Positions 1 to 64,000 of a DNA stretch of 64,000 nt are shown piece after piece; position 1 is the stretch's first letter; every line of letters begins with the position of its first letter. The notes under the pieces are model-generated. The model saw only the letters and a list, made by a program, of their open reading frames with translations, ran no database searches and was not told the origin of the DNA. The stretch covers positions 2,356,001 to 2,420,000 of the forward strand of contig NZ_LT996886.1 of assembly GCF_900343145.1 (NCBI RefSeq), read 5' to 3'. Origin of the DNA: Tessaracoccus timonensis (lineage in GTDB: Bacteria; Actinomycetota; Actinomycetes; Propionibacteriales; Propionibacteriaceae). The position numbers and the translations under genes are program-made.

Positions 1-487
1 CGGCCATCGAGGCTGCCGTACCGCGCAGCAGCTGAGAAGCTCCCTCGACACCAAGGCGCTCCGCATGCTCGGCGGCACGCGTGAGCAGCGCATTGCCCTC
101 CATATGCACGAGCTCGATGTCGACGCCCACCGGTAGCTTCTTCGTAGCGTGATGCACCCAGGTGGTCCAGGGGTCAGACCAGCCTTCGACGCGGTAGGTC
201 CACTCGCCTTCCTCAGCCATGCGCACATGGGCTTCCCAGATGTCCAAGCCCATCGGCTCGATCTGCTGCATGTCGACGCGGCGCTGACCCCCCGTCGGAG
301 AAGTGAGGATGATGGACGCGGCGACGGCGTCGTGGCCTTCCCGGAACACGTTCGCGGTGATGCGGATCCGTTCATGGACGACGGCCTTGACGGGGTAGGC
401 CCCGTTTTCAATGACGGGGGAGACCCCGGTGACGGGAATGCGGCCGAAGCCGCCGGGCGTACGATTGAGGCGCTTGTGGGCATTCAC
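1..487 (-). CDS. glgE: Alpha-1,4-glucan:maltose-1-phosphate maltosyltransferase, N-terminal part (cut by window edge)
   Basis: Reading the minus strand from GTG at 487 gives 162 codons open to the window edge. The protein carries the GlgE N-terminal (DUF3416-type) pattern: VSPVIENGAYPVKAVVHE, then REGHDAVAAS, then WTYRVEGWSDPWTTW. GlgE transfers maltose from maltose-1-phosphate onto alpha-glucan in the trehalose-to-glycogen route. The catalytic GH13 barrel lies outside the window. It begins 41 bp downstream of the glgX stop on the same strand, so the two are probably co-transcribed. The start is the first in-frame GTG before the conserved block; other starts cannot be excluded. The identification comes from remembered family sequence, not a search. 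Confidence 0.85.
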   Translation of the reverse strand, partial: MNAHKRLNRTPGGFGRIPVTGVSPVIENGAYPVKAVVHERIRITANVFREGHDAVAASIILTSPTGGQRRVDMQQIEPMGLDIWEAHVRMAEEGEWTYRVEGWSDPWTTWVHHATKKLPVGVDIELVHMEGNALLTRAAEHAERLGVEGASQLLRGTAASMA

Positions 488-528
488 GCTGCTCAGCCTA
501 CCGGGCGAAGCAGCCGTCTGCCGAGCGT

Positions 529-2667
529 TCACGCTTGCCGGGAACCCTCGTCTGCTTCCTCGCGCCAACGAGCGAGCTCCGCTGCGGTAGCCGCGACCTC
601 CGCACGCAAGACCGTGACAGACCGTGCCGGCACGATGTGGACGCCGCCTGCCGGGAGGGGATCCGACGGGAGCTCACCGTCGTCGGCACTGCTCCACAGG
701 CATTCGAACGTGCGACCCATCTCGATGGCGGGCAAGGTGGCCTCGACCGCGTTCTCGTCGGCGTTGAACCAGATGAGGAAGGCGTCGGTGGCGTCGGAGA
801 CGTACATGCCCAGATGCTTGCGCGACGCATCGTTCCAGGCGCCCGGGCTCATGAGCTTGCCGTCGTGGTCGACCCACGTGAGGTCGATGCGCTCGAGCCC
901 CACGCCGTCGGCATCGACGATTTCCTCGTGATAGCAGTAATTGCCGCGCCGCAGCAGGGGGTTGGCCGCGCGGAGATGAATCAGGCTGCGGATGCGCTGC
1001 TGGTTGGCGCGCCACTCGTCGGAGATGTCCCAATCCACCCACGACAAGGGAGAATCCTGGCAGTAGGCGTTGTTATTGCCCTGCTGGGTGCGGCCGAACT
1101 CGTCGCCTGCAAGCAGCATAGGCGTGCCGACGGCGAGCAGCTGGGTGGCCATGAGATTGAGCACCTGGCGGCGGCGCAGCGCGTTGATGGCGGTGTCGTC
1201 GGTTTCGCCTTCCACGCCGTGGTTCCAGGAGCGGTTGTTGTCGGATCCGTCGCGGTTGCTCTCACCGTTGGCCTGGTTGTGTTTGACGTCGTAGCTGACC
1301 ACATCGCGGGCCGTGAACCCGTCGTGGGCGGTGACGAAGTTGATGCTGCTCTCAGGGCTTCGGCCGGGGCGGTCGAAGATGTCGGCGGAGCCCGCCAATC
1401 TGGTGGCGAAACCGCTCACGCCGCCACCGTGGCCGCGCCAGAAATCGCGTGTGTCGTCGCGGAACCGGTCGTTCCACTCCGCCCACCGGTTGCCGAAGTT
1501 CCCTACCTGGTAACCGAACGGGCCGATATCCCACGGCTCGGCGATGAGTTTGACGTCGGCGAGCTGCGGGTCGTCGTCGAGCAATGCCCGCATGGGGTGA
1601 TCGTGCGCGACGTGGTGGTTCTCGTCGCGGAACAGCGTGGTGGCGAGGTCGAAACGGAATCCGTCGACGCCCATCTCGTGCACCCAGTAGCGCAGCGAAT
1701 CTTGGATGAGCCGCCGCACCATGGGGTGCGAGGTGTCGAGCGAGTTGCCGCAACCGGTGACGTCGTAGTCGCTGTGGTGGCCGCGGTCCATGCGGTAGTA
1801 ATCCTGCTGCGCGAGGCCTCGAAACGACAGGCTAGGCCCGTCGACGCCGCCTTCTGCGGTGTGGTTGTACACCACATCGAGCAGCACCTCGATGCCCGCT
1901 TCGTGCAGCGTCGACACCATCTGCTTGAAGTGATCCACCTGCGAGCCGGCAAGGCCATGGGCCTTGTACATCGCGTGTGGGGCGAAAAAGCCAATCGTGT
2001 TGTAGCCCCAATAATTGCGAAGCCCCTTGAGGGCGACAAACGGCTCAGAGACGAAATGCTGCACGGGCAGCAGCTCCACGGCCGTGACTCCGAGATCGAC
2101 GAGGTAGTCCACCACCGCGGGGTAAGCCAGGCCGAGATACGAGCCGCGCAGATGGTCCGGCACGAACGGGTGCAGCTTCGTGAAGCCACGCAGGTGCATC
2201 TCGTAGATCACCGACTCTGCCAAGGGCTTGCGTCGCGCGATGGGGATGGGCGGTGGCGTGTCCGCGACGACCACGCCCAACGGCACGGAGCCCAGCGAAT
2301 CGTTCTCATCTATGAGGTGGGGCGCATCATCACGGAATGCACGGATGTCGGCGCGGAAGTCGACGCCGCCGCTGATGGCGCGCGCGTACGGGTCGAGCAG
2401 CACCTTGTTGCGGTTAAAGCGCTTGCCCTGCTCGGGCGCCCAGGGGCCGTCGACGCGGAAGCCGTACAGCTGTCCGGCGGTGACTCCGGGGACGTGCAGG
2501 CGCCAGATTCCGTCGGCCTCGCGCTGCATGGCAAGCAGGGTGGGCTGTGGGTGAATCGTGACGAGCAACAGCTCAACCTGGGTTGCCTCGGGTGCCCACA
2601 GCGAAAACTCGACGCCGCCTGAGACGAACCGGTGCCCGAGCGGAGCTTCGGTATGGACGTCGGACAT
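529..2667 (-). CDS. glgX: Glycogen debranching enzyme GlgX (GH13_11, isoamylase type)
   Basis: About 712 residues, the usual GlgX length. An N-terminal CBM48-like domain (GVEFSLWAPEATQVEL) is followed by a GH13 barrel with DVVYNHTAEG near residue 264, GVDGFRFDLAT near 339 (nucleophile Asp), AEPWDIG near 376 (acid/base Glu) and TAHDGF near 449. The enzyme hydrolyses alpha-1,6 branches of phosphorylase-trimmed glycogen in the cytoplasm. The ATG at 2667 was chosen over a longer reading to 2778 because GGAGG sits 8 nt ahead of it and MSDVHTEAPLGHRF matches a normal N-terminus. It is divergent from iscS across a 94-bp gap and is followed by glgE, which makes an alpha-glucan metabolism unit. Confidence 0.95.
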   Translation of the reverse strand: MSDVHTEAPLGHRFVSGGVEFSLWAPEATQVELLLVTIHPQPTLLAMQREADGIWRLHVPGVTAGQLYGFRVDGPWAPEQGKRFNRNKVLLDPYARAISGGVDFRADIRAFRDDAPHLIDENDSLGSVPLGVVVADTPPPIPIARRKPLAESVIYEMHLRGFTKLHPFVPDHLRGSYLGLAYPAVVDYLVDLGVTAVELLPVQHFVSEPFVALKGLRNYWGYNTIGFFAPHAMYKAHGLAGSQVDHFKQMVSTLHEAGIEVLLDVVYNHTAEGGVDGPSLSFRGLAQQDYYRMDRGHHSDYDVTGCGNSLDTSHPMVRRLIQDSLRYWVHEMGVDGFRFDLATTLFRDENHHVAHDHPMRALLDDDPQLADVKLIAEPWDIGPFGYQVGNFGNRWAEWNDRFRDDTRDFWRGHGGGVSGFATRLAGSADIFDRPGRSPESSINFVTAHDGFTARDVVSYDVKHNQANGESNRDGSDNNRSWNHGVEGETDDTAINALRRRQVLNLMATQLLAVGTPMLLAGDEFGRTQQGNNNAYCQDSPLSWVDWDISDEWRANQQRIRSLIHLRAANPLLRRGNYCYHEEIVDADGVGLERIDLTWVDHDGKLMSPGAWNDASRKHLGMYVSDATDAFLIWFNADENAVEATLPAIEMGRTFECLWSSADDGELPSDPLPAGGVHIVPARSVTVLRAEVAATAAELARWREEADEGSRQA

Positions 2668-2761
2668 GAAACCTCCGGGATGATGTGCTGACAACTTGGC
2701 GATTCTGCCAGACTCATGGTGGAAGAACGAACTACACGAGGCTCTCCATTGGAGGTTCACC

Positions 2762-3874
2762 GTGGGCACCGCGTACATGGATCACGCTGCCACCTCGCCG
2801 ATGCGTCCAGAAGCCATCGCGGCGCTGAACGAGCATCTCGACGTGGTGGGAAACCCGTCGGCACTACATCGCGCTGGGCAGCGCGCCCGTGCTGCGTTGG
2901 AGGAGGCCAGAGAGCAGTTGGCGCAGGTGGTTGGATGCCAGCCCGCGGAGGTGATTTTCACCTCCGGGGGCTCGGAGGCCGACTCCATGGCCGTGCTCGG
3001 AGGATGGCGAACCAGCGGGCGTGAACGCTGCATCGTGTCCGCTATCGAACACGACGCGGTGCTGGGGGCCATCGAGCGTGGCGCCGAAGCCATGCCGGTC
3101 ACTGAGGCAGGAGTGGTCGACGTCGATGCGGCCGAAGCATTGATCGACGACCGCGTCGGCGTGGTGTCGGTGATGACGGTGAACAACGAAACCGGTATCG
3201 AGCAACCCGTCGACGCCGTACGCAGGCTGGCCCTTAAACACGGCGCCTGGATGCACACCGACGCCGTGCAGGCACTCGGGCATGTGCCGCTGGATTTCGC
3301 CCAGATGGGCGTGGACATGATGAGCCTGTCGGCGCACAAGCTCGGCGGGCCGGTGGGGATCGGTGCGCTCATCGCCCGTCGCAGCATTCAGCCGACACCC
3401 CTCGGCCTCGGGGGCGGACAGGAGCGAGGAGTTCGCTCGGGTACCGCCATGGTGGCGCTGGCTGCGTCCTTTGCCGCGGCAGCGCGGGGGGTCGTCGAAC
3501 AACTCGACGAAGAAGCGGCGAGGCTGCGCACCTTCCAGGCGCAGATCATCGACACGCTCGAAGCACTCGGCGCGACGGTCAACACCACCCAGGCGCCGCA
3601 CGCGCCACACATCGTGAACGCCACGTTCCCACAGATCAGGGCCGGCGACCTACTCTTTTTGCTCGACCAGCGCGGGGTGCAGGCGTCGGTGGGGAGCGCG
3701 TGCCGCGCGGGCGTGCACCAGCCGTCGAAGGTGCTCATGGCTATGGGCCGCACTGAGGATGAGGCGGCGTCGACCCTGCGGTTCTCGCTGGGGTGGAGCA
3801 CCACCGCCGCCGAGGTGGATCTAGTGTGCGACGAGTTGCGCCGCTGCCTGCAGCTTGCGCAGCTGGCCTTCTGA
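2762..3874 (+). CDS. iscS: Cysteine desulfurase (class V aminotransferase, IscS/NifS type)
   Basis: 370 residues. It opens with [11 protein letters not shown] and carries the PLP lysine in [15 protein letters not shown] (about residue 192) and the persulfide cysteine in [15 protein letters not shown] (about 313). It removes sulfur from cysteine and passes the persulfide to acceptors. It lies immediately upstream of the tRNA thiolase mnmA, the same pairing as in mycobacteria, so a role as sulfur donor for 2-thiouridine is likely, with Fe-S assembly also possible. GTG 2762 has GGAGG about 5 nt upstream. An ATG-free extension back to 2696 exists but overlaps the divergent promoter region. Confidence 0.93.
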
Positions 3875-3908
3875 CGTCGCGTACAGTGGTGCGCCGGAAG
3901 GAGTGAGC

Positions 3909-4985
3909 ATGCGGGTACTAGCAGCGATGAGCGGCGGCGTGGATTCCGCAGTGGCGGCGGCACGCATGGTGGAGGCCGGCCACGAGGTGACCGGCGTGCA
4001 CCTCGCGCTCAGCAAGAACCCCGAGAGCTACCGTTCCGGGGCGCGTGGTTGCTGTTCGCTTGAGGATTCTCACGACGCCCGGCGTGTGGCAGACAAGCTG
4101 GGCATCGGGTTCTATGTCTGGGATTTCGCCGAGGAGTTCCACCGCGACGTGGTGGAGGACTTCGTCGCCGAGTACCAAGCCGGACGCACCCCCAACCCCT
4201 GCCTGCGCTGCAACGAGAAGATCAAGTTCGCTGCGCTCTTGGACCGCGCCATCCACCTCGGCTTCGACGCGGTCGCTACGGGGCATTACGCGCGACTGGA
4301 GCGCGACGCGGAGGGCCACGTCACGCTGCATCGTGCCGCTGATCAGGCGAAAGACCAGAGCTACGTGCTCGGCATGCTGAACCAGGAGCAGCTCGCGCAC
4401 TGCATCTTCCCCCTGAACGACGTCGAAAAGCCCGTCGTGCGGGAGGAGGCGGCGGCGCTCGGGCTCGGCGTGGCGAAGAAACCCGACAGCCACGACATCT
4501 GTTTCATCCCCGACGGCGACACGCAAGGCTTCCTGTCGCGCCATCTGGGCGACGAGGCTGGGCCCATCGTCGACGCCGACGGTGCCGTGCTGGGCGAACA
4601 TCAGGGCCATCATCGCTACACCGTCGGCCAGCGCAAGGGGCTCGACCTGCGCGTGCCTGCCGCAGACGGCAACCCCCGGTATGTGCTGCGCATCGAGCCC
4701 GCGTCGAACACCGTCGTCGTCGGAGGGAAAGACGAGCTCGCGGTGCGGCACATGCATTGCATCCGCCCGACGTGGACACTCGCCGCAGTCGATGAGCCTA
4801 GGCGCGGCCAGGCGCAGTTCCGCGCGCACGGCACCCCCGTCGATGCGTGGTTCCGCCCCAGCGAATCCGGCCTCGACGTCGAGTTCGACGCCCCGGCACG
4901 TGGCGTCGCCCCTGGCCAGACCGTCGTCGCCTACGACGGCGACCGCGTCGTCGGTAGCGCTGTGATTGCGAGCACAGCGCCATGA
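3909..4985 (+). CDS. mnmA: tRNA-specific 2-thiouridylase
   Basis: 358 residues, standard MnmA length. It shows the PP-loop [12 protein letters not shown] (residues 6-17), the catalytic cysteine in [12 protein letters not shown] (about 97-108), and the second cysteine in [11 protein letters not shown] (about 197) that takes part in persulfide transfer; GQRKGLD follows. It thiolates U34 of Lys, Glu and Gln tRNAs using ATP and sulfur from a cysteine desulfurase, here encoded just upstream. AAGGAG lies 5 nt before ATG 3909; a GTG six bases earlier is less well spaced. Its stop overlaps the next start, giving translational coupling. Confidence 0.97.
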
Positions 4986-5920
4986 TGATCACCGCTGCGG
5001 GCTCGCTGCCCGGCGACGATTTCCGTGGCGCCCTCAGCGCCATGGCCGAGGCGCTGCCTGAGCTCATGCCCCTACCTGAGCTGCCCGCGCGCGGTGTCGA
5101 GTCGCAGTTGATCGGGCGGGCGCTGGGGCTGATCGACGACCTGAGTTTCGATCTCCAACCCGCCGGCTGGCGTCTCACGAACCACTCCGACGCCGCCCAC
5201 CGCAAAGCTCGTGCGCTGTGGCGTCGCGATCTCGACGACGCGGAGGAGTTGCTGCAAGCCTTTAACGGTCTGCTCAAGATGGCGGTGGCCGGGCCGTGGA
5301 CGCTCGCGTCGACGGTGGAGCGCCCGAGGAGAGACCGACTGCTCGCCGACCACGGCGCCAGGCGCGACGTCGCCCAGGCGCTGCACGAGGGCGTGCAGCG
5401 GCTCGCAGCAGAACTGCGGTGGCGCTTGCCGGGCGTGGACGTGCGCTGGCAGATCGACGAACCGGCGCTCGTCGCTGTGCGAGACGGACTGGTGCCGACG
5501 GCGTCGGGGTTCTCCAAGCATCGAAGCGTTGACGCGCCGCAGCTCGTGGAGGCGCTGAAGCCATTCCGCGACGCCACTCTCCACTGCTGCGCGCCAGGGG
5601 AGTGGCTCGATGTTGCCAGCAGCGCCGGCTTCACAACCGTCTACGCGGACGCGGCGCTCGTCGGTATTGATGCGCTGGGGCAGTGGGTCGACGCCGGTAA
5701 CGCCGTGGTGCTCGGCATCGTCGATGCGGCCCGGCGCACGCGCCAGCCAGTGGACGAGCTCGTGCGTGCGGCGAAGCGCGTCACCCGAGAGCTGGGGGTC
5801 AGCGATTGGCTCACCCTCGCCCCGTCGTGTGGGCTCGCCGGATGGAACCCCAGTGACGTGATGTGGCAGCTGAGTGAGCTGCGTCGGGCCGGCGAGCTGC
5901 TCGACCAAGATCGAGCTTGA
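4982..5920 (+). CDS. MetE C-terminal-like protein (cobalamin-independent methionine synthase family)
   Basis: 312 residues, corresponding to a single barrel of the UROD/MetE superfamily, while full MetE is about 750 residues. Candidate zinc ligands are visible as LHCCAPGEW (His-x-Cys pattern near residue 197) and LAPSCGL near 279, the positions where MetE binds the metal that activates the methyl acceptor. DEPAL appears in the middle. The ATG overlaps the mnmA stop. A homologous gene follows mnmA in mycobacteria. The substrate is unknown: the N-terminal half of MetE is missing, so normal methyltetrahydrofolate-dependent methionine synthesis is unlikely. Confidence 0.75.
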
Positions 5921-5947
5921 GTGGCGTGTGTGCTCGCCCGCGCCCGT

Positions 5948-5953
5948 TAGACT
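5948..5953 (+). promoter_or_regulatory. -10 hexamer TAGACT, leaderless start
   Basis: TAGACT ends 7 nt before ATG 5961, with no Shine-Dalgarno sequence between them. Transcription would begin at or next to the start codon. No clear -35 is visible at the usual distance. Confidence 0.55.
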
Positions 5954-5960
5954 CGCACCC

Positions 5961-6161
5961 ATGGCGATCTTCTCCGACCTGGACCTGAGCGGCGACGCGC
6001 CGCTGCGCGCCCACCCCGCGTTCGGGAAAGGACCGCGCTGGGTGCACACGACGAAGTTCAAGCGCGCCGTGCGCGTCCTGGTGCCCATCGTCACCGTCGC
6101 GATCGCCGTCGGTGTGTTCTTCTTAGGGCGGATGTTCTACCTGATGCTCACCGGCCAGTGA
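5961..6161 (+). CDS. Small single-pass membrane protein, unknown function
   Basis: 66 residues from ATG 5961. A hydrophilic N-terminus (MAIFSDLDLSGDAPLRAHPAFGK) is followed by a basic stretch and one membrane helix near residues 38-60 (VLVPIVTVAIAVGVFFLGRMF). The start was chosen because a TAGACT hexamer lies 7 nt ahead and the upstream extension runs into the previous gene. It sits between the mnmA operon and gatCAB on the same strand. I do not recognise a family. It is short, but the helix and the N-terminus look protein-like. Confidence 0.6.
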   Translation: MAIFSDLDLSGDAPLRAHPAFGKGPRWVHTTKFKRAVRVLVPIVTVAIAVGVFFLGRMFYLMLTGQ

Positions 6162-6190
6162 GGCGCGTGCCTCGGCTACCGCGATGCCCC

Positions 6191-6196
6191 TAAGAT
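6191..6196 (+). promoter_or_regulatory. -10 hexamer TAAGAT ahead of gatCAB
   Basis: TAAGAT lies 31 nt before the gatC GTG, followed by a leader carrying GGAAGGAG. It is a plausible promoter for the gatC-gatA-gatB operon. Confidence 0.5.
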
Positions 6197-6227
6197 GGGG
6201 CGGGTTGGCAGCGGAAGGAGAATCGAC

Positions 6228-6521
6228 GTGGCTGTGACACCCGACGACATCGCTCGGCTCGCAGGGCTCGCGAGGTTGAAACTGAGCGCGGAGGAATGCG
6301 CGGAGCTCGCACCCGAAATCGACCTGATCTTGGAATCCATGGCGAAGGTGGGCGAAGTCTCCGGCGACGACGTCGAGGTCACCACGCACGCCGTGCCACG
6401 CACCAACATTTTCCGCGACGATGTCGTGCGCCCGAGTCTCACGCCCGAACAGGCGCTGAGCGGCGCGCCTGCCGCTGAAGACGGGCGCTTCCGTGTGCCG
6501 GCGATCCTGGGGGAGGAGTGA
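6228..6521 (+). CDS. gatC: Asp-tRNA(Asn)/Glu-tRNA(Gln) amidotransferase subunit C
   Basis: 97 residues. The N-terminus [21 protein letters not shown] and the tail [21 protein letters not shown] are typical of GatC, the small subunit that wraps around GatA and stabilises the complex. GTG 6228 follows GGAAGGAG at 7 nt. It is the first gene of the gatCAB operon. With a bacterial-type AspRS at 52239 and no AsnRS or GlnRS in view, the complex probably makes Asn-tRNA and/or Gln-tRNA by amidating misacylated precursors. Confidence 0.95.
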
Positions 6522-6523
6522 GC

Positions 6524-8020
6524 ATGCTGACCACCAAGAGTGCGGCCGAGCTCGGCCGAATGATCGCGGGCGGGGAAGTGACCTCCGTCGAAGTCACCAC
6601 CGCCTTCCTCGAGCGCATTGAAGCGCTTAACCCCACGCTGAACGCCTTCCTGCACGTCGATCGCGACGGCGCACTCGCCACGGCTGCCGACATCGATGCA
6701 CGCATCGCCGCTGGCGAGAAGCTCGGCCCACTCGCGGGTGTGCCCATCGCGGTGAAGGACAACTTCTGCACCGTCGACATGCCCACCACCTGTGGCTCCC
6801 GCATGTTGGAAGGGTGGACCCCGCCCTACGACGCGACGGTGGTGCAGCGCGTACGCAACGCCGGCCTGGTGATCGTCGGCAAGACGAACATGGACGAGTT
6901 CGCGATGGGCTCGTCGACGGAAACCTCCGCGTTCGGGCCGAGCCGCAACCCCTGGGATACCGAGCGCATCCCCGGCGGGTCGGGCGGCGGTTCGTCGGCG
7001 GCGGTGGCTGCGCGACTCGTGCCGCTCGCGCTCGGCTCGGATACCGGCGGCTCCATCCGGCAGCCCGCCGCCGTGACGGGCACCGTCGGTATCAAGCCGA
7101 CGTATGGCGGCGTCTCCCGGTACGGAGTCGTGGCGATGGCCTCGTCGCTCGACCAGCCCGGCCCCTGCGCGAACACCGCGGAGGATGCGGCGCTGCTGCA
7201 AGAGATCATCGGCGGCCTCGACGAGATGGACGCCACCAGCCTTGACCTCAGCACCGACGGGCTCGCCGACGCGGCACGTTCCACGTCGCTGGAGGGCCTG
7301 CGCGTGGGCATCGTCGAGCAGTTCACTGGCGAAGGGTTCCAAGAAGGCGTGCAGGCCCGGTTCGACGAGGCCGTCGCGCTGCTGCAGGAGCTCGGCGCGT
7401 CGGTAACCATTGTGTCGTGCCCGAAGTTCGACTACGCGATGGCGGCCTACTACCTCATTCAGCCTTCTGAGCTGTCGAGCAACCTGGCCCGCTTCGACGG
7501 TATGCGTTACGGCCTGCGCGCTGGCGACGACGGCACCCACTCGGCTGAGGAAGTGATGAGCCTCAGCCGCGAGGAAGGGTTCGGCAAGGAGGCGAAGCGG
7601 CGCATCATCATTGGCACCTATGCGCTGTCGGCCGGGTACGCGGACCAGTTCTACGGCCAGGCGCAGAAGGTGCGCACGCTGATCACCAAGGATTTCGAAG
7701 CGGCGTTCGAGCACTGCGACGTGCTCATTTCGCCGACGACCACCTCCGTCGCGTTCAAGCTCGGCGAGAAGACGGCGGACCCGATCGCGATGTACATGTC
7801 CGACCTGTGCACCACACCGTCGAACCTCGCCGGCAACGCATCGGCGTCGTTCCCGATTGGTCTCGCCGACGGGCTCCCCGTCGGCATCCAGGTGATCGCC
7901 CCGGTAGGAGCAGATGCTCGTCTGTACCAGGTGGGCGGCGCGCTAGAGCAGGCGCTGCAGCAGCGTTGGGGCGGTCCACTGCTCGACCAGGCACCGCAGC
8001 TCGAGACGAAAGGCGCATGA
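6524..8020 (+). CDS. gatA: Asp-tRNA(Asn)/Glu-tRNA(Gln) amidotransferase subunit A
   Basis: 498 residues. Amidase-signature enzyme with the catalytic lysine in [10 protein letters not shown] (about residue 77) and the Ser-cisSer pair in [13 protein letters not shown] and [12 protein letters not shown] (about 150-180). It releases ammonia from glutamine (or asparagine) and channels it to GatB. ATG 6524 is preceded by GGGAGGA at 7 nt; the in-frame GTG at 6518 is too close to that site. The start is within 3 nt of the gatC stop and the gatB ATG follows directly, so the three are translationally linked. Confidence 0.97.
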
Positions 8021-8021
8021 G

Positions 8022-9497
8022 ATGGATTTCGATTCTGCACTTGAGCTCTTCGATCCGGCCGTCGGCCTCGAGGTGCACGTCGAGCTGAACACCAAGACGA
8101 AGATGTTCTGCGGCTGCGCCAACGCCTTTGGCGCCGAGCCCAACACCAGCACCTGCCCAGTGTGCCTGGGGCTTCCCGGCTCGCTGCCAGGCATCAACGG
8201 CAAGGCCGTCGAATCTGCGATCAGGCTGGGGCTGGCGCTGAACTGCCAGATCGCTCCGTACAGCCGCATGGCCCGGAAGAACTACTTCTACCCGGACATG
8301 ACGAAGAACTTCCAGACCAGCCAATACGACGAACCCATCTGCCACGACGGCTGGGTGGACGTCGAGGTTGAGGGGAAGACGTTCCGCGTCGAGATTGAGC
8401 GTGCGCACATGGAGGAGGACGCCGGCAAGTCCACACACCAGGGCTCGACGGGACGCCTCCAGGGCTCGGAATACTCGCTGCTCGACTACAACCGAGCCGG
8501 TGTGCCGCTCATCGAGATCGTCACGCGCCCGATCCTTGGCGCAGGCGAACACGCACCCGCAGTTGCGCGTGCCTACGTCGCGTACCTTCGGGAGATGGTG
8601 AAGGCACTCGGCATCTCGGATGCACGCATGGAGCAGGGCTCACTTAGGTGTGACGCCAACGTCTCTATCGCTCGGAAGGGCTCCGACAAGCTCGGCACCC
8701 GCACCGAAACGAAGAACGTGAACTCGCTGCGCTCCATCGAGCGGGCAATCCGTTCCGAGATCGAGCGGCAGGCCGACGTGCTCGTGGCCGGCGAGAGCGT
8801 GTTCCAGGAGACGCGGCACTTCGACGAGTCGTCCGGCACCACCAGCTCGGGTAGGCCCAAGTCTGACGCCGACGATTACCGTTACTTCGCCGAACCCGAT
8901 CTGCTGCCCGTGGCTGCCAGCCCGGAGTGGATCGAGGAACTGCGCGCCACGCTTCCCGAGCCGCCCGCCCAACGCCGCGCTCGGTTGCAAGAGGCGTGGG
9001 GTTTCTCCGATATCGACTTCGCCGGCATCGTCGGCGCCGGAGCGCTCGACCTCGTCGACGCCACGGTGGCCGCCGGTGCGACGCCCGCTGCGGCGCGAAA
9101 GTGGTGGGTGTCCGATTTGGCACGACGCGCGAACGAGGCCGGCGTGGAGCTCGACGCCGTTGGTATCACGCCCGCGCAGGTCGCGGCGGTGCAGGAACTC
9201 GTCGACGAAGGCAAGATCAACGACAAACTGGCTCGCCAGGTCATCGACGGCGTGATCGCCGGCGAGGGCGAGCCGGCTGAGGTTGTGGATTCCCGCGGGC
9301 TTGGCGTCGTATCTGACGAGGGCGCGCTCACTGCCGCCGTCGACGATGCCATCGCTGCCAACCCCGACGTCGCCGACAAGATTCGCGGCGGCAAGGTGCA
9401 GGCTGCCGGAGCGCTCATCGGCCAGGTGATGAAAGCGATGCGCGGCCAGGCTGACGCCGCCAAGGTGCGTGAACTGATTCTGGAGAAGCTCACGTAG
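8022..9497 (+). CDS. gatB: Asp-tRNA(Asn)/Glu-tRNA(Gln) amidotransferase subunit B
   Basis: 491 residues, full length. It shows the GatB hallmarks [28 protein letters not shown] (zinc-type cysteines), the [16 protein letters not shown] block and the C-terminal YqeY-like tail. GatB activates the tRNA-bound Asp/Glu with ATP and adds the ammonia supplied by GatA. The ATG begins one base after the gatA stop. The gene ends at the edge of the first palindromic repeat array, which separates it from the convergent gene at 10069. Confidence 0.97.
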
Positions 9498-9508
9498 TTG
9501 CATCGAGT

Positions 9509-9598
9509 CGATGATTGAGTAGCGCCCGTAGGGCGCGTATCGAAATCATCGGCGTGTGGTTTCGATATGCCGCCTGCGGCGGCTACCCAACCACCGGG
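9509..9598 (+). repeat. 90-bp direct repeat, copy 1
   Basis: Covers one palindrome of each orientation. It matches 9896-9985 at 88 of 90 positions; the differences are T/C at one site in each palindrome's second unit. It shows that the array grew by duplicating a two-palindrome block. Confidence 0.9.
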
Positions 9599-9656
9599 CT
9601 GGTTCCGTCGACCATCGAGTAGCGGCGAAGCCGCGTATCGAGATGCAGCGACTGAA

Positions 9657-9738
9657 AAACTTCAAAATCCGTACGCAGTTTGACCAAACACCCCTAAATC
9701 GGGCCCTTCATCTCATCTGCGTACGGATTTTGAAGTTT
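9657..9738. repeat. Long hairpin 1: perfect 22-bp arms, 38-nt loop
   Basis: The arms at 9657-9678 and 9717-9738 are exact reverse complements (core TTCAAAATCCGTACGCAG). The loop is 9679-9716. The arms are AT-richer than the surroundings and unrelated to the REP units on either side. No T-run follows, so a simple intrinsic terminator is not obvious. Similar architecture with other sequences recurs at 13621 and 54256. Confidence 0.9.
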
Positions 9739-9895
9739 CGTGGTGGGTGATGGTGGCCCGGTTTAGATACGCGAGATTCGCTCGCTACTCAACCACCGGG
9801 AGAGGCCAAGCGCCCCCGGATTTCGATACGCCCGCTACGCGGGCTACTCAATCACCGGGGGCGGCCAACACCCGATCATCGAGTTGTGCCAGATT

Positions 9896-9985
9896 CGATG
9901 ATTGAGTAGCGCCCGTAGGGCGCGTATCGAAATCATCGGCGTGTGGTTTCGATACGCCGCCTGCGGCGGCTACTCAACCACCGGG
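9896..9985 (+). repeat. 90-bp direct repeat, copy 2
   Basis: Second copy of the block at 9509-9598, with two substitutions. In both mismatches this copy matches the consensus of the other units (GATACGC and CTACTCAACC), so copy 1 is the more diverged. Confidence 0.9.
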
Positions 9986-10068
9986 GGCCGCGCACCCGCT
10001 ACTCAACCACCGGGGCCGGTTCTACTGACCGTCGAGTAGGCCCGAAGGGCCGTATCGAGACGCAGCAA

Positions 10069-10668
10069 CTACAGTCCCGCGATCGAAGCCCGGTAGGCGG
10101 GTTCGTCGTCGGCGGTGATGACGACGTCAGCGTCGCGGCCGCTGAAGTGGAGGAGCAGCTCGTTGGGGGCGCCCTCGACGTAGACCACCTGTTCGCCACT
10201 GCCGAACGACTTGGTGTGCCCGTCGGTGGGCGTCACCACCAGGCGGTACGGCTTGCCCAGCTGCGCCTTGCGCGCCAGCAGCAGCGCAATCTTACGCAGA
10301 TACTCCTGGTCGCTAGAACTCAGCTCCGCGCGCTCGCCACGCGGGCGCAGCACGTCTTCAAGGTGCAGATAGAACTCAGCGCCGTTCACCAGCGGATCGA
10401 CGAGACGCATCACCCAGCCAGGCCGCTCAAGCTTCTCCAGTAACCCCTCGAAACCCAACCGGTGCAGCCCCTCCATCTGCAACCGATCTGTGTGTGCTGC
10501 GAAGCGCGACACGCCGATGCCCGGCAACGCAGACGGGCGATGCTCTCGTACCCACAGATGCGCGGCAAGGTCTTGCACCAGCCAGCCCTCGCAGGCTGTG
10601 GGGGCAAGCGGACCAGCGGTACGCATGACATCGAGCAATTGACGACGTTGGCGGCGGGCAAAAATCAT
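10069..10668 (-). CDS. TIGR03085-type metal-binding protein (DinB/mycothiol maleylpyruvate isomerase-like)
   Basis: 199 residues. The N-terminal half ([38 protein letters not shown]) has the four-helix DinB/MDMPI pattern with the His of AAHLWVREH as likely metal ligand. The rest matches the actinobacterial TIGR03085 family as I remember it. Such proteins are often mycothiol-linked or metal-dependent, but no reaction is established. It is divergent from hisI across about 30 bp and convergent with gatB across the repeat array. ATG 10668 lies 6 nt behind a TAGACT hexamer, so a leaderless mRNA is likely. Confidence 0.75.
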
Positions 10669-10674
10669 AGTTGC

Positions 10675-10680
10675 AGTCTA
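10675..10680 (-). promoter_or_regulatory. -10 hexamer TAGACT, leaderless start of the TIGR03085 gene
   Basis: On the minus strand TAGACT is followed by GCAACT and then ATG (10668), which leaves no room for a ribosome binding site. It lies within the 31-bp gap to hisI. Confidence 0.55.
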
Positions 10681-10699
10681 CCTGCGGTTGAATGGGGGT

Positions 10700-11020
10700 A
10701 TGCCGGAGATCACCTTCAACAAAGACGGGCTCATCCCCGTCATCGCGCAAGACGCCGCCAACGGCGAAGTGCTCATGATGGCCTGGATGAACGAAGAAGC
10801 CTTGCACCTCACCCAAACCACCGGGCGCGCCACCTACTGGTCGCGCAGCCGTAACGAGCTGTGGGTCAAAGGCGACACCTCCGGGCACACCCAAGAGGTC
10901 GTGTCGCTATGGCTCGATTGCGACGGCGACACCATCCTCATGAAGGTCAACCAAGTGGGGGCAGCCTGCCACACCGGCACCCGCACTTGCTTCTCGAACC
11001 CCTTGGAGGTGCAAGCATGA
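10700..11020 (+). CDS. hisI: Phosphoribosyl-AMP cyclohydrolase
   Basis: 106 residues, normal for monofunctional HisI. It contains the [12 protein letters not shown] block, the metal-binding DCDGD motif (aspartates) and the zinc cysteine motif [12 protein letters not shown]. It hydrolyses PR-AMP to ProFAR in histidine synthesis. ATG 10700 is preceded by a GGGGG run. Its last codon overlaps the trpE start (ATGA), so histidine and tryptophan genes are coupled here. HisE (PR-ATP pyrophosphatase) is not fused. Confidence 0.95.
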
Positions 11021-12492
11021 TCAGCCTCGACGAATTCCGCGCCCGGGCGAGCCACCGTCGCGTCATCCCCGTGTGGCAAAAACTCGTGGCCGACGACCTG
11101 ACCCCCGTCGCCTTGTTCGACCAACTCTGCCGCGACCGCGCGGGCACCTTCCTGCTCGAATCCGCGGAAGCCGGAGCGCAGGGGCGGTGGTCGATCGTCG
11201 GCGTGCGCTCCGAGGCGACGCTCACCTCCCGGGCCGGCGAGGCACACTGGAGTGGGCGCGACATCGCGGGCCTCGACGACCACGGCAGCCCGCTGACGTT
11301 GTTGCGCGACGCGTTGCGGGAACTCGCGACGGAGCCAGACCCCGACCTGCCACCCTTCCAGGCAGGCCTCGTGGGGTTCCTCGGCTACGACATCGTCCGC
11401 CACCTCGAACGCTTGCCGGAGCACACCGTCGACGACCTCAACCTCCCCGAGCTGCTGTTCCTGCTCACCAGCGAAGTTGCCATCCTCGACCACCAACAAG
11501 GCGAACTTTGGCTCGTCGCCAACGCCATCAACTGGGACGGCTCGCCGGAGCGCGTCGACCAAGCCTACGAGCGCGCCGCACAAGCCATCGACGAGATGCG
11601 TGCCCGGGTGTGTGATGCCAGACGCCCGCTCACCGCGACGCCCACCGAGCCCGCCGAAGTAGACATCCGACGCCAGCGCACCAGCGCCGAGTTCGAGGCC
11701 ATCGTGCGGCAAGCGCAGGAAGAAATCGCGGCGGGGGAGGCCTTCCAGATCGTCGCCTCGCAACGCTTCGACATCCCCACCAGCGCACACCCCTTCGACG
11801 TGTACCGCGCGCTGCGCACCACCAACCCCAGCCCCTACATGTACTACCTCAATCTCGACGAGTTCTCGATCGTCGGGGCATCTCCCGAGGCGCTGGTACA
11901 GGTGCGCGACGGTGTCGCCACCACGCGCCCCATCGCCGGCTCGCGCCCCCGTGGGGCCACCCCGCACGAAGACCGCCAGCTCGCCGAAGAACTCGTCGCA
12001 GACGAGAAGGAACGCGCAGAGCACATCATGCTGGTCGATCTCGGCCGCAACGACTTGGGGCGCATCTGCCAGCCCGGCAGCGTCGTCGTGGAGGAGATGC
12101 TCGAGGTGCATCGCTACTCGCACATCATGCATCTCGAAGCTGCGGTGACGGGGAAGCTGCGCGCCGACTGCAGCGCCCTCGATGCCGTGCTTGCCTGCTT
12201 TCCGGCGGGAACCCTCTCCGGTGCGCCCAAGGTGCGGGCGATGGAGATCATCGAACAGCTGGAGGTCACCCGTCGGGGCCTCTATGGCGGTGTCGTGGGC
12301 TACCTCGACTTCGCCGGCAACGCCGAGGTCGCCATCGCGATTCGCACCGCCGTGATTGCCGACGGCGTCGCTCACGTCCAGGCGGGCGCCGGCGTCGTGA
12401 AGGACTCGGTGCCGGCGGCCGAGGACGCCGAGTGCTCCCACAAGGCCAGGGCCGTCGTCACAGCGATCCAGAAGGCGGAATCGTGGCGCTGA
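11017..12492 (+). CDS. trpE: Anthranilate synthase component I
   Basis: 491 residues. The chorismate-binding half carries [58 protein letters not shown] and [14 protein letters not shown] (roughly residues 285-470). It converts chorismate to anthranilate with a TrpG-type glutaminase, which is not in the window. GGAGGT lies 6 nt before ATG 11017. The N-terminal [15 protein letters not shown] resembles the feedback (Trp-binding) element of TrpE. Pabs-type alternatives are less likely given the trp genes downstream. Confidence 0.95.
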
Positions 12493-12860
12493 CTTCGCGT
12501 GCATCGACGACGATCATCGGCCTGGTGGGCGCGGGCGGCGCGGCGATCGCAGGCAACTTCCTTGACGCGACGGCCACGCGCGGCGTCGCCTGGGCAGGGC
12601 TCGCTGCGATTGGGCTCAGCCTCATGCTGCACGGGCGTGGGCTGCGCGTGCTGGGAGTCGTGCTCGCGCTGCTTAGCGTGACGGGCATCGTCGTATCCGT
12701 GATGGAGCAGCCGTGGATCATGGTCGCATTCGTGGCGCTGTTCGTGGCATCCGTGCTGTTCGTCGTCGTTGGGCCAACCTGGCGCACGCAACGCCCTCCG
12801 CGGGTGCAGCAACGCAGCTTGTGGGAGGAGCTAGACAAAGGAGAAGACCCAACGCTGTAA
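12483..12860 (+). CDS. Trp operon-associated membrane protein (Trp_oprn_chp family)
   Basis: 125 residues with about four membrane helices (near 5-20, 35-52, 55-72 and 78-98) and a charged C-terminal tail. The position directly behind trpE, with GTG 12483 overlapping the trpE stop, and the topology fit the actinobacterial family usually named tryptophan-associated membrane protein. No function is proven. The next gene begins 18 bp downstream with its own promoter. Confidence 0.75.
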   Translation: MALTSRASTTIIGLVGAGGAAIAGNFLDATATRGVAWAGLAAIGLSLMLHGRGLRVLGVVLALLSVTGIVVSVMEQPWIMVAFVALFVASVLFVVVGPTWRTQRPPRVQQRSLWEELDKGEDPTL

Positions 12861-12865
12861 GCCAC

Positions 12866-12871
12866 TACGAT
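12866..12871 (+). promoter_or_regulatory. -10 hexamer TACGAT, leaderless start
   Basis: TACGAT is followed by 7 nt and then ATG 12879. There is no ribosome binding site, so the DUF2231-cytochrome b5 gene probably has its own leaderless transcript although it follows the trpE unit by 18 bp. Confidence 0.5.
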
Positions 12872-12878
12872 TCCACTC

Positions 12879-13607
12879 ATGGTTATTCTTGCCGGCCTTC
12901 CCCTGCACCCTCTGATCGTGCACCTTCCCGTCGTGCTGCTGCCGCTTGCCGCGCTGGGCATCATCTTCCTCACCGCCCAGCCGAAGGCACGTCGACGCAT
13001 GGCGCTGCCGACCATCGTCGTACTCGCAGTGGGGTTCATCTCCACCATCGTCGCGAAGAAGACCGGCGAAGCGCTTGCGCCATACGTCGGGGGCGAACCC
13101 ACCACCCACGCTGAGCTGGGGCGTTGGTTGGTGTGGGCGTCGTTGCTGTTCCTCGTAGTCGGGGGTGGTTGGCTGTGGTGGGTACGCCACGACGTGCGTA
13201 TCGCCGGAAAGTCAGACCAAACCGCCCGGATGAAGTTGCTTGGGGGAATGATCTCGTCGTTCATCGGCCTGGGAGTGTTGGCGCTCACGGTCACCGTCGG
13301 GCATCTTGGCGCCCAGGCCACCTGGATGGACGTCGTCAACCCTCCGAGCAAGCCTACGCAGACGGCCCCGAACGGCGTCACCATGCTGGAAGTGTCCAAG
13401 CATGCTTCCCCCGACGACTGCTGGGTTGCTGTGGCCGGGAACGCTTACGACTTGAGCGACTGGCTGCCTCGCCACCCGGGTGGCCCCAGCAAGATCGGTC
13501 GAATCTGCGGCACCGACGCCACTGCCGAGTTCACTAAGAAGCACGGCGAAGAACAGCGACCACACACCACGCTCGAGCAGTACAAGATTGGCCCGTTGGT
13601 GGGGTGA
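12879..13607 (+). CDS. DUF2231 membrane domain fused to a cytochrome b5-like heme domain
   Basis: 242 residues. The N-terminal part opens with GLPLHPLIVHLPVVLLPLA, the DUF2231 signature, and has about four membrane helices (8-32, 43-58, 82-102, 118-140). After a short linker, residues 165-240 form a cytochrome b5 fold: DDCWVAVAGNAYDLSDWLPRHPGGPSKIG with HPGG at 199 and a second His at 222 (KKH), the spacing expected for bis-His heme ligation. The heme domain would face the outside if helix count is even and the N-terminus is out. A membrane electron-transfer role is inferred. The partner is unknown. Confidence 0.8.
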   Translation: MVILAGLPLHPLIVHLPVVLLPLAALGIIFLTAQPKARRRMALPTIVVLAVGFISTIVAKKTGEALAPYVGGEPTTHAELGRWLVWASLLFLVVGGGWLWWVRHDVRIAGKSDQTARMKLLGGMISSFIGLGVLALTVTVGHLGAQATWMDVVNPPSKPTQTAPNGVTMLEVSKHASPDDCWVAVAGNAYDLSDWLPRHPGGPSKIGRICGTDATAEFTKKHGEEQRPHTTLEQYKIGPLVG

Positions 13608-13620
13608 TCGCGTCCGATTC

Positions 13621-13694
13621 GACCGTTATCCTCCACACGCGGCAAATAATGCCCAAAATGCGCCGTTATTTTCCGCGTGTGGAGGATAACGGTC
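13621..13694. terminator. Long hairpin 2 between convergent genes (possible bidirectional terminator)
   Basis: Perfect 22-bp arms at 13621-13642 and 13673-13694 (core CGTTATCCTCCACACGCGG), extended inside the loop by one mismatch and a further 6 bp (AAATAA/TTATTT). TTTTT follows three bases after the right arm. It lies between the stop of the DUF2231-b5 gene and the stop of mutY, so it could end both transcripts. Confidence 0.75.
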
Positions 13695-13706
13695 ACTTTT
13701 TGGAGA

Positions 13707-14573
13707 TCACCGCGGCAGACTGAGCCCCTGCGGTGTGGCTTCCACGAGTCCGTCGGCCACGAGCGACGCCACTGCGCGCTCGCGCTGCACCGCATCGGGC
13801 CAGAGCGCCTCGACATCGGCTTCTGCAAGCGGCCCGTCGGCCGCCCGCAACGCCCCCAACACCTTCCCGCGGGCCTGACGGTCGCTGCCCTCGAACTTCG
13901 CCTGTCGCGGTCTCCCTGTTGGGGCATTGTCCGGTTTGCCCGCCCGCACCCAGGCGCACCGGAGCTGCAACGGACACGCGTCGCAAGCCGGCGACTTGCT
14001 CGTGCACACCAGCGCGCCGAGCTCCATGAGCGCCGCGTCGACGAGCCCCGCCTCATCCGGATCAGCGGGTAGCAGCCGTTCCACGTCAGTGAGGTCGCTG
14101 CGCTTCGCACCGGCTTGATTGGCCAGGCCATGCACGTAACGAGCCACCACTCGTCGAACATTTGTATCCACGACGGGATGTCGCTGACGGTAGTGGAACA
14201 CGGCGACGGCGCGCGCGGTGTAATCACCGACGCCGGGCAATGCGAGCAGGGCTTCCACGTCGTCGGGCACCTCGCCGTCGTGTCGCTCGACGATCTCCCG
14301 CGCAGCCTGCTGCAGGCGCAACGCACGGCGTGGGTAGCCCAGGTTCCCCCATGCGCGCAGCACGTCAGCGGTGGGGGCGGCTGCCAGCGCAGCCGGCGTC
14401 GGCCACCTCGTGAGCCACCGATCGATCTCGACGGCGACCCTGGCTGCCTGCGTCTGTTGCAGCATGATCTCGCTCACCAACGTGCCCCAGGCAGGAAAGT
14501 TCGGGAGTCGCCATGGCAGGTCGCGGGCATGCTGTGCGTACCAAGGAGCGAGCAGGCTGTAGGGGTCAGTCAT
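13707..14573 (-). CDS. mutY: A/G-specific adenine glycosylase
   Basis: 288 residues. HhH-GPD enzyme with LPWRLPNFPAWGTLVSEIMLQQTQ, the helix-hairpin-helix LPGVGDYTARAVAVF, the catalytic Asp in VVDTNVRRV, and the 4Fe-4S cysteines in VCTSKSPACDACPLQLRC. It removes A mispaired with 8-oxoG. The C-terminal NUDIX-like domain that reads 8-oxoG in E. coli MutY is absent; the tail is a short winged-helix-like segment. It sits in reverse orientation inside the trp region. ATG 14573 has a TAGAGT hexamer 8 nt ahead. Confidence 0.92.
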   Translation of the reverse strand: MTDPYSLLAPWYAQHARDLPWRLPNFPAWGTLVSEIMLQQTQAARVAVEIDRWLTRWPTPAALAAAPTADVLRAWGNLGYPRRALRLQQAAREIVERHDGEVPDDVEALLALPGVGDYTARAVAVFHYRQRHPVVDTNVRRVVARYVHGLANQAGAKRSDLTDVERLLPADPDEAGLVDAALMELGALVCTSKSPACDACPLQLRCAWVRAGKPDNAPTGRPRQAKFEGSDRQARGKVLGALRAADGPLAEADVEALWPDAVQRERAVASLVADGLVEATPQGLSLPR

Positions 14574-14581
14574 CGGGGATC

Positions 14582-14587
14582 ACTCTA
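14582..14587 (-). promoter_or_regulatory. -10 hexamer TAGAGT, leaderless start of mutY
   Basis: The minus strand reads TAGAGT, 8 nt, ATG (14573), with no Shine-Dalgarno sequence between. It is divergent from the HGxxPAAW gene, whose probable -10 (TATTGT) is 14627-14632. Confidence 0.5.
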
Positions 14588-14660
14588 GGCGGCGGCCATG
14601 CGCCGTCGCATCCATGCCAGTTGCGGTATTGTCCTGGTCGTAGCGAAGAAAGGGATGAGG

Positions 14661-14867
14661 ATGGCGAGCACAGCCCGTTACTACCACCACGGTCAGAGCC
14701 CCGCGGCGTGGACCGGCAGCATTCTGGCGGCGATCGGTTTTATCATCGCCTTCATTGGAGTCATGCTCGGCCCCTCCTGGGTGGTCGTCATCATCGGTGG
14801 TGGCGTGGTGCTGCTCGCCGGCCTTGTCACGATGGTGATGAAGGCGATGGGCCTCGGCCAGCCGTGA
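14661..14867 (+). CDS. HGxxPAAW family small membrane protein
   Basis: 68 residues. The N-terminus holds the HGQSPAAW motif (HGxxPAAW), followed by two membrane helices (about 19-39 and 43-63). Proteins of this family commonly sit just before trpC in actinobacteria; the function is unknown. ATG 14661 has an AAAGGGATGAGG stretch upstream; ATG 14655 is an alternative. Its stop overlaps the trpC GTG, which couples the two. Confidence 0.8.
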   Translation: MASTARYYHHGQSPAAWTGSILAAIGFIIAFIGVMLGPSWVVVIIGGGVVLLAGLVTMVMKAMGLGQP

Positions 14868-15640
14868 GCGTCCTCGACTCCATCATCGCCGGGGTTCGTG
14901 CCGACATGGACGAACGCCGGAGCCGCGTCCCTCTCACGACGCTCGAGCAGCAGCTCGAGGCGTGCCCGCCAACGCGCAACCCCATGTCCGTGTTTCGCGA
15001 CGACGGGCTGAGCGTCATTGCGGAAGTGAAGCGCAAGTCGCCGTCGAAGGGGGCACTCGCTGCCATCGACGACCCAGCCGCGCTGGCACACGAGTACGAG
15101 GCGGGCGGCGCGTCGGCCATCTCCGTTCTCACCGAGCAGCGCAGGTTTGGCGGTTCACTCGACGACCTCGATGCCGTCCGCGCCCGGGTGGAAATCCCGG
15201 TGCTGCGCAAGGATTTCATGGTCGACGAGTACCAGTTCCTTGAAGCGCGGGTGCATGGCGCCGACCTCGTGCTCCTCATCGTCGCAGCCCTCACCGACGC
15301 TGAGCTCGCTCGCTTCCTCCAACTGGCCCGCGATCTGCAGCTCACCCCACTGGTGGAAGTGCACACTGCCAAGGAAGCCGACCGCGCGCTCACTGCCGGA
15401 GCGGAGCTCATCGGCGTCAACAACCGCAACCTGAAAACCCTCGACGTGGACCTCGCCAATTTCGGGCGGCTCGCCAGCCACATCGGCGACGATGTGGTAC
15501 GCGTCGCTGAATCGGGCATTTTCACCCCCGACGACGCCCGCCGCGTGCGCGACGAGGGCGCCGACGTGATCCTCGTCGGCGAGGCGCTCGTGCGTCACGG
15601 CCAGCCGAGACAGGCCGTCAGCGCGTTGCGCGCCAGCTAG
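14864..15640 (+). CDS. trpC: Indole-3-glycerol-phosphate synthase
   Basis: 258 residues, one TIM barrel. VIAEVKRKSPSKG (catalytic Lys and Glu), GASAISVLTEQRRFGGSLDDL, VLRKDFMVDEYQ, LIGVNNRNLKTLDVD and VAESGIF are all in place. It forms indole-glycerol phosphate from CdRP. It is not fused to TrpF, and no trpF is seen nearby, so the CdRP-forming isomerase step probably relies on the HisA/PriA protein at 29847. GTG 14864 overlaps the previous stop. Confidence 0.96.
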   Translation: MSVLDSIIAGVRADMDERRSRVPLTTLEQQLEACPPTRNPMSVFRDDGLSVIAEVKRKSPSKGALAAIDDPAALAHEYEAGGASAISVLTEQRRFGGSLDDLDAVRARVEIPVLRKDFMVDEYQFLEARVHGADLVLLIVAALTDAELARFLQLARDLQLTPLVEVHTAKEADRALTAGAELIGVNNRNLKTLDVDLANFGRLASHIGDDVVRVAESGIFTPDDARRVRDEGADVILVGEALVRHGQPRQAVSALRAS

Positions 15641-15643
15641 CTG

Positions 15644-15649
15644 TAGAAT
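15644..15649 (+). promoter_or_regulatory. -10 hexamer TAGAAT with about 90-nt leader
   Basis: TAGAAT begins 4 bases after the trpC stop. The leader up to ATG 15745 contains a hairpin at 15656-15684 (ACCAGCC/GGCTGGT, 15-nt loop). No Trp-rich leader peptide is visible, so a classical trp attenuator is not supported. Confidence 0.4.
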
Positions 15650-15744
15650 CTGTGAACCAGCCATCCACGACGTGCTTGGCTGGTCGCAAACTACAGTTGT
15701 GGGTCGGACTACCTGCTGCACACTTCAGATGGGAGGAGACACCG

Positions 15745-15939
15745 ATGTCTCATGTGACAGAATTTCGGGTGCTGCTGGCGAAGTGGACGATCATCCTTGC
15801 GGCGTCGATCGTCTTGGTCGTGGCGTTCTGGCCCCGGATCCTGCCCGCTGCCGTGTTCAGCATCTTTATTGTCGTCGCCCTCTACAAGATGACCGTGCTA
15901 CTTCGGAATCGCACCAACATCACAAAAGCTACCCCGTAA
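15745..15939 (+). CDS. Small membrane protein, unknown function
   Basis: 64 residues from ATG 15745 with a strong GGAGGAGA site 7 nt upstream. Two hydrophobic segments (about 13-30 and 32-49) are followed by a basic tail (RNRTNITK). It lies between trpC and trpB. Its last bases overlap the stop of the truncated toxin remnant on the other strand. I do not recognise a family; two-helix proteins of this size could be assembly factors or toxins, but nothing shows this. Confidence 0.55.
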   Translation: MSHVTEFRVLLAKWTIILAASIVLVVAFWPRILPAAVFSIFIVVALYKMTVLLRNRTNITKATP

Positions 15940-16015
15940 GCACATGCCGGGTGCCCAGCACGAGACGGATCAGGATGTTGGCGTCTACAACGACGGCGCG
16001 ACGGGAATCTCTCAT
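15929..16015 (-). pseudogene. Truncated PIN-domain (VapC-like) toxin remnant
   Basis: ATG 16015 overlaps the antitoxin stop (ATGA). It reads [21 protein letters not shown] and then stops after 28 residues. The VVVDANILIRLVLG stretch is the first strand and first acidic residue (D) of a PIN nuclease, usually about 130 residues long. No continuation is found in other frames downstream, where the small membrane gene lies. Loss by deletion or replacement of the 3' part is inferred. The remnant cannot be an active nuclease. Confidence 0.7.
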
Positions 16016-16260
16016 TGCGAATTGCGAGCGGCTGCGTAGTCGGCCACCACCTCATCAGCGGTCAGGCCGTTTTGAGCGAGCAGCGTGTCCAGCTTGTGCG
16101 CTGCCGAGCGTAACGAGGCGACCTGAGTGTCTCGATTAACAGCTGTTGGGATGAACCAACCGACGGTGACGCCGTGGCGAGTCACCGCCACGGGCTCGGA
16201 CGCAGCTATGTACTGGGCCAGTCCAGCCCGGAATTCCCTGATGCCTACTGAGCTACTCAC
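16012..16260 (-). CDS. Phd/YefM-type antitoxin, orphaned
   Basis: 82 residues from GTG 16260, with AAAGGAG 6 nt upstream. The N-terminus [36 protein letters not shown] is the DNA-binding fold of Phd/YefM antitoxins; the C-terminal half would wrap a toxin. The expected VapC-like toxin behind it is cut to 28 codons, so the antitoxin is orphaned. A longer start near 16293 exists but has no ribosome site and runs through the likely operator. Confidence 0.78.
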
Positions 16261-16282
16261 GGCGACTCCTTTCGTGTATCTA

Positions 16283-16292
16283 TGTGTACACA
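16283..16292. promoter_or_regulatory. Palindrome TGTGTACACA upstream of the antitoxin (possible operator)
   Basis: A perfect 10-bp palindrome 22 nt upstream of the antitoxin GTG. Phd/YefM proteins repress their own promoters by binding short palindromes, so an autoregulatory site is plausible. This rests on position and symmetry only. Confidence 0.4.
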
Positions 16293-16452
16293 ATACGTCA
16301 CTTCAAGCGGTGAGGCCATCTGTGGCTACTGGCATGACCGAGCACAAACGAGCAGCTATGCCGCTACTTACTACAGTTTCTGTTTCGCCCACATCGCGGT
16401 CCCAGGCTGCACGCCAGCTGTTCGCATCCACGACCTCGCCGGCAACTACAGC

Positions 16453-16458
16453 TAGTCT
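16453..16458 (+). promoter_or_regulatory. -10 hexamer TAGTCT, leaderless start of trpB
   Basis: TAGTCT, 7 nt, ATG 16466, with no ribosome binding site. trpB-trpA therefore seem to have a promoter separate from trpC. Confidence 0.55.
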
Positions 16459-16465
16459 TGCTCCC

Positions 16466-17695
16466 ATGACTTCACTTCCCGACGAACTGGGCCACTTTGG
16501 CCGATACGGGGGCAAGTTCGTCCCCGAAGCGCTCCAAGCAGCCCTACTGGAACTGCAACAGGCCTTCGCCGACGCGCAGGCCGACCCCAGCTTCGGTGAG
16601 GAGCTTCGTCGGCTCCAACGGGACTACTCTGGTCGCCCGACACCGGTCACCCTTGCCAAGCGCTTTTCCGAACACGCTGGCAACGCCGAGGTGTACCTCA
16701 AGCGCGAGGATCTGAACCACACCGGCGCGCATAAGATCAACAACGTGCTCGGGCAAGCGCTGCTCACCAAACGCATGGGCAAGCGTCGCGTGATCGCTGA
16801 AACTGGCGCTGGTCAGCACGGAGTCGCGACGGCCACCGCCGCCGCGCTGTTCGGGCTCGAATGCCGCGTGTACATGGGCGAGGTGGACACGCAGCGCCAA
16901 GCGCTCAACGTCGCGCGCATGCAGTTGCTCGGCGCCGAAGTGGTAGCCGTCGCCGCCGGTTCACGCACCTTGAAAGACGCCATGAACGAAGCCATGCGCG
17001 ATTGGGTGACCACCGTCGATAACACCCATTACCTCATCGGCACCGTCAGCGGGCCGCATCCGTTCCCCACTATGGTGCGGGAGTTCCAGCGCGTCATCTC
17101 GACGGAATCCCGGGCGCAGATGCTGGACCGGTTCGGCGGCCTGCCCACCCACGTCGTCGCGTGCGTGGGGGGCGGATCCAACGCCATCGGCCAGTTCTAC
17201 GATTTCATCGACGACGACGTCGCCCTGCTGGGTATTGAAGCCGGGGGAGACGGCGTCGAGACGGGCCGCCACTCCGCCACGATTGGCGCCGGCTCGCCCG
17301 GCGTGCTGCACGGCACCCGCACCTACGTGCTGCAAGACGAGGACGGCCAGACGATCGAATCGCACTCCATCTCCGCTGGCCTCGACTACCCAGGGGTTGG
17401 CCCAGAGCACGCGTGGCTCGCCGACTCCGGGCGCGCCACCTACGAATCGGTCACCGACGCCGAAGCGATGGACGCCTTCAAACTGCTCACCCAAACCGAG
17501 GGCATCATTCCGGCCATTGAGTCGGCGCACGCACTCGCCGGTGCGCTGCGCCTGGGTCGTCGGCTGGCTGAGGAGGCGCCGTCGACGACGCCCCGCATCC
17601 TGGTGTGTCTCTCGGGGCGAGGCGACAAGGACACATCGACCGCATTCGACTGGTTCGGGCTAACCGGCGAGCCCGACCTGAAGGTAGGTGCCTGA
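16466..17695 (+). CDS. trpB: Tryptophan synthase beta chain
   Basis: 409 residues. [15 protein letters not shown] at the N-terminus, the PLP lysine in [17 protein letters not shown] (about residue 90), [17 protein letters not shown], phosphate-binding [12 protein letters not shown] and the C-terminal LSGRGDKD. TrpB1 type. It condenses indole with serine. ATG 16466 is the first codon of this conserved N-terminus and is preceded by TAGTCT 7 nt away. It overlaps the trpA leader region and is coupled to trpA. Confidence 0.97.
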
Positions 17696-17696
17696 C

Positions 17697-18530
17697 ATGG
17701 CGTACCCAGAACACCGCCTCGGTAAGTCCGGGCGCATCGTCGCGCGCTGTCTCGACGAAGGCCGCGCGGCTACCGTCGGCTATTTCCCGGTTGGATATCC
17801 CGACGTCGAACGCTCCATGCAGGCGATGGAAGCCATCGTCGAAGGCACCGAAGGACGCGGCGCAGACATGGTGGAGATCGGCATCCCGTATTCCGACCCG
17901 CTGATGGATGGCAAAGTTATTCAGCGCGCCGCCACGCACGCATTGCAGGGTGGGGTACGCACCCGCGACGTGTTCCGCGCCGCCGAGCGCGTGGCGCAGG
18001 CAGGCGCCATGCCGCTCACGATGACCTACTGGAACCTCATCGAGGCCTACGGCGTCGACGCGTTCGCGCGTGACTTCGCCAACGCGGGCGGCGGGGGAGT
18101 TATCACCCCCGACTTGCCGGCCGACGATTGCGAAGAGTGGATGGCGGCCACCGACGCGCACGGCCTCGACCGCATCTTCCTCATTGCGCCGTCCTCCACC
18201 GACGAGCGCCTTGTGATGACGATGCAGGCCTCGCGCGGTTGGGTGTACGCGACGTCAGTGATGGGCGTCACGGGTGCACGTCAGCAGACGTCCGAAGCGG
18301 CGCCACGCATCGTCGAGCGGGCGCGAGCAGCGGACCCCACCATTCCGGTGGGCATCGGGCTCGGCATCTCGAACGGTCAGCAGGCGCACGAGACTGCCGC
18401 ATTCGCCGACCTCGTGATCGTGGGCTCGGCGCTCATCGCCACGATCGAGAACGCGACAGATTTCAACTCCGGCCTGGCCGATTTGTGGGCGCTCACCGGC
18501 GATATCGCGGCGGGTGGGAGCAAGCAGTGA
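17697..18530 (+). CDS. trpA: Tryptophan synthase alpha chain
   Basis: 277 residues. TIM barrel with GYFPVGYPD, the catalytic Glu in MVEIGIPYSDPLMDG, the catalytic Asp in ITPDLPADD, and the phosphate loop GIGLGISNGQQ. It cleaves indole-glycerol phosphate to indole, which is channelled to TrpB. ATG 17697 starts one base after the trpB stop and has AGGTAGG about 9 nt upstream. The next gene's GTG overlaps its stop. Confidence 0.96.
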   Translation: MAYPEHRLGKSGRIVARCLDEGRAATVGYFPVGYPDVERSMQAMEAIVEGTEGRGADMVEIGIPYSDPLMDGKVIQRAATHALQGGVRTRDVFRAAERVAQAGAMPLTMTYWNLIEAYGVDAFARDFANAGGGGVITPDLPADDCEEWMAATDAHGLDRIFLIAPSSTDERLVMTMQASRGWVYATSVMGVTGARQQTSEAAPRIVERARAADPTIPVGIGLGISNGQQAHETAAFADLVIVGSALIATIENATDFNSGLADLWALTGDIAAGGSKQ

Positions 18531-19156
18531 TTTCGCGACGCAACCTTATTGCCGGAGCCGCCGGGCTGTCCCTCGTCGCCGCCTGCAGCGATGATGACAA
18601 GGGTGCGGCGACCGTCGAAGGGGCCTCTTCCGGCAGCGCCTTCCACGGCACGCAGATCCCCGACGGGTGGGAGCTCCCCGACGTCGAACTCACCGACCAA
18701 CACGGCAAGCCATTCAACCTCCGCACCGGTTGGAGCACCCCGGCCGCCGCGCTCTTCTTCGGGTATTTGAACTGCCCAGACGTGTGCCCGGGCATCATGG
18801 CCGACATGGCTACGGCCAGGCGTCGCCTCGGAGACGCGTCGCAAATCACACCCATTCTGGTCACCACGGATCCGGCACGCGACACACCGGACGCACTCCG
18901 CGAATACCTGGTCCGGGTGGACGACACCTTCGTCGGCCTCACCGGCGACCTCGACACGATCATGGACGCGGGCAACCAGCTCCATATCGCGATTGAGAAG
19001 GGCAAACAGCTGCCGAGCGGCGGATACGAGGTGGATCACTCGACGCAGGTGCTCGGCATCGGCAGCGACAAGCGGGTGCACGTGGTGTGGACCACTCTCG
19101 GGCTCGACGTGAGCCACCTGCGCGAGGATTACGAGCGCCTCATCGCCGACGCGTAA
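18527..19156 (+). CDS. SCO1/SenC-like copper chaperone lipoprotein
   Basis: 209 residues. A short signal with twin arginine (MISRRNLIAGAAGLSLVAACS) ends in a lipobox (LVAAC), so it is an exported lipoprotein. The thioredoxin-like domain has the metal-binding NCPDVCPG (CxxxC) near residue 85 and the third ligand His in EVDHSTQVLG near 170. SCO1 proteins insert copper into cytochrome c oxidase or act as thiol reductases. GTG 18527 overlaps the trpA stop, an unusual place for such a gene. It ends 2 bp from the convergent GH2 gene. Confidence 0.88.
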   Translation: MISRRNLIAGAAGLSLVAACSDDDKGAATVEGASSGSAFHGTQIPDGWELPDVELTDQHGKPFNLRTGWSTPAAALFFGYLNCPDVCPGIMADMATARRRLGDASQITPILVTTDPARDTPDALREYLVRVDDTFVGLTGDLDTIMDAGNQLHIAIEKGKQLPSGGYEVDHSTQVLGIGSDKRVHVVWTTLGLDVSHLREDYERLIADA

Positions 19157-19158
19157 CC

Positions 19159-21933
<2,775 letters not shown>

Positions 21934-21940
21934 GGCGATG

Positions 21941-21946
21941 AGTCTA
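21941..21946 (-). promoter_or_regulatory. -10 hexamer TAGACT, leaderless start of the GH2 gene
   Basis: The minus strand reads TAGACT, 7 nt, ATG (21933). No ribosome binding site is present. Confidence 0.5.
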
Positions 21947-22056
21947 GTTGGCGCAGACGCAGTTGGACGCCGGCCTCGCCGACCTCACTCGCGAAATCGC
22001 TACACGCTCAACGGCGACGCGTTGTCCGGCCCTCGAGCTTCCCGCAATGAAGCAGG

Positions 22057-22062
22057 TAGAGT
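22057..22062 (+). promoter_or_regulatory. -10 hexamer TAGAGT ahead of dnaE
   Basis: TAGAGT lies 29 nt before the dnaE GTG and is followed by a short leader with GAGAGGA. This is a conventional promoter with a leader, unlike most other starts in the window. Confidence 0.5.
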
Positions 22063-22091
22063 AGCTGCGCCAGCCAACCGAGAGGACAGTC

Positions 22092-25000
22092 GTGGCCGAC
22101 ACGTTCGTGCACCTACACAACCACACCGAGTTTTCCATGCTCGACGGTGCCGCCAGGGTGAACGACCTGTTCGAAAACGCCGAGAAGATGGGCATGCCGT
22201 CGCTGGCGATCACCGACCACGGCAACCTGTACGGCGCCTACGAGTTCTACAAGGCATCGAAGAACTACAACGTCAAGCCCATCATCGGGCTCGAGGCCTA
22301 CCTCACTCCGCGTACGCACCGCAGCGAGCGCAAGCGCGTGCAGTTCGGCGACGGCACCGGCGACGACGTCGCATCCAAGGGCGCCTACACCCACATGACG
22401 ATGTGGGCCGAGAACAAGGATGGGATGCACAACCTGTTCCGGCTTTCCACCCGCAGCTCGCTCGAGGGTTTCTTCTACAAGCCGCGCGCAGACCGTGAAC
22501 TGCTCAACGAATACGGCCGGGGGTTGATCGCGACGACGGGGTGCCCGTCGGGTGAAATCCAAACCTTCCTGCGGCTCGGGCAGTACAACAACGCACGCGA
22601 AGCCGCCGGCGAGTTTGAAGACATCTTCGGCAAGGGCAACTTCTACGTCGAACTCATGGACCACGGGCTCGATATCGAGACGAACGTCCGCAAAGATCTG
22701 CTCCGGCTGTCGAAAGAGCTCAACCTCCCGCTCGTCGCGACGAACGACCTCCACTACGTACACAAGGACGACGCCGACGCCCACGACACGCTGCTGTGCG
22801 TCTCATCGGGTGCGCGGAAGGCACAGACCGACCGGTTCATGTTCAACGGCTCCGGCTACTACCTGAAGTCTCCTGAGGAGATGCGCGAGCTCTTCCGCGA
22901 GCACCCGGATGCGTGCGACAACACCCTCGCCATCGCAGAACGCTGCGAAACCGTCTTCGACGAGGGTATGGGCATCTACATGCCCGTTTTCCCCGTGCCC
23001 GAGGGCGAGACGGAGGAGTCCTGGTTCCACAAGGAAGTGCAAAGCGGCCTCGAATACCGCTACCCGGGCGGCATTCCGCGCGAGGTGCAGGAGCGCGCCG
23101 ACTTCGAGTCGAACATCATCACCCAAATGGGCTTCAACGGCTACTTCCTCGTCGTGGCCGACTTCATCAACTGGGCGAAGAACAACGGCATCTACGTAGG
23201 CCCTGGACGTGGCTCGGGTGCTGGTTCCATGTGTGCCTACGCGATGCGCATCACCGACCTCGACCCGATTGAACACGGCCTGTTCTTCGAGCGATTCCTG
23301 AACCCCGAACGCGTCTCCATGCCCGACTTCGACATCGACTTCGACGATCGACGCCGCGGCGAGGTGATCGAGTACGTCACCGAGAAGTACGGCCAGGACA
23401 AGGTGGCGCAGATCATCACCTACGGCTCCATTAAGGCCAAGGCCGCGGTGAAAGACTCCGCGCGTGTGCTCGACATGCCGTTCGCGGTGGGCGAGAAGAT
23501 CACCAAGGCCATGCCGCCGGATGTCATGGGCAAGGGCATCCCGCTGCCGCAGCTCTTCGACGAGAACCACCCGCGCTACGCGGAAGGCACGGAGTTCCGC
23601 GAGCTGTACCAACAAGACCCGGATGTGAAGACCGTCGTCGATACCGCGATGGGCATCGAGGGCCTCAAGCGCCAGTGGGGCGTGCACGCGGCTGGCGTCA
23701 TCATGTCGCGCGACCCACTCATCGACATCATCCCGCTCATGCGCCGTGAATCCGACGGCGCCATCATCACGCAATTCGATTACCCGGGCTGTGAATCGCT
23801 TGGGCTCATCAAGATGGACTTCCTGGGGCTGCGCAACCTCACCATCTTGGGCGACGCCATCGAGAACATCGAGCGCAACACCGGCGACAAGATTGACCTA
23901 GAGCAGCTCCCACTCGACGACGTCGCCACCTACGAACTGCTGGCGGCGGGCGACACGCTCGGTGTCTTCCAGCTCGACGGTGGCCCCATGCGTGCGCTCC
24001 TGCGCTCTATGCAGCCAGACTCGTTCTCCGACATCTCGGCTGTCGTCGCGCTCTACCGCCCCGGCCCCATGGGTGCGGATTCGCACAACAAGTACGCCAG
24101 GCGCAAGACCGGGCGCGAAGCCGTCGTGCCCATTCACCCCGAGCTCGAGGAGCCGCTGGCCGACATCCTCGGCGAGACGTATGGCCTGATCGTCTACCAG
24201 GAGCAGGTGATGTCGATCGCGCAGCGCGTCGCCGGCTACTCGCTGGGCGGCGCTGACATGCTGCGACGCGCCATGGGCAAGAAGAAGAAAGCCGAGCTCG
24301 ACAAGCAGTACGTCACGTTCGAAGCGGGCATGAAGGAGCGCGGCTACTCCGCCGAGTGCATCAAGACGCTGTGGGAAATCCTGGTTCCGTTCTCCGACTA
24401 CGCCTTCAACAAGTCGCACTCCGCCGCCTACGGCCTCGTCGCGTATTGGACGGCCTACCTAAAGGCGCACTATCCGACGGAGTACATGGCCGCGCTGTTG
24501 CAGTCTGTGCGCGACGATAAGGACAAGCTCTCCATCTATCTCAACGAGTGTCGACACATGGGCATCCAGGTGCTGCTGCCCGACGTGAACTCGTCAGAGG
24601 TGGCATTCACACCGGTGGGCAAGGACATCCGCTTCGGCCTGGGCGCCATTCGCAACGTCGGCGACAAAGTGGTGAAGGCATGGCTGGCAGAGCGCGACGA
24701 GCTGGGCCCGGCGAGCGACTTCAACGACTTCCTCGACAAGGCGCCGCTCCAATTCTGTTCGAAGCGCATCATCGAATCGCTTATCCGCGGCGGTGCGTTC
24801 GACGAGCTGGGGCACACCCGTCGCGCGCTCATGTCCGTCTACGAAGAAGCCGTCGATTCCATCATCGACGTGAAACGCAACGCCGCCAACGGGCAGGACG
24901 ACCTCTTTGGCCTCGCCGTCGACGATGACGCAGAGCAGATGGAACACGTCGCGGTGCCCGATCTGGATGAGTGGGACAGGAAGACAAAGCTCGCGTTCGA

Positions 25001-25613
25001 GCGCGACATGCTCGGCCTCTACGTCTCCGACCATCCGCTCAACGGGCTCGAACACGTCATCGCCGAGCACAGCGACCGCACGATTGCATCCACCGCCGGC
25101 GAGGATGCTTTCACGGGGAACACGACGCTGTGCGGGTTGATCACCAGCGTCAACCGCCGGGTCAACAAACACGGCGCCATCTGGGCGCAGGTCACGCTCG
25201 AAGACCTCACCACCGGTATCGAGGTCACGGTGTTTCCACGTGTGTACGAGCGGGTTTCAGGCATCCTGGAACCGGACAACATCGTTGCCATCGAAGGCGT
25301 CGTGGAAGCGGGGGAGGACCGGGGACGGATGCGCGCCCAGAACGTCACCGCTCCCCACGTGAACAGCGACGGCGCCGTCGGCCCGGTGATCATCACCATG
25401 GCTGAGACGCGTTGCACGCCGAAGCTGGTGGCAGACCTCAAGCGGGTCATCTCGTCCTATCCCGGCAGCGCCGAGGTGCACGTCGAGGTGAAGGGCAAGG
25501 CCCGCACCACGGTGTTCCGGCTCTCCGACGGGTTCCACGTGCAGCTGTCCTCACCACTGTTCGCTGACCTGAAGGCACTGCTCGGCCCCACCTCCGTGAG
25601 GATGGCGCACTGA
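22092..25613 (+). CDS. dnaE: DNA polymerase III alpha subunit (DnaE1)
   Basis: 1173 residues, the usual replicative DnaE1 length. The N-terminal PHP domain has HLHNHTEFSMLDG and ITDHGNLYG; the palm carries GPGRGSGAGS and the catalytic PDFDIDFDD, followed by fingers, a helix-hairpin-helix region and an OB fold near the C-terminus (TLCGLITSVNRR). Intact PHP histidines suggest proofreading in cis, as shown for mycobacterial DnaE1; this is inferred. GTG 22092 follows GAGAGGA. The next gene's ATG shares its last base. Confidence 0.97.
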   Translation: MADTFVHLHNHTEFSMLDGAARVNDLFENAEKMGMPSLAITDHGNLYGAYEFYKASKNYNVKPIIGLEAYLTPRTHRSERKRVQFGDGTGDDVASKGAYTHMTMWAENKDGMHNLFRLSTRSSLEGFFYKPRADRELLNEYGRGLIATTGCPSGEIQTFLRLGQYNNAREAAGEFEDIFGKGNFYVELMDHGLDIETNVRKDLLRLSKELNLPLVATNDLHYVHKDDADAHDTLLCVSSGARKAQTDRFMFNGSGYYLKSPEEMRELFREHPDACDNTLAIAERCETVFDEGMGIYMPVFPVPEGETEESWFHKEVQSGLEYRYPGGIPREVQERADFESNIITQMGFNGYFLVVADFINWAKNNGIYVGPGRGSGAGSMCAYAMRITDLDPIEHGLFFERFLNPERVSMPDFDIDFDDRRRGEVIEYVTEKYGQDKVAQIITYGSIKAKAAVKDSARVLDMPFAVGEKITKAMPPDVMGKGIPLPQLFDENHPRYAEGTEFRELYQQDPDVKTVVDTAMGIEGLKRQWGVHAAGVIMSRDPLIDIIPLMRRESDGAIITQFDYPGCESLGLIKMDFLGLRNLTILGDAIENIERNTGDKIDLEQLPLDDVATYELLAAGDTLGVFQLDGGPMRALLRSMQPDSFSDISAVVALYRPGPMGADSHNKYARRKTGREAVVPIHPELEEPLADILGETYGLIVYQEQVMSIAQRVAGYSLGGADMLRRAMGKKKKAELDKQYVTFEAGMKERGYSAECIKTLWEILVPFSDYAFNKSHSAAYGLVAYWTAYLKAHYPTEYMAALLQSVRDDKDKLSIYLNECRHMGIQVLLPDVNSSEVAFTPVGKDIRFGLGAIRNVGDKVVKAWLAERDELGPASDFNDFLDKAPLQFCSKRIIESLIRGGAFDELGHTRRALMSVYEEAVDSIIDVKRNAANGQDDLFGLAVDDDAEQMEHVAVPDLDEWDRKTKLAFERDMLGLYVSDHPLNGLEHVIAEHSDRTIASTAGEDAFTGNTTLCGLITSVNRRVNKHGAIWAQVTLEDLTTGIEVTVFPRVYERVSGILEPDNIVAIEGVVEAGEDRGRMRAQNVTAPHVNSDGAVGPVIITMAETRCTPKLVADLKRVISSYPGSAEVHVEVKGKARTTVFRLSDGFHVQLSSPLFADLKALLGPTSVRMAH

Positions 25614-26155
25614 TGCGGCAAGACGCAGGACGCGGCATTTGGGAACGCTCCGGTTGGCGGGCGCTGGCGCAGCTGATCGTCTGCGCTGCAGCCGGCGTGC
25701 TCGCCGGAGTGGTGTGGGTTTCGCTCGCACCCAGGGCGCACTACCTCGTCGGCGAAGATTTGCACGCGACGATGTCCGAGCGCGCGTACGCCGAAATCAT
25801 CGGTGGCGACGCCATGTTCGTGATCATTACTGCCATCGTCGGAGTGCTACTCGGGTTACTCACGTGGGCATGGTTCAGTAGGCGCAGCTGGCATGTGGTC
25901 GTGCTGAGCGTGATCGGCGCACTCGTGATGACGCTCACCGCCTGGCCTGTGGGGGAGCTCATCGGCGGATCGGGCTTGACCGATCGCATCGCCATGGCGA
26001 ACGTCGGCGACTACGTCCAGATGGACCTGGTGCTGCACGCCCACAGCGCGCTCGCCGTCGGGCCATTCTTCGCCATCACGCCGGTGATGCTGCTGTCAGC
26101 GTTCCTGCCAGAACGCTCCGTGGACGCCCCAGAATCCGAGAGTGACGACGGGTAA
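25613..26155 (+). CDS. Actinobacterial four-helix membrane protein (DUF2567-like)
   Basis: 180 residues with four predicted membrane helices (about 18-38, 66-86, 90-112, 142-165) and a conserved-looking outer loop containing AYAEIIGGDAMF. The tail is acidic (PESESDDG). It resembles actinobacterial DUF2567 proteins, with low certainty. ATG 25613 overlaps the dnaE stop by one base. Its TAA stop (26153-26155) is also the first half of the hisD -10 hexamer. Confidence 0.65.
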   Translation: MRQDAGRGIWERSGWRALAQLIVCAAAGVLAGVVWVSLAPRAHYLVGEDLHATMSERAYAEIIGGDAMFVIITAIVGVLLGLLTWAWFSRRSWHVVVLSVIGALVMTLTAWPVGELIGGSGLTDRIAMANVGDYVQMDLVLHAHSALAVGPFFAITPVMLLSAFLPERSVDAPESESDDG

Positions 26156-26158
26156 ACT
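26153..26158 (+). promoter_or_regulatory. -10 hexamer TAAACT, leaderless start of hisD
   Basis: TAAACT, 8 nt, GTG 26167. The first three bases are the stop codon of the upstream membrane protein gene, so the hisDCBH promoter is embedded in the end of that gene. Confidence 0.55.
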
Positions 26159-26166
26159 CTCCTGGC

Positions 26167-27468
26167 GTGCTTCGAGTAGTAGATCTGCGAGACAACCGAG
26201 ACGGATACCGCGCGCTGTTGCCGCGCGCAGAGTTCAACGTTGAGCAAGCGGTGGGGCAAGTGCAGCCCATCATCGCCGACGTTGCCTCGCGCGGGGAAGC
26301 GGCGCTGCGCGAATACTCTGAGCGATTCGACCACGTGGTGCCAGAACACCTCCGTGTGCCCGCCGAGCATCTCAAACAGGCTGAACAGGAATTGGATCCG
26401 ACGCTGCGCCAGAGCTTTGAAACGGCGATCACCAGGCGTCGAACGGTGGCGGAGCGCCTCGAACGCTTCCAGGATGCGGAACCCGTCGAGTTGGCTCCTG
26501 GCGCGCGGGTGGGGCTCCGCAGCGTCCCTATGCAGCGGGTGGGCCTCTACGTTCCCGGCGGTCTCGCGCCGTTGGCCTCCAGCGTCATCATGAATGTCGT
26601 GCCCGCGCAGGTGGCAGGTGTGGGCGCGATTGCCGTCGCATCGCCGCCGCAGGCGGAATTCGGCGGGATGCCGCACCCCAACGTGCTCGCGCTGTGCTCG
26701 ATGCTCGGCGTCGACGAGGTGTACGCCGTGGGTGGCGCACAGGCCATCGCGATGTTCGCGCACGGGGTCGAGGGCTTGTGTGAACCGGTGAATCTCATCT
26801 CCGGGCCAGGCAACATTTTCGTGGTTGCGGCCAAGCGCGCCGTGCGTGGCCTCGTCGGCATAGATTCGGAGGCGGGGCCCACTGAGATCGCCATCGTGGT
26901 CGACGACACAGCGAAACCGGCTTTCGTCGCGGCCGATCTCATTTCTCAGGCTGAACACGATCCCATGGCGGCGTCGGTGCTGATCACGCCGTCGCAGACG
27001 CTGGCCGACGCAGTTGGCGTCGAGGTGCAGCGTCAGGTGCAGGGCCAGCTGCACGCCGAGCGCATCCAGACTTCCCTGGGCGGCCCGCAGTCCGCCATCG
27101 TGCTGGTGCGCGACCTCGAGCAGGCTGTGGCGGTGGCCGACGACTACGCCGCCGAGCACCTCGAGATTCACACCGCCGACGCCGAGACCCTGGCGCAGCG
27201 CATCCACAATGCGGGCGCCATCTTCGTCGGCGACTATTCGCCGGTGTCGCTCGGTGACTACTCCGCCGGGTCGACGCACGTGCTGCCCACAGCCGGGTGC
27301 GCGTGCCATTCGTCGGGGCTCACCGTGCGCAGCTTCATGAAGTCCATGCACGTCATCCACTACGCGCGCGAGGGGCTCGCCGAAATCGCCGAGGGCGTCG
27401 AACAGTTCGCCCTAGCTGAAGAACTACCGGGGCACGCCGCGGCCATCACCGTTCGGAGGCACGCATGA
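26167..27468 (+). CDS. hisD: Histidinol dehydrogenase
   Basis: 433 residues. Conserved blocks include [29 protein letters not shown], the zinc and catalytic segment [13 protein letters not shown] (about residue 260) and [19 protein letters not shown] (about 370). It performs the last two oxidations of histidine synthesis, using zinc and NAD. GTG 26167 directly follows a -10 hexamer, with no ribosome site. Its stop overlaps the hisC ATG. Confidence 0.97.
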
Positions 27469-28532
27469 ACCTGCCGCTTCGAGCCGACCTGGTAGGCGCG
27501 GAACCGTACGGCGCTCCCATCCTGGACGTTCCCGTCGTGCTGAACGTGAACGAGAACCCCTACGGGCTCACGCCCGAGATCGCCGACGAGATGGGTGAGG
27601 CGGTGCGGGAGTCCGCGCTGCGCCTCAACCGGTACCCGGATCGCGACGCCGTGGCACTGCGCACTGACCTCGCCAACTATCTTGGTGAAGGGCTCACTGC
27701 TGAGCGGGTCTGGGCGGCGAACGGGTCCAACGAAATCATGCAGCAGCTGTGCACCGCGTTCGGCGGCCCCGAGCGCACGGTGCTCACCTTCACGCCCACG
27801 TACTCGATGTATCCCGAGTACGCGCGCAACACCCTCACCCGCTACGTCACCGAGCCTCGCCTGGGCGACTTCACCGTCGACACCGAACTGGTGCTCGAGG
27901 CCGCTGCCAAGCACCAAGCGACGATGATCCTTCTCGCCCGCCCGAACAATCCCACGGGCACGGGTATTCCTCTCGAGGTCATCGACGAGGTGTGCGCCGG
28001 CACCGATGCCCTCGTCGTAGTTGATGAGGCCTATCAGGAGTTCTCGACGGAACCCTCGGCCGTTGGTTTGCTCGACGCGCACCCCAACCTCATCGTCTCG
28101 CGCACGATGAGCAAGGCATTCGCCTTGGCTGGGGGTCGCGTCGGTTACCTTGCCGCGTCGCGGGAGATCGTCGATGCGTGCCGCGTCGTGCGACTGCCGT
28201 ATCACCTCAGCGCTCAGACGCAGGCCGTCGCACGCGTTGCGCTCCGTCACGCCGACGTGCTGCTGGCCAAGGTGCGCGAGCTCGCGGCCGCCGCCAGAGA
28301 ATTCGAGCAGTGGGCCCGGGGGAGGGGCTACAGCGTCGTCGATTCGGTGGCGAACTTCACGCTGTTCGGGCGCTTCGCTGATCGCCACGCCGTCTGGCAA
28401 GGCTTGCTCGATCGGGGTGTGCTCATCCGTGAGACTGGACCCGACGGGTACCTGCGGGCATCTGCTGGAACGCCGGAAGAAATGGACGCGCTGCGCCGGG
28501 CGCTCGACGATTTGAACCCCGAAAAGGAATGA
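27465..28532 (+). CDS. hisC: Histidinol-phosphate aminotransferase
   Basis: 355 residues, fold-type I aminotransferase. [10 protein letters not shown] at the N-terminus, [31 protein letters not shown] and the PLP lysine in [17 protein letters not shown] (about residue 216). It transfers an amino group from glutamate to imidazole-acetol phosphate. ATG 27465 overlaps the hisD stop. In actinobacteria such enzymes may also accept aromatic 2-oxoacids, but the his context settles the main role. Confidence 0.95.
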
Positions 28533-28534
28533 CC

Positions 28535-29143
28535 ATGGCACGCACAAGCACCCAATCGCGCGCGACGAGTGAATCGCGCATCACCGTCACCGTCAACCTC
28601 GACGGCACTGGCGTCGCGAACATCTCAACCGGCGTTGGCTTCTACGACCACATGCTGACCACCCTCGCGAAGCACTCGCTCATCGACCTGACCGTCGAAG
28701 CGGAGGGCGACCTTCACATCGACGCGCACCACACCGTTGAAGACACAGCCATCGTGCTCGGCAAATGCGTGGCAGAGGCGCTGGGAGACAAGTCGGGTAT
28801 TCGACGCTTCGGGCACGCGGTGGTGCCGCTCGACGAGGCCGTCGCGGAGTGTGTCGTCGACGTCGCCGGGCGCCCGTACGTGGTGTGCCAGGGCGAGCCG
28901 GACGGCCAGATCTACGCCAGCATCGGTGGCTCCGGGGTGGCATACCCAGGGTCAATGACGCAGCACGTCTTTGAATCCTTCGCGCTGAACGCCGGGCTGT
29001 GTCTCCACATGACGCTGCGTTCCGGACGCGACCCCCACCACATCGTCGAGGCTCAGTTCAAGGCATTGGCGAGGGCGCTCCGAGAAGCCGTCGAAGTGGA
29101 CCCCCGTTCACCAGGTATTCCCAGCACGAAGGGGGCGCTGTGA
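28535..29143 (+). CDS. hisB: Imidazoleglycerol-phosphate dehydratase
   Basis: 202 residues, monofunctional IGPD. Metal-binding histidines are in [38 protein letters not shown] and [12 protein letters not shown]. It makes imidazole-acetol phosphate. ATG 28535 has AAAAGGA at 7 nt; ATG 28529, overlapping the hisC stop, is possible but too close to that site. The fused phosphatase of enterobacterial HisB is absent, so histidinol-phosphatase must be encoded elsewhere. Confidence 0.96.
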
Positions 29144-29745
29144 TCAAGAAGGTTGGCATTCTCGACTACGGCACCGGCAATCTCCATTCCGCAGCGAAGG
29201 CATTCGAGCATGCCGGGGCCGACGTCATCGTCACCGAGCGGCTGGAAGAGCTGGGGCGCTGCGAAGCGCTCGTCGTGCCTGGCGTGGGTGCTTTTGCTGA
29301 GTGCGCGAATCGTCTCGCGGAAGTCGGTGGGTTCGACTACGTACGGGGCTGGGTGCAAAAGGAGCGCCCGCTGTTTGGCATTTGCGTCGGCCACCAGGTG
29401 CTCTTCTCGTCGGGCCTCGAACACGGTGTGCCCACCGACGGCATCGGCATCTACACCGGTGTGGTGAGCAAAATGCCCGCCACACCGCTGCCGCACATGG
29501 GCTGGAACACCGTTGCTGCTGGGCCGAGCTCCAAGCTGTTCGCAGGAATCCGCGACGAGCGGTTCTACTTCGTGCATTCCTATGCGGTACAGCAGGCCGT
29601 GCGCGGCGCGGTGTACTCCAGCTACGGCGACGTGCGTTTCGTGGCCGCAGTGGAACAAGGCGCGGTGTGCTCCACGCAGTTCCACCCCGAGAAGTCCGGT
29701 GAGGCCGGGCTGCAACTGCTCAAGAACTGGCTCACCGCATACTGA
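29140..29745 (+). CDS. hisH: Imidazole glycerol phosphate synthase glutaminase subunit
   Basis: 201 residues. Class I glutaminase with the nucleophile Cys in [11 protein letters not shown] (about residue 82) and the His-Glu pair in [13 protein letters not shown] (about 185). It feeds ammonia to HisF. GTG 29140 overlaps the hisB stop. The cyclase partner hisF is not found in this window, although it commonly lies just after hisA. Confidence 0.95.
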
Positions 29746-29832
29746 TGCGCGAGCACACACCAGGGCTGTCAAAGGTTGCACTTACGCAGCCCACGTCCTG
29801 TTTCCCCCGCATTGAGAAATCCGCAGATCGGC

Positions 29833-29838
29833 TAGAGT
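29833..29838 (+). promoter_or_regulatory. -10 hexamer TAGAGT, leaderless start of hisA
   Basis: TAGAGT, 8 nt, GTG 29847. A TTGAGA at 29812-29817 lies 15 bp upstream, a little short for a -35. This promoter would drive hisA and the coupled genes to 35225. Confidence 0.55.
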
Positions 29839-29846
29839 TGGGCGAC

Positions 29847-30584
29847 GTGGACACGCTTGATTTATTGCCCGCTGTCGATGTGCAGGGTGGCCAGGCCGTG
29901 CAGCTCGTCCAGGGCGTAGCAGGAACAGAAAAGACCTTCGGCGATCCCCTCGCGGCTGCCAGGCGCTGGGCGGATGCCGGATCGCGCTGGATCCATCTCG
30001 TTGATCTTGACGCCGCCTTCGGTCGCGGCTCAAACGCCGCGCTGCTCGCCGACATCATCGCTCAGATCGACTGCCAGGTGGAGCTCTCCGGCGGCATCCG
30101 CGACGACGCCAGCCTCGAACGTGCACTCGCCACTGGCTGTAAACGCGTGAACGTCGGCACCGCCGCGCTCGAGAATCCCGAATGGTGTGAGGAGATCATC
30201 GCTGCCCACGGCGACGCCGTGGCGATCGGGCTCGACGTGCGGGGTGAGCAGCTCGCGGCGCGCGGATGGACTCGCGAAGGCGGTCGATGGGTGGACACCG
30301 TCGACCGGCTCGCTGCGGCTGGGTGCGAGCGATTCGTCGTCACAGACGTCGAAGCCGACGGCATGCTGACCGGCCCTAACTTCGATCTGCTCGCCGCTGT
30401 GGCAGAGCGCTCGGGCAAGAAGGTCGTCGCTTCCGGCGGCATCGCCACACTCGACCACCTGCGACGGCTGCGTGAGCTCGTCGGAACCGGCATCGAGGGA
30501 GCCATCGTCGGTACTGCGCTCTACGTCGGGCGGTTCACGATCGACGAGGCGCTCGCCGTCGCCGAAGGAGAAGCACATGCGTAA
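29847..30584 (+). CDS. priA: Phosphoribosyl isomerase (HisA / PriA)
   Basis: 245 residues, TIM barrel. [18 protein letters not shown] holds the first catalytic Asp; [46 protein letters not shown] (second Asp) and [12 protein letters not shown] follow. It isomerises ProFAR. Because trpF is absent here and PriA enzymes in actinobacteria do both jobs, it probably also isomerises phosphoribosyl-anthranilate for TrpC. GTG 29847 was preferred over upstream starts because it begins the conserved fold and follows a -10 element by 8 nt. Its end overlaps the next gene by 8 bp. Confidence 0.9.
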
Positions 30585-32919
30585 CCCTGCTGCCTCATTC
30601 GGTGTCGCGGAACGCGGCCACGTGCCTCCATTACTCGACGGGCGGCTGAAAGACCTACTGGCAGGCAAGAAGATTGCCATGACGGGCGTCACCGGGTTCA
30701 TCGGTGAGCAGATGCTGTGGGCGTTCCTCAACGATTGCCCGCAAACGCGCACCGCGGTATTGGTGCGCCCGAAGGGCTCGCTCACGGCGGAAGATCGCGT
30801 GAAGGAGCTGCTCGGGAAAGACATCTTCGCCGAGGTTGTTGAGCGCGCTGGCTCCGTCGAGACGCTGCTGGAGGAGCGCGTCGAGGTTATTCCTGGCGAC
30901 CTGCCCAACGTTCCAGAGCTGCCACGCGACATCGATGTCCTCATCCACTGCGCGGGTGACGTGTCGTTCGATCCGCCCATCGACCAGGCGTTCAAAACCA
31001 ACGTGCTGGGCACCCAGGCGTTGCTGGGGCGTTTCCTCGAGTCCGTGACCGACGACAAGGGCGAGCTCGAGCGTATTCCGCACTACATCCACGTCTCGAC
31101 GGCCTACACCGCAGGTCGGCGTCGCGGCGCCATCCCGGAGACGGCGCATGCGCACGACGTCGACTACATGGTGGAAACCGAAGCCGCGCTGCAGATGGCA
31201 GAACACCTCGAGGCGGCGTCGCGTTCTCCCGAGCAACTCACCAAACTGCGCAAGCAGGCCGAGGCGTTGCACCGCCAGGCGGGTTACCTCACCACGTCGG
31301 AAGATACTGAGCGCCGACGCATCGAGTGGGTGCAGAAGGAGCTTGTTGCCGCTGGCACAGAGCGGGCCCGCTCGCTGGGGTGGACCGACGTTTACACCTT
31401 CGCGAAGGCGATGGGTGAACGCGTGGTGGCCGACATGTGCAAAGACATCCAGGTCTCCATCGTGCGCCCGGCGATCGTCGAATCATCCCTGCGCTACCCG
31501 CACCCGGGGTGGATCGAGGGCTTCAAGATGGCCGACCCCATCATCCTCGCCTATGGCCGCGGACAGCTGCCCGAGTTCCCCGCATCCCCGGATGCGGTGA
31601 TCGACATCATCCCCTGCGACTACGTGGTGAACACCATCATTGCCGTGTGCGCCACGGAGCCCGAGATTGGCCAACCGGAGTTCTATCACTGTGCCTCGGG
31701 CGCCAGGAACCCGCTGACTTTCCGCGGCATTTACGAGCAGGTTCGCGCATACTTCGAGGAGCACCCCTATAACCACGGCACCGCATCGACGCCGCTTGCG
31801 ACGTGGAAGTTCCCCGGCGCGGAACCCGTCGAACGCATGATGTGGCTAGGTGGCAAGGCCACGAAGGTCGCCGACAAGCTGTTGAGCTTCGCGCCGCGTG
31901 GTAAGGGCGTGCGGAAGCTGGCGACGCAGGTCGACCAGTCGCGCAAGCAACTCGACTTCCTCAATAAGTACCTCACCTTGTATGGCGAGTACCTACAGTC
32001 TGAGCTGCACTTCGTCGACGACTGCACCCTCGCGCTGCACAACTCGCTGCACCCCGACGACAAGGAGCGATTCGGCTTCGACTCGGCTGCATTCGACTGG
32101 ACGCACTACATGCAGGACGTCCATGCGCCGTCCGTCTGCGACCCGGAGAAGCGCGCAGCCGCCAGGCGAAAGCGCCGCGCCAACCGTCAGCCCACGTTCC
32201 GCGACATCGAGCCGTCGGATACGCCCGTCCTCGCAGCGTTCGACCTCGACGGCACCGTGATGGCCACCAACGTCATTGAGACGTACCTGTGGTCGAAGAT
32301 GCCGGAACTCTCAGCCTTCGGGAAGGTGGCGGAGCTCGCCAAGCTCGCGACGGCGTTGCCCACCTACCTGGGCGCCGAGCGTCGCGACCGCGGCGTCTTC
32401 CTGCGCTCCATCTACCGTCGCTACGAGGGCGCAGACCTGGAGGCGCTCGAGCAGTACGTCGACGAACGGTTGGCCCCGCTCATCCTCGACCGCATGTCTC
32501 CCGATGCCATCCGGCGCATTCGCGAGCACCGCGACGCCGGGCACACCACGGTGCTCATGACGGGCGTCATTCGCCCGCTGACCAGGCCATTTGAAGGCCT
32601 GTTCGACGTGATCGTCGCGGCAGATCTCGCCACAGACGAGGACGGCAAGTGCACCGGGTTCCTGAGCGGCCCACCGATGGTGGGTGAGTCCCGCTCGGCG
32701 TGGCTCAGGCACTTCGCGGCCCTGCACGGCATTGATCTTGAACACTCGTACGCGTACGCCGATTCGCACGTAGATCTCCCCATGCTGAGCTCGGTGGGGT
32801 ACCCCGTCGTAGTGAGCCCCGACATCGGCCTCATGCGTGCCGCGAAGCAACGCGGGTGGTCGCTCGTCGACTGGCCTGCGCTCAGCCCCATTCCTCGTTG
32901 GAAGATGCCCAAGGCATAA
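30577..32919 (+). CDS. Fatty acyl-CoA reductase-like SDR fused to a HAD-IB phosphatase
   Basis: 780 residues with two enzymes. Residues 30-530 are an extended SDR of the acyl-CoA reductase/thioester reductase group: NAD(P) motif [10 protein letters not shown] (36-45), STAYTAG, the catalytic YTFAK (about 273), and the C-terminal FAR-like segment ending in [14 protein letters not shown]. Residues 550-775 are a HAD-IB phosphatase with [12 protein letters not shown] (nucleophile Asp), [11 protein letters not shown] and [18 protein letters not shown]. It likely reduces a lipid thioester and handles a phosphorylated product, but substrates are unknown. AAGGAG precedes ATG 30577, which lies inside the end of hisA. 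Confidence 0.8.
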
Positions 32920-32931
32920 GAAAGGATTTCC

Positions 32932-34449
32932 ATGTCACGTCCTGGATTCGTGATCGAGGTCGACGAGAAGACCCCGGCACTGCTCACCCTTTCGGGCCAA
33001 CAGCTTGGGCTTAGCAAGCTTGGGCTGGGCACGCAGGTGGTGTACGGCGCGGAAGCCACGCCGTCGACCGACCCGATGAGCCTCATCGATTCCGCCCTCG
33101 CGGCCCCCAACGATGGTGTCGCGTTCGCTGAACGGCTCAAAGCAGATACGAAACTCACCATCGTGGTGGTCGACGACGAGCGTCCCCGCCCACGCATGCG
33201 CTTCGACATCCGGCAAAGCATCCTCGAGCGTGTGCTCGAGGTGGCTGCCAAGCAGCTCGTCGACGACGTCGCCATCGTGATCGCCGGCGGCCTGCACAAG
33301 CGCTGGAGCGCCTTCGACATCACCCGAGCGCTGGGCGACCGCGTCGCAACGAGTTTCCAGCCCGACAGACGCATCGAGAGCCACGACGTGACCGCCGCCG
33401 ATCTGGTGGAGATCGGCCAGGTGGATGGGCACCCCGTGAAGATCAACCGTCGCGTCGCCCAATCCGACGTGGTGGTCACCATCGGTACCCAGTTCGGTCG
33501 AGGCGGAGCCAGCCCGTTCACGAGCAGCATCCTCGACGTCGATACCCTGCGACGTGTCGGGGGAGCCACACCCGATGATGCGTTCATCGACGACGTGCAC
33601 TCGACGGTGCTCGGAGCGCTGGACGTGTTCGCGATCCAGGCAGTGCTCGGTCAGCCCTTCTTCCCAGGTCTGCTGCACTTCGCAGGCGAGCGTGAATGGG
33701 AGTGGTCGTTGGCTGATCGCATGTCGTTCGCGGCGGTGAGGCAGCTAGGAGCCCTCATGCCGAAGAGTGCGGGCCGACGATTTCACGGCACCCCGGTGGC
33801 CGACTACGCGGTGGTCGACGTCGTCAGTGGCGAACCAACCAAGGTGTTCTCCGAGGCCGCAGCAGTGTGGGTGGCTGCCAACGTCGTCGAACTGCCCAAA
33901 CAGGCGGATATCGTTGTGACGCCAGTGTGGGGAGGTGGCTTCGACGAAGGCGACGCGTGCGGTTCCCCGATCAACGCCGCGCACCATGCGCTCGTGAGGC
34001 GCATCGGCACCACGATGGGCAAGCCATACGCCCATGAGCGCGGAGTCGCCATCGCCATGCACCCGCTCACACCGCGCTTTTCCAACCGTCGCCAGTCCTC
34101 GGCCTCCGACTTCTTTGCCAAGGTGCTGCCGCAGACGCTCACCCCGTCGGAGATGGGAGAGTTTGAAGAGGCCGCCTGCGCGGATCAGTGGTACGTCGAT
34201 CTGTACCGCAAACAGTTCGCCGACCATCCGCTGCGCACGTTCCAGTACTGGTACCGCGTGTACGACGCCAGCGAGCAATTCGCAGACGTGATTTGGGTGG
34301 GGGGCAACAGGCTCACCGCTGACCTCTTCGGCCATCGCGCGGCGACAACCTTCGCCGATGCGCTCGAAATCGCGAGTGACAAGGTGGGCCGCCACCCAGT
34401 CGTCACCTACCTGCATGGCCCCGGGCTGCCGCTGGGAGACGTCCAATGA
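32932..34449 (+). CDS. LarA-like (DUF2088, lactate racemase family) protein
   Basis: 505 residues. The N-terminal domain matches the LarA pattern: VVVDDERPRPRMRFDIRQSI, VAIVIAGGLHKRW with the His of GLH near 120, and SHDVTAADLVEIGQVDG followed by VKINRRVAQSDVVVTIG, as in LarA HD...VYINRxVAEAD. LarA uses a nickel-pincer nucleotide to epimerise 2-hydroxy acids; lar cofactor genes are not in the window. The C-terminal half differs from classic LarA. It lies 12 bp behind the reductase-HAD gene and overlaps the next start. The substrate is unknown. Confidence 0.72.
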   Translation: MSRPGFVIEVDEKTPALLTLSGQQLGLSKLGLGTQVVYGAEATPSTDPMSLIDSALAAPNDGVAFAERLKADTKLTIVVVDDERPRPRMRFDIRQSILERVLEVAAKQLVDDVAIVIAGGLHKRWSAFDITRALGDRVATSFQPDRRIESHDVTAADLVEIGQVDGHPVKINRRVAQSDVVVTIGTQFGRGGASPFTSSILDVDTLRRVGGATPDDAFIDDVHSTVLGALDVFAIQAVLGQPFFPGLLHFAGEREWEWSLADRMSFAAVRQLGALMPKSAGRRFHGTPVADYAVVDVVSGEPTKVFSEAAAVWVAANVVELPKQADIVVTPVWGGGFDEGDACGSPINAAHHALVRRIGTTMGKPYAHERGVAIAMHPLTPRFSNRRQSSASDFFAKVLPQTLTPSEMGEFEEAACADQWYVDLYRKQFADHPLRTFQYWYRVYDASEQFADVIWVGGNRLTADLFGHRAATTFADALEIASDKVGRHPVVTYLHGPGLPLGDVQ

Positions 34450-35225
34450 CCCGCCAGCTGAAATCGTGGGCTCGCAGTCAGAAACCCCGACGCGGCCCCA
34501 AGCTCACTCTGTTCCACGACCTTGCGACGATGGGTTTGCGCCGTAATCCGCAGCAAACCTCGCAGCCCCGGCGCAATAGCAACAGCCTCCGGCTCGCGCG
34601 CGACTACGCCCGGCGCATCCGTGTGCTCGCCGCGATGTGGCCGCGCTTTGACGTCGAGGTCGTGGGCGGCGACGCGCTCGTCGGGCTCGAGACCCCGTTT
34701 GTGTTCGCGGTCAACGAAGCAGGAACGCTGGATCAGCAGGTGCTCGCACTAGCCTTGCCTCGCGCGCTGCGCCCGACCACTCGCCGCCCGAGCCGCGCGC
34801 TCAGCAAAGGCCGCAACGTCGTCGTGTTCTCCAGCGAACCCTCTGTCGAGCGGCTCGTCGGCGAGTTCGATTTGACGGCCGCTGAACTGGCCAAGCAGCA
34901 CTCCATCGCGGTGGTGCCCGTCGGGCTGGTGGGTTCGTTCCGGCTGGCAGACACGCTGAAGCTGCGATTGCGCAACAGGCCCAAGGTGTCGGTGCGTTTC
35001 GGCGCTCCGGTGCACGTGGCCACCCGCTCCATCGACGATGTCACCGACGAGGTGCAGGCCCGCGTGGAACATCTCGTCGGAGAAGGTGAGCTGTCATGGT
35101 GGGACGTGGAGCGTCGGAGAACCAGCGGTGACGCACCGGCCTCGCCCCGAGCGGCGAAGTGGCGTCGGCTCTGGGACCAGGCCGAACCCAGGAACGAGGG
35201 AGCACGCCGGCGAATCTGGCGGTAA
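34446..35225 (+). CDS. PlsC-like acyltransferase with altered catalytic motif
   Basis: 259 residues. The middle resembles 1-acylglycerol-3-phosphate acyltransferase: FVFAVNEAGTLDQQVLALALPR aligns with the NHxSxxD motif I, and VPVGLVGSFRL with the VPVxxxGT motif IV. However, the catalytic His is Glu here (NEAGTLD, about residues 89-95), and the FPEGTR motif is replaced by FSSEPSVER. It is probably catalytically inactive or works differently. N- and C-termini are basic. ATG 34446 overlaps the previous stop, so it belongs to the hisA-linked operon. Confidence 0.6.
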   Translation: MTRQLKSWARSQKPRRGPKLTLFHDLATMGLRRNPQQTSQPRRNSNSLRLARDYARRIRVLAAMWPRFDVEVVGGDALVGLETPFVFAVNEAGTLDQQVLALALPRALRPTTRRPSRALSKGRNVVVFSSEPSVERLVGEFDLTAAELAKQHSIAVVPVGLVGSFRLADTLKLRLRNRPKVSVRFGAPVHVATRSIDDVTDEVQARVEHLVGEGELSWWDVERRRTSGDAPASPRAAKWRRLWDQAEPRNEGARRRIWR

Positions 35226-35247
35226 CGGCCTTTTCCGAAAGCTCCTA

Positions 35248-35253
35248 TAGACT
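35248..35253 (+). promoter_or_regulatory. -10 hexamer TAGACT of the yebC-ruvCAB operon
   Basis: TATAGACT lies 36 nt ahead of yebC ATG 35290. The SOS box starts at its last base. Confidence 0.6.
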
Positions 35254-35268
35254 TGAACGCACGTTCGC
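35253..35268 (+). promoter_or_regulatory. SOS box (LexA operator) of yebC-ruvCAB
   Basis: TTGAACGCACGTTCGC matches the actinobacterial LexA consensus TCGAACnnnnGTTCGA at 14 of the 12 fixed and flanking positions that can be compared except two ends: both GAAC and GTTC half-sites are intact. It covers the predicted transcription start, so LexA would block initiation. DNA damage control of ruvCAB fits what is known from mycobacteria. Confidence 0.8.
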
Positions 35269-35289
35269 TTTTGGAAAGGAAGGGTGCCA

Positions 35290-36063
35290 ATGTCAGGTCA
35301 CTCCAAGTGGGCCACCACCAAGCATAAGAAGGCTGCCATCGATGCCAAGCGCGGCAAGTTGTTTGCCAAGCTGATTAAGAACATCGAAGTCGCAGCCCGC
35401 ACAGGTGGCGGTGACCCCGGCGGAAACCCGACGCTGTATGACGCCATCCAGAAGGCGAAGAAATCGTCGGTGCCGAACGACAACATCGATCGCGCCGTCA
35501 AGCGCGGCTCTGGTGTCGAGTCGGGCGGCGCCGCGTACGAGAACATCATGTACGAGGCGTACGGCCCCTCCGGCGTTGCCATCCTCATCGAGTGCCTCAC
35601 CGACAACCGCAACCGTTCCGCCACCGAGGTGCGCATGGGTGTCACCCGCAATGGCGGCACCATGGCTGACGTCGGCTCGGTGCAGCGCATGTTCGCGCGC
35701 AAGGGCGTCGTCACGATCGCCAAGCAGCAGGGCGGGCGTGAGCTGAGTGAGGACGACGTGATGGAGGCCGCGCTCGAGGCCGGGCTCGAAGAGGTCGAAG
35801 ACGCCGGCGACAACTGGGAAGCCATGAGCGACCCCAACGACGTTGTGGAGGTGCGGAAGGCCGTCGAAGCCGCTGGGCTCGAGTACGAATCCGCGGAAGT
35901 CCAGTTCGTCGCATCGTTCGACACCACCGTCACCGACGTCGATACCGCGAAGAAAGTGTTCAACATCATCGACGCGCTCGAGGATTCCGACGACGTGCAG
36001 AACGTGTTCACGAACATCGACCTGGCTCCCGAGGTGGAAGCCGCACTCGACGCTGAGGATTGA
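35290..36063 (+). CDS. yebC: YebC/PmpR family protein
   Basis: 257 residues. Starts [31 protein letters not shown], the family signature, and keeps the three-domain pattern ([50 protein letters not shown]). Members are transcription regulators or, as shown recently for some, ribosome-linked factors that relieve proline stalls. AAGGAAGG precedes ATG 35290. It heads the ruvCAB operon, 9 bp before ruvC, under the SOS box. Confidence 0.94.
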
Positions 36064-36072
36064 GTAGACGAG

Positions 36073-36591
36073 GTGCGAGTCATCGGCATTGACCCCGGTC
36101 TCACCAGGTGTGGGATCGGGGTTGTTGATGCGACGGTGGGGCGGGCTTCCTTCGTCGCAGTTGGCGTCGTTCGAACTCCCTCCGACCTGCCGACGCCGAA
36201 GCGCCTGGTCATGATCGAGTCCGGCATTGTGGAATGGGTCCGTGAACACAGCCCTGACGCGATGGCCATCGAGCGCGTGTTCGCGCAGCACAACCGCAGT
36301 TCGGTGATGGACACGATGCAGGCAGCGGGTGTGGCGTCTCTGGTTGGCGAACATGCTGGCCTCGACGTCACCTACCACACGCCGAGCGAGGTGAAGGCCG
36401 CGGTCACAGGATCGGGCAGCGCAGACAAAGCCCAAGTCACCGCAATGATCACCCGCATTCTCAAACTTTCAGCGCCCCCACGTCCGGCTGACGCCGCCGA
36501 TGCGCTTGCCGTCGCCATCACGCACGGCTGGCGCGGGGTACGCACGAACCGATACGCGGCCGCCGTGGCCGCTGCGAAAGGAAGACGATGA
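36073..36591 (+). CDS. ruvC: Holliday junction resolvase
   Basis: 172 residues. RNase H fold with the catalytic acids in VIGIDPGLTRCG (Asp 7), MAIERVFAQHN (Glu) and PADAADALAVAITH (Asp pair); the junction-binding HTPSEVKAAVTGSGSADKAQV is present. It cuts Holliday junctions held by RuvAB. GTG 36073 lies 9 bp after yebC. Its stop overlaps the ruvA ATG. Confidence 0.97.
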   Translation: MRVIGIDPGLTRCGIGVVDATVGRASFVAVGVVRTPSDLPTPKRLVMIESGIVEWVREHSPDAMAIERVFAQHNRSSVMDTMQAAGVASLVGEHAGLDVTYHTPSEVKAAVTGSGSADKAQVTAMITRILKLSAPPRPADAADALAVAITHGWRGVRTNRYAAAVAAAKGRR

Positions 36592-37196
36592 TTGCGCAGC
36601 TCACCGGGCAGGTGACGTACGCCGGGGCCACGTCATTCATCATCGAGGTTTCGGGCGTGGGTTTCCGTGCCAACACGAACGCAAATACCGCCGCAACGCT
36701 CCGTGTCGGGGAGGTGCAAACCGTGCACACCAGCCTCGTCGTGAGAGAAGATTCCCTCACGATGTGGGGGTTTGCCACGCCCGCCGAGCGCGACGCCTTC
36801 GAGCTGGTACAGACCGCATCCGGCGTTGGCCCCAAGGTGGCTGCCGCCATGTTGAGCGTCTTCAGCCCAGGTGAGCTACGGCAGGTGATCGCATCCGAAG
36901 ACGTGAAGCGCCTCACCTCCGTGCCCGGCATCGGCCCTAAGGGCGCGCAGAAGATCATCCTGGAGCTGAAAGACAAGGTGCTGCTCCTCTCCGACGACGA
37001 CGCACCCGCGCCCGTTCGCGTCGACGATGATGCGCTGTGGAAGAAGCAGGTGAAGGAAGGCTTGGAAGGCCTCGGCTGGTCGTCGAAGGAAGCTCAGTCA
37101 GCGTGTGATCATGTCGCTCCGCTCGTCGAGGAAGACCCGAACGTTCCCATCGCGACGCTCATGCGCGCCGCACTCAGCAGATTGGCGAAACGATGA
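36588..37196 (+). CDS. ruvA: Holliday junction branch migration protein RuvA
   Basis: 202 residues. OB-fold N-terminus ([26 protein letters not shown]), two helix-hairpin-helix motifs ([13 protein letters not shown] and [16 protein letters not shown]) and a C-terminal RuvB-binding domain ([14 protein letters not shown]). It binds the junction and loads RuvB. ATG 36588 overlaps ruvC and its stop overlaps the ruvB ATG. Confidence 0.97.
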
Positions 37197-38221
37197 CCGA
37201 ACCGTCGCCCGTCGATCCCGAGGCCACAGTAGGGGAGCGAGACTTCGAGTCGGCGCTCCGCCCCAAGCTGCTCACCGAGTTTGAGGGCCAGCCGCGGGTG
37301 CGCGAGCAACTCGGGCTCGTGCTCGACGCTGCCCGCCACCGCGGCACCGCACCCGATCACGTGCTGCTGTCCGGCCCGCCCGGGCTCGGCAAAACTACGC
37401 TGGCCATGATCATCGCCAACGAACTCGGCGTGAACCTGCGCATCACCTCAGGACCCGCCATCCAGCACGCCGGCGACCTCGCCGCCATCCTCTCCGGCCT
37501 CGACGAGCACGAAGTGCTATTCATCGACGAGATCCACCGCCTGTCGAAACCCGCCGAGGAAATGCTGTACCTCGCCATGGAAGACTTCCGCGTCGACGTG
37601 GTGGTGGGCAAAGGCCCAGGCGCTACCGCCATTCCGATCGACTTGCCGCAGTTCACCCTCGTCGGTGCTACCACCAGAGCCGGGCTGCTGCCCGGCCCGC
37701 TGCGCGACCGCTTCGGATTCACCGCCCAGCTCGACTTCTACGAAGACGACGCCCTCGCCGGCATCGTCGCCGTCTCCGCATCGAAGTTGGAGGTAGATCT
37801 GGCATCGGACGCCGCGACGGAGATCGCCTCGCGTAGCCGCGGCACGCCGCGGATCGCGAACCGCCTGCTTCGGCGCGTCCGCGACTACGGACAGGTCAAG
37901 GGCCACGCGACGCTCCTGCGCGACGTGGCCCGCGCCGCGCTTGAGCTCTACGAGGTCGACGAGCGGGGGCTCGACAGACTCGACCGCTCGGTGCTGCTCT
38001 CGCTCGTGGAGAAGTTTGGGGGAGGCCCCGTCGGGCTCTCGACGCTCGCACTTAGCGTCGGCGAGGAGGTCGACACGGTCGCCGAAGTGGCCGAACCGTT
38101 CCTGATCCGGCAAGGATTCATGATGCGCACCCCGCGGGGCCGGGTGGCTACCCCGTCGGCGTACACGCACCTGGGCATGACGCCACCTAGCACCGCACCT
38201 GATTCGCTATTCGGCGGCTAG
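37193..38221 (+). CDS. ruvB: Holliday junction branch migration ATPase RuvB
   Basis: 342 residues. AAA+ motor with Walker [12 protein letters not shown] (about residue 61), Walker [10 protein letters not shown] (about 109), sensor and arginine-finger segments ([18 protein letters not shown]) and a winged-helix C-terminus ending near [18 protein letters not shown]. It drives branch migration with RuvA. It ends the SOS-controlled operon; an 88-bp gap with a new promoter follows. Confidence 0.98.
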
Positions 38222-38249
38222 CGTTGCGGCGTTTTCGGGGCGGTTGAGC

Positions 38250-38255
38250 TATTGT
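38250..38255 (+). promoter_or_regulatory. -10 hexamer TATTGT ahead of yajC
   Basis: TATTGT lies 60 nt before yajC ATG 38310. The predicted start site falls at the edge of the palindrome at 38262. Confidence 0.45.
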
Positions 38256-38261
38256 GAACGG

Positions 38262-38279
38262 TGGTTTGCGCGCAAACCA
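38262..38279. promoter_or_regulatory. Perfect 18-bp palindrome at the yajC-secDF start site
   Basis: TGGTTTGCGCGCAAACCA is exactly self-complementary and begins 7 bp after the -10 hexamer. Position and symmetry suggest an operator for a dimeric regulator; alternatively it forms a hairpin at the 5' end of the mRNA. The regulator is unknown. Confidence 0.55.
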
Positions 38280-38309
38280 TCCGTGACCGATTCGACGAAA
38301 GTTTGTTCC

Positions 38310-38729
38310 ATGCCTCCTGGCCTCGATTTACTGCTGATGATCGTCATCTTTGGCGCCATCATGTACTTCCTCATGATTCGCCCGCAGCAGAAGAGGATGC
38401 GAGAACATCAGGAAATGGTGAATGCCGTTCAGCCTGGCACCCGCGTGCTGTTGACCTCCGGCATCTACGCCACCGTGCTGCACATGGGAGAGCGCCAGAT
38501 GATTGTTGAGGTCGCGCCGGGCGTTGAGATCACCGTCGTGAAGGGCCACATCTCCAAGGTTGTCACCGACGATGACGAGGAGTTCGTCTACGAGGGCGAA
38601 GGTAATGACGTGGAGGCTGACCTCGACGACACCGTCGCCACCGATGAGGAGCTCGACGATGTGCTGGGCAAGCCGGAGGAGTCCGACGATCCGTACACGC
38701 CCAACGCAGACCCGCAAGCCAACCGCTAG
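38310..38729 (+). CDS. yajC: Sec translocon accessory protein YajC
   Basis: 139 residues. One membrane helix (LLLMIVIFGAIMYFLMIRPQQKR) followed by the cytoplasmic KRMREHQEMVNAVQPGTRVLLTSGIYATV and a long acidic tail (about residues 85-139). YajC associates with SecDF. ATG 38310 was chosen because the helix starts there; the ribosome site is weak. It is 16 bp ahead of secD. Confidence 0.92.
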   Translation: MPPGLDLLLMIVIFGAIMYFLMIRPQQKRMREHQEMVNAVQPGTRVLLTSGIYATVLHMGERQMIVEVAPGVEITVVKGHISKVVTDDDEEFVYEGEGNDVEADLDDTVATDEELDDVLGKPEESDDPYTPNADPQANR

Positions 38730-38745
38730 TTCCTGAGGCACTCAC

Positions 38746-40296
38746 TTGGCAACCACATCACGTAAGCGTTCAAGGCCGGGCTTCGCCGTTATCGGCCTCC
38801 TCGCCGTCATCGCCCTCCTGTTTGGCATCATGGCCGGCACCAAGACTTGGGCCCCCAAGCTCGGTCTTGACCTGCAGGGCGGCATGACGATTACACTCAC
38901 CGCCACCAACCCGACGGTGTCGCAAGAATCCCTCGACCTCGCGGTCGGCATCATCCAGCAGCGTGTCGACGGCATGGGCGTCGGTGAGGCGTCGGTGACC
39001 ACCATGGGCGACCGCAACATCATCGTCTCTGCACCGAACGTCTCCCGCGAAGACCTGGTGGAACTCGTTGGCGCCACCGCGCAGTTGGAGTTCCGGCAGG
39101 TATTCAATGCCACACCTGCCCAGCCGACTGAGGAAAACTCGAAGGAGAAGGAGAAGGTCAGCCCGCTGCCTCGCCCTGAAGGCGACAAGGGCAAGGTACT
39201 CGACGTCGACCAGGTGCTGGCGTTTCAGCCCAGCAACGACGATAATCAGGGGTTCCAGGAGTATCAGTGCAACGACGATCCCACTGATGTACTCGATCAA
39301 GCGCAGACTGTCTGCGACGACGTCGGCGCCACCAAGTATCTGCTCGGCCCGGTCGCGGTGCAGGGTAAGAACGTCACGAACGCGCGCGCTGAGGTGCCCC
39401 AAAACGACGTTGGCTGGGTTGTCGCGCTCGAGTTCGACAATGAAGGCACTTCGCGTTTCGGGAAGATGACGCAGGCGCTGGTGAGCAAGCCCGAACCGAC
39501 GAATATGTTTGCCATTGTGCTGGACGGCAAGGTGCGTTCGGCCGCGAGGGTGAATGTTCCCATCATGAACGGGCAGGCGCAGATCTCCGGCCAGTTCACG
39601 CCCGAAGAGGCTGGGCAGCTTGCGAATGTGCTGAAGTTCGGTTCGCTGCCGCTCAACTTTGAGCCGTCGCAGATCGAGAGCGTGTCCCCGACGCTGGGTG
39701 GCGAGCAGCTGCGCGTCGGCCTCATCGCCGGCGCTCTGGGGCTCGCGATCGTCGCCATCTATGCCCTGTTGTACTACCGCGGGCTGGGCCTCGTCGTGCT
39801 CCTGTCGCTTGGGCTGGCAGGTGTGACCACCTACGTCATGATGACGCTGCTCGGCACGGCCGTGGGCTTCACTCTGAGCCTGCCCGCGATAGCGGGCGCC
39901 ATCGTCGGTGTCGCGGTGACGGCGGACGCGTTCATCATCTATTTCGAGCGAATACGAGATGAGATTCGCGAAGGACGAAGTCTCCGCTCCTCGCTGGAAT
40001 CGGGATGGAAGAAGGCGCGCAGCACCATCTTCGTCGCGAACGCCGTGCAGATTCTGGCCGCCATCGTGTTGTACATCTTGGCTGTGGGCGGCGTGCAGGG
40101 CTTCGCCTTCTCGCTGGGGCTCACCACGTTCATCAACCTGGTGCTCGTCGTGTGCTTCACGAAACCACTCGTGACGCTGCTCGGCCGCACCAAATTCTTC
40201 GGCGAAGGACACCGACTCTCTGGGCTCAGCCCGGACAAGATGGGTGTCTCCCGTGAGCGGCTCCTTGGCCGCCGCACCAAACGGAAGGAGGCCTGA
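38746..40296 (+). CDS. secD: Protein translocase subunit SecD
   Basis: 516 residues. First helix near 12-30, then the large outer P1 domain (GLDLQGGMTITL, VDGMGVGEASV, RNIIVSAPN), a charged Lys/Glu-rich insert near 125-145, and five more helices from about 320 (LRVGLIAGALGLAIVAIYALLYYRGLG). It uses the proton motive force to complete export. The start codon is TTG 38746, with GAGG upstream. The next ATG is one base after its stop. Confidence 0.95.
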   Translation: MATTSRKRSRPGFAVIGLLAVIALLFGIMAGTKTWAPKLGLDLQGGMTITLTATNPTVSQESLDLAVGIIQQRVDGMGVGEASVTTMGDRNIIVSAPNVSREDLVELVGATAQLEFRQVFNATPAQPTEENSKEKEKVSPLPRPEGDKGKVLDVDQVLAFQPSNDDNQGFQEYQCNDDPTDVLDQAQTVCDDVGATKYLLGPVAVQGKNVTNARAEVPQNDVGWVVALEFDNEGTSRFGKMTQALVSKPEPTNMFAIVLDGKVRSAARVNVPIMNGQAQISGQFTPEEAGQLANVLKFGSLPLNFEPSQIESVSPTLGGEQLRVGLIAGALGLAIVAIYALLYYRGLGLVVLLSLGLAGVTTYVMMTLLGTAVGFTLSLPAIAGAIVGVAVTADAFIIYFERIRDEIREGRSLRSSLESGWKKARSTIFVANAVQILAAIVLYILAVGGVQGFAFSLGLTTFINLVLVVCFTKPLVTLLGRTKFFGEGHRLSGLSPDKMGVSRERLLGRRTKRKEA

Positions 40297-40297
40297 A

Positions 40298-41425
40298 ATG
40301 TCGGAAACGACCAAGACTCCGAAGGAGAGCATCGCTCACCGCCTGTACTCGGGCAAACTCAGCTACGACTTCATCAAGAACCGCAAGATGTGGTTCACCA
40401 TCACCGCGGCCGTCGTGCTGATCTCCATCCTCGTGTTGATCTTCAAACAGCTCACCCTCGGTATCGAGTTCCGTGGCGGCACCGACTTCCAAGCACCCAT
40501 CGAAGTGCAGGGCGAGACCATCCAGGACGTTCGCAACGCCACGAGCGAATTTGCCATCACGGATCTGGATGCGCAGGTGTTCGCGATCGGCGATTCCGCA
40601 GTGCGAGTACAGACACGCTCGCTCACACCGTCGGAAATCACCCAAACGCGCCAGGACATTGCGGATGCGGTCGGCGCTGACACCGAACAGGTCACCTACA
40701 ACACCATCGGTGGCTCGTGGGGCGACAAGATTTCTCGCGACGCCGCCATCGCGGTGGCGGTATTCATCGCGCTGGTGATGCTCCTCATTTCGATATACTT
40801 CCGCAACTGGCGCATGGCGGTAGCGGCTGTGATCGCGCTGGCACACGACGTGATGGTCACCCTCGGCGTGTATGCGCTGGTCGGGTTCACCGTCACCCCG
40901 TCCACGCTGATCGGCATCCTGACGATTCTCGGCTACTCGCTCTACGACACTGTGGTGGTGTTCGACAAGGTGCGGGAGAACGTCAAGGATTTGGAGCACA
41001 GCTCCAAGACGTACTCGCAGCAAGCAAACCTCGCCATTAACCAGGTGCTGGTGCGGTCGGTCAACACCACCGTCATCGGTGTGCTCCCCGTCACCGCCAT
41101 GCTGTTTGCTGGCGTGATCGGCAACTCCAACCCGTTGCAGGATCTCGGCCTGGCTCTGCTCGTCGGCATGATTGCTGGCGCGTTCTCGTCGATCTTCATT
41201 GCGACTCCGCTGCTGGCATGGTTCACCGAGCGCACGCCGGCGATGCGCGAACATCGCGCCACCCTCGAGAAGCGCCGCGCTCGCGACGAGCACCGTGCGC
41301 AGGCTAAGGCGAACGAGGCCGACGAGGCTCAGCCCGTCGCTGCCACCACCGCGCCGACCGTTCCGCTGGAACGCCGTCAGCGTCGCACCCACCAAACCCG
41401 CGCGCAGCGCAAGGGGAAGAAATGA
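40298..41425 (+). CDS. secF: Protein translocase subunit SecF
   Basis: 375 residues. Six helices and the LGIEFRGGTDFQ motif of the outer domain, with ILTILGYSLYDTVVVFDKVREN in the membrane core. The last about 70 residues are a charged Ala/Glu/Arg/Lys-rich cytoplasmic tail. It pairs with SecD. GGAAGGAGG lies ahead of ATG 40298. Its stop overlaps the apt ATG. Confidence 0.95.
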   Translation: MSETTKTPKESIAHRLYSGKLSYDFIKNRKMWFTITAAVVLISILVLIFKQLTLGIEFRGGTDFQAPIEVQGETIQDVRNATSEFAITDLDAQVFAIGDSAVRVQTRSLTPSEITQTRQDIADAVGADTEQVTYNTIGGSWGDKISRDAAIAVAVFIALVMLLISIYFRNWRMAVAAVIALAHDVMVTLGVYALVGFTVTPSTLIGILTILGYSLYDTVVVFDKVRENVKDLEHSSKTYSQQANLAINQVLVRSVNTTVIGVLPVTAMLFAGVIGNSNPLQDLGLALLVGMIAGAFSSIFIATPLLAWFTERTPAMREHRATLEKRRARDEHRAQAKANEADEAQPVAATTAPTVPLERRQRRTHQTRAQRKGKK

Positions 41426-41946
41426 ACGACGACATCGCCCAGCTCATCAAGGATGTACCTGATTTCCCCAAACCGGGGATTGTGTTCAAGGACATCACTC
41501 CGCTGCTCGCATCGCCGACTGGGTTCCAGAAAGCGGTAGATGCGCTGGCCGCGTCGGCACCCGAGGGCATTGACGCCGTGGTGGGCATGGAAGCTCGCGG
41601 ATTCATCTTCGCGGCGCCGGTAGCGTTGATGCTGCATGCCGGTTTCGTTCCCGTGCGCAAGCCCGGCAAGCTCCCCGGCGACGTGTACTCCCAGTCGTTC
41701 GACCTCGAGTACGGCTCCGAGACGCTCACGGTGCACCGCAACGCCATCGAGCCCGGGGCCCGCGTGCTCGTGATCGACGATGTGCTCGCCACCGGCGGTA
41801 CTGTCGCCGCCACCGCTGGTTTGCTGCGGCAGCTGGGCGCTGAGCTCGTGCACGTCGCGGTGGTGCTCGAACTTGCCGAGCTTGGCGGGCGCAAGGTGCT
41901 GGAGGACCAGGGAATCGCCCGCGTCAGTTCGCTCGTGCAGGGCTGA
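41422..41946 (+). CDS. apt: Adenine phosphoribosyltransferase
   Basis: 174 residues. FPKPGIVFKDITPLL at the N-terminus, GMEARGFIFAAPVA, FVPVRKPGKLPG and the PRPP loop VLVIDDVLATGGT (about 115-127). It salvages adenine to AMP. ATG 41422 overlaps secF. The secDF-apt-relA order is common in Gram-positive bacteria; here a channel gene and a deacetylase intervene before relA. Confidence 0.96.
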   Translation: MNDDIAQLIKDVPDFPKPGIVFKDITPLLASPTGFQKAVDALAASAPEGIDAVVGMEARGFIFAAPVALMLHAGFVPVRKPGKLPGDVYSQSFDLEYGSETLTVHRNAIEPGARVLVIDDVLATGGTVAATAGLLRQLGAELVHVAVVLELAELGGRKVLEDQGIARVSSLVQG

Positions 41947-41949
41947 TCC

Positions 41950-43014
41950 GTGGCGTCACGGCTGAAGGCCGGCCCGCTCGCGCTGGTCAGCTTGCCCAAG
42001 GTCGCGGAGTCTCCGTTCAAGGAGCTCGCGCGCCGCGGCATGCTCGCCTTCATGCTGTTGCTGATCTGTACGCTCATCGTGTGGGTCGATGCGCCGTCCT
42101 ACAGCGACAACGTGGGTCAAGACGGCGTCGGCTTCATCGACGCGCTCTACTACGCCACAGTGACGCTCACCACCACCGGGTACGGAGACATCACGCCCGT
42201 CGCGCCGCACGCTCGGCTGCTCAACATCATCGTCATCACGCCGCTCAGGATTGGCTTCCTGGTGCTGTTGGTCGGCACCACCATCGAGGTGCTTGCCAAC
42301 GAAGGCAGCCGCTCGATTCGAGATGCGCGTTGGAGGAGAAGAATGCGCAACCACATCGTCGTTATCGGTTACGGCACCAAGGGGCGTTCTGCGGTGAACA
42401 CGCTGCGACGCCAAGGGGAGAAGCCGGAGAAGATCGTCGTCATCGACGACAAGGATTCGGCCATCGCCGATGCCAACTTCGACGGTCTCGCCGCATTCCT
42501 CGGCGACGCCACCCGCCGCGACTTGCTCCGTCGGGCGGAGGTGCCGAAGGCGCAGGAGATTGTGATCTGTCTGGACCGCGACGACGCCGCCATCCTCACC
42601 ACCTTGACGGTGCGCCAGCTCAACCCGACGGCGAACGTCGTCGTGGCCGTGCGTGAGCACCAGAATGTGCCGCTGGTGAAACAATCCGGTGCCACTAGCG
42701 TCGTGACGAGTTCGGAGACGGTGGGCAGGCTGGTCGGTCTGTCGGCCATCGGCCCAGACTTGGGTGCCATCATCCAAGACATGTTGACCGGCGGCGAGGG
42801 CCTCGAGGTGCATCAGCGTCAGGCGCTGCCAGAGGAAGTGGGCCAGTCGCCGTCGTCGGTGGTGGGGGAGAACGTCATCGGCGTCGTCCGTAACGACACG
42901 CTGCGCCGCTTCTACGATTCGACGGTGGCCCGCATCGAAACGGGTGACCAGCTCATCGTGATCCGTCGCGCGGCTCCCGCCGACCCCAAAGCTATACAGA
43001 ACGACGACGACTAG
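41950..43014 (+). CDS. Potassium channel with RCK (TrkA-N and TrkA-C) domains
   Basis: 354 residues. Two membrane helices (about 30-48 and 92-112) flank the selectivity filter TLTTTGYGD (about 75-83). The cytoplasmic RCK part begins HIVVIGYGTKGRSAVNTL (NAD-binding fold), with a C-terminal TrkA-C domain (about 285-345). It is a two-helix, Kch/MthK-like channel, gated by a ligand such as nucleotide or Ca2+. GTG 41950 is 3 bp after apt. Its last 4 bases overlap the convergent deacetylase. Confidence 0.9.
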   Translation: MASRLKAGPLALVSLPKVAESPFKELARRGMLAFMLLLICTLIVWVDAPSYSDNVGQDGVGFIDALYYATVTLTTTGYGDITPVAPHARLLNIIVITPLRIGFLVLLVGTTIEVLANEGSRSIRDARWRRRMRNHIVVIGYGTKGRSAVNTLRRQGEKPEKIVVIDDKDSAIADANFDGLAAFLGDATRRDLLRRAEVPKAQEIVICLDRDDAAILTTLTVRQLNPTANVVVAVREHQNVPLVKQSGATSVVTSSETVGRLVGLSAIGPDLGAIIQDMLTGGEGLEVHQRQALPEEVGQSPSSVVGENVIGVVRNDTLRRFYDSTVARIETGDQLIVIRRAAPADPKAIQNDDD

Positions 43015-43916
43015 ACCCCAGCCTCAGAGAGGGTTGTGAACGTCAGCCCGGACGCTCGAAGTTTCGGCAGCGCCCGGCGCAGCCCTTCATAGGTGTCGCC
43101 GCGTGGCTGGTTGCAATGGCACAAGATGATCGAACCAGCCCGCGCCTGCTGCACCGATTCCGCCACTTGCTCGGCGGTGAACGTGGCGCCAGCATCACCG
43201 TTGATATCAAATCCGACGGGAACCTCGCCTAAGGCGCGTACGATCTCGACAGCGACGTCGTCGTACCACGCGGTTCCGGTACGGAAGTATCGCGGCGGTG
43301 TCCCAAGTTCACGGGTGAGGAATGTGTGGTTTTCCATGATCTCGTCGAACACCTCGCCGGTGTTGCGGGTGCCAGCGATGCCGTACTGCGAGCAGCCAGT
43401 AACCGACAGCGGCACATGGCGGGTGCCGTGGTTGCCGATCTCAAACAGTGCTGGTTCGTCAGCGAGCTGGCTGAACGCCGTCGGGTTCGCTTCGATCCAG
43501 CGCTTGTTCAGAAACACGACTGCCGGGATGCGCTCGCTGCGCAGGTAGTCCAGAAGCTCATCGTCGACACGGCTGCCGTGCTTGCCGCCGCAGGCATCGA
43601 GCGTCAACACAACGCTGTCAGACTCAGTGCGCCGAACGAGCCCTGGCAGCGCCGAGTGGTTGCCATCGCTCCAGAGCGTTGGCGAGCTATGTTGAAATTG
43701 TTCGACGATCGCCTCACGCGTGGGGCCGTCCGACGATGGTGTCGGCGTGAAGCTCGGGGCGGGTGTTGGAGAACCGGCCGACGTAGGGGAGGCGGATGCG
43801 CTCGGCGTCGCTGGTGGCTGACGTGGCTCCTGCTCAGGCGCGCACGCTTGCAAGCCCGCCAACGCACCCAGCGCGGCGAGGTGTCGTCGGCTCAGCTGCA
43901 CGTCCAGATCTCTCAC
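43011..43916 (-). CDS. Polysaccharide deacetylase (NodB domain) lipoprotein
   Basis: 301 residues. Signal with twin Arg and lipobox (SRRHLAALGALAGLQAC, Cys about 25), a Pro/Ser/Thr-rich spacer to about residue 65, then a NodB-like domain: VVLTLDACGGKHGSRVDDELLDYL, EIGNHGTRHVPLS (His-x3-His metal ligands), and SIILCHCNQP. The usual motif TFDDG is replaced by TLDACGG. It probably deacetylates a cell-wall or capsule sugar outside the cell. A GTG at 43901 is an alternative start. TAGGCT lies 6 nt before GTG 43916. Confidence 0.8.
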   Translation of the reverse strand: MRDLDVQLSRRHLAALGALAGLQACAPEQEPRQPPATPSASASPTSAGSPTPAPSFTPTPSSDGPTREAIVEQFQHSSPTLWSDGNHSALPGLVRRTESDSVVLTLDACGGKHGSRVDDELLDYLRSERIPAVVFLNKRWIEANPTAFSQLADEPALFEIGNHGTRHVPLSVTGCSQYGIAGTRNTGEVFDEIMENHTFLTRELGTPPRYFRTGTAWYDDVAVEIVRALGEVPVGFDINGDAGATFTAEQVAESVQQARAGSIILCHCNQPRGDTYEGLRRALPKLRASGLTFTTLSEAGV

Positions 43917-43922
43917 GCTGGC

Positions 43923-43928
43923 AGCCTA
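43923..43928 (-). promoter_or_regulatory. -10 hexamer TAGGCT, leaderless start of the deacetylase gene
   Basis: The minus strand reads TAGGCT, 6 nt, GTG (43916). It is divergent from relA, whose probable -10 is 19 bp away on the other strand. Confidence 0.45.
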
Positions 43929-43946
43929 TGCGATCAGGAAACGACG

Positions 43947-43952
43947 TAGTAT
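43947..43952 (+). promoter_or_regulatory. -10 hexamer TAGTAT ahead of relA
   Basis: TAGTAT lies 30 nt before relA ATG 43983 and is followed by a leader with AAGGAG. Confidence 0.5.
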
Positions 43953-43982
43953 TTGACACTATGGATGCAGCAAGGAGCGTCG

Positions 43983-46235
43983 ATGGAAACGCATGAAGTA
44001 GCTGACCAGCAACTCACGTGGCAGCGCATGCGTCAACGGCTGGCACGGCTCGGCTCCGTGCGTCCGCGCTCGGCTGTCCTTGATCCGCTGTTCTCGATCG
44101 TCAAGGCGAACCATCCCAAGGCTGACCTTGAGCTCATTGAGCGCGCCTACCGCACTGCAGAGCACTACCACGCCGGCCAGATGCGCAAGCCCGGCGATCC
44201 CTATATCACGCACCCCCTCGCCGTCGCGACGATCCTCGCTGAGCTCGGCATGACGGAGCCAGTGATCGTCGCCGCGCTACTGCACGACACCGTCGAAGAC
44301 ACGGAATACACGTTGGAGCAGTGCCGCAGCGAGTTTTCCGACGAGGTGGCGCGCATGGTGGACGGCGTCACCAAACTCGACAAGCTCACCTATGGCGAGA
44401 CGGCGAAGGCCGAAACCATCCGCAAGATGATCATGGCCACCTCGGAGGAAGTCCGAGTGCTCATCATCAAACTCGCCGACCGCCTACACAACATGCGCAC
44501 CATCGGGTCACTGCGCCCCGACAAGCAGATTCGGATCGCGACCGAGACGCTCAACATTTTTGCGCCGCTGGCGCACCGGCTCGGCATGAACACGATCAAA
44601 TGGGAGCTCGAAGACCTGAGCTTCCAAACCATCGAGCCGAAGGTGTACCAAGAGATCGTCGACATGGTCGACTCCGCGGCCCCCGAACGCGACGCCACGC
44701 TGCGCGAGCTGATAAGGCAGTTCCAAACGTTGCTCCGCGAAGCGAAAATTGATGCGACGGTGTACGGGCGCCCCAAGCACTACTACTCGATTTACCAAAA
44801 GATGATGGTCCGCGGGCGTGACTTCCGCGATATCTACGACCTCATTGGGTTGCGCGTCCTCGTCAACTCAGTGCGCGATTGCTACACAGTACTGGGCGTG
44901 GCGCACGCGGCATGGAAGCCGATTCCGGGCCGGTTTAAGGACTACATCGCCAACCCGAAGTTCAACATGTACCAGTCGCTGCACACGACGGTGATGGGCT
45001 CCAACAAGGAGCCAGTCGAGCTGCAGATTCGCACGCACGAGATGCATCGTCGCGCCGAGTACGGTGTTGCGGCGCACTGGAAGTACAAGCAGAACCTCAG
45101 GGACGGGATCACGCCGGAAGAGGCCGGACTTCGGGCGATGCACCAGCTCTCAGTGATGAGCAAGGAAACCGAAGACCCGTCGGAGTTCCTGGATTCGGTG
45201 CTCTTCGAGATCAACTCCGACGAAATCTACGTCTTCACACCCAAAGGCGAGGTCACGGCGCTACCTGTGGGGGCCACGCCGGTGGACTTCGCATTCTCCG
45301 TGCACACCGAGGTGGGCTACCGCTGCATCGGTGCCCGCGTCAACGGGCGCCTCGTCTCACTCAGCACACCGTTGCAGCAGGGCGACAAAGTAGAAATTCT
45401 TACTGCCAAAACAGAAGAGGCGGGCCCCAGTCGAGATTGGCTGAACTTCGTCGTTACCTCGAGGGCGAAGCAGAAAATTCGTCAGCACTTCTCTAGGGAG
45501 CGCCGCGACGAAGCCATCGAAAAGGGCCAAGACCTGCTGGCACGTGAGATACGTCGCCACGGCATCCCGCTACAGCGTCTGCTCAACCTTGAGAATCTCA
45601 CCGCGGTGGCCCATGAGCTCAACCAGAAGGGTGTGCCGTCGCTGTATAACGCCGTCGGGGAGGGGCAGCTTGCGGCCCCCACCGTCGTGGGCAAGCTCAT
45701 CGCCTTGCACGGGGGAGAGGACGAAGCCCTCGACACGGTGAGCGAGGACGATCCTCACGTCGGCTCCGGCAGCGGTCCAGTGTCCGCGACAGCGTCCATC
45801 CTGGTGGATGGTGATGACCGCGTCGATGCAAAATTCGCGAAGTGTTGTTCGCCATTGCCCGGCGACGAGATCATCGGCTTCGTCACCAAAGGCGACGGCG
45901 TCAGTGTCCACCTGCGCAGTTGCAACAACGTGCCGTCGCTCCTTGAGCAGCCGGAGCGCATTATCGACGTGCGCTGGAGCAACAACCCGGGCGATACCTT
46001 CGTCGTCACCCTGGAAATGCACGGCATAGATCGCACAGGCCTGCTCTCCGACGTGTCCAGCATGCTCGCCGCCCAACACATCGATATCCTCTCGGTGAAA
46101 ATCGAGTCGGCGAAACAGCGCCAGTTCACTGGCAAGATCACGTTTGAGGCAGCCGATCCGACACACCTTAAACACATCATCAACCAGGTGCGACGCATTC
46201 CCGGCGTCTTCGACGTGTACCGCACCCAGGGCTAA
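43983..46235 (+). CDS. relA: Bifunctional (p)ppGpp synthetase/hydrolase RelA/SpoT (Rel)
   Basis: 750 residues. The HD hydrolase domain is intact (HPLAVATILAELG, ALLHDTVEDT at about 98-106), the synthetase domain has GRPKHYYSIYQKM (about 261) and GLRVLV, followed by TGS (VFTPKGEVTALPVGATPVDFAF), a conserved-cysteine helical region (KCCSPLPGDEIIGF) and a C-terminal ACT domain. It makes and breaks (p)ppGpp in the stringent response. AAGGAG lies 5 nt before ATG 43983; an in-frame start at 43953 has none. A strong terminator follows. Confidence 0.96.
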   Translation: METHEVADQQLTWQRMRQRLARLGSVRPRSAVLDPLFSIVKANHPKADLELIERAYRTAEHYHAGQMRKPGDPYITHPLAVATILAELGMTEPVIVAALLHDTVEDTEYTLEQCRSEFSDEVARMVDGVTKLDKLTYGETAKAETIRKMIMATSEEVRVLIIKLADRLHNMRTIGSLRPDKQIRIATETLNIFAPLAHRLGMNTIKWELEDLSFQTIEPKVYQEIVDMVDSAAPERDATLRELIRQFQTLLREAKIDATVYGRPKHYYSIYQKMMVRGRDFRDIYDLIGLRVLVNSVRDCYTVLGVAHAAWKPIPGRFKDYIANPKFNMYQSLHTTVMGSNKEPVELQIRTHEMHRRAEYGVAAHWKYKQNLRDGITPEEAGLRAMHQLSVMSKETEDPSEFLDSVLFEINSDEIYVFTPKGEVTALPVGATPVDFAFSVHTEVGYRCIGARVNGRLVSLSTPLQQGDKVEILTAKTEEAGPSRDWLNFVVTSRAKQKIRQHFSRERRDEAIEKGQDLLAREIRRHGIPLQRLLNLENLTAVAHELNQKGVPSLYNAVGEGQLAAPTVVGKLIALHGGEDEALDTVSEDDPHVGSGSGPVSATASILVDGDDRVDAKFAKCCSPLPGDEIIGFVTKGDGVSVHLRSCNNVPSLLEQPERIIDVRWSNNPGDTFVVTLEMHGIDRTGLLSDVSSMLAAQHIDILSVKIESAKQRQFTGKITFEAADPTHLKHIINQVRRIPGVFDVYRTQG

Positions 46236-46238
46236 ACG

Positions 46239-46277
46239 CAGTTCGGCCGCGAGCGTCGTCTGCTCGCGGCCGAACTG
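46239..46277. terminator. Bidirectional terminator hairpin behind relA
   Basis: Perfect 16-bp arms CAGTTCGGCCGCGAGC / GCTCGCGGCCGAACTG with a 7-nt loop, 3 bp after the relA stop. Before the IS insertion the DUF349 gene ended at 46297, so this hairpin originally served both convergent genes. There is no T-run. Confidence 0.8.
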
Positions 46278-46296
46278 GGCGTCGATGAAGTGTGGG

Positions 46297-46358
46297 TTAC
46301 GCCGTGAACTCTGCGGAGGTCTCCTTCGCCTGCTCCAACCACGCGGAGTACGTTTCGA
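46297..46358 (-). pseudogene. Displaced 3' end of the DUF349 gene
   Basis: On the minus strand this codes for ETYSAWLEQAKETSAEFTA and then TAA (46297-46299). It is the original C-terminus of the gene at 47972-49213, left behind when the IS duplicated 54 bp of target. It has no start and no promoter. Confidence 0.9.
46305..46358 (+). repeat. 54-bp target site duplication, left copy
   Basis: Identical to 47977-48030 (55 bp if the ambiguous G at the junction is counted). The length is far above the 2-10 bp of most IS families but fits the long, variable duplications described for IS1634. Confidence 0.92.
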
Positions 46359-46375
46359 CCTGAGTCGTGCAGGTT
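46359..46375 (+). repeat. IS left terminal inverted repeat
   Basis: CCTGAGTCGTGCAGGTT, an exact reverse complement of 47960-47976. Confidence 0.95.
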
Positions 46376-46458
46376 GGGTGTGGTTTTGAGGGTTTGTGTT
46401 GGGGATGTGCTTGTCAGGGTGGGTTAGGTTTCTTGTTTTGGGTCACTAATTGCGGGGC

Positions 46459-46464
46459 TAGGAT
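46459..46464 (+). promoter_or_regulatory. -10 hexamer TAGGAT of the transposase gene
   Basis: TAGGAT, 6 nt, GTG 46471 (or 3 nt to GTG 46468). The transposase mRNA would be leaderless or nearly so, matching the style of the host promoters. Confidence 0.45.
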
Positions 46465-46470
46465 TGGGTG

Positions 46471-47961
46471 GTGGGCCAGTTTCTTCGTCGAGTGAAGACC
46501 TCTTCTGGTGCGACCGCGGTGCAAATCATGGTCAAGCAGGGCCGGCGCAACAAGCTGGTGGAGCATGTCGGCTCGGCCCATAACGAGCAGGAACTCGCCG
46601 CGCTGGAAGCTGAGGCTCGTCGCAAGATGGTCCCGCAGACGCAGGATGTGTTGCCGCTGGACCCGGTGGCGGCCCGGGCCGGGAGGCCCACCGTGGTCTC
46701 GCAGCGTAGTCAGTTGTTGTGGGATGTGCTGGCCACAGCGTACAAGGTGCTTGGTTTCGATCAGCTTAAGGATGCGGCGTTCCAGCAGCTTGTGCTGGGC
46801 AGGATCATCGAGCCGACCTCGAAGGCCGACACGATCCGGGTCCTTGACGAGCTTGGCATCGAACACGTCAGCCGGCGGACACTGTTCGCCAGTCTCGCAC
46901 GCGCCCGGGAACGCGACTATCGCACCCAGATCGCCAGTGCTTGTTTCGACCACAGCCATGCCCGAGGCGGGCTGAGTTTGGTGCTCTACGACGTGACCAC
47001 GTTGTACTTCGAGGCGGAGAAGGAAGACCAGCTGCGCAAGGTTGGCTACTCGAAGGAACGCCGGGTTGATCCGCAGATCGTGGTCGGGCTGCTGGTCGAC
47101 CGCTGCGGGTTCCCACTGCAGATCGGCTGCTTCGAGGGCAACAAGGCCGAAACACTGACCCTGCTGCCGATCATCGAACGCTTCCAGGACCTGCATGGGT
47201 TGGCTGATCTCGTGGTGGTCGCCGATGCCGGGATGCTGTCAGCGATGAACCTCACCGGGCTGGAGGATGCCGGGTTACAGTTCATCGTCGGCTCCAGGAT
47301 CACCAAAGCCCCTTACGATCTGGCCGATCACTTCGCCCGTCACGGCGACGCGTTCAGCGATGGGCAGATCATCGAAACCTCGACCACGATGGGCCGGGAC
47401 AAGCAGCGCCGCAGGATGGTCTACCAGTACTCCCGGAAACGGTTCGTACGCGACAACAAGACCCTCAACCAGCAGCGCAACCGCGCCCTGTCCATCATCG
47501 AGGGCGCAACCCGCCCGAAGAAGGCCCGATTCCTCAAGACCACCGGCCAGGCCACCAGCTTCGACCACAACGCTTACGACAAGGCCGTCAGCCTCGCCGG
47601 GTTGAAAGGCTACGTCACCAACATCCCGACAAACCAGATGACCGGCGCGCAGGTAATCGCCGCCTACCACGACCTCTGGCGAGTCGAGCAAAGCTTTCGA
47701 ATGTCCAAATCCGACCTCGACGCCCGCCCGATCTTCCACCACACCCGCGACGCGATCGAAGCCCACCTCGACATCGTCTTCGCCGCCCTCGCGATCGCCC
47801 GCTACCTCCAAGACCAAACCGGCTGGAGCATCAAACGACTCGTCCGAACCCTACGCCCGCTACGCGAGGTCACCATCAACATCGCCGGCCACGAACTCAC
47901 CGCCGAACCCACCATCGACCCCAACACCCAGAACATCATCACCAAAATCCTGGGTCACTAA
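46471..47961 (+). CDS. IS1634 family transposase (DDE)
   Basis: 496 residues, or 497 from the GTG one codon earlier. DDE signature: first Asp in LVLYDVTTLYFE (about 170), second Asp in DLVVVADAGMLS (about 250), and the Glu in the YREK-like DLWRVEQSFRMSKSDL (about 410). An N-terminal segment (ATAVQIMVKQGRRNKLVEHVGSA) is typical of IS1634 transposases. No frameshift or internal stop. The TAA overlaps the right terminal repeat. It cuts and joins the element ends. Confidence 0.93.
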   Translation: MGQFLRRVKTSSGATAVQIMVKQGRRNKLVEHVGSAHNEQELAALEAEARRKMVPQTQDVLPLDPVAARAGRPTVVSQRSQLLWDVLATAYKVLGFDQLKDAAFQQLVLGRIIEPTSKADTIRVLDELGIEHVSRRTLFASLARARERDYRTQIASACFDHSHARGGLSLVLYDVTTLYFEAEKEDQLRKVGYSKERRVDPQIVVGLLVDRCGFPLQIGCFEGNKAETLTLLPIIERFQDLHGLADLVVVADAGMLSAMNLTGLEDAGLQFIVGSRITKAPYDLADHFARHGDAFSDGQIIETSTTMGRDKQRRRMVYQYSRKRFVRDNKTLNQQRNRALSIIEGATRPKKARFLKTTGQATSFDHNAYDKAVSLAGLKGYVTNIPTNQMTGAQVIAAYHDLWRVEQSFRMSKSDLDARPIFHHTRDAIEAHLDIVFAALAIARYLQDQTGWSIKRLVRTLRPLREVTINIAGHELTAEPTIDPNTQNIITKILGH

Positions 47962-47976
47962 CCTGCACGACTCAGG
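47960..47976 (-). repeat. IS right terminal inverted repeat
   Basis: Exact inverted copy of the left end. On the minus strand it supplies the TGA (47972-47974) that now ends the DUF349 gene. Confidence 0.95.
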
Positions 47977-49213
47977 TGAACTCTGCGGAGGTCTCCTTCG
48001 CCTGCTCCAACCACGCGGAGTACGTTTCGAGCGACTTGCGCACGTCTTTGGCCTTGCGCTCATCGCCCTTCGCCTCGGCGTCGGCGAGCTGCTTGGCGAG
48101 CTTGTCCACCTGTTCTTGGAACTTCGTCACCATGTCATCGGCTCGTTGGCGCGCCTCCGGGTCGGTGCGCCGCCATTCCTCAGCCTCGAGGTCCGAAACG
48201 CGCTCGTTGATGCGGCGGACGCGGTTGTCCATGTCGCGCATTGCGTTGCGGGGCACATGCCCGACCTCGTTGAACTTGGTGAGGAAATCGCGATGAATGC
48301 TCTTCGCCTGTTCGACGTCGGTCACGCCTTCGAGATCCTTCTCCACCTGCTCCACGAGCGCCTGCTTGGCGGTGAGGTTCTCACTCTGCTCGCCATCGAT
48401 CACATTTTGGGCCTCGGTGCGGGCGTTGAAGAACTGGTCCTGGATAGCACGGAACTTTGCCCACAATGCGTCATCGTCTTGACGGCGGGCCGAGCCGGCA
48501 GCCTTCCAGCGGCGCATGAGGTCACGGAAGGCACCTGAGGTCGGACCCCAATCAGTCGAGGTAGCCAACGGCTCGGCCTCCTTGATGATGGCCTCCTTGA
48601 TTGCCTTCGCCTCGTCGCGCTTGGCGTTCAGCTCCGCGAAGTGGGCCTTCCTGCGCCGCGTGTACTGGGTGCGGGCCGAGCTGAAGCGGTGCCACAGCTC
48701 GTTGTCGGTTGCCTTGTCGACGCGGGGGAGCTTCTTCCACTCGTCGAGCAGAGCTCGGAAACGGTCGACGCCGCCGCGCCAGTCGTTGCCGGTCGACAGC
48801 TTCTCGGCTTCTTCCACCATGGCGGTCTTGGCCTCGATCGTGGCGGCATTCTGCTCAGCGCGAGCCGCTTTACGTGCCTCAATCTGCGCCGGGAGCTTCT
48901 CCGCGAGCTTGTCCAGGCGCGCAATCAGCGCTTCCAAGTTGCCGACGACGTTCGCCTCGGCCACGTTGGCCTTCGCCGTCGTGATGCGTGTTTTCGCTTC
49001 TTCCGGGCTCATGGCCTGCGCGTCGACACGCTGCTCCAGGAGGACCACTTCGGCCTCGAGGTTCTCATATCGCCGCACGTAGAAGGCGAGGGCTTCTTCG
49101 GGGGTGGAGTCGGGGATTTGCCCGACGCTTCGTTCGGTGTCACCAACGCGGACATATACGGTGCCATCTGGGTCGACACGGCCGAAGTCTGCGGGCGCTT
49201 GCTGTTCGCTCAT
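47972..49213 (-). CDS. DUF349 domain protein, C-terminus re-terminated by an IS
   Basis: 413 residues, largely helical and charged, with at least three DUF349 repeats (e.g. DWRGGVDRFRALLDEWKKLPR, STDWGPTSGAFRDLMRRWKAAG) and coiled coils in between. DUF349 proteins are common beside relA in actinobacteria; their role is unclear. The IS at 46359 entered within the last codons: the original end EFTA-TAA became EFT-TGA, with TGA inside the IS terminal repeat, so the protein lost only one Ala. The gene also lost its terminator. ATG 49213 has TAGATT 6 nt ahead. Confidence 0.88.
   Translation of the reverse strand: MSEQQAPADFGRVDPDGTVYVRVGDTERSVGQIPDSTPEEALAFYVRRYENLEAEVVLLEQRVDAQAMSPEEAKTRITTAKANVAEANVVGNLEALIARLDKLAEKLPAQIEARKAARAEQNAATIEAKTAMVEEAEKLSTGNDWRGGVDRFRALLDEWKKLPRVDKATDNELWHRFSSARTQYTRRRKAHFAELNAKRDEAKAIKEAIIKEAEPLATSTDWGPTSGAFRDLMRRWKAAGSARRQDDDALWAKFRAIQDQFFNARTEAQNVIDGEQSENLTAKQALVEQVEKDLEGVTDVEQAKSIHRDFLTKFNEVGHVPRNAMRDMDNRVRRINERVSDLEAEEWRRTDPEARQRADDMVTKFQEQVDKLAKQLADAEAKGDERKAKDVRKSLETYSAWLEQAKETSAEFT
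47977..48030 (+). repeat. 54-bp target site duplication, right copy
   Basis: Identical to 46305-46358. This copy remains in frame with the DUF349 gene and codes for its last 18 residues. Confidence 0.92.
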
Positions 49214-49219
49214 AGGTTC

Positions 49220-49225
49220 AATCTA
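49220..49225 (-). promoter_or_regulatory. -10 hexamer TAGATT, leaderless start of the DUF349 gene
   Basis: The minus strand reads TAGATT, 6 nt, ATG (49213). Its upstream edge is 6 bp from the -10 of the divergent hydrolase gene. Confidence 0.55.
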
Positions 49226-49231
49226 TCCCGA

Positions 49232-49237
49232 TAGGGT
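49232..49237 (+). promoter_or_regulatory. -10 hexamer TAGGGT, leaderless start of the hydrolase gene
   Basis: TAGGGT, 6 nt, GTG 49244. A -35 for this promoter would fall on the start codon of the DUF349 gene. Confidence 0.5.
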
Positions 49238-49243
49238 GCTGTT

Positions 49244-49927
49244 GTGCGTATTCATCGTCTCGTAGTTTCGCCATGGCAGGCCAATTGTTACATTCTGCAG
49301 CCGTTCGACGACGTTCCCGATGTGGTGGTCGTCGACCCAGGACTGCAGGGAGCGGACCTCGTCGACGCTCAACTTCAGCAGCTCGGGCTCAATCCTGTGG
49401 CGCTGCTTGGCACACATGGGCACATCGATCACGTGGGCGACGCTCACCTCCTGGCGGAACGCCACGAGCTTTCCTTGTATCTGACCGAAGCGGATCAGCC
49501 GCTGCTCACCAAACCCGGGCTAGCGCTCAGCCCAAACGCCGCCAATTTTCTGCCGCAGATGCTCGGCGGCACCGACGAGCTGCCGCCGGTGCGCTCGGTG
49601 GTGTCACTACGCGACGAGCAGGACATTGGGGGCATGCAAGTGCGTGTGCTTCCCGCGCCCGGCCACACCAAGGGATCCGCCATCATCGACGTCACCGCTG
49701 GCGACCAGCGCGTGCTGCTCTCAGGCGACGTGGTGTTCGCCGGAAGCATTGGGCGCACGGATTTTCCCGGCGGTAGCATGGCGGAGATGCGCGACTCGCT
49801 TCGTCGCATCCTGACCGCCTTCGACCACGAGCTGATGCTGCTTCCCGGGCATGGGGAAGCGACGACGCTCGCCGCCGAGGCGGCAACCAACCCGTACCTC
49901 CAAGACGACTTTCTGAAGGTGGACTAA
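49244..49927 (+). CDS. Metallo-beta-lactamase fold hydrolase (glyoxalase II-like)
   Basis: 227 residues. The metal motif is THGHIDHVGD (about residues 57-66), followed by the His in PAPGHTKGS (about 139), the Asp in LLSGDVVFAGSIGRTDFPGG (about 158) and the His in LLPGHGEAT. The GRTDFPGG stretch is typical of the GloB/YcbL subgroup that hydrolyses thioesters. The substrate is unproven. It ends on the A of the hisS ATG, so they are coupled. Confidence 0.88.
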   Translation: MRIHRLVVSPWQANCYILQPFDDVPDVVVVDPGLQGADLVDAQLQQLGLNPVALLGTHGHIDHVGDAHLLAERHELSLYLTEADQPLLTKPGLALSPNAANFLPQMLGGTDELPPVRSVVSLRDEQDIGGMQVRVLPAPGHTKGSAIIDVTAGDQRVLLSGDVVFAGSIGRTDFPGGSMAEMRDSLRRILTAFDHELMLLPGHGEATTLAAEAATNPYLQDDFLKVD

Positions 49928-51240
49928 TGGCGCGCCCCAAACCACTGTCCGGTTTCCCCGAGTTCCTACCCGCCGGCCGCATCGTCGAGCAGCGTGTGCT
50001 CGATGTCGTTCGCTCTACGTTCGAACTCCATGGCTTTGCGCCCATCGAAACACGCGCCGTCGAGCCGCTCGAACAGCTTGCGCGCAAGGGAGAAATCGAC
50101 AAGGAGATCTACGTCGTCAAGCGTCTCCACGCCGCCGACGATGACGCTGCGGAGCTCGGCCTGCACTTCGACCTCACGGTGCCGTTCGCTAGATGGGTGC
50201 TCGAACACGCCGGACACCTGCAGTTCCCGTTCCGCCGCTACCAGATGCAGAAGGTGTGGCGAGGGGAACGCCCTCAAGAGGGGCGCTACCGGGAGTTTCT
50301 GCAGGCCGACATCGACATCGTTGGGCAAGGCGCCCTGGCGGCCCACCACGACGTCGAGATCCCCCTCGTCGCGCTCGATGTGTTCCGACGCCTGCACGAC
50401 GAGATCGGCCTTCCCACCGCTACCATCCACGTGAATAACCGCAAGCTCTCGGAGGGGTTCTATCGCGGGCTCGGCATCGAAGAGCCAGCGGCGGTGCTGC
50501 AGCGCGTCGATAAGTACGACAAGGTTGGGCCTGCCGTCGTGCATTCGCTACTCGTCGACGAGCTCGAACTGAGCGATGAACAGGCCAGCAAGTGCGTGGC
50601 ATTGGCGGGCATCCACGGCAGCGACGATGCATTCGTCGACGAGGTCCGCGCCCTCGGGGTGCAGCACCCCATGCTGGATGAGGGCCTCGACGAGCTCGCG
50701 CAGCTGGTGCGCGTCGCGAACTCCGACGGCCTGGTCGTCAACCTGAAGATCGCTCGCGGCCTCGACTACTACACGGGCACGGTCTACGAAACCTTCCTCG
50801 ACGGCTCGGAGCACCTCGGCTCCGTCGCCTCTGGCGGCAGGTACGACTCGCTGGCCTCCGACGGCAAGCAGGTGTTCCCTGGCGTTGGCTACAGCTTCGG
50901 CATTACACGCATCCTCGCCCCGCTGATCTCGAAGGGACGCGTGAGCGCCGACCGCGTGGTGCCGAGTGTGGTGCTCGTCGCCGTCGATCACGAGGACACG
51001 CGCGAGCAATCCATCGGTGTCGCGAACGCGCTGCGGGCTAGGGGAATTGCGTGCGAGGTCGCGCCGAAGGCGGACAAATTCGGCAAGCAGATCCGCTACG
51101 CCGAGCGCCGCGGCATCCCGTTCGTCTGGTTCGGCGAAGGCTCCGTGAAGGACATCCGCTCCGGCGAACAGGTAGATGCGGACCCTGCCAGCTGGGAGCC
51201 CCCGACGGACGACCTCCGCCCCGGCATCGTGGTCGACTGA
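49927..51240 (+). CDS. hisS: Histidyl-tRNA synthetase
   Basis: 437 residues, class II. Motif 2 is in FRRYQMQKVWRGERPQEGRYREFLQADIDIVG, the histidine-binding segments are GLHFDLTVPFARW and IARGLDYYTGTVYE, motif 3 is VGYSFGITRIL, and a C-terminal anticodon-binding domain follows (VVLVAVDHEDTREQS). It charges tRNA-His. This is the longer variant with an extended middle region seen in many actinobacteria. It ends 4 bp from the convergent membrane gene. Confidence 0.95.
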   Translation: MARPKPLSGFPEFLPAGRIVEQRVLDVVRSTFELHGFAPIETRAVEPLEQLARKGEIDKEIYVVKRLHAADDDAAELGLHFDLTVPFARWVLEHAGHLQFPFRRYQMQKVWRGERPQEGRYREFLQADIDIVGQGALAAHHDVEIPLVALDVFRRLHDEIGLPTATIHVNNRKLSEGFYRGLGIEEPAAVLQRVDKYDKVGPAVVHSLLVDELELSDEQASKCVALAGIHGSDDAFVDEVRALGVQHPMLDEGLDELAQLVRVANSDGLVVNLKIARGLDYYTGTVYETFLDGSEHLGSVASGGRYDSLASDGKQVFPGVGYSFGITRILAPLISKGRVSADRVVPSVVLVAVDHEDTREQSIGVANALRARGIACEVAPKADKFGKQIRYAERRGIPFVWFGEGSVKDIRSGEQVDADPASWEPPTDDLRPGIVVD

Positions 51241-51244
51241 GGGC

Positions 51245-52120
51245 TCACCGTCGGCGGTTGCGCAGGAATCCGGGCACGAGCTCCTCGAGGCGCGGGGCGA
51301 GCCACAATGCATATTCGATGTCCGTGGTGTGCGCCCCGGGCGCGAGCCAGAAAATTGTCCATCCTCTGGCGAGATCCACCCGCTCGATGGCAGGGGGTGC
51401 CTGCAGTAGCAACGCCATCACGCGGGGATGCACCATGGCGTGGCCCGTTTGCTTATCAGCTGCGCGCAGGCTGTACCTGTCGTTGAAGTGCACAGACTCC
51501 ACCTGTGAATCGGGCTGCTCCCACAGCGACGTCAGCCGTCGATCGATGAGGGAGACCGCAGGCAGGTCGAAGGTGTTCTGCACAGCTACGAATCTTCTGC
51601 GAGCCTCCGGGCTGACCATCCGGTGCATCGTGAAGGTCATCTGGGTGAGCTCATCTACGTGGATCGCCATGGCGCGAGTGCGACGACGAAGCGGCCGGGC
51701 CTCCCTGGCGCCCCGACCCGGCAACAGATGGCGAAGCCCAATTTCTGTGTCGTGGCGCTCCGCCACAGCGGAGAGTGCGAGCATCTCCCGGTACCCGTCG
51801 TCGCGGCGCAGCCGGCGCAGGTAGAGCCAGCCGTGCTGCTCAGCCCAATGGCGAAGTTCACGACATCGGCCGGCGCTGGCGACCATGAAACCCCTGACCG
51901 CCACCACTCGCATCAGTAGTAGCGGCAGACCAAAGAGAATCACTAACGCGACGCCGACGATGATAAGGATGACCCCGACTTGGGTTAGGTCCCCGGCCAG
52001 CTGAATGCCCAAGTAAGCCAGCATAACTCCGATCACTGTGCCGCCTGCGAGGATGACCATCACGCTGCGGCGAGAACGATGGAACATACGCTCGAACCAG
52101 GGGAGTGAGTTGCGTTGCAT
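51245..52120 (-). CDS. Membrane protein of unknown function
   Basis: 291 residues. Two membrane helices (about 20-40 and 45-68) near the N-terminus are followed by a soluble domain of about 215 residues with many Arg residues; near its end RVDLARGWTIFWLAPGAHTTDIEYALWLAPRL suggests a mixed alpha/beta fold. I do not recognise the family. ATG 52120 was chosen because TATCTT lies 6 nt ahead; longer readings to 52318 run through the aspS promoter. It is divergent from aspS. Confidence 0.6.
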   Translation of the reverse strand: MQRNSLPWFERMFHRSRRSVMVILAGGTVIGVMLAYLGIQLAGDLTQVGVILIIVGVALVILFGLPLLLMRVVAVRGFMVASAGRCRELRHWAEQHGWLYLRRLRRDDGYREMLALSAVAERHDTEIGLRHLLPGRGAREARPLRRRTRAMAIHVDELTQMTFTMHRMVSPEARRRFVAVQNTFDLPAVSLIDRRLTSLWEQPDSQVESVHFNDRYSLRAADKQTGHAMVHPRVMALLLQAPPAIERVDLARGWTIFWLAPGAHTTDIEYALWLAPRLEELVPGFLRNRRR

Positions 52121-52126
52121 TGCACC

Positions 52127-52132
52127 AAGATA
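52127..52132 (-). promoter_or_regulatory. -10 hexamer TATCTT, leaderless start
   Basis: The minus strand reads TATCTT, 6 nt, ATG (52120). Confidence 0.45.
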
Positions 52133-52180
52133 GCGGGCGTGCCGTGCAGCCTGCCCGTGGCGATAGGTAGGGACGGCGGC

Positions 52181-52186
52181 TAGGAT
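52181..52186 (+). promoter_or_regulatory. -10 hexamer TAGGAT ahead of aspS
   Basis: TAGGAT lies 52 nt before aspS GTG 52239. The leader of about 45 nt has AAAGGAA as ribosome site. Confidence 0.4.
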
Positions 52187-52238
52187 CGGTGCTCTGGACC
52201 TGCACTGTCTATGCAGCCGTCGACGAAAGGAATACGTT

Positions 52239-54032
52239 GTGATCCGCACGCACGATGCCGGCACGCTCCGCAAGGAGCACATTGGCCAGGAAGTCGTACT
52301 CGCTGGTTGGGTGGCCAAGCGTCGAGATCATGGAGGCGTCGCCTTCATCGATCTGCGCGATGCGTCCGGCCGAGCACAAGTGGTGATCCGCGACGAGCTT
52401 CTCGAGCAGACAGGTGCGCACGACCTTCGCAATGAGTACTGCATCCGCGTGAAGGGTGTCGTCGAAGAGCGCCCGGAGGGCAACGAGAATCCTGAGCTCG
52501 CTACCGGCGAGATCGAGGTGGCCATCGAGCAACTCGAGGTGCTGAACCCGTCGGCGCCGCTCCCATTCCAAATCGACGAGCGCGTCACCGTCGGTGAGGA
52601 AGCCCGTCTGAAGTACCGCTACCTGGATCTTCGTCGGCCCAAACCAGGTGCCAACATTCGTCTTCGCTCCAAGGTGAACCAGGCCGCTCGCCGCGTGCTG
52701 GAGCAGCACGATTTCGTGGAGATCGAGACGCCCACGCTCACCCGCTCGACGCCAGAAGGTGCCCGCGACTTCGTCGTGCCCGCACGCCTGGCGCCGGGGT
52801 CGTGGTACGCACTGCCGCAGTCGCCGCAGCTGTTCAAGCAGCTGCTCATGGTGGCGGGCATGGAGCGCTACTACCAGATCGCTCGTTGCTACCGTGACGA
52901 GGATTTCCGCGCCGACCGTCAGCCGGAGTTCACGCAGCTCGACATCGAGATGAGCTTCGTCGACCAGGAAGACGTGATCGCGCTCGGCGAGCAGCTCGCG
53001 TCGGAGATCTGGAAGCTCATCGACGTCGACCTGCCTACACCGTTCCCGCGCATCACCTACCTCGACGCGATGGCGAAGTACGGCTCCGACAAGCCGGACC
53101 TGCGCTTCGACCTCGAGATCACCGAACTCACCGAGTACTTCAAGGACACCAATTTCCGCGTCTTCCAAGCCGACTACGTGGGCGCCATCGTGATGCCCGG
53201 CGGCGGCTCGCAGCCCCGACGCACGTTCGACGCCTGGCAGGAGTGGGCGCGCCAGCGAGGAGCGAAGGGCCTGGCCTACGTCACGCTCGACGATGAAGGC
53301 ACGCTGGGCGGCCCCGTCGCGAAGAACCTCTCCGACGAGGAACGCTCCGGCTTGGCAGCCAAGACCGGTGCCCAGCCCGGCGACTGCATCTTCTTCGCTG
53401 CCGGCCAGGTGGCGCCGTCGCAGGCGCTCCTCGGTGCGGCGCGCAATGAGATCGGTCAGCGCTGTGGGCTCATCGACGAGGACGCCTGGAGCTTCGTGTG
53501 GGTGGTGGATGCACCGCTGTTCAAACCCGCGTCCGAGGCCAAGGCGGAGGGCGACGTTGCGGTCGGAGGCGGCCAGTGGACGGCGGTGCACCACGCGTTC
53601 ACCGCGCCGAAGCCCGAGTGCCTCGACACGTTCGATACCGACCCAGGCAACGCGCTCGCGTACGCCTACGACATGGTATGCAACGGTAACGAGATCGGCG
53701 GTGGCTCGATCCGTATCCACCGCCGGGACGTGCAGGAGCGCGTGTTCAAGGTGATGGGTATCAGCAACGAGGAGGCGCAGGAGAAGTTCGGCTTCCTCCT
53801 CGACGCGTTCCAGTTCGGTGCGCCCCCGCACGGCGGCATCGCCTTCGGATGGGACCGCATCGTCGCGCTGCTCAGCAAGTCGGACTCGATCCGCGACGTC
53901 ATCGCGTTCCCGAAGTCCGGCGGCGGCTACGACCCGCTGACCGCCGCACCTGCCCCCATCTCGGCCCAGCAGCGCAAGGAAACCGGCGTCGACTTCAAGC
54001 CTGAGAAGAAGGACGCTCAGCGCAGCGAGTAA
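52239..54032 (+). CDS. aspS: Aspartyl-tRNA synthetase, bacterial type
   Basis: 597 residues. N-terminal OB fold ([25 protein letters not shown]), class II motif 2 in [29 protein letters not shown], a GAD insertion domain (about 285-420), and motif 3 in [13 protein letters not shown]. It charges tRNA-Asp. With gatCAB present and no asnS in view, it may also misacylate tRNA-Asn for transamidation, as in mycobacteria. GTG 52239 follows AAAGGAA. Confidence 0.97.
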
Positions 54033-54493
54033 GCGGTTGGCACCTTCTTCCGGTCGTCGAGTAGGGCGCCCGCCTTCCCCCGGCCATCGAGTAGGGCCGA
54101 AGGCCCGTATCGAGATGCGGCGTGGTTTCGATACGCGCCTTCGGCGCTACTCAACCACCGGGAGGAGCCGCGCGGGCTACTCAACCACCGAGGGAACGCT
54201 GCATCTGATGATTGAGCCGCTGCCGACGGCAGCGTGTCGAAATCATGTGCCGGGAGCTTAGGTGGCAGATCCGCGCCCATAGATGGGCGGCAATCTGCCA
54301 CCTAAGCGGGTGTGGTTTCGATACGCGAGCTTCGCTCGCTACTCAACCACCGGGTGAGTAGCGGGTGCGGTTTTCCCCGACCATCGAGTAGCGGCGCAGC
54401 CGCGTATCGAGATGCGGCGTGGTTTCGATACGCCCGCTTCGCGGGCTACTCAACCACCGGGAGGTGCCGCGCGCGGATCAACCACCTGGCGCG
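54033..54493. repeat. REP-like palindrome array 2 (intergenic, 461 bp, no gene)
   Basis: Between the convergent aspS and luciferase-like genes. Units GTGGTTTCGATACGC to GCTACTCAACCAC: 54122-54158, 54312-54350, 54419-54457, with right halves at 54174-54190. Opposite-orientation units (CATCGAGTAG to TATCGAGATG): 54085-54117 and 54382-54414, a half unit at 54052-54066, and a diverged one at 54207-54246. A separate long hairpin lies at 54256-54307. The sequence family is the same as at 9498-10068. No coding sequence is supported. Confidence 0.9.
54256..54307. repeat. Long hairpin 3: perfect 15-bp arms with a nested 7-bp stem
   Basis: Outer arms GCTTAGGTGGCAGAT (54256-54270) and its exact complement (54293-54307). 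Inside, CGCCCAT pairs with ATGGGCG after a small internal loop. It lies between REP units but shares no sequence with them or with the hairpins at 9657 and 13621. Confidence 0.88.
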
Positions 54494-55474
54494 CTAGAGC
54501 ACGGCGTCGGCGACCAAGCGCAGCGAGTTGAGGCGCACCTCCGGGTCGAAGGTGTAGGTCACGCCGATGAGCTCGTCGGCGCCGGTGTCACGCTGAATGT
54601 CGTGCAGCCGGGCGGCCACCACGTCGGGAGTGCCGATGGCGCGCACCCTGAGTGCATGTTCCATCATCTGCACTTCCAGCGCGTTGCCCTCGGGCTCGTC
54701 AGTGGGTGGCTGCAGCGGGGTGCGCCCGCCATGCCTGCGCAGGGCCGAGAACATGTTCTGCGTGGTCGTGAACTGCCGTTCGGCCTCGCCGGGCTGTTCG
54801 TGGGCGAGGATATTCACACCCACCTGCACGTAGGGCTCAGCGATCTGCGCCGTCGGCGCATTCGGGTTGAAGTTGTCCTTGTAGAGCTGAATCGCGGCGT
54901 GCAGCATGTCAGGCGAGAAATGCGACGCGAACGAGTAGGGAAGCCCCAGCCTGCCAGCCATCGTGGCGCCCGCGTCGGACGAACCGAGCACCCACATCGG
55001 TACGTTGGTTCCCTTCGCCACACCGACTTCGATACCGCCCACCGAGCCGGCGCCGAACCACGTCTGCATCAGCTCGATGTTGCGCATGAACTCCTGTGGC
55101 TCCGCGCTCGAACGAGCGAGCGCTCGGGCGGTGATCTGATCGGTGCCGGGAGCACGGCCGAGGCCTAAATCGATACGCCCCGGATACATCTGATGCAGGG
55201 TGCCAAAATCCTCTGCCACGTTGAGCGGGGAATGGTTGGGCAGCATGATGCCGCCAGAACCCACCCGGATGCGCTGTGTTCTCGACGCCGCGTGCCCAAT
55301 GAGCAAGGCCGTCGCCGACGATGCCACCGCAGCGGTGTTGTGGTGTTCGGCGTACCACACGCGTTCGTATCCCAGCTCGTCTGCCAGCTCCGCTGCCCGC
55401 ATGGCTGCCTCGATGGCATCCGAGACTGTTTGGCCCTGTGAGACTGAGACGAGATCCAAGATCGAGAGCTTCAT
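54494..55474 (-). CDS. Luciferase-like monooxygenase (LLM class) family protein
   Basis: 326 residues. It opens MKLSILDLVSVSQGQT, then ERVWYAEHHNTAAVASSATALLIGHAA, RIRVGSGGIMLPNHSPLNVAEDFGTLHQMYPGRIDLGLGRAPGTD, which is the pattern of the MsnO8-type subgroup of flavin-dependent luciferase-like proteins. It probably binds FMN or F420; the substrate is unknown. ATG 55474 was chosen as the start of the barrel's first strand and has TAACAT 7 nt ahead. It is divergent from rarA by 52 bp. Confidence 0.85.
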   Translation of the reverse strand: MKLSILDLVSVSQGQTVSDAIEAAMRAAELADELGYERVWYAEHHNTAAVASSATALLIGHAASRTQRIRVGSGGIMLPNHSPLNVAEDFGTLHQMYPGRIDLGLGRAPGTDQITARALARSSAEPQEFMRNIELMQTWFGAGSVGGIEVGVAKGTNVPMWVLGSSDAGATMAGRLGLPYSFASHFSPDMLHAAIQLYKDNFNPNAPTAQIAEPYVQVGVNILAHEQPGEAERQFTTTQNMFSALRRHGGRTPLQPPTDEPEGNALEVQMMEHALRVRAIGTPDVVAARLHDIQRDTGADELIGVTYTFDPEVRLNSLRLVADAVL

Positions 55475-55481
55475 GCATTCG

Positions 55482-55487
55482 ATGTTA
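55482..55487 (-). promoter_or_regulatory. -10 hexamer TAACAT, leaderless start of the luciferase-like gene
   Basis: The minus strand reads TAACAT, 7 nt, ATG (55474). Confidence 0.45.
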
Positions 55488-55512
55488 TGAGGCCGCCGAA
55501 ATGAATGCGGCA

Positions 55513-55518
55513 TAGACT
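55513..55518 (+). promoter_or_regulatory. -10 hexamer TAGACT, leaderless start of rarA
   Basis: TAGACT, 8 nt, GTG 55527. No ribosome binding site. Confidence 0.55.
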
Positions 55519-55526
55519 GCACTGTT

Positions 55527-56918
55527 GTGAGTTACGACCTCGATCTGTTTGGCGCGCCCGAATCCGATGCTCCCGTCGGATCGCTCGGCGACGCCCTCGA
55601 AGAGGGGGCGCCGCTCGCCGTCCGGATGCGTCCGCGCAACCTCGACGAGATCGTCGGGCAACAGCATCTCCTCACCCCAGGCTCACCGCTTCGGCGTCTG
55701 GTAGAAGGCCAGCCCATGAGCGTGTTTCTCTGGGGGCCGCCAGGGGTAGGCAAGACGACGCTCGCATCGATCGTCTCGAGGGAATCTGGCGCACGATTCG
55801 TCGAAGTCTCCGCCGTCTCAGCCGGCGTGAAGGAAATCCGAGCCCAGCTCGACGCCGCCCGTCGCGCGCTGCACCAAGGCACATCGACGGTGCTGTTCAT
55901 CGACGAGGTGCACCGCTTCTCGAAGACCCAACAAGACGCCCTGCTGCCTGCCGTCGAGAACCGGCTCGTCACGCTCATCGCTGCCACCACCGAGAACCCT
56001 TCTTTCTCCGTGATCTCGCCGCTGCTGTCGCGCTCGCTCCTGCTGCGCCTCAAGCCCCTGGAGGACGAGGATATCGGCGCGCTGATCGATCGTGCAGTGC
56101 ACGACGAGCGCGGACTCCACGACGCCGTCGAGCTGGCGGACGCCACCCGCGCCGAGCTGCTTCGCATGTCAGGGGGAGACGCGCGTCGGGCACTCACCTA
56201 TCTGGAGGAGGCGGCTGCCTCGGCCACCGCGCTGGGAGAACGTGTCGTCACGCCGGAGATTCTCACCAGCGCTGTCGACCGCGCCACACTCCGCTACGAC
56301 CGCGACGGCGACCAGCACTACGACGTGATCTCGGCATTCATCAAGTCCATTCGCGGCTCCGACGTCGATGCCGCCTTGCATTACCTCGCCCGCATGCTGG
56401 AGGCAGGGGAGGACCCTCGCTTCATCGCCAGGCGTCTGGTGATCTCCGCGTCCGAGGACGTGGGGCTCGCCGCTACGAACGTGTTGCCCACTTGTGTGGC
56501 TGCCGCGCAGGCCGTCCAGCTCATCGGGATGCCAGAGGCTCGCATCACCTTGGCGCACGCGACGGTGGTGGCGGCCACCGCGCCGAAGTCCAACGCCGCC
56601 TACCTTGCGATCGGCAAGGCCCTCGCCGATGTGCAGGCCGGCAAGGGCAACTCCGTGCCCCTCCACCTTCGCGACGGGTCCGCTAAAGCCAGCAAGGAAG
56701 CCGGGTTCGGCCAGGGCTACCTGTACGCCCACGACTACCCGCACCACATCGTCGGACAGCAGTATCTCCCCGATGATCTGGACGGCACGCGTTACTACGA
56801 ACCCACCCACAACGGAGCCGAGCAAGTGATTGCTGAGCGCCTTCACTCGCTCCGCAGTGTGCTCTCAGATAGAGTTGCGCCGTCGAAACACGGAGGAGAA
56901 GACGATGAGCGTCGCTGA
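55527..56918 (+). CDS. rarA: Replication-associated recombination protein A (RarA/MgsA AAA+ ATPase)
   Basis: 463 residues. An N-terminal segment [25 protein letters not shown], Walker [13 protein letters not shown] (about 70), Walker [20 protein letters not shown] (about 126), sensor TTENPSF, and the C-terminal tetramer domain ([37 protein letters not shown]). It acts at stalled forks as a clamp-loader-like ATPase. Its end overlaps the next gene by 14 bp. rarA-alaS-ruvX-mltG-aro is a conserved actinobacterial order. Confidence 0.94.
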
Positions 56919-57276
56919 ATTGGCCGCCATACTGGCCGCCGTCGCGCTGTGTGTCCTCGTCGCTCTCGCCGCACGCCCTTTACTCAAACTGAGTGCGGCC
57001 ATTGATGACGTGACCGAGTCCGTACGCAACGCGAGCGAATCGATGGTGCCCGCCATGGAACGCCTCACAGATGCTGCTGCGAAGGCCGACGCGAACCTCG
57101 ACAAGCTCTCGGATGTCACCGACGATGCGGGCCGCGTCGCTTCCCACGCCGCCGAAGTTAGCGAGGACGCGGCCCAGTTCTCGAATCTCGTCGGTGCGGT
57201 GTTCCAGAAGCCGCTCATCAAGACCGCATCGTTCACGTATGCCGCGCGCAAAGCGATTGGAGGCGGTCGCAAATGA
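56905..57276 (+). CDS. DUF948-type membrane-anchored coiled-coil protein
   Basis: 123 residues. One N-terminal membrane helix (about 5-25), then a heptad-rich helix ([37 protein letters not shown]...) to about residue 95, as in DUF948 proteins. The function is unknown. ATG 56905 has GGAGGAGA at 5 nt and lies inside the end of rarA. It overlaps the next gene by 4 bp. Confidence 0.82.
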
Positions 57277-57500
57277 GAAACACCTTCTGGTTCACCGTCG
57301 GCGCCGCCACGGCCAGCTACGTGATTTTCCGCGGCAAGAAGCTATACCGCGAATACCTTCCCGAGTCGCTGCGCAGACAGATTGAAGCCAAGAGCGACGA
57401 CGCCGCCATCGACCTAGGGCGGTTCTCCGCCAACTTTGAGGCAGCACGCGCCGAGCGCGAGGCTGAAATCCGTCGTGAACTCAACATCCCGCAGGAATGA
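57273..57500 (+). CDS. Small membrane-anchored protein (DUF6167-like)
   Basis: 75 residues. A short hydrophobic N-terminus (NTFWFTVGAATASYVIF, about 3-19) and a charged helical tail (FEAARAEREAEIRRELNIPQE). It sits between the DUF948 gene and alaS, with overlaps on both sides, the same place where actinobacterial DUF6167 proteins occur. The family name is from memory of context and is uncertain. Confidence 0.65.
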   Translation: MRNTFWFTVGAATASYVIFRGKKLYREYLPESLRRQIEAKSDDAAIDLGRFSANFEAARAEREAEIRRELNIPQE

Positions 57501-57505
57501 ACCCA

Positions 57506-60157
57506 ATGCAGACCCATGACATCCTCCAGCGCTTCATCCACCACTTCGAGGCCCACGAGCACGAGGTGGTGCCGAGCGCATCGCTGTTGTACAACGACCC
57601 GACTCTGCTGTTCGTCAACGCCGGCATGGTGCCGTTCAAGCCGTACTTCCTCGGCGACGAGCCCGCGCCTTATCGTCGCGCCGTCTCCGCGCAAAAGTGC
57701 GTGAGAACGCTCGACATCGAAGAGGTTGGCAAGACCACCCGCCACGGCACGTTCTTCCAGATGCTGGGCAATTTCTCGTTCGGCGACTACTTCAAAGAAG
57801 CCGCCATCTCGATGGCGTGGGAACTCGTCACGAAACCGGAAGCCGACGGGGGCTTGGGCTTCGACGGCGACAAGATCTGGGTGACCGCGCTCCACGGCGA
57901 CGACGAAACTATCGGCATGTGGCGCGCCGTCGGGGTGCCGAGCGGGCACATTCAGCAACGCGGGCTCAAAGATAACTACTGGCACATGGGCGTTCCCGGC
58001 CCCGGTGGCCCCTGTTCCGAGATTTATGTCGATCGTGGGCCAGAGTTCGGCCCCGACGGCGGCCCCGAGGCCGACGAAGACCGCTTCCTTGAGATCTGGA
58101 ACCTGGTGTTCCAGCAGGAGGAGCTTTCCGCGGTTCGCGCAAAGGACGACTTCGACGTCGCCCGCGCTCTGCCGAGCAAAAACATTGATACCGGCGCCGG
58201 GCTCGAACGCATGGCCTTCCTCAAGCAGGGCAAGGCGAACATGTACGAGATCGACCAAGTGTTCCCTGTCATCGAGAAGGCATCGGAGCTCTCCGGCAAA
58301 CGCTACGGCGCGAACGCCGAGGACGACATCTGGTTCCGCGTTGTCGCCGACCACGTCCGCAGTTCTCTGATGCTGATGACCGACGGCGTCACTCCCGGCA
58401 ACGAGGCTCGTGGCTTCGTGCTGCGCCGGCTGCTTCGTCGAGTTATTCGCGCGATGCGGCTGCTGGGTGTCCAGGATCCGGTGCTCAGCGAACTGCTGCC
58501 GGTGTCGAAGTCGCTCATGGAGCCCTCCTACCCGGAGATCACTGAGGCGTGGGACCGCGTTTCGCAAGCCGCGTCTGCGGAGGAAGAGAGCTTCCGGCGC
58601 ACGCTCCAGTCGGGCACGGTGCTCTTCGACGGCGTCGCCGCCGAACTGAAGCAGTCCAAGGCGACCGCGGTGCCTGGCGATACGGCTTTCAAGCTGCACG
58701 ACACTTACGGCTTCCCGATTGACCTGACGATGGAGATGGCCGCCGAGCAGGGGCTCACCGTCGATCGCACTGCATTCGAAGCGCTCATGCAGGAGCAGAA
58801 AGACCGCGCCCGGGCCGACGCCAAGGCGAAGAAGGGCGGGCTCGCGAACCACGAGGCATACCGTGAGTTCCGCGAACAAGGGGAGACCCCCTTCACCGGG
58901 TACGAAGAGCTCGGGCTGCAGACGAAGGTGCGCGGCCTCATCGACGGCGGTTACGCCACCAACCGTGCCGGCGACGGTGCTGAAGTGGAGCTCATCCTCG
59001 AAGAGACGCCGTTCTACGCCGAGGCAGGCGGCCAGGACGCCGACCATGGAGTCATCATCGGCGACGGATTCACTGCCGACGTGCTCGACGTGCAGCGCCC
59101 GGTGCCGGGGCTCGTCGTGCATCGAGTGAAACTCGCTGGTGAACTCGGGGTGGGGGTGCCCGTCGAGGCGCAGGTTGATCCGGGGCTTCGCCACCAGGCG
59201 TCGCAGGCGCATACTGCGACGCACATCGTCCACGCCGCGCTGCGCGAGCTGCTCGGCTCGGGGGCAACGCAGGCCGGTTCCTACAACAAGCCCGGCTACC
59301 TGCGATTCGACTACTCGTCCCCACAAGGGATGAGTAAGGAGCTGCGTCGCGAGGTGGAGGAGCGCTCCAACCAGGCCATCCTTGACGGCTTCGACGTGAC
59401 CAGCCAGCAACTCAAGCTGGAGGACGCGAAGGCGCTCGGTGCGATGGCCATGTTCGGCGAAAAATACCCACCCATCGTGCGCATGGTGGAGTTGGCGGGC
59501 CCCTGGTCACGCGAGCTGTGCGGGGGCACCCACGTCGCCAACACCGCACAGATCGGTGTGCTGAACCTCGTCTCTGAGCAGTCGGTCGGCTCCGGAGTCC
59601 GACGCGTCGAAGCGCTCGTCGCACATGATGCGTTTCGGCAGTTCGCCGCTGAGCGCGCGCTAGTGCGCGAGCTCACCGACACGTTGCGGGTAGCCCCCGA
59701 ACAATTGGGGGAGCGCGTCGGGAAGCTCGTGCAGCAGCTCAAGGATGCGGAGAAGCAGATCGCCAAGCTGCAGTCGGAAAAGCTGCTGGCCAGCGCCGAA
59801 GCAATGCTCGCTGATGTGGAACGCGTCGGTTCGGTCAACTTGCTTGCACTGAAGGTGCAAGGGGTGAGTGGCGGTGACCTGCGCACCTTGGCGGCCGATC
59901 TCAGGGAGCGTCTGGATAGCGCGACCGCAGGCGTCGTCGCGTTGGTTGGCGGCACAGATAAGCCCGCTGCCATCGTTGCTACGAATGAACCCGCCCGTGA
60001 GCAGGGCCTCAAGGCAGGCGCACTTATCCGAGAGGTGTGTGCGACGCTCGGCGGCAAGGGCGGCGGCAAGGACGACCTGGCGCAGGGTGGCGGCGCCGAC
60101 TGGGCACAAGCTGACGCCGCGTTGGCAGCTGTGCGAGCCAAGGTTGCTGATGCCTGA
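57506..60157 (+). CDS. alaS: Alanyl-tRNA synthetase
   Basis: 883 residues, full length. The catalytic domain starts THDILQRFIHHFEAHEHEVVPSASLL; editing-site ligands are in HTATHIVHAAL (about 569) and CGGTHVANT (about 671); the C-Ala domain carries a coiled coil (about 730-780) and the GGGGKDDLAQGG-like end. It charges tRNA-Ala and clears Ser/Gly errors. ATG 57506 fits the usual N-terminus and has AGGA 9 nt upstream; ATG 57497, overlapping the previous stop, is possible. It overlaps ruvX by 8 bp. Confidence 0.96.
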   Translation: MQTHDILQRFIHHFEAHEHEVVPSASLLYNDPTLLFVNAGMVPFKPYFLGDEPAPYRRAVSAQKCVRTLDIEEVGKTTRHGTFFQMLGNFSFGDYFKEAAISMAWELVTKPEADGGLGFDGDKIWVTALHGDDETIGMWRAVGVPSGHIQQRGLKDNYWHMGVPGPGGPCSEIYVDRGPEFGPDGGPEADEDRFLEIWNLVFQQEELSAVRAKDDFDVARALPSKNIDTGAGLERMAFLKQGKANMYEIDQVFPVIEKASELSGKRYGANAEDDIWFRVVADHVRSSLMLMTDGVTPGNEARGFVLRRLLRRVIRAMRLLGVQDPVLSELLPVSKSLMEPSYPEITEAWDRVSQAASAEEESFRRTLQSGTVLFDGVAAELKQSKATAVPGDTAFKLHDTYGFPIDLTMEMAAEQGLTVDRTAFEALMQEQKDRARADAKAKKGGLANHEAYREFREQGETPFTGYEELGLQTKVRGLIDGGYATNRAGDGAEVELILEETPFYAEAGGQDADHGVIIGDGFTADVLDVQRPVPGLVVHRVKLAGELGVGVPVEAQVDPGLRHQASQAHTATHIVHAALRELLGSGATQAGSYNKPGYLRFDYSSPQGMSKELRREVEERSNQAILDGFDVTSQQLKLEDAKALGAMAMFGEKYPPIVRMVELAGPWSRELCGGTHVANTAQIGVLNLVSEQSVGSGVRRVEALVAHDAFRQFAAERALVRELTDTLRVAPEQLGERVGKLVQQLKDAEKQIAKLQSEKLLASAEAMLADVERVGSVNLLALKVQGVSGGDLRTLAADLRERLDSATAGVVALVGGTDKPAAIVATNEPAREQGLKAGALIREVCATLGGKGGGKDDLAQGGGADWAQADAALAAVRAKVADA

Positions 60158-60614
60158 ATCTCCGCGACTAGGCATCGACTGGGGTAAGGCCCGCATTGGT
60201 GTTGCCGCGTGTGGGCGACATACGACGGTGTGTCACCCCGTGGCGACGGTGCGAGCAGGCCGCGACGAACTCGCCAAGCTCGAGGCCATCGTCGAGGAGT
60301 ATGAGCCGGAAATCATCTACGTGGGATACCCGCTCGATCTTCGTGGCCGATTGGGCCCGGCCGCTGAATTTGTGGCGCAGAAGGCGGCAGTGTTGGCACA
60401 ACGCGTCGCCCCAATTGAGGTTCGCCTGATTGACGAACGGATGAGCACGGTGTCGGCGTCGCGTAGTCTTGGGAGTGTCGGGCGAGACACCAGATCTCAG
60501 CGTGGCATCATCGATCAAGCTGCAGCTGTAGAGATTTTGCAGACCGCGGTCGACGTTGAGGAGCGCCTGGCTGAGCCAGCCGGGGAGCCACTGCACGGAA
60601 ACGAGGACGAATGA
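60150..60614 (+). CDS. ruvX: Putative pre-16S rRNA nuclease (YqgF/RuvX)
   Basis: 154 residues, RNase H-like fold. LGIDWGKARIGVAAC has the first catalytic Asp, VGYPLDLRGRLGPAA the central motif, and RLIDERMSTVSA plus IIDQAAAVEILQ (second Asp) the C-terminal ones. YqgF processes the 5' end of 16S rRNA. ATG 60150 lies inside alaS. The stop overlaps the mltG ATG. Confidence 0.93.
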   Translation: MPESPRLGIDWGKARIGVAACGRHTTVCHPVATVRAGRDELAKLEAIVEEYEPEIIYVGYPLDLRGRLGPAAEFVAQKAAVLAQRVAPIEVRLIDERMSTVSASRSLGSVGRDTRSQRGIIDQAAAVEILQTAVDVEERLAEPAGEPLHGNEDE

Positions 60615-61729
60615 GCGAGAAGAAACCTGTGGACTGGCGCAACGTGGCCTACTACGGTCGAGGCGCCTTCGCAGTGGTGCTCGCACTCGCGGTGCTGGTT
60701 GGCGGGGGCTGGTTCGCGTACTCGAAGGCCCACGACTTCTACGTCGCCGCGACCACACCCGATGACGACTTCGTCGGGAACGGCACCGAAGAGATCGACG
60801 TGGTCATTCCTCGCGGTGCAGGTATTACCGAAATCGGCGACATTCTCTACGAAGCGGGCGTCGTGAAGTCGGTGCGAAAGTTCCGCAGCGAGGCGCTCAG
60901 CTCCGGTTCGGTCGACCGCCTCCAAGCCGGCAGATACCAGCTCCGCAAGGAACTACCCGCAGAGGCAGCGCTCAAGATGCTGCTCGACCCGAGCAACATC
61001 AAACGAATCTGGATCACCTTCCCCGAAGGCACCACGGTGAAGGAACAGCAGGCCCGTATCAGCAGCGAACTTGGGCTTTCCCAGGAACAGATCGACACCG
61101 CTGCGGCGCGCGTAGGCGAGCTGGGACTCCCACAGTGGGCCAATACCAACGGGAATCTCGAAGGCTTCCTGTTCCCTGCTCGCTACGACGTGGCAGAGCC
61201 CATTGATGTCTTCGCGATTATGAGCAACCAGGTCAAACAGTTCAATACTGTCGCAACGCGCACCGACATTGCCGACCGCGCGAAAGCCCTCGGCAAGTCC
61301 CCGCTCGAGGCGCTCACCGTCGCATCGATCATCGAGGGCGAGTCGCACGATCCCGATTACCAACCGCTCATCGCGGCCGTTATTTACAACCGCCTCGAGA
61401 AGGATATGAAGCTGGAAATGGACTCGACGGTGCACTATGCGGTCGGCAAGACTGGCGCGGTCACCACCACGGCTGCCGAGCGTGCCAGCGAATCGGCGTA
61501 CAACACGTATCGCCACAAGGGGCTTCCGCCCGGCCCTATCAACAACCCGGGAGAGACCGCCATCAAGGCAGCTCTCAGCCCGGCAGATACCGAGGCGCTG
61601 TACTTCGTTACGGTCAACCTCGACACCGGGGAGACGCTCTTCGCCAATACGCTCGAGGAGCACAACGCCAACGTGAAGAAGTTCCAGGAGTACTGCCAGG
61701 CAAACAAGGGCAAGTGCTCGGGCAAGTGA
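60611..61729 (+). CDS. mltG: Endolytic murein transglycosylase MltG
   Basis: 372 residues. One N-terminal membrane helix (about 17-38), then a LysM-like part (IDVVIPRGAGITEIGDILYEAGVV) and the YceG domain with the catalytic Glu in VASIIEGESHDP (about 240), AAVIYNRLEKDMKLEMDSTVHYA and PGPINNPGETAIKAAL. It cleaves nascent peptidoglycan strands at the membrane. The tail contains two Cys (EYCQANKGKC). The aroE ATG overlaps its stop. Confidence 0.95.
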   Translation: MSEKKPVDWRNVAYYGRGAFAVVLALAVLVGGGWFAYSKAHDFYVAATTPDDDFVGNGTEEIDVVIPRGAGITEIGDILYEAGVVKSVRKFRSEALSSGSVDRLQAGRYQLRKELPAEAALKMLLDPSNIKRIWITFPEGTTVKEQQARISSELGLSQEQIDTAAARVGELGLPQWANTNGNLEGFLFPARYDVAEPIDVFAIMSNQVKQFNTVATRTDIADRAKALGKSPLEALTVASIIEGESHDPDYQPLIAAVIYNRLEKDMKLEMDSTVHYAVGKTGAVTTTAAERASESAYNTYRHKGLPPGPINNPGETAIKAALSPADTEALYFVTVNLDTGETLFANTLEEHNANVKKFQEYCQANKGKCSGK

Positions 61730-62538
61730 TGCGTTGCGCCGTCATCGGTGACCCGGCCTCACACTCCCTCTCGCCAGCCATCCACACCGCCGGCTACGTC
61801 GCGGTTGGGCTGGATTGGCGCTACGAGGCGATCGATGTCACGCCCCGAGAGCTGTCTTCGTTCGTAGAAGGCTGCCAGGCTGATGGACGCTGGGTGGGGC
61901 TCAGCGTCACCGCACCGCACAAAGACGCCATCGTCGAGTTTGGTGAACCCGACGAGCCGACGCGCCTGCTGGGGTGCGGCAACACGTTGGTGTTTGGGGA
62001 GCAGCCTCTGGTTCGCAACACTGACGTTCCCGGCTTTGCGTTGGCTCTTGAGCGCTCGGGTGCTCCGACGCCGAGGCGAGTGGCGATCGTCGGGAATGGT
62101 GCTACCGCGCGGTCGATCACGCTGGCGGTGGCTCAGTTGGGTGCCGAAAGCATCGTGATTGTGGCTCGTAGCCTCGAGCGAGCCGAAGGGCTGCGGAAGT
62201 TTGCCGCTGGGCTGGGGCTGAGCGCCGAGGCGCAGTTGCTCTCCGACGCGCTGGAGCCGGTGGATTTGCTCGCAAGCACGGTTCCTACGCTCGCGACTCA
62301 GCCTCACGCTCGGCGCTGGGCAGAATGCGCGACGACGATCTTCGATGTGGTCTACGACCCGTGGCCCACGCCCCTTGGGGTCGCCGCGAGCGAGCTGCAC
62401 CGTCGGGCATTGTCGGGCCTGGATCTGCTCGCCGGACAAGCTGTCGATCAGTTCTTCTGGCTCACGGGGCAACGGGTCACGTTCGAGATGTGCCTCTCAG
62501 CTGCCGAGCAGGAACTTCGCCGGCGTGAGACTCTCTGA
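61729..62538 (+). CDS. aroE: Shikimate dehydrogenase
   Basis: 269 residues. [17 protein letters not shown] at the N-terminus, the catalytic Lys in [11 protein letters not shown] and Asp in VRNTDVPGF, a nucleotide-binding loop [13 protein letters not shown], and [10 protein letters not shown] near the end. It reduces 3-dehydroshikimate. The Rossmann loop differs from the usual GAGGAAR (GNGATAR). ATG 61729 overlaps the mltG stop. It is followed by aroC and aroK, all for chorismate. Confidence 0.92.
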
Positions 62539-62551
62539 AAGAATGATCGGC

Positions 62552-63736
62552 ATGCTTCGTTACCTCACGGCCGGTGAATCGCACGGTCAGTCCCTCATTG
62601 CCACCATGGAAGGCATCCCCGCTCACGTTCGCGTGGGGGAGAAGGAGATCGCGCATAACCTCGCCCGACGCCGGCTGGGGGCCGGACGCGGGGCCCGAAT
62701 GAAGTTCGAAGCCGACGCGCTGCGCCTCCTGGCTGGCTTTCGTCACGGAGAGACCCTCGGATCGCCGATTGCTATCGAGGTCGGCAACACCGAATGGCCG
62801 AAGTGGGAGCAAGTGATGGCGCCCGGCGAGGTGGATCCCGACGAGCTCGCTTCCCTCGCGCGCAATGCGAAGCTGACCCGCCCGCGTCCCGGCCACGCGG
62901 ATTTGGTGGGCATGCAAAAGTACGGCTTCGACGAGGCCCGCCCTATTTTGGAGCGCGCATCTGCGCGTGAAACGGCAGCCCGCGTCGCGCTCGGCACCGT
63001 CGCCATGGCGTTCCTCGACCAGGCGCTGGGCATCAAGGTGCTGAGCCACGTGGTTGAGCTCGGGCCGGTGCGCTCCGAGAGTACGAAACGCCCGACGTGG
63101 GAAGATCTCGAGGCGATCGACGCCGACCCCGTGCGTTGCTTCGACGCCGCGGCATCGGCCAGGATGCAGGCGGAAGTTGAGGCGTGTCACAAGGAGGGCG
63201 ACACGCTCGGTGGTGTCGTTGAGGTGATCGCCGAGGGCGTGCCTCCTGGCCTTGGCTCGCACATCCAGGGCGACCGTCGGCTCGACGCGCGCCTCGCCGG
63301 CGCACTCATGGGCATTCAAGCCATCAAGGGCGTCGAGGTTGGCGATGGGTTTGAGCTCGCCCGTACCCGAGGCTCCAAGGCCCACGACGAAATCCTGCCA
63401 GGTATCCGTCGCGCCACCGATCACGCGGGCGGCACCGAAGGCGGCATGTCCACCGGCGAGTTGCTGCGCGTGAGAGCGGCGATGAAACCCATCGCGACGG
63501 TACCCCGCGCGCTGCGCACGATCGACGTCTCGACGGGCGAGCCCGATTCCGCTCACCATCAGCGCAGCGATGTATGCGCTGTGCCGGCGGCGGGCGTCGT
63601 CGCGGAGGCGATGGTGGCGCTAGTGCTGGCCGAGTGCGTGCTGGAGAAGTTCGGCGGCGACGCCGTCGCGGAGACGCGTCGCAACGCCACCGCGTACCTC
63701 GACGAAGTCCGCGAACGGGGGCTGGGGCTGGCATGA
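62552..63736 (+). CDS. aroC: Chorismate synthase
   Basis: 394 residues. [11 protein letters not shown] and [17 protein letters not shown] at the N-terminus, [30 protein letters not shown], and the C-terminal [17 protein letters not shown] and [17 protein letters not shown]. It forms chorismate from EPSP with reduced FMN. ATG 62552 gives the common [12 protein letters not shown] start; ATG 62543 is an alternative. Its stop overlaps the aroK ATG. The product feeds trpE at 11017. Confidence 0.96.
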
Positions 63737-64000
63737 GCATGGTGTTCATCGGCGCGCCTGGTGCCGGGAAAAGCTCCGTAGGGAAGCGCGTCGCGCGGAA
63801 ACTCAACCTCACATTCGTCGATGTCGATGCCCGCATCGAAGAGGTGCTGGGGAAACCCATCAGCGAGATCTTCGCCGACGAGGGGGAGGCCTACTTCCGG
63901 CAAGCTGAGGAGGAAGCCACCCTCGAGTTGCTGGATGCCGCCGACGTGGTCTCGCTCGGCGGCGGCGCCGTGATGAACGAGCGCATCCGCGAAGCACTGC
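63733..64000 (+). CDS. aroK: Shikimate kinase, N-terminal part (cut by window edge)
   Basis: 89 codons open to the right edge. [24 protein letters not shown] is the P-loop; [32 protein letters not shown] carries the shikimate-binding Asp and Arg region, and VSLGGGAVM follows. It phosphorylates shikimate with ATP. ATG 63733 overlaps the aroC stop (ATGA). An alternative start is the Met two codons in. Confidence 0.95.

Follow-up and report, generated by a model that had tools for sequence, protein, structure and literature searches.

The hisA gene of Tessaracoccus timonensis is followed, in the 64,000-nucleotide stretch analysed here (the window), by three closely packed genes for an acyl reductase/HAD fusion (F), a LarA-like protein (L) and a PlsC-derived protein (P), and the locus raises the question whether these genes form a functional module and, if so, for which lipid. 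Re-reading the sequence bore out the original prediction of four tightly spaced genes, with both overlaps and the gap as claimed, and places all four on one strand (Table 1). hisA is a gene of the host operon and lies outside the lipid module. The leaderless promoter proposed for the operon could not be recovered, as a consensus scan of positions 29600-35400 gave no site upstream of hisA. The hexamer TAGAGT, 8 bases before the hisA GTG, is suggestive only.

Table 1. Genes, domains and diagnostic codons of the hisA-yebC locus, in window coordinates
Feature	Position	Strand	Remarks
hisA	29847-30584	+	GTG start; hisA-trpF type; TIGR01919 328.4 bits (cut-off 306.45)
F, SDR/HAD-IB fusion, predicted fatty acyl reductase	30577-32919	+	8-bp overlap with hisA
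F, NAD_binding_4 reductase domain	30682-31638	+	residues 36-354; Pfam 156.4 bits
F, HAD domain	32233-32787	+	residues 553-737; Pfam HAD 115.9 bits
L, LarA-like, LarAH14/15/16 lineage	32932-34449	+	12-bp gap after F
L, H122 codon (equivalent to catalytic His108 of LarA)	33295-33297	+	residue alignment
L, S194 codon, replacing the NPN-anchoring lysine (Lys184)	33511-33513	+	residue alignment
P, PlsC-derived, without catalytic motifs	34446-35225	+	4-bp overlap with L
P, E91 codon, replacing the HX4D histidine	34716-34718	+	alignment with intact relatives
yebC	35290-36063	+	flanks the module on the right in family relatives but does not belong to it; named from its reading frame

Judged by gene order and sequence, the window trio is a reduced form of a conserved, widespread but unstudied four-gene operon of Actinomycetota, which consists of F, a zinc dehydrogenase (A), a LarA-type nickel-pincer (NPN) enzyme (L) and a PlsC acyltransferase (P). 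The order F-A-L-P is found in 70 of 80 named loci, and its recurrence across the phylum rules out a chance neighbourhood or a species-only cluster. Intact copies retain the NPN residues in L, which scores 914.3 bits against NF052592 (cut-off 740), and the acyltransferase residues in P, with NHxSHLD and PEGTRS-type motifs (PF01553 84.8 bits in relative L086); LarC is present in all 41 named F-A-L-P hosts tested. The idea of a functional module is supported by co-occurrence away from hisA across Actinomycetota, and no publication on F together with LarA-type and PlsC proteins was found in the literature searched (the neighbours in Table S1 of Desguin 2020, PMC7583248, lie outside that scope). 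An origin of the module at hisA is not supported, the module being mostly away from his genes outside the family; in Kribbella and Actinopolymorpha it adjoins hisF-family genes, by a profile check on one gene (L173). The fourth gene of the intact relatives, between the fusion and LarA, had been missed by the earlier note.

F is the only module member in the window with its motifs intact, and by its sequence it would reduce a fatty acyl thioester and is a predicted fatty alcohol maker. It carries TGxxGFxG, YxxxK and FDLDGT, and a solved fatty acyl-CoA reductase aligns with residues 25-520 (E 6.1e-47), including the region of the Sterile domain PF03015 that is typical of alcohol-forming FAR, for which F scores 32.9 bits against a cut-off of 35.4. 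The HAD part belongs to HAD-IB (TIGR01490, 111.0 bits; cut-off 98.3). At the position that we take to be motif III of HAD, F has Arg in place of Lys. Glu replaces the HAD general acid Asp in 24 of the 66 named loci that could be scored, positions without a pattern match being left unscored, which weakens the case for the HAD domain as a certain phosphatase.

Window L, by its residues, is a pseudoenzyme that has lost NPN binding. It still matches Lar_N (62.3 bits; cut-off 23.3), and its best NCBIfam model, NF052592 (LarAH14/15/16), reaches 304.7 bits, below the curated cut-off of 740. The NPN-anchoring lysine is found in 0/13 genus and 0/19 other family loci but in 26/26 and 29/29 outside relatives, and the nickel-binding histidine (His200), which by alignment is Gly or a gap in window L, is likewise His in 26/26 and 29/29 of the latter; the family counts cover 32 of the 49 family L genes other than the window's own. 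The lysine column holds Lys in only one of the 34 rows of alignment A2 nearest window L. The H122 equivalent is kept in the window and in none of 13 genus relatives. The set of 89 LarA matches excludes those weaker than E 1e-30, ten of which fall between 2.4e-30 and 4.3e-27. LarC is found in 22 of the 49 family genomes with L and has no match in 10 of the 14 Tessaracoccus genomes carrying L, and in the T. timonensis genome LarC and LarE are present close to two other larA genes. The lost lysine and nickel histidine, together with the Tessaracoccus genomes without LarC, argue against the active LarA chemistry and hydroxy-acid epimerisation that had been proposed.

Window P on its own matches no Pfam or NCBIfam family at E 0.1, PF01553 included, and we call it PlsC-derived because of synteny and of its alignment with relatives that match PF01553. 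Where these relatives read NH-x4-D, window P reads NE-x4-D; Ser and Pro occupy the Glu and Arg columns of EGTR, and the segment between the two motifs is missing from the alignment. While intact P carries both motifs of the PlsC/AGPAT family, window P has neither, as its description as motif-less had it, and is, on these residues, very probably non-catalytic. In other genera of the family P retains the HX4D His in 11 of 14 cases and the EGTR Arg in 5 of 14.

The Tessaracoccus lineage of the window has lost A and kept L and P without catalytic residues, and in ten family loci F stands alone between hisA and yebC. Since L and P were lost outright in sister genera, their role cannot be essential. 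It is conceivable, though we consider it unlikely, that both genes descend from the same operon and are decaying remnants with no present role, so that F alone matters; their loss from those ten loci, their faster evolution compared with F and the loss of LarC from most Tessaracoccus genomes would all fit such decay. Against it, L is present in 14 of 14 Tessaracoccus genomes, none with an internal stop, P is present in all 13 genus loci fetched, and dN/dS is well below 1 for both L (0.15-0.39 in 8 pairs) and P (0.20-0.44), in pairs that were chosen by hand and in part share genomes. The best reading of these values is that L and P are under weak purifying selection despite their lost active sites.

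As to the product, F tracks alkyl-DHAP synthase (AGPS) within the family: among 147 genomes 74 have both, 3 only F, 3 only AGPS and 67 neither (counts that depend on phylogeny), and by genus the corresponding numbers are 19, 1, 1 and 8. AGPS thus occurs in 74 of 77 F-positive genomes, two of the three F-only genomes have a partial AGPS, and in a separate clade of F, four of the six loci retrieved have AGPS next to F. The T. timonensis genome encodes, elsewhere, an SDR-PlsC-AGPS cassette of three genes in a row, whose AGPS aligns nearly full length with PDB 2uuu (392.7 bits), scores 1011 bits against the AGPS profile (731-1024 bits for full-length family AGPS) and retains SHHHGVG and GHxPDS, and whose PlsC is intact (PF01553 66.9 bits). 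The original prediction of an unusual lipid or hydroxy-acid lipid is supported in its lipid-related part, and the association of F with AGPS across the family makes an alkyl-ether lipid a better-placed product than a hydroxy-acid one.

The AGPS profile also finds matches in 38 of the 41 named F-A-L-P hosts. Their best score is 433.7 bits, below a dividing line that was set after the gap had been seen, another genome group, of ambiguous standing, scoring 463-545; the 12 that were aligned (L240-L251) read GHxPQS, whereas 16 of 16 family AGPS rows read GHxPDS. By score and motif we regard these as low-scoring, paralogue-type matches. Intact F-A-L-P hosts are hence without high-scoring AGPS, and F's use there, or the route, must differ. 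This, as most F homologues lie in A-L-P operons of such hosts, and the lack of linkage between F and AGPS in Tessaracoccus, would suit a use of the F alcohol or aldehyde in a non-ether product such as a wax ester, with the AGPS link being inheritance only. We think this rather improbable in view of the co-occurrence and of the adjacency in four loci, and since a long-chain alcohol is an AGPS substrate (excerpt of PMC9702350). The pathway first envisaged, in which LarA and the fusion are both active and make or edit a hydroxy-acid lipid, can draw on the kept H122 and on LarC and LarE in the genome, but is very improbable given the missing lysine and nickel histidine, the scarcity of LarC in the genus and the location of LarC and LarE near other larA genes.

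We consider it reasonably probable, instead, that fatty alcohol from F feeds ether-lipid synthesis and that L and P are retained pseudoenzymes of a reduced F-A-L-P descendant. F would convert a fatty acyl thioester into a fatty alcohol, the cassette PlsC would make acyl-DHAP, AGPS would exchange the acyl chain of acyl-DHAP for the alcohol from F, and the cassette SDR would reduce the resulting alkyl-DHAP, with phosphate removal downstream, possibly by the HAD domain of F. In a genome that had AGPS and a further PlsC, A could be lost along with the catalytic activity of L and P, and these two would persist, most likely assisting F without catalysing anything themselves. The computation shows the common operon order, the missing residues, the co-occurrence and adjacency with AGPS and dN/dS below 1; we infer each biochemical step, the supply of alcohol by F, and L and P as its partners.

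More speculatively, intact A-L-P might substitute for the AGPS cassette in an AGPS-free, nickel-pincer route from the F alcohol to an alkyl (ether) lipid, its nickel enzyme using a single catalytic histidine. Among the F-bearing lineages searched (with L as a stand-in), there is either intact A-L-P or high-scoring AGPS, and the F genes that occur with AGPS fall into two distinct clades, both nested within the diversity of F-A-L-P lineages. A-L-P may do the job of AGPS because genomes with intact-type L have only low-scoring AGPS and because F and AGPS come together in these two clades, yet we give the idea only a small chance. The putative chemistry could start with transient oxidation of the hydroxy carbon by hydride transfer to NPN and elimination, possibly followed by addition of the fatty alcohol, re-reduction and then carboxyl reduction. 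If such a substitution occurred, the window would preserve a relic of the replacement by AGPS.

Known systems share parts of this arrangement. According to an excerpt of PMC9131029, the Myxococcus xanthus ether-lipid operon elbA-E combines a FAR1-like reductase with ElbB, a HAD protein, and with an acyltransferase of AGPAT/GNPAT-like type, as does the module here, and a second ether-lipid operon, MXAN_1676-1674, in which AGPS stands with a FAR1/acyltransferase protein and a member of the NAD-dependent epimerase family, resembles F plus the SDR-PlsC-AGPS cassette. By these descriptions the M. xanthus FAR is likewise fused, but to other domains than HAD, and the excerpt names no LarA-type protein or zinc dehydrogenase in these operons (ElbC being of unknown function). 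T. timonensis AGPS shares the eukaryotic-type route, the difference being the predicted alcohol-forming FAR-HAD fusion in a histidine locus. In the single-His LarA structure (PMC12611868), the catalytic His, the Asn, the NPN Lys and the nickel His all have aligned counterparts in intact L; that paper suggests carbohydrate substrates for its subfamily, whereas the context here is lipid-like. Frankia LarAH14 was negative in seven assays (excerpt of PMC7583248), and no substrate is reported for LarAH groups 14-16 in the literature searched. Through a single operon found across Actinomycetota, intact members of these groups are now linked with acyl reductase, zinc dehydrogenase and acyltransferase genes, and the same reductase is tied to AGPS in a family in which the active site of the nickel enzyme is gone. 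This opens the involvement of the nickel cofactor in lipid synthesis to direct tests and predicts ether lipids in Tessaracoccus and relatives. The loci also form a natural series, from F-A-L-P through F-L-P with dead L and P to F alone, of how a multi-enzyme operon sheds catalysis.

Neighbourhood searches across Actinomycetota, based on L relatives sought in 396 genomes (of which 129 gave some match at E 0.001) and among named genomes (at least 572 confirmed L stretches, the best 80 of which were taken for gene order), place the hisA-coupled genes of the window within a real and old module in which an acyl reductase/HAD-IB fusion (F), a zinc-dependent dehydrogenase (A), a LarA-like protein (L) and a PlsC-like protein (P) follow one another. 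All best 80 named loci are actinomycetotal by record titles and organism names, with Frankia, Actinomadura, Kribbella, Nocardioides, Phytohabitans and Streptomyces among the F-A-L-P hosts, and 70 carry all four genes in order on one strand; the others are FAL (4), ALP (4) or LP (2), and a contig end lies near the missing gene in 9 of these 10 (exception, L124). The same order was found in most wide loci fetched from the 396-genome set, where P, sought by similarity to the window P, was often missed. The original prediction was of something real, and its gene coordinates and spacings hold, yebC following (see table), while its leaderless promoter was not confirmed; it leads to something larger than had been noted, a widespread operon present in the window in a reduced state. 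A literature search, supplements being outside its scope, returned no description of the operon with a nickel-cofactor-type enzyme.

F-A-L-P also adjoins hisF-family genes in a Kribbella/Actinopolymorpha group of loci (profile check on the L173 gene only), and since these Propionibacteriales lie outside the window's family, Propionibacteriaceae, the histidine-locus position predates that family.

Coordinates of the window genes and of features in fetched loci
Feature	Sequence or locus	Coordinates	Strand
hisA	window	29847-30584	+
F	window	30577-32919	+
L	window	32932-34449	+
P	window	34446-35225	+
yebC	window	35290-36063	+
Other larA plus downstream larE and larC (a few kb away)	own genome, G000:C1 (L115)	878164-886980	
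Other larA plus downstream larE and larC (a few kb away)	own genome, G000:C1 (L116)	2584485-2594936	
hisF-family gene	L173	8905-9663	
Distant LarA subgroup	L102	9001-10521	-
~276-aa protein	L221	6843-7670	-
~276-aa protein	L221	10048-10803	-
~276-aa protein relative	L194	1721-2494	
~276-aa protein relative	L191	1729-2501	
~276-aa protein relative	L140	1573-2385	
~276-aa protein relative	L153	1516-2328	
~276-aa protein relative	L157	191-1003	

By their residues, the intact relatives look like working enzymes of the nickel-pincer cofactor (NPN) and acyltransferase types. The L protein of locus L086 scores 914.3 against NF052592 (cut-off 740), and its alignment to the single-His NPN enzyme PDB 9q2u matches the catalytic His, the Asn, the NPN lysine and the nickel His (roles from PMC12611868). 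In two overlapping sets of inspected relatives the three key residues are kept in 29/29 and 26/26 and the Asn in 28/29 and 26/26, and all 16 intact-type P inspected show the HX4D and EGTR-type residues. LarC, of the cofactor pathway, was detected in all 41 named genomes with intact-type L and in 78 of 89 phylum genomes with intact-type L as picked by score (E 1e-30 line), or 57 of 63 at ≥90% completeness; a match was missing in 11, six of them ≥90% complete. Genes that group with larB, larC and larE occur in 20, 12 and 13 of 106 loci, respectively; in the two loci checked against NCBIfam profiles, all three exceed the cut-offs in L083, and in L151 larC and larE do so while larB (168.2) falls slightly under 175. 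In five Actinomadura loci (L142, L143, L145, L146, L151) the larB-like gene appears in crude gene calls as two adjacent overlapping ORFs, a pattern that could reflect either an artefact of the caller or a frameshift.

The active LarA of the original prediction was not supported for the window, whose L has lost Lys184 and His200 (LarA numbering) and keeps His108 (H122) alone. Among Tessaracoccus relatives each of the three is kept in 0/13, and 19 other family loci keep His108 in 1, Lys184 in 0 and His200 in 3. The lack of catalytic motifs that the original prediction gave for the window P was borne out, and in the 13 genus loci the HX4D His is replaced by Glu (12) or Ala (1) and the segment preceding EGTR is missing. 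Other genera often keep the His (11/14) and some the EGTR Arg (5/14), so that P cannot be called dead across the whole family. Within the family A was found only at L082, whose L also lacks the lysine. Among the 49 family genomes that have L, the own one aside, LarC was found in 22; it was absent from 10 of 14 Tessaracoccus genomes, every one of which retains L; in the own genome, LarC and LarE genes lie 6-11 kb from two other larA genes. The LarA subgroup seen at L102 is a distant one (roughly 26-29% to the window copy), occurs in some other genomes without F and adjoins a CoA-transferase-like ORF (read by eye); at least 10 of its host genomes also have matches to an alkyl-DHAP synthase (AGPS) profile.

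Nei-Gojobori dN/dS values from hand-picked, non-independent pairs indicate that L (0.15-0.39, 8 degenerate pairs) and P (0.20-0.44, 7 pairs) remain under weak selection. The L/F ratio is 1.2-2.6 in the 8 degenerate pairs versus 0.40-0.82 in 7 intact pairs, so that L has shifted from slower to faster than F. In ten sister-genus loci F stands alone between hisA and yebC, L and P having gone, and in some an acetyltransferase-like ORF occupies the gap (by eye).

From sequence comparison, the window locus likely supplies fatty alcohol through F, accompanied by L and P as two pseudoenzymes, and the evidence on F points to ether lipids. F residues 25-520 align with a solved fatty acyl-CoA reductase, and of the six loci taken from a separate F clade, four (L217-L219, L221) have AGPS next to F, the L221 protein giving 488 bits against a PDB AGPS. 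Of 147 family genomes, 74 have both F and AGPS, 3 only F, 3 only AGPS and 67 neither (by genus 19, 1, 1 and 8); when 135 of them were searched with a profile, two of the three genomes with F only proved to carry a partial AGPS, and the one left over, G397, is 82% complete. In the own genome an AGPS (392.7 bits against 2uuu) stands in a row with an intact PlsC (motif NHSSHFD; PF01553 66.9) and an SDR, a layout close to that of Myxococcus xanthus MXAN_1676-1674 (PMC9131029).

Among the genomes covered, lineages with F have either intact A-L-P or a high-scoring AGPS, a pattern that gives ground for the idea that intact A-L-P would replace AGPS. Of the 89 phylum genomes carrying an intact-type L, 8 have AGPS-profile matches at E 1e-60 (best 406.8 bits); of the 41 named ones, 38 have matches (best 433.7), the 12 aligned being of a paralogue type, and the two sets may overlap. 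Full-length family AGPS score 731-1024, the dividing score having been set after the fact. In a tree of 82 F rows, built by a quick method and with some open forks, the AGPS-linked F form two separate clades, both nested among F-A-L-P lineages. A further 76 phylum-set genomes without intact-type L at the 1e-30 line (own left out) also show AGPS-profile matches. The pattern is correlational, and the phylum genomes were picked via L, not F; we consider it rather unlikely that intact A-L-P would be an AGPS-free substitute route. The proteins of L240-L251, L254 and L255 are AGPS-like FAD proteins with PQS in place of the AGPS PDS, a common actinomycetotal paralogue.

At named loci L123-L202 (74 with F), 66 F copies were scored for the second Asp position of the HAD DxD motif: 24 have Glu there and 42 have Asp, as do the family copies aligned, the window's included. 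A ~276-aa protein with no NCBIfam match, a sub-threshold Pfam match only and no clear family directly adjoins the AGPS-linked F of L221; Phytohabitans and Actinomadura also have it at some of their F-A-L-P loci, and it is a possible further partner of F.
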